13,605 nt of DNA from an uncultured Bacilli bacterium. Its GTDB lineage: Bacteria > Bacillota_I > Bacilli_A > RF39 > UBA660. Positions 1 to 13,605 of the stretch are shown here, one piece after another. The stretch covers positions 6,707 through 20,311 of the forward strand of contig CAPQQE010000014.1 of assembly GCA_948687865.1 (NCBI GenBank). The letters are read 5' to 3'. The stretch's first letter is position 1, and each line of letters starts with the position of its first letter. The notes beneath the pieces were generated by a model. The model ran no database searches, was not told where the DNA came from, and saw only the letters and a list, made by a program, of their open reading frames with translations. Made by a program: the position numbers and the translations under genes.

Positions 1-49
1 GCTGTGAATAACTTTATTAAAAATTAATCAATTTTTGAAAGGAGGTTTT

Positions 50-121
50 ATGAAATTTATTTTTCCACAAAATTATAATTTTAAAAATAAACTATTAGAA
101 AAAGTTTATGAAGAAAAATAA
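50..121 (+). CDS. Very short ORF (23 aa) with strong ribosome site; possible gene remnant
   Basis: This 23-codon ORF begins MKFIFPQNYNFKNKL and ends in a charged tail (EKVYEEK). A near-perfect Shine-Dalgarno AAAGGAGG (38-45) lies four bases before the ATG, and a terminator-like hairpin follows the stop directly, so it looks like a complete expressed unit. I do not recognise a function. There is no membrane segment or known motif. The hydrophobic/aromatic N-terminus followed abruptly by a charged end could be the N-terminus of a longer protein whose middle was deleted, which would suit a region full of broken genes. It could equally be a real small protein or a leader peptide. The ribosome site and terminator are seen; the remnant idea is inference. 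Confidence 0.4.
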   Translation: MKFIFPQNYNFKNKLLEKVYEEK

Positions 122-161
122 ATAGCAAGGGAGGAGTTAAAAACTCTTTTTTCTTTGCTAT
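122..161 (+). terminator. Intrinsic terminator / long imperfect hairpin after the small ORF
   Basis: The core stem GAGTT (134-138) / AACTC (142-146) has an AAA loop and is followed by six T (147-152). Outer arms ATAGCAA (122-128) and TTGCTAT (155-161) pair as well, with G-T wobbles between, so the whole 40 bases can fold as one long hairpin. It begins directly after the stop at 119-121. Confidence 0.65.
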
Positions 162-249
162 ATATTATTGTTTAGTAATATTATAGTCAATAGAACAATA
201 TTTGTTATTTACAAAATAGAAATGTCTATAATATTAACGATACTAATAA

Positions 250-497
250 AATTATAAGTATGGAAAATCAATAAAGGAACATTTTGTAGATGGAAATGGT
301 AGAACTTCAAGATTACTTATGAACTTAGATTTAATGAATCACGGATATAATCCAGTAGTAATTAAAAAGGAAGATAGATTAAAGTATTATGAAGCATTAG
401 ATAAAGCTCATACTACAGAAGACTATACAGATTTTATTAAATTAATAACAAAATTAGAAATAGATAGTTTAAAAAATTTTTAGAATTGTTGAAGTAA
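250..497 (+). pseudogene. Fic-domain protein, C-terminal remnant (broken)
   Basis: The frame from 250 reads HFVDGNGRTSR (280-312), which is the Fic active-site loop HPFx(D/E)GN(G/K)RxxR with the proline missing. It continues through LLMNLDLMNHGY and IKKEDRLKYYEALDKAH, the usual downstream part of bacterial Fic proteins, then stops early at TAG 481-483. Restoring one T in the run at 476-480 lets it continue ELLK and stop at 495-497, so a one-base deletion is likely. The N-terminal two-thirds, any start codon and a ribosome site are absent; the frame is closed by TAA at 247-249. Fic enzymes transfer AMP or other nucleotide moieties to protein hydroxyl groups, often as toxins. This copy cannot make a functional enzyme. 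Assignment as a Fic remnant is firm. Confidence 0.88.
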
Positions 498-542
498 AAC
501 GTATGAATCTTGAAATATTATAAAGTTGTTGCGTTTATTGTA

Positions 543-571
543 TTGCTTAATTAAATTTCATAATTTATAAT
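543..571 (+). promoter_or_regulatory. Putative sigma-A promoter for the transglutaminase-like gene
   Basis: TTGCTT (543-548), a 17-base spacer and TATAAT (566-571). A second overlapping TATAAT lies at 571-576. The pair sits about 50 bases before the gene start at 623, and no other gene lies between. Confidence 0.55.
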
Positions 572-622
572 ATAATAAGATTAAAAATAATTTATTATAT
601 AGTCTATATAGGAGTTGTTAAG

Positions 623-1450
623 ATGACGTTTGTAGAATTTAAAGATATATATGCGCAATTAAATACCGAAGAAGAAAAAATAGAATTTATAAATAGTAGA
701 ATTAGGCAACTTATAGAACAATCGCAAATTATAGATTACATTGGCATTGGAATAAATGGTTCATATGATGGTTTTATTGCTCCAAATGTTGGGGTTGTTT
801 CAAATGGTAGTTCAATGTTTTCTAAACTCGTTTTAGATGATATGGAAGTCTACAAAGATTTTTTAGATTTTGTAAAAAAAGATTCAGATAACTGGTTGCG
901 TGGTGAACCATCTACAATAAATGCAATTCAATATTTTATATGGAATTATTTCGGATATAATGCTGGTAATTTATTTCGAAGAATGGACATATATGGTGAT
1001 GGAGAAAAGTATTTATCTGTAAAAAAATTGAAAGGGAAAAATATAGGTGCATGTTCAGAAAGAAGTGCACTAGTTCAAAATATTCTTAAATTTTTAGGTT
1101 TTAATTCTGAGTTGATTTTTGGTACATTAAATGATACAATGTCCCATTCATACGTAATTTTTAAATCTGGTAATGGAAAAACAAGAATATTGTATGATCC
1201 AATGAATCCGGTTATTTATGAAACTGATAATGTAGAAAAGTACTGCCCAGGAGTATGTTTTATATCAGAATATGAATATCAGCAGTTAAAAGAAGGGAAA
1301 AAATTTAATTTCAATTATGACTTGGTAAAAAAAATATTTGTTGGTAATGGTAGATGTCTGGAATATCCTAGAAACTATTTATGTGATGAAATCAAATATA
1401 ATTTAAATTTTGATGATTCATTACAAAACGAATCTGAATTTAAACTCTAA
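623..1450 (+). CDS. Transglutaminase-like (papain-fold) protein, putative cysteine protease/amidase
   Basis: This 275-residue protein has the order of a transglutaminase-like catalytic triad: Cys144 in GACSERSALVQNILKFLG, His175 in SHSYVIF and Asp192 in YDPMNP. The cysteine starts a helix that ends in a turn with FLGF, as usual for the fold. There is no signal peptide or membrane segment, so it is probably cytoplasmic. The N-terminal 130 residues match nothing I recognise and may bind substrate. The ATG is preceded by AGGAG (610-614), eight bases away, and by its own promoter. The gene stands alone between a Fic remnant and convergent coat genes and ends at a shared terminator. Bacterial members of this superfamily act as proteases, peptide N-glycanase-like amidases or cross-linking enzymes; the substrate here is unknown. 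The superfamily call is fairly secure, the specific activity is not. Confidence 0.75.
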   Translation: MTFVEFKDIYAQLNTEEEKIEFINSRIRQLIEQSQIIDYIGIGINGSYDGFIAPNVGVVSNGSSMFSKLVLDDMEVYKDFLDFVKKDSDNWLRGEPSTINAIQYFIWNYFGYNAGNLFRRMDIYGDGEKYLSVKKLKGKNIGACSERSALVQNILKFLGFNSELIFGTLNDTMSHSYVIFKSGNGKTRILYDPMNPVIYETDNVEKYCPGVCFISEYEYQQLKEGKKFNFNYDLVKKIFVGNGRCLEYPRNYLCDEIKYNLNFDDSLQNESEFKL

Positions 1451-1504
1451 TTTTATTAATAAAATTTCATAAGGCTCAAATATTTAGAATATTCTTAACC
1501 AGAA

Positions 1505-1532
1505 TAAAAAACTATAGGGATATAGTTTTTTT
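1505..1532. terminator. Bidirectional terminator between convergent genes
   Basis: ACTATA (1511-1516), loop GGGA and TATAGT (1521-1526) are flanked by an A run on the left and a T run on the right, so the hairpin has a U-tract when read from either strand. It lies between the plus-strand gene ending at 1450 and the minus-strand coat gene ending at 1535. Confidence 0.8.
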
Positions 1533-1534
1533 AA

Positions 1535-1783
1535 TTAGTTATTATTTTGTAATTTTGATAAAGTGTTTTGTATTTTAGTTGCTTCTATATTGTTTATTTG
1601 ATACCAACCATATCTAGTCATTTCATCATATGTATCAGCTTGATGAGTCATTGTATCATTTAAACATTCTTTAAGTAAATTTCTAGAATCTTCATTAGAA
1701 CTCTCAAGAGTACCATGAACGTATACCTCAACAGTACTCTTAAGTATTAATAAGTAATTTTCCATTATAAGTTTATCATTCAT
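1535..1783 (-). CDS. CotF-family spore coat protein, C-terminal-type small subunit (82 aa)
   Basis: This 82-residue protein reads MNDKLIMENYLLILKSTVEV near its start and later DTMTHQADTYDEMTRYGWYQ. The second stretch is the typical Coat F signature (helical, ending in (T/R)YGWYQ and followed by an asparagine-rich end). Such proteins are small, helical, ferritin-like coat components assembled on the spore surface. The ribosome site GGAGGTT (1791-1797, complement) is seven bases from the ATG, inside the end of the upstream coat gene, with which it overlaps by eight bases; the two are surely co-transcribed and co-translated. Paired short genes of this kind are known in Clostridia and other Bacillota. 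Family assignment is strong. Whether the host forms spores cannot be told from this window. Confidence 0.85.
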   Translation of the reverse strand: MNDKLIMENYLLILKSTVEVYVHGTLESSNEDSRNLLKECLNDTMTHQADTYDEMTRYGWYQINNIEATKIQNTLSKLQNNN

Positions 1784-1967
1784 TCTTTTTAACCTCCAAT
1801 AAATTCATTAATTTTTCTTTAGTTTCAGTATGTTTAGTTAATTCATTATTCATAAATGATACTAAATTTTCATCCTTCAAATTTTGAATTCCAGCCTCAA
1901 TTATTGAAATCATATTTGCCTCATGTCCGATGGCATCTTCAAAATATAATAATTCTTTTTGTGTCAT
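1776..1967 (-). CDS. CotF-like spore coat protein, N-terminal-type small subunit (63 aa)
   Basis: This 63-residue, all-helical protein begins MTQKELLYFEDAIGHEANMI and ends in a charged LLEVKKNE. It resembles the small partner usually found beside CotF-domain proteins and the first helical half of longer CotF-like proteins. The ribosome site TAGGAGG (1974-1980, complement) is six bases before the ATG. The last eight bases overlap the start of the next coat gene (1783-1535), so the two form a translationally coupled pair that probably works as a heteromer. There is no signal peptide, as expected for coat proteins made in the mother cell. The alternative is a non-coat ferritin-like helical bundle. 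The pair logic makes the coat-related call good but not certain. Confidence 0.75.
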   Translation of the reverse strand: MTQKELLYFEDAIGHEANMISIIEAGIQNLKDENLVSFMNNELTKHTETKEKLMNLLEVKKNE

Positions 1968-2034
1968 AATTTTCCTCCTAGTACTATTATGGTAGATATT
2001 TTAAAATATAAACATAGTTTTTTATAGAAATATC

Positions 2035-2062
2035 TTGTTTTAATTATGAAAAGAAGTATAAT
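2035..2062 (+). promoter_or_regulatory. Putative promoter for the DUF3419-like gene
   Basis: TTGTTT (2035-2040), a 16-base spacer and TATAAT (2057-2062), followed by ribosome site AAGGTGG (2073-2079) and an ATG at 2087. The full set of signals at this ATG is the main reason to place the original start of the next gene here. Confidence 0.5.
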
Positions 2063-2086
2063 AAAATGAAATAAGGTGGAGTATTT

Positions 2087-2943
2087 ATGGTAATTTTAAT
2101 CAAGTTAATGAAGATGTAAAAGGATTAAAGTATGTATTACAGAGTAATCGTAACGACCCTGATAGAATTATAAGAAAATATGAAAAATATGATTGTGTAT
2201 ATCCTTATAATAACGAATATATATGTGAATATTACAAACTTTTTGATTATAGTGGTCCAATACTTACAGTTGCATCATCAGGAGATCATATGCTTCATGC
2301 GATTTTATCTGGAGCAACAGATATAACTCTATTTGATATTAATCGTTTAACAAAATACTTTTGTATGCTTAAATTAGCAGCCATTAAAACTTTATCATAT
2401 GAAGAATTCTTTTCATATTTCGGTTCAGTTGATAAATATGGTCAAATAATTACTGGGAATATGAAGTCTAGGAAAATATACACAAAAATAAAAGAAAAGT
2501 TGAATCAAGAAGATATGTATTTTTGGAATAGGGTTTATTCAAGTTATTTAATAGAAAATATAGAAGATAAATTTTTTTATACTCCATCTTCTAGTATAAA
2601 TAATGCGTATGTTGATGAAAAACAATATTATATTTTACAAAATAATGCATTAGAATATAAAAAAACACCTTTATTTATAGAATCAGATTTATTAAAATTA
2701 ATATCAAAGCTTGATCCTAATAAAAAATATTCGAGTATATTCTTATCTAATATAGGTGCTTATGTAAATCAAAAGTTATTTAGAGATTCTATGCTAGAAC
2801 TTAAGAATTATTTATTAGATGGTTGTATGATTCAAACTGGATATATCCCTATTAAACCATATGATTCTTATAACTTATCATCTTATTATCCGTTTGATTA
2901 TATAGAATTAGATGGGCATTGTACTAGAGCAGTAGTAAAGTAG
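2087..2943 (+). pseudogene. DUF3419/BtaA-like AdoMet-dependent transferase, frameshifted at the start codon
   Basis: From 2290 an intact ATG-initiated frame runs to 2943, but coding resemblance begins much earlier. The same frame is open from 2065 and encodes NQVNEDVKGLKYVLQSN and then ILTVASSGDHMLHAILSGA, a Rossmann-type AdoMet-binding loop, followed by the acidic motif LFDINRLTKY. These are hallmarks of the DUF3419 family, which includes BtaA, transferring the 3-amino-3-carboxypropyl group of AdoMet. Promoter, ribosome site and ATG (2087) are all present, but the ATG is one base out of frame and gives only 10 codons; no ATG, GTG or TTG lies in the right frame before 2290. Adding one base after the ATG yields a 285-residue protein. 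A start at 2290 would cut through the AdoMet loop. Most likely a recent one-base deletion or a sequencing error. The family is likely; the substrate is unknown. Confidence 0.7.
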
Positions 2944-2946
2944 TTA

Positions 2947-2976
2947 TTTACAAAAATATATAATTTTTAGTAAAAT
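2947..2976 (+). promoter_or_regulatory. Possible promoter before the HD-domain gene
   Basis: TTTACA (2947-2952), an 18-base spacer and TAAAAT (2971-2976), in the 68-base gap before the HD gene. In DNA this AT-rich such matches also arise by chance, and the gene may simply be read from the upstream promoter. Confidence 0.3.
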
Positions 2977-3011
2977 ATATTTATAATTTATATTATAGTT
3001 AGGAGAATAAA

Positions 3012-3607
3012 ATGGAAGAAAATACACTAGATTTTTTGCTTAGAACTAATGATCTACAAAAAACAAATAGGGAAATTATCCAGATTTTAGCGAAACTACC
3101 TCTGAACATACTTTTAAAGTTATATTGTTGATAGACTATTTTTATAATAAATTTAATTTAGACTTAAATTATGAAAGATGTATAGAGATTGCTATTTATC
3201 ATGATTTTGGAGAAATGGATTTATCTAAAGATGTAGATATTAAAGAAAATGAAGATAAATTAATAAAACAAAACAAAGATATATATGAGAATATGAAGAT
3301 AAAACAGTTATCAGAAAAATATTATTCTAAGATATATGATTACTATAATGAATACAAGAATAAAAAAACCCAAAAATCACTCTTAGTAAATGCATGTGAT
3401 AAATTAGAAGGAATGATTCATCCTATATCAATAGGTGAACCTATCATGAATCATGAATTATTCGCAACATATGCCGATAATGCAATTAAAAGTTATCCAA
3501 TATTAATGCCCATTTATAAACAAGTTAAGAATAGACTAAAAAATAGTTATGAAAAATGGGGCTTTGAATGGAAAAAAGAATATGATAATATATTTGAAGA
3601 GTGTTGA
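3012..3607 (+). pseudogene. HD-domain phosphohydrolase (YfbR-like), frameshifted near the N-terminus
   Basis: The ATG at 3012 with ribosome site AGGAG (3001-3005) encodes MEENTLDFLLRTNDLQKTNR. Similarity then moves to the frame that reads GNYPDFSETTSEHTFKVILL. One base lost near 3068-3072 explains this, and restoring it gives 198 residues. The HD-superfamily metal ligands follow in order: His in SEHTFKV, His-Asp in YHDFGE and Asp in NACDKLEG. Proteins of this size and motif order include the YfbR-type 5'-deoxynucleotidases, which remove phosphate from dNMPs. A TTG at 3125 could start a shorter product, but it would lack the first metal-binding histidine. The neighbours are the AdoMet transferase upstream and the radical SAM gene 68 bases downstream. 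HD assignment is strong; 5'-nucleotidase activity is inference. Confidence 0.78.
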
Positions 3608-3624
3608 TAAAATATAATGAAATT

Positions 3625-3648
3625 ATGAGGTTATGATAATCTCATTTC
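3625..3648 (+). terminator. Hairpin between the HD and radical SAM genes (weak terminator or attenuator)
   Basis: ATGAGGTTA (3625-3633), loop TGA and TAATCTCAT (3637-3645) form a nine-pair stem with one wobble, followed by only a short T-rich tail (TTTCT). It could reduce read-through into, or stabilise the 5' end of, the radical SAM message. It is too weak in U residues to be called a sure terminator. Confidence 0.4.
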
Positions 3649-3675
3649 TACAAAATAAATTTTTATAGGAAGTAG

Positions 3676-4689
3676 ATGTTATATATGATAAAAGAAGTTA
3701 AAATTGAGTTAACTAATAAATGTTATAGAAACTGTAAGCATTGCTCTAGTAATGCTACTAGCAGTATCTCCAATTTAAAAGAATTGGATTTTGAAGATGT
3801 TTATAGGATTATTAATGAAGCAAAATTAATAGGAGCAGAAGCTATAGTTTTTACAGGAGGAGAACCTTTAATGTATGATAAACTTCCCGAACTTGTTGAA
3901 TTAACTTCAAAATTAGGAATGCAATCAACTATTTATACATTTGCTTATAGAACGAATGAAACTTTAGATAAATATAAAGAATTAATTAATTTAGGATTAA
4001 ATAAAATTATTTATTCACTTGCTGACTCATTATCTGATGAAGAAGATATTTCAATTTATGATAAAGAACAATTTTTTGATAGGATATTTGAAAATAATAA
4101 TGCTAGATTAGGATTTCATTATACTGTTTCCAAAAATTCTCTTTCTAGATTAAAATCTGTAATAACTGAAACTATTTATACATTTAAAAATAAAGGATAT
4201 TTTGATAAAGTTAGTTTACTTAGATTTGTTCCACATGGAAAAGGAACAACTAATATGGATTTATCTAAAGAAGAATTATTGGATATAAAAAAATTTTATT
4301 TAAATTTAAATGATAATAATAAAATAAGATTGGGTACTCCATGGAATATACTTGGAATAGAAAATATACCTTGTATAATTGCTGATGAGATAATAATTAT
4401 TGGATTTGATGGTATTGCTTATCCATGTGATTCTATAAAATATTTTACTAAATTAGGTATAAGTGGAAATATAAAAGAAAATTCATTGATAGAAATGTAT
4501 AATTCTGAGTATTTTAGTACTATTAGAAAATTTAATACTGACAATTCATGTTCTTCTTGTGAGAAATATTCTATATGTAAAAGTGGTTGTATAGGGCAAA
4601 AGATACTTGCAAATTATAATGAAAATGAAGATAGGTTGTTAACTTTAAAGAAATGTATTAACCAAAGGGATCCAAAATGTATGAGGTAA
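3676..4689 (+). CDS. Radical SAM enzyme with SPASM/twitch-like C-terminal cluster domain
   Basis: This 337-residue protein has the radical SAM cluster motif at Cys16, Cys20 and Cys23 (CYRNCKHC) and the AdoMet-binding GGEP at 61-64. Its C-terminal region has cysteines at 233, 251, 292, 295, 301, 305, 327 and 335, including CSSCEKYSICKSGC, typical of a SPASM domain holding one or two further iron-sulfur clusters. Such enzymes make 5'-deoxyadenosyl radicals and modify peptides, nucleosides or cofactors. The start may be 3676 (AGGA at 3667-3670, five bases away) or 3685, three codons in. The stop overlaps the start of the next gene by 13 bases, so the two are translationally coupled and probably act together. 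That partner is a family tied to modified thymine in DNA, which hints at a nucleoside or base substrate; peptide modification remains possible because SPASM domains are common there. Confidence 0.88.
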   Translation: MLYMIKEVKIELTNKCYRNCKHCSSNATSSISNLKELDFEDVYRIINEAKLIGAEAIVFTGGEPLMYDKLPELVELTSKLGMQSTIYTFAYRTNETLDKYKELINLGLNKIIYSLADSLSDEEDISIYDKEQFFDRIFENNNARLGFHYTVSKNSLSRLKSVITETIYTFKNKGYFDKVSLLRFVPHGKGTTNMDLSKEELLDIKKFYLNLNDNNKIRLGTPWNILGIENIPCIIADEIIIIGFDGIAYPCDSIKYFTKLGISGNIKENSLIEMYNSEYFSTIRKFNTDNSCSSCEKYSICKSGCIGQKILANYNENEDRLLTLKKCINQRDPKCMR

Positions 4690-5633
4690 GTATGAAAAAA
4701 AGACAAGAAGTATATGATTTATATTGGTATTTTGCTTATGAAAGACAAAATATATTCTGGAAAAAATTAAATGGAGAAATACCTCCCTGGACTAATGATA
4801 AGATTTTACAAGAATATAAATTTTGTAATAGTTATAGAGTTAATGATAGAGTTAGTCAGTATTTACTTAAAAATGTTATATATAATGGTAAAGAGTATTC
4901 TAAAGAAGATATGTTATTTAGAATATTATTATTTAAGTTATTTAATAAAGAATCAACATGGGAGTTATTAATAGATAAATTTAAGGATATTACATTAAAA
5001 ACATTTAATACTAAGGAATATTCTAAAGTATTAGAAAATGCTATATCAAGTGGTATTAAAATATATAATGATGCTTATATAAGTTGTGCTAATAAAGCAT
5101 TTGGTTATGATAGAAAGCATGATAATCATTTAGCACTACTTAATAAAATGTTTAATGAAGATAAGATTCAAAATAAAATTATTGAATGTAAAACCATGGA
5201 AGAAGCATTTAATATCATTAAAAATTATCCTTTAATTGGTAATTTTATGGCTTATCAATTAGTCACTGATATTAATTATAGTGAAGTTGTAGATTTTAAA
5301 GAAGATGAATTCACAGTCGCAGGACCTGGATCACTTCGTGGAATAAAAAAGTGTTTTATAGATAAAGGCAAAATGACTAATGAAGATATTATTAGATATA
5401 TGTATGAGCATCAAGATGCAGAATTTAGAAGACTAAACTTAGATTTTGAAAAGATTGGAGATAGACCCCTTCAACTTATAGATTGTCAAAATATATTTTG
5501 TGAATTAGATAAGTATTGCAGGGAAGCCTTACCTGATTTAAAATCTAATAGAACTAAGATAAAAAAAAGATATAAAGAAAATAAAAATAAAATAGAATAT
5601 GTTTATCCTAAAAAATGGAATATTAAAATTTAG
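4677..5633 (+). CDS. 5-hmdU DNA kinase helical-domain / thymine pyrophosphorylase-like protein
   Basis: This 318-residue, mostly helical protein fits the family named from the helical domain of phage 5-hydroxymethyl-dU DNA kinases and alpha-glutamyl/putrescinyl-thymine pyrophosphorylases. Features I associate with it are YWYFAYERQNIFWKKL (16-31), YRVNDRVSQYL (53-63), FRILLFKLFN (81-90), GNFMAYQL (188-195), DEFTVAGPGSLRGIKKCF (210-227) and LQLIDCQNIFCELDKYC (265-281). No P-loop kinase is fused to it, so it would act alone or with a partner. In phages these proteins take part in building hypermodified thymine in DNA. The start at 4677 overlaps the radical SAM gene by 13 bases; an alternative ATG at 4692 has GAGGT four bases before it and also keeps the whole domain. 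The C-terminal 30 residues are very lysine-rich, compatible with nucleic-acid binding. Family confidence is fairly good; activity is inferred. Confidence 0.72.
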   Translation: MYEVSMKKRQEVYDLYWYFAYERQNIFWKKLNGEIPPWTNDKILQEYKFCNSYRVNDRVSQYLLKNVIYNGKEYSKEDMLFRILLFKLFNKESTWELLIDKFKDITLKTFNTKEYSKVLENAISSGIKIYNDAYISCANKAFGYDRKHDNHLALLNKMFNEDKIQNKIIECKTMEEAFNIIKNYPLIGNFMAYQLVTDINYSEVVDFKEDEFTVAGPGSLRGIKKCFIDKGKMTNEDIIRYMYEHQDAEFRRLNLDFEKIGDRPLQLIDCQNIFCELDKYCREALPDLKSNRTKIKKRYKENKNKIEYVYPKKWNIKI

Positions 5634-5716
5634 TATTATAGTATTTATAAGTAAATAGATTAAATAGTGTAGTTTATAATAAATGGTAAGAGGATAATAT
5701 ATATTATATGAAAATT

Positions 5717-5744
5717 TTGACATTTTTTTTATTAATGTTATAAT
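5717..5744 (+). promoter_or_regulatory. Consensus promoter with extended -10
   Basis: TTGACA (5717-5722), a 16-base spacer and TATAAT (5739-5744), with TG one base before the -10 (extended -10). It is the best promoter match in the window and lies 33 bases before the start at 5777, pointing to strong expression of the following, now broken, gene. Confidence 0.8.
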
Positions 5745-5776
5745 ATTCAAATATGAACTTAAAAGGGGGTTATGTA

Positions 5777-6251
5777 ATGAGTGGCAACGAAAAATCAAAA
5801 ATAGATTTTGAAAATGCAAGAAATTTTGTGATAAATAATATTTTATTAGTTTTATTAAACAAAATAGACAATGTTACTATGAATTTTGGTAAAACAGAAA
5901 AAGAAGGAAAAAAAGAAGCGTATACTTATTATCTCAAGTACAAAAAGGGAAAAAGATAATTATATAGATTTAGATATTCCAGATGATAATTACTTAGCTT
6001 TTCTTGAAAAATTTTTATCTGATATATTAAACTTGCCTGAGAAATATGCAATGATTCAAGTAAGCAGATATTATTTAGTTGAGTCAGACGAAGAGTTATT
6101 TTCAGGATTAGATGTAGAAAATATTTATGGTGATAGAATTAGAATAAATTTAGAATGCACAGGAAAAGAATTTAATCAAATAATATCTAAATATACTGAT
6201 TGTTACAATAAAATACTAGAACTTAAGGGATATAATATTAATAATATATAA
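5777..6251 (+). pseudogene. Unknown protein (about 157 aa), broken by a one-base insertion
   Basis: The ATG at 5777 has a strong ribosome site AAAGGGGG (5762-5769) and a consensus promoter upstream, and encodes MSGNEKSKIDFENARNFVIN onward. This frame stops at 5957-5959 after YLKYKKGKR. A second frame takes over without a gap as DNYIDLDIPDDNYLAFLEKF and runs to 6251. Removing one A from the run at 5952-5956 joins them into a single acidic, soluble 157-residue protein that reads sensibly throughout, so I treat it as one gene with a frameshift. A further in-frame ATG at 5753 exists but lies before the ribosome site. I recognise no domain. There is no signal peptide or membrane segment. The product is probably lost unless the indel is a sequencing error. 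Small, acidic, strongly expressed proteins in accessory regions are often immunity or regulatory proteins, but nothing here proves it. Confidence 0.6.
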
Positions 6252-6401
6252 TAGAATTATGGAGTAAGTCTCCAAAAAGATGCTTTGATTTATCTATAGA
6301 CCCTTCTGGCAATCTTTATGAAACATGGAAAGAGCAAAGTAATATTTATACTTTAAAAAATCAAAGATAGTGGTAAAATAGTTGTACCTAGCATGATATA
6401 A
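6245..6401 (+). pseudogene. Fragment of an unknown small protein, frameshifted and without a start
   Basis: Starting right after the stop codon at 6242-6244, one frame encodes IIELWSKSPKRCFDLSIDPS, then GNLYETWKEQSNIYTLKNQ, and stops at 6368-6370. With one surplus A removed near 6363-6365 it continues DSGKIVVPSMI to a TAA at 6399-6401. The composition (SPKRCFDLSIDPSGNLYETW) looks like genuine protein. There is no ATG, GTG or TTG in frame and no ribosome site, so the N-terminus is missing or lies in the other frame that ends at 6251. It may be the tail of a second gene of the same transcript. Family unknown. Confidence 0.5.
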
Positions 6402-6407
6402 TTTATA

Positions 6408-6439
6408 ATAAATGGAAAATAAAGCCATTTATTTTTTTT
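6408..6439 (+). terminator. Intrinsic terminator closing the accessory region
   Basis: ATAAATGG (6408-6415), a nine-base loop and CCATTTAT (6425-6432), then a T run to 6439. It separates the broken accessory genes from the prfB promoter, whose weak -35 overlaps its right arm. Confidence 0.75.
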
Positions 6440-6456
6440 ATCTAATATGTTATAAT
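6428..6456 (+). promoter_or_regulatory. Promoter of the prfB-ftsEX operon
   Basis: Extended -10 TGTTATAAT (6448-6456) with a poor -35 (TTTATT, 6428-6433) 17 bases upstream. It lies 15 bases before the prfB ATG, so the mRNA leader would be very short (under about 10 bases). Confidence 0.5.
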
Positions 6457-6471
6457 TTTTATGGTGATAAT

Positions 6472-7567
6472 ATGGATACTAAAGATGTAAAAAATGAAAT
6501 ATTATTGTTACAAGAGAAACTTCAAAATATATGGAGGTTACTTTGATGTAGATAATAAAAAAGTTAATATTATCTCTATGGAAGATGAATTAGAAGAAAA
6601 ATATAATAATAATTTATGGAACTCACCTGATACTATTTATTTATCGAAATTAATAGGTAATGATAAAAAAATAATATCTAATATAGAATCGTTAAAATTT
6701 AAATTAGAATCATATATTGATATAATTTCTAGTGATGAAGAAGAATTAATAAATGAAATAGAAGAAGAGTTAAAATCATTAACAAAAGAAATTAATGCGC
6801 TAGAACTTGAAACAAAATTATCAGGTAAAAATGATAAAAATAATGCTATTTTAGAAGTTCATTCAGGAGCTGGTGGAACAGAGGCCTGTGACTGGGCAAA
6901 TATGATTTTAAGAATGTATCTTAGATGGTGTGATAAAAAGAATTTTAAATATGAAATATTAGATACTCTTCAAGGAGAAGAGGTAGGTATTAAAAAGGTT
7001 ATAGTTTTAGTAACTGGAATAAATGCATATGGTTATTTAAAATGTGAAAGAGGGGTTCATAGGTTAGTAAGATTATCTCCTTTTGATTCAGCAAATAAAA
7101 GACATACATCATTCGCAGCAGTAGAAGTAATACCTGAAGAAAATGATGATATTAATATAGAAATCAAAGAAAGTGATATAAGAGTAGATGTATATAGAAG
7201 TAGTGGAGCAGGAGGACAAGGAGTAAATACTACAGATAGTGCTGTTAGAATTACCCATATTCCTACTAATATAGTAGTAACTTGTCAAAATGAAAGAAGC
7301 CAACTTAAAAATAAAGAACAAGCTATGAAAGTATTAAAGTCTAAATTATATGCATTAGAAGAACAAAAATTACTACAAGAGTCAGAGGAATATAAAAAGG
7401 ATCAAAGTTCCATTAATTTTGGTTCGCAGATACGAAGTTACGTAATGCATCCATATTCAATGGTAAAAGATCATAGAACAAATTATGAAACAAGTAATGT
7501 TAGTAAAGTATTAGATGGCGAGATAGATGAGTTTATTGAGAGTTATTTAAACTTTAACATAAAGTAA
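6472..7567 (+). CDS. prfB: Peptide chain release factor 2, made by +1 programmed frameshift
   Basis: The protein recognises UAA and UGA on the ribosome and triggers release of the finished peptide. The gene is split. ATG 6472 opens 24 codons (MDTKDVKNEILLLQEKL...WRLL) that reach an in-frame TGA at 6544-6546; reading then skips T6544 and continues as DVDNKKVN to 7567. The joined product, join(6472..6543,6545..7567), has 364 residues, the normal RF2 length. The SPF codon-recognition tripeptide is at residues 202-204 and the catalytic GGQ at 247-249 in SSGAGGQGVNTTDS. An ATG at 6494 in the second frame gives a false N-terminus and should not be used. ftsE follows after 20 bases. The frameshift lets RF2 regulate its own synthesis: low RF2 leaves the UGA unread and favours shifting. 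Confidence 0.97.
6533..6546 (+). promoter_or_regulatory. prfB programmed +1 frameshift site
   Basis: The internal Shine-Dalgarno-like GGAGGT (6533-6538) sits three bases before the slippery CTT (6541-6543) and stop TGA (6544-6546), the same layout as in the classical RF2 site. Pairing of the ribosome with the internal site pushes the tRNA on CTT to TTT (+1). Confidence 0.95.
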
Positions 7568-7587
7568 TGGAATAATGGAGGAGTAAA

Positions 7588-8286
7588 ATGGAGTTTATTA
7601 AAATTACAGATGTAGAGAAAACATATCATACTGGTGTAACTGCACTATATGGATTGAACTTAAATATAAAAAAGGGAGATTTCGTGTTTATAATAGGTGC
7701 GTCAGGATCAGGTAAATCAACACTTATGAAAATGTTTTATAGAGAAGAAAAACCAACAAATGGTCAAATAGTGATTGGTGGAGTAAATGTTGGTAAATTA
7801 AAAAATAGAAAAGTATATAAATTAAGAAGAAAATTAGGAGTAGTTTTCCAAGATTTTAAATTATTGCCAAAGTTAACTGCATATGAAAATGTAGCATTTG
7901 TTCTTGAAATGTTTGGATATGATAAACATGAAATTAGAACTAAAACACTAAAAGCATTAGATTTAGTAGGATTAAGAGAAAAAACAAAAAGTTATCCACA
8001 TGAATTATCAGGTGGAGAACAACAAAGAGTAGCAATCGCAAGAGCTATTGTAAATGCCCCTAAATTATTAATATGTGATGAACCAACAGGAAATTTAGAT
8101 CCAGATACATCATTTGAAATTATGAAAGTTTTAGAAGTAATTAATAATCTTGGAACTACTGTAATAGTAGTAACACACGATAGAGATATAGTAAATAAGA
8201 TGAAAAAGAGGGTTATATTATTAGATAAAGGAAGACTAAAAAAAGATTTTGAGAAAGGAACTTATGATAAAAATGAAAAACATTAG
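7588..8286 (+). CDS. ftsE: Cell-division ATP-binding protein FtsE
   Basis: This 232-residue ABC ATPase is the cytoplasmic motor of the FtsEX complex, which controls cell-wall hydrolases at division or elongation sites rather than moving a substrate. The motifs are in order: Walker A GASGSGKST (37-45), Q-loop Gln88 in VFQDFKLL, signature LSGGEQQR (140-147), Walker B LLICDEP (160-166) and switch His197. The 'EPTGNLDP' D-loop is typical of the FtsE/LolD/MacB group. Length fits FtsE (about 220-230). GGAGGAG (7577-7583) lies four bases before the ATG. It sits 20 bases after prfB and overlaps ftsX by 23 bases, so it is co-transcribed and coupled to its membrane partner. The prfB-ftsE-ftsX order is common in Bacilli. 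Confidence 0.96.
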   Translation: MEFIKITDVEKTYHTGVTALYGLNLNIKKGDFVFIIGASGSGKSTLMKMFYREEKPTNGQIVIGGVNVGKLKNRKVYKLRRKLGVVFQDFKLLPKLTAYENVAFVLEMFGYDKHEIRTKTLKALDLVGLREKTKSYPHELSGGEQQRVAIARAIVNAPKLLICDEPTGNLDPDTSFEIMKVLEVINNLGTTVIVVTHDRDIVNKMKKRVILLDKGRLKKDFEKGTYDKNEKH

Positions 8287-9172
8287 AATATTAGTTAAAA
8301 ATATAAGAGATGGTTTTAAAAATATAATTAGAAACTTTAGTTTGTCCTTAGCATCAATTTCATGTATAACGGTAACCCTTTTAATAGTTGCAGTAGCAAT
8401 CGTAGGTTCTTATAATGTAGAAAATTTTACTAAAATAATAAGAGATGATTTTACAATAGTAGTTTATATGGAAAATCAATTAGATAATGAAGCGGAAGAA
8501 AAAATAAAAGGTAAAATAAATGATTTACCTAATATAGAATCCATAAATTTTAATTCTAAAAAAGATATAGCAAATCAAATGAAAGAAGAATCAGCTATAT
8601 TTGATACAATAATGTCATCATGGGCTGAGTCAGAAAACCCTTTATATGATACATATTTAGTAAAAGTAAAAGATTCACAAAAAATATCAAATACAGCAAC
8701 TAAAATAGAAAAAATAGAAGGTGTTGTAATGGTAAAATATGGTGAAGGTATGATAGAATCATTATTATCTATATTTAATATTGTAGAGAAAATATTGATT
8801 GTAATAGTATTATCCCTTATAGTGGTAACAGCTTTCTTAATAATAAATACAATTAAAATAACTATATTCAGTAGACAAGAAGAAATAGAAATTAAAAGAT
8901 TAGTAGGAGCATCCAACTTTTCTATAAAACAACCATTTGTTATAGAAGGATTATTTATAGGAATACTTGGTTCTATAGTTCCTATATTAGTAACTATATA
9001 TGGGTATAGTACATTATATGAAAAAACAGGAGGGGTATTATTCTCTAAGTTTATTCAGTTAGTAGAGCCATTCCCATTCTCATTTATGGTTTCTATAGTT
9101 TTAGTAGTAATAGGTATTATTGTTGGTATGATAGGTAGTAGTAGAGCAGTAAGGAAGTATTTAAAGATATAA
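8264..9172 (+). CDS. ftsX: Cell-division membrane protein FtsX
   Basis: This is the membrane partner of FtsE, with the classic four-segment layout (302-residue numbering): one membrane helix near 26-49, a large extracellular loop of about 125 residues that contacts the wall hydrolase, then three helices near 176-198, 225-249 and 273-295. The cytoplasmic stretch RQEEIEIKRLVGAS after the second helix is the conserved coupling region that touches FtsE. The frame can be extended to a TTG at 8249, but ATG 8264 with AAAGGA (8254-8259) four bases before it is the better start; ATG 8273 is also possible. It overlaps ftsE by 23 bases, and its stop TAA shares one base with the ATG of the M23 protein. 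Together they form a transmembrane switch passing ATP hydrolysis to the extracellular enzyme. Confidence 0.95.
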   Translation: MIKMKNIRILVKNIRDGFKNIIRNFSLSLASISCITVTLLIVAVAIVGSYNVENFTKIIRDDFTIVVYMENQLDNEAEEKIKGKINDLPNIESINFNSKKDIANQMKEESAIFDTIMSSWAESENPLYDTYLVKVKDSQKISNTATKIEKIEGVVMVKYGEGMIESLLSIFNIVEKILIVIVLSLIVVTAFLIINTIKITIFSRQEEIEIKRLVGASNFSIKQPFVIEGLFIGILGSIVPILVTIYGYSTLYEKTGGVLFSKFIQLVEPFPFSFMVSIVLVVIGIIVGMIGSSRAVRKYLKI

Positions 9173-10338
9173 TGAAAAAAACATTAAAAATTGTGATACC
9201 AATAATATCAATAATATTACTATTACCTTACAATGTTTCAGCAAAGACATTGGGTCAATTAAAACAAGAATATAATGAATTAGAAAAAAAATATAGTTCA
9301 GCAGATCAAAGTTCAAAAGCAACGCAGCAAGAGATTAATAATGCAAAAGCAAGAGTACAGAGTATTTATAAAGAGTTAGAAGAAGCAAATAAAGAAATTC
9401 AAAAGATAAATGATGAAATTTCCAAACTAAATGTTGAAATATCAAAAAAAGATAAAGAATTAAAAGAGTTAATGAGATTTTTTCAATTATCACAAGGTGA
9501 ATCCACATATTTAGAGTATATATTTAAAGCAGATAGTATAACTGATTTTATATACAGAGTTACAGTAACAGAACAATTATCAAAATATAATGATAAATTA
9601 ATAGATGAAATGCATGCGATGATTAAGAAAAATAATGAAAATATAGAAAAAATACACAAAAAGGAAGAAAGCTTAAAAGCTCTTCAAAAAGAATTATCAG
9701 ATAAACTCTTAGTATTAGCAAGAGAAAAAGAAAATTTAGATGATGAATGTTCATCACTTCAAAATGAAATAAAAGATATGAAATCCATAATTAATTATTA
9801 TTTAAATGCTGGTTGTAATGATAATCAGGATATAAATACTTGTGCAAGGGGGCAGTTACCTCCAGGAACTAGATTTTGGAGACCAACAGATGTTGGATTC
9901 ATGCAAAGTAAGTGGAATTTAGACCCATTATCAGGAGGTGGATATAGGTATCATGCAGGTGTAGATATATCAAATAGTGGTGGTACAAAAATTTACTCAA
10001 TATCTGATGGTAAAGTTGTAAAAACAAATTCAAGTTATACACCAATGGTAGGATATGGTAAATATATTGTAATAAACCATAATATAAATGGTAAGATATA
10101 TACATCATTGTATGGTCATTTAAGCGGAATAAATGTAAAAGTAGGTGATATAGTAACAAAAGATACAGTAATTGGATATATGGGAAATACAGGCCATAGT
10201 TATGGAAATCACTTACATTTAAATATTTGTTTAGGAACAAAGAGCTGCCAAAGTTTAAGGGAAACAGTTGATCCAAGGGATTATATAAACTTTCCAGCAC
10301 ATTATACGTGGTATAGAGATAGAACAAGCCATTATTAG
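9172..10338 (+). CDS. Secreted coiled-coil M23 (LytM) peptidase, likely FtsEX-controlled wall hydrolase
   Basis: This 388-residue protein has a signal peptide (MKKTLKIVIPIISIILLLP, cleaved after VSA near residue 24), a long coiled coil (about 26-105 and 135-208) and a C-terminal M23 domain (about 235-375). The zinc site looks complete: His261 and Asp265 in YHAGVDIS, His347 and His349 in GNHLHL, plus His316 in YGHLS. It should therefore be an active glycyl/peptidoglycan endopeptidase rather than an EnvC-type inactive activator. The ATG overlaps the ftsX stop (TAATG). The only AAGGA is 16 bases away, so translation is probably coupled to ftsX. The coiled coil is the expected FtsX-contact part, as in EnvC, PcsB and CwlO. 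Cysteine pairs Cys214/Cys224 and Cys353/Cys359 could form disulfides outside the cell. Role as FtsEX partner is inferred from synteny. Confidence 0.92.
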   Translation: MKKTLKIVIPIISIILLLPYNVSAKTLGQLKQEYNELEKKYSSADQSSKATQQEINNAKARVQSIYKELEEANKEIQKINDEISKLNVEISKKDKELKELMRFFQLSQGESTYLEYIFKADSITDFIYRVTVTEQLSKYNDKLIDEMHAMIKKNNENIEKIHKKEESLKALQKELSDKLLVLAREKENLDDECSSLQNEIKDMKSIINYYLNAGCNDNQDINTCARGQLPPGTRFWRPTDVGFMQSKWNLDPLSGGGYRYHAGVDISNSGGTKIYSISDGKVVKTNSSYTPMVGYGKYIVINHNINGKIYTSLYGHLSGINVKVGDIVTKDTVIGYMGNTGHSYGNHLHLNICLGTKSCQSLRETVDPRDYINFPAHYTWYRDRTSHY

Positions 10339-10362
10339 TAGTACACTTAAGTACTACTTTTT
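10337..10362 (+). terminator. Intrinsic terminator of the prfB-ftsEX-M23 operon
   Basis: AGTAGTAC (10337-10344), loop ACTTAA and GTACTACT (10351-10358) make a perfect eight-pair stem followed by T residues. The left arm starts inside the M23 stop codon. Confidence 0.9.
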
Positions 10363-10405
10363 ATTAACTTTTTGAAAACTTTATAACTAATTTTGATAGA
10401 AATAA

Positions 10406-10434
10406 TATACAAATATAAGTATTTTTGATATAAT
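10406..10434 (+). promoter_or_regulatory. Putative promoter of the large surface-protein gene
   Basis: TATACA (10406-10411, a weak -35), 17 bases and TATAAT (10429-10434), 36 bases before the ATG at 10471. It lies downstream of the operon terminator, so the surface gene is an independent unit. Confidence 0.5.
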
Positions 10435-10470
10435 TATAAATAATAGTAGATAATATGGGAGTGCTTGTAT

Positions 10471-13400
10471 ATGAAAGAAAAATTTAAAAGAAAAAAATAT
10501 AAAATATTAATAGGAATAGTATTATTAATAACTGTGATAATTGGTATAAATAAACTAGGGTCTATTGACGTAGATTCAGGAAAGGTAAGAATAAAAACTG
10601 CATCTATAAAAGAAGAAAATAAATTAGCTGCTAGTATAATAGAAACAAAAGGATATGATCTAATAAAATATCCTGTTTTGTATACCCTTGAAAAAGTAGA
10701 AGGAATAGAAGATAGAACAGTAGTAATAAAGGGTACTCTAAATAAAGATGAATCAAAATATGCACACTTTAAAGAAATAAATGAAAAAAATATAACAAGT
10801 ACTATAAAAGATAATGGTAGAGAAATAGAGATAAAAATAGAAAAAGTAAAATTAGGTGAAGAAAATAAAATAGATTTAAACTTAGTTATAACAGGAGCTC
10901 CAAATGAATATAAAATAAATCCTAAAATAGAAGTAAAGGAAATATCAGAAGAAAAATATACAAAATTAAATACAAAAGAAATACAGATAAAAACAAATAG
11001 TATAACAGGAATAGTAACTGATGAAGCAGGTATGAGTGTAAGTAATATTGAAATAAGCTTACATAAAGATAATAATGAAATAAAAAGAACATATACTGAT
11101 AAAGACGGTAGATATGTATTTAGTGATATAGAAGAAGGATTATATACTTTAAAAATAGAAGAGGAAGTTTATCAAATAGACGATTCTTCTGAAGTAGAAA
11201 TAAAAGAAGGAACAGAAAAAAATATTAGTGTAAAACAGGTAGAACCATATAAAATAAATGTAAGAAAGTATATAAATAGGGTTAAGATAGTAAATAAAGG
11301 AAAGACAAAAGAATATAGTTATGATAAATTACAAAAAGTAGTTCAATCAGTTAAAAACTTACAAGAAATAGAAGGTGAAATAGAATATAAAGTAGTAGTA
11401 AAAAATGAAGGAACAAAAGAAGGAATAATAACAAGGGTAGAAGAAGAGTTAGATAAATCCTTAACATTTAATAAAGAAAAAAATAAAGGTTGGAAAGAAA
11501 AAAACGGAAAGTTATATAATACAAATTTAGAAGGATTAACACTAAAAAAAGGAGAAACAAAGGAAATAACTCTAGTTGCAGATATAACAAAAACAAATGA
11601 AGCTAAAGTATATTTATCAAAGGTAATAGTAAAAGGCGAAGTATATGAAAAAGTAAGTTATATACTAGATGGGAAAGAATATAAAGTAGAAGAAGTATTA
11701 GAAGGAGAAAAACTGATAGATCCAAAGTTAGAAATAGAAAATTTTAGTGGATGGTATACAGATAAAAACTATACAAATAAATATGACTTTAATAAAGAAG
11801 TAACAAAAGACATAATATTATATGGAAAAACAAAAAATGAAGTAAGTAAATACAATGTAACATATATAGATAATGGAGAAGTAGTAAAAACAGAGGAATT
11901 AGAGGAAGGTACATTAATAACACCTCCTATTGTTACTAAAGAGGGTTATACATTTGATGGATGGTATGAAAAAGAAGAAAAATATGATATTTTACTTCCT
12001 ATAACAAAAGATTTAATATTAGAAAGTAAATATAATATAAATACTTATAAAATAACATTTAAAAATGATAATGGCGATATTCTTCAAGAAGAAACACTAA
12101 ATTATGGAGAAATTCCTGTATATAAAGAAGAAGGACCATATAAAAATAAAACAGATGAGTATACATATACATTTAAATCATGGGATAAAGAAATAGAAAA
12201 AGTAACAAAAGATGAAGAATATACAGCAATCTATGATGAAGTTAAAAATAAATATAAAGTAACATATATAATTGAAGGAGAAGAATATTATAGTGAAACT
12301 TTAGAATATGGAAGTATTGTACTAGAAAAAGAAAGCCCAGAAAAAAGTGGATATACATTTTTAGGATGGTATAATGAAGATGATGTAATAGAGGAGTATC
12401 CAATAACATTAACAAAAGATATAACATTGTATGGGAAATATCAGATAAATACTTATACAATTAGATTTTTTGATAAAGATGTAGAAATAAAAGACTTTGA
12501 GCAAAAAGTAGAATACCAAAATCAGGTAAAAGAACCAGAATTAGCACCTACTTTAGAAGACTATAAATTTATAGGATGGGTAATAAAGGGAACAGATACA
12601 CCATATGTATTTGGAACACCAGTAGAAGGCAATATAGATTTAGAAAGTAAGTTTACAAAGAAACCTACATATTTAGTAACATTTAATATAGAAGGTAATA
12701 CTGATATAATAATGGGAGAGGAAGTAATAGAAGGTAAATTAGCTACAAGACCAGATCCTGATCCAATAAAAAAAGGATATACATTTGATGGATGGTATAC
12801 AGATAATACTTATAGCAATAAATATGATTTTAATGATAAAGTTATGAATAATATAGAAATATATGGAAGATATATTGAAGATAGTCATATAGTAACATAT
12901 CATAATGAAGATGAAATATATAATGTAGAAAAAGTATTAGATAGTTATACAGCAAATAAACCAAGTGAAGATCCAACTAAAGAAGGTTATACATTTAAAT
13001 ATTGGTCAAAAGAAGAAAATGGAGTACAATATAATTTTAGTGAAGAAATAAAAACAGATATAGATTTATATGCAGTTTATGAAATAAATTCATATGAAAT
13101 AGTATTTAGAAATTATGATGGAGTAGTTTTACAAAGTGAAACTTTAAATTATGGTGATACACCAGAATATAAAGGAGAAATACCAGTACGTGAAAAAACA
13201 GATGAGTATACATATGTATTTTCATCATGGGATAAAGAAATAACAAATGTTACAAAAGATGAAGAATATACAGCAGTCTATACAAATACTAAAAATAAAT
13301 ATAAAATAACATTTGTAAATTATAATGGCGAAGAATTACAAAGTGAGATCCTAGAATATGGAAGTACTCCAGTATACAAAGGAGAAACACCGGTAAAAGA

Positions 13401-13605
13401 AAAGACAGATGAATATACATATACATTTAAATCATGGGACAAAGAAATAGTAAATGTTACAAAAAATGAAACTTATGTAGCAGTTTTTGATAGTGTAAAA
13501 ATTAAATATACAGTAATATATATGGATGGAGATTCTGAATATACAAGAAAAGAAGTAGAATATGGGGACGTTGTTGCAGAAGAAGTAATAACAAAACAAT
13601 ATAAT
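10471..13605 (+). CDS. Large membrane-anchored surface protein with InlB-type B-repeats (partial, runs off window)
   Basis: The frame is open for 1045 codons with no stop before the window edge. The ATG has GGGAG (10457-10461) nine bases before it. The order of parts is a basic N-terminus (MKEKFKRKKYK), one hydrophobic helix at about 12-27 (uncleaved anchor or signal), a region without recognised domain, and a carboxypeptidase-regulatory-like/SpaA-like beta domain (178-236, ITGIVTDEAG...DKDGRYVFSDIEEGLYTL). A DUF11-like segment (about 260-392, YKVVVKNEGTKEG) follows, then at least nine Listeria-Bacteroides (InlB B) repeats from about residue 394, each near 60-70 residues and built around F-x-GWYT and TKDI-x-LYGKY. 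The sequence is rich in Lys and Glu. Such proteins are extracellular stalks or adhesins. Any C-terminal anchor lies beyond the window. The ligand is unknown. Confidence 0.88.
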   Translation, partial: MKEKFKRKKYKILIGIVLLITVIIGINKLGSIDVDSGKVRIKTASIKEENKLAASIIETKGYDLIKYPVLYTLEKVEGIEDRTVVIKGTLNKDESKYAHFKEINEKNITSTIKDNGREIEIKIEKVKLGEENKIDLNLVITGAPNEYKINPKIEVKEISEEKYTKLNTKEIQIKTNSITGIVTDEAGMSVSNIEISLHKDNNEIKRTYTDKDGRYVFSDIEEGLYTLKIEEEVYQIDDSSEVEIKEGTEKNISVKQVEPYKINVRKYINRVKIVNKGKTKEYSYDKLQKVVQSVKNLQEIEGEIEYKVVVKNEGTKEGIITRVEEELDKSLTFNKEKNKGWKEKNGKLYNTNLEGLTLKKGETKEITLVADITKTNEAKVYLSKVIVKGEVYEKVSYILDGKEYKVEEVLEGEKLIDPKLEIENFSGWYTDKNYTNKYDFNKEVTKDIILYGKTKNEVSKYNVTYIDNGEVVKTEELEEGTLITPPIVTKEGYTFDGWYEKEEKYDILLPITKDLILESKYNINTYKITFKNDNGDILQEETLNYGEIPVYKEEGPYKNKTDEYTYTFKSWDKEIEKVTKDEEYTAIYDEVKNKYKVTYIIEGEEYYSETLEYGSIVLEKESPEKSGYTFLGWYNEDDVIEEYPITLTKDITLYGKYQINTYTIRFFDKDVEIKDFEQKVEYQNQVKEPELAPTLEDYKFIGWVIKGTDTPYVFGTPVEGNIDLESKFTKKPTYLVTFNIEGNTDIIMGEEVIEGKLATRPDPDPIKKGYTFDGWYTDNTYSNKYDFNDKVMNNIEIYGRYIEDSHIVTYHNEDEIYNVEKVLDSYTANKPSEDPTKEGYTFKYWSKEENGVQYNFSEEIKTDIDLYAVYEINSYEIVFRNYDGVVLQSETLNYGDTPEYKGEIPVREKTDEYTYVFSSWDKEITNVTKDEEYTAVYTNTKNKYKITFVNYNGEELQSEILEYGSTPVYKGETPVKEKTDEYTYTFKSWDKEIVNVTKNETYVAVFDSVKIKYTVIYMDGDSEYTRKEVEYGDVVAEEVITKQYN
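11650..13605 (+). repeat. Tandem array of InlB B-type repeats within the surface protein
   Basis: Repeats begin near 11650, 11851, 12037, 12253, 12448, 12664, 12886, 13090, 13294 and 13504 (the last cut by the edge), with units of about 180-215 bases. Two subtypes alternate: a GWYT...YDF...LYGKY form, and a form with TDEYTYTFKSWDKEI and VTKDEEYTA. The second form occurs three times (12037-12234, 13090-13284, 13294-13494) and is close to identical over its second half even at DNA level, a sign of recent duplication or gene conversion. Confidence 0.85.

What the first reader, a model, noticed from the sequence alone, without database searches (positions are those of the whole stretch)
2087..5633. 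Four-gene cluster: AdoMet transferase, HD hydrolase, radical SAM/SPASM and 5-hmdU-kinase helical-domain protein
Seen: four adjacent same-strand genes, with the last two overlapping by 13 bases. Known: the helical-domain family comes from phage pathways that hypermodify thymine in DNA; YfbR-like HD proteins dephosphorylate deoxynucleotides; radical SAM enzymes and aminocarboxypropyl transferases both decorate nucleosides. Inference: together they could build or remove a modified (deoxy)nucleoside in a bacterial chromosome, perhaps as anti-phage defence or as a prophage leftover. I know of no described pathway with exactly this set.
Basis: partly seen in the sequence, partly recalled or inferred. 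Interest (0 to 1): 0.72.

Follow-up and report, generated by a model that had tools for sequence, protein, structure and literature searches.

The report
Radical enzyme paired with HMUDK_hel protein
Of the four neighbouring genes only the last two recur together in other genomes: a radical enzyme and a protein whose phage relatives sit in thymine-rebuilding gene clusters, probably a mobile two-gene device of gut bacteria that alters a DNA base or nucleotide, though its chemistry and purpose are unproven.

Summary
Four same-strand genes are present, but the first two (DUF3419-type, HD_3-type) are frame-broken, and relatives of neither were found near the fourth gene in 81 related loci. The recurrent unit is a pair: a radical SAM/SPASM enzyme (3676-4689) and an intact PF18723 HMUDK_hel protein (4677 or 4692 to 5633; E=1.6e-106). 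The radical SAM family lies directly upstream in 36 of 81 loci; HMUDK_hel stands without it in 45, so it is optional. HMUDK_hel is rare (12 of 193 genomes of the order) and its neighbours keep changing: an accessory gene. Its predicted fold resembles phage 5-hmdU-kinase helical domains and, more weakly, queuosine nucleosidase, a phage glycinyltransferase and HhH DNA glycosylases. On 21 plasmids of other phyla it lies near thymidylate-synthase-like (11), MazG (9), TIR+Nmad2 (5) or a distant radical SAM gene (1). More distant relatives of this radical SAM enzyme are fused to MazG (3 of 3 scanned). Best reading: an accessory module acting on a pyrimidine in DNA or nucleotides, perhaps anti-phage; substrate, chemistry and purpose are inferred. 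A new variant of a known kind.

The parts
3676..4689 (+). Radical SAM/SPASM enzyme, 337 aa, first gene of the recurrent pair
   Evidence: PF04055 5.3e-16 and PF13186 2.2e-08; cysteines C16, C20, C23, C233, C251, C292, C295, C301, C305, C335 invariant in 21 relatives
4677..5633 (+). HMUDK_hel protein, 318 aa (or 313 aa if it starts at 4692), core of the pair
   Evidence: PF18723 1.6e-106; AlphaFold2 model pLDDT 88.7
2087..2943 (+). Frame-broken DUF3419-type gene; neighbour, not part of the recurrent unit
   Evidence: PF11899 3.7e-09 on the ORF 2290-2943; frames; absent from 81 related loci
3012..3607 (+). Frame-broken HD_3-type gene; neighbour, not part of the recurrent unit
   Evidence: PF13023 2.9e-09 on the ORF 3125-3607; frames; absent from 81 related loci

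Best explanation
Genes 3 and 4 are a small accessory cassette of gut Bacilli that acts on a pyrimidine base, in DNA or as a nucleotide. HMUDK_hel is the core: a protein of the HhH DNA-glycosylase / amino-acid:DNA-transferase kind of shape that would hold and present the base. The radical SAM/SPASM enzyme is an optional tailoring enzyme that makes a radical change to it. The purpose is most likely conflict with phages (marking own DNA, or acting on phage DNA or nucleotides). Shown: the families, the recurrent pairing, the patchy distribution in changing places, the fold resemblance, the partners seen elsewhere. Inferred: substrate, chemistry, movement between genomes by transfer, and the defence role.
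Against: HMUDK_hel stands without the radical SAM gene in 45 of 81 loci, and 9 of the 12 order genomes with HMUDK_hel have no match to gene 3 at E 1e-20 anywhere, so the pair is not obligatory. No TIR, Nmad2, MazG, thymidylate synthase, P-loop kinase or ADDT relative was found within 6 kb in the 80 genomic loci (single queries, E 1e-4). Of 20 close neighbours scanned in gut Bacilli one is clearly of defence type. PADLOC has no match for gene 4. Foldseek finds no significant PDB match (best E 0.28), and sequence profiles do not link gene 4 to the glycinyltransferase. Parallel descent alone would also give a high Mantel r.
Confidence: 0.45

Rival explanations
1. HMUDK_hel works alone as a reader or eraser: it recognises a modified thymine (5-hmdU or a derivative) in incoming phage DNA and removes or exposes it, much as Brig1 glycosylases act on modified cytosine. 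The radical SAM enzyme is a side function present in some strains.
Against: Phage members lie in clusters that make modified bases rather than remove them; the glycosylase match is weak (Foldseek best E 0.28); recurrent pairing with gene 3 is unexplained.
Confidence: 0.2
2. The pair works on free nucleotides: the radical SAM enzyme makes an altered nucleotide (chain terminator or signal, in the manner of viperin) and HMUDK_hel transfers or senses it.
Confidence: 0.15
3. A recent prophage leftover.
For: HMUDK_hel relatives occur in 464 of 50,697 phage records; one viral contig has a 51% relative next to a thymidylate synthase homologue.
Against: Gene 3 has 2 weak partial matches in the phage collection; one locus in one scan of IMG/VR for gene 4; changing chromosomal neighbours in 80 loci.
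Confidence: 0.04
4. All four genes form one pathway.
For: They are adjacent and on one strand here; in phage PaMx11 a YfbR-like HD gene does lie near HMUDK_hel.
Against: Genes 1 and 2 are frame-broken; relatives found in 0 of 81 loci; HD relatives and HMUDK_hel share no genome among 193.
Confidence: 0.03

Closest known systems
Phage thymine-hypermodification clusters (PaMx11 read here; SP10 and phiW-14 as fold matches)
   Same: HMUDK_hel component: PaMx11 gp50 PF18723 5.6e-41, hhalign probability 98.9 to this family; SP10 5-hmdU DNA kinase TM 0.79, phiW-14 TM 0.62
   Different: Here no P-loop kinase, amino-acid:DNA transferase or thymidylate synthase relative was found nearby; a radical SAM/SPASM gene instead
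TIR + Nmad2 + HMUDK_hel plasmid loci (L082, L083, L086, L163, L164)
   Same: HMUDK_hel core; in Parabacteroides L086 a radical SAM/SPASM gene is adjacent
   Different: Gut Bacilli loci lack TIR and Nmad2 relatives within 6 kb; the L086 radical SAM is only 27% identical to gene 3 and lies downstream
Acyl carrier / HTH / ImmA-IrrE / thymidylate synthase / HMUDK_hel / MazG plasmid loci (such as L088, L089, L090, L095)
   Same: HMUDK_hel core, nucleotide enzymes beside it
   Different: No radical SAM gene; many more components
Viperin
   Same: Radical SAM enzyme that could act on a nucleotide; weak PADLOC pVip profile match 1.6e-12
   Different: 36.9 bits against a cut-off of 180; SPASM domain with conserved cysteines
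Brig1-type defence glycosylases
   Same: Would also act on modified bases (search listing); gene 4 resembles HhH glycosylases weakly
   Different: No sequence comparison with Brig1 was made here

Membership tests
PF18723 HMUDK_hel | Score above the curated cut-off over the whole profile | tested here: met
   356.2 bits against 25, profile positions 2-280 of 281
Complete 5-hmdU DNA kinase | P-loop kinase domain in the same protein | tested here: not met
   Only HMUDK_hel and one sub-threshold unrelated family in Pfam at E up to 1
Radical SAM/SPASM | Radical_SAM and SPASM domains with the CX3CX2C and SPASM cysteines (motif rule recalled) | tested here: met
   Both over cut-off; C16-C20-C23 and C233, C251, C292, C295, C301, C305, C335 invariant in 21 sequences
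Viperin (NF038283) | Score above the curated cut-off | tested here: not met
   36.9 bits against 180
Amino acid:DNA transferase / glycinyltransferase (PF18724) | Sequence match to the family | tested here: not met
   No PF18724 match at E up to 1; hhalign probability 0.9
Amino acid:DNA transferase / glycinyltransferase (PF18724) | Same fold | tested here: inconclusive
HhH DNA glycosylases | Same fold and glycosylase activity | tested here: inconclusive
YfbR-like 5'-deoxynucleotidase (gene 2) | Score above the curated cut-off | tested here: not met
   22.7 bits against 25.9; HD_3 37.5 against 22.5; only the ORF 3125-3607 was scanned
DUF3419 (gene 1) | Score above the curated cut-off in an intact gene | tested here: inconclusive
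   36.7 bits against 28.2 for the ORF 2290-2943, but the gene is frame-broken
Anti-phage defence system | Protects cells from phage | not testable with these tools
   No PADLOC match for gene 4; needs plating tests

The most novel reading that the evidence does not exclude
The radical SAM enzyme takes the place of the hydroxymethylase-plus-kinase route of phages: held by HMUDK_hel, a thymine (or other pyrimidine) already in DNA is changed directly by a radical reaction, giving some gut Bacilli a hypermodified base in their own chromosome without a modified dNTP pool. In the five TIR+Nmad2 plasmid loci the further partner is thymidylate synthase in two, MazG in two and radical SAM in one, which fits a shared slot but rests on five loci; outside these, thymidylate-synthase-like and MazG genes occur together in 7 of 21 records.
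Probability: 0.12. Interest if true: 0.87.

Novelty: new variant of a known kind. Interest (0 to 1): 0.5.

Why it matters
HMUDK_hel proteins are frequent in sequence databases (4953 matches to gene 4 at E 0.001) and carry names taken from a phage kinase to which the domain is fused in some phages; what the helical domain itself does is not settled in anything I could read. A minimal setting of one or two genes, with natural versions lacking the radical SAM gene as controls, makes that directly testable. If the pair modifies DNA, it would be a bacterial hypermodification route that need not start from 5-hmdU.

Tried and rejected
Four-gene unit: rejected on 81 loci and the HD and DUF3419 surveys. 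DUF3419 is common in the order (79 of 193 genomes, with tandem arrays in some), so its presence near gene 3 says little. Recent prophage origin: judged unlikely. Viperin: rejected. Defence neighbourhood in gut Bacilli: of 55 close same-strand neighbours other than gene 3 I scanned 20: one clear defence-type gene (L077, Mrr_cat + nSTAND3), three nucleotide enzymes (L033 one, L034 two), seven with no family at E 0.001 (L018, L044, two... see calls) and the rest mostly housekeeping or surface proteins; no enrichment is claimed and no control set was run. Slot idea: thymidylate-synthase-like and MazG genes co-occur in L084, L088, L089, L090, L092, L095 and L158, so they do not exclude each other in general. 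Radical SAM model: mean pLDDT 74.6 with a poor C-terminal part; its fold neighbours (SuiB, PqqE, SkfB, viperins, BlsE) do not tell the substrate. A translation of L081 in a wrong frame was of no use. A second plasmid search with the Parabacteroides radical SAM protein found only its own record at E 1e-20, and gene 3 itself found no plasmid at E 1e-15. Absence of a family from a fold list excludes nothing.

Papers. PMC13092281 (DefensePredictor): abstract, outline, passages and section 7; figures not seen. PMC11946847, PMC6449724, PMC10853773: passages. PMC11078745 (Brig1): search listing only. Wen 2024 and Burroughs 2015: seen as reference entries only. Burroughs 2015, Iyer 2013 and Wen 2024 are not held, so whether TIR-Nmad2-HMUDK_hel or a radical SAM variant is described there I cannot say.
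Full report
What is there. The window (24.6% G+C) carries on the + strand a DUF3419-type gene, an HD-type gene, a radical SAM/SPASM gene and a PF18723 HMUDK_hel gene. The third and fourth are intact. The first and second are frame-broken: the ATGs at 2087 and 3012 open frames that stop early, while the family-like residues run in another frame. Two short ORFs in different frames at 5753-6251 may be a third broken gene, so assembly indels are as likely as decay. Gene 4 may start at 4677 (13-base overlap with gene 3) or at 4692 (2-base gap), where 8 of 14 relatives in alignment A1 start.

What recurs. A database search found 4953 relatives of gene 4 at E 0.001 among 5728 candidates; the 120 listed are 80-88% identical. 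From the genome collection I took 80 loci, the best of 148, and one viral contig. At least two pairs of loci come from one bin each (L013/L016, L008/L037). The gene 3 family lies directly upstream on the same strand in 36 of 81 loci; DUF3419 and HD relatives in none (tblastn, E 1e-5). In L015 and L076 the radical SAM gene is itself split in two ORFs. Clustering the ORFs near HMUDK_hel shows no other regular partner: the next cluster, ABC-transporter-like by eye, occurs in 22 loci and is adjacent in one. Divergence of the two proteins within 35 pairs, the window included, agrees closely (Mantel r 0.94, 0 of 2000 permutations), which shared descent alone would also give. On a tree of 82 rows, whose bootstrap had not settled, the paired state needs 11 changes (at least 4 forced by well-supported branches) against a mean of 27 in shuffles, 0 of 500 as low: it is inherited in clusters and has been gained or lost several times.

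How common. HMUDK_hel has matches in 12 of 193 genomes of the order of G001 (G001 was chosen for having it; G117 and G144 have only broken or cut copies) and in 4 of 392 of a phylum sample, 3 over the cut-off. The gene 3 family has matches in 9 of 193: three at 65-83% identity, all beside HMUDK_hel (G001, G069, G179), and six at 40-44% with open frames of 547-578 aa, in genomes without HMUDK_hel. Of these six I scanned three with Pfam; all are radical SAM-SPASM-MazG fusions (L146, L147, L149). I fetched the wider surroundings of five of the six; in three (L178, L179, L180) a 586-aa gene lies next to the fusion, a HerA-type ATPase where scanned (L149). Nine of the 12 HMUDK_hel genomes have no match to gene 3 at E 1e-20. 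Leaving G001 out, two of two genomes with a close gene 3 relative are among the 11 of 192 with HMUDK_hel. HD relatives occur in 5 of 193 genomes, none with HMUDK_hel. DUF3419 occurs in 79 of 193, including 5 of the 12 HMUDK_hel genomes, there on other contigs.

Context elsewhere. I fetched all 21 plasmid records with a match to gene 4 (regions; two without annotation) and compared them with single representative proteins (tblastn, E 1e-5). Thymidylate-synthase-like matches in 11 of 21, some weak (25-35% identity); MazG in 9 of 21; both together in 7. TIR in 6 and TIR with Nmad2 in 5 (L082, L083, L086, L163, L164); in these five the further partner is thymidylate synthase in two, MazG in two, radical SAM in one. 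The last is Parabacteroides L086: ThsB-like TIR, Nmad2, HMUDK_hel, radical SAM/SPASM, an unknown 521-aa protein; its radical SAM is 27% identical to gene 3. Its plasmid is the only one found with that radical SAM. Five of five phage loci looked at, out of 464 phage records with a match, have a thymidylate synthase homologue near HMUDK_hel. In the 80 gut-type loci none of the queries for TIR, Nmad2, MazG, thymidylate synthase, ImmA, acyl carrier protein, dCTP deaminase, dTMP kinase, ADDT or P-loop kinase matched within 6 kb; one weak phospholipase match (L007) and two Ham1 matches (L008, L066) did. In L077 an Mrr_cat-nSTAND3 gene ends 1 base before HMUDK_hel. In L174 HMUDK_hel is interrupted by a transposase-like ORF and followed by a DNA methyltransferase-like gene (named by eye).

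Reading. The enzymes found beside HMUDK_hel (thymidylate synthase, MazG, once radical SAM) and the MazG fusions of the gene 3 family point to nucleotides or DNA bases as substrate. The fold points, weakly, to base handling. The patchy distribution, the plasmid settings with TIR and other conflict-type genes, and published work on related domains point to phage conflict: DefensePredictor names a 5-hydroxymethyluracil kinase and a thymidylate synthase among newly validated defence domains, and aGPT-PPlase and MazG among predicted ones (PMC13092281, passages); I could not see whether that kinase belongs to PF18723. I file this as a minimal new variant of HMUDK_hel-based nucleotide/DNA-modification systems. 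Substrate, chemistry and purpose are inference, and the strongest fact against a tight two-gene pathway is that HMUDK_hel stands without gene 3 in 45 of 81 loci.

Noticed in passing
L146:1504-3177, L147:775-2427, L149:1495-3138: Radical SAM-SPASM proteins fused to MazG (Pfam), distant relatives of gene 3, in genomes without HMUDK_hel; one beside a Ham1-type gene (L146) and one beside a HerA-type gene (L149).
   Followed up: partly
L088, L089, L090, L095 and similar plasmid loci: Recurrent set of acyl carrier protein or holo-ACP synthase, HTH regulator, ImmA/IrrE peptidase, thymidylate synthase, HMUDK_hel and MazG in cyanobacteria and rhizobia, with related sets in Streptomyces and a haloarchaeon.
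   Followed up: partly
G044:C7 38070-52351, G027:C25 94521-105176: Tandem arrays of DUF3419-type genes in two genomes of the order.
   Followed up: no
L174:5590-7207: HMUDK_hel gene interrupted by a transposase-like ORF (IS200/IS605 type by eye), with a DNA methyltransferase-like gene downstream.
   Followed up: no
PHROG phrog_800: Family labelled terminase small subunit, yet it matches gene 4 (1.9e-09); PaMx11 gp49, a P-loop protein beside HMUDK_hel, bears the same label in its record. Probably a wrong label.
   Followed up: no
window 6440-7567: prfB-like gene whose reading frame shifts early at a CTT TGA site, as in the known programmed frameshift of release factor 2 (frames; motif recalled).
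   Followed up: no
window 5753-6251: Two overlapping ORFs in different frames that may be one broken gene.
   Followed up: no
window 1535-1967: Two small minus-strand genes; one matches Coat F (6.3e-14), the other has no family match.
   Followed up: no
window 319-483: 54-aa ORF that looks like the tail of a Fic-type protein (by eye, not scanned).
   Followed up: no
window 10465-13605: Long repetitive surface-type protein running off the window end (1047 aa shown).
   Followed up: no
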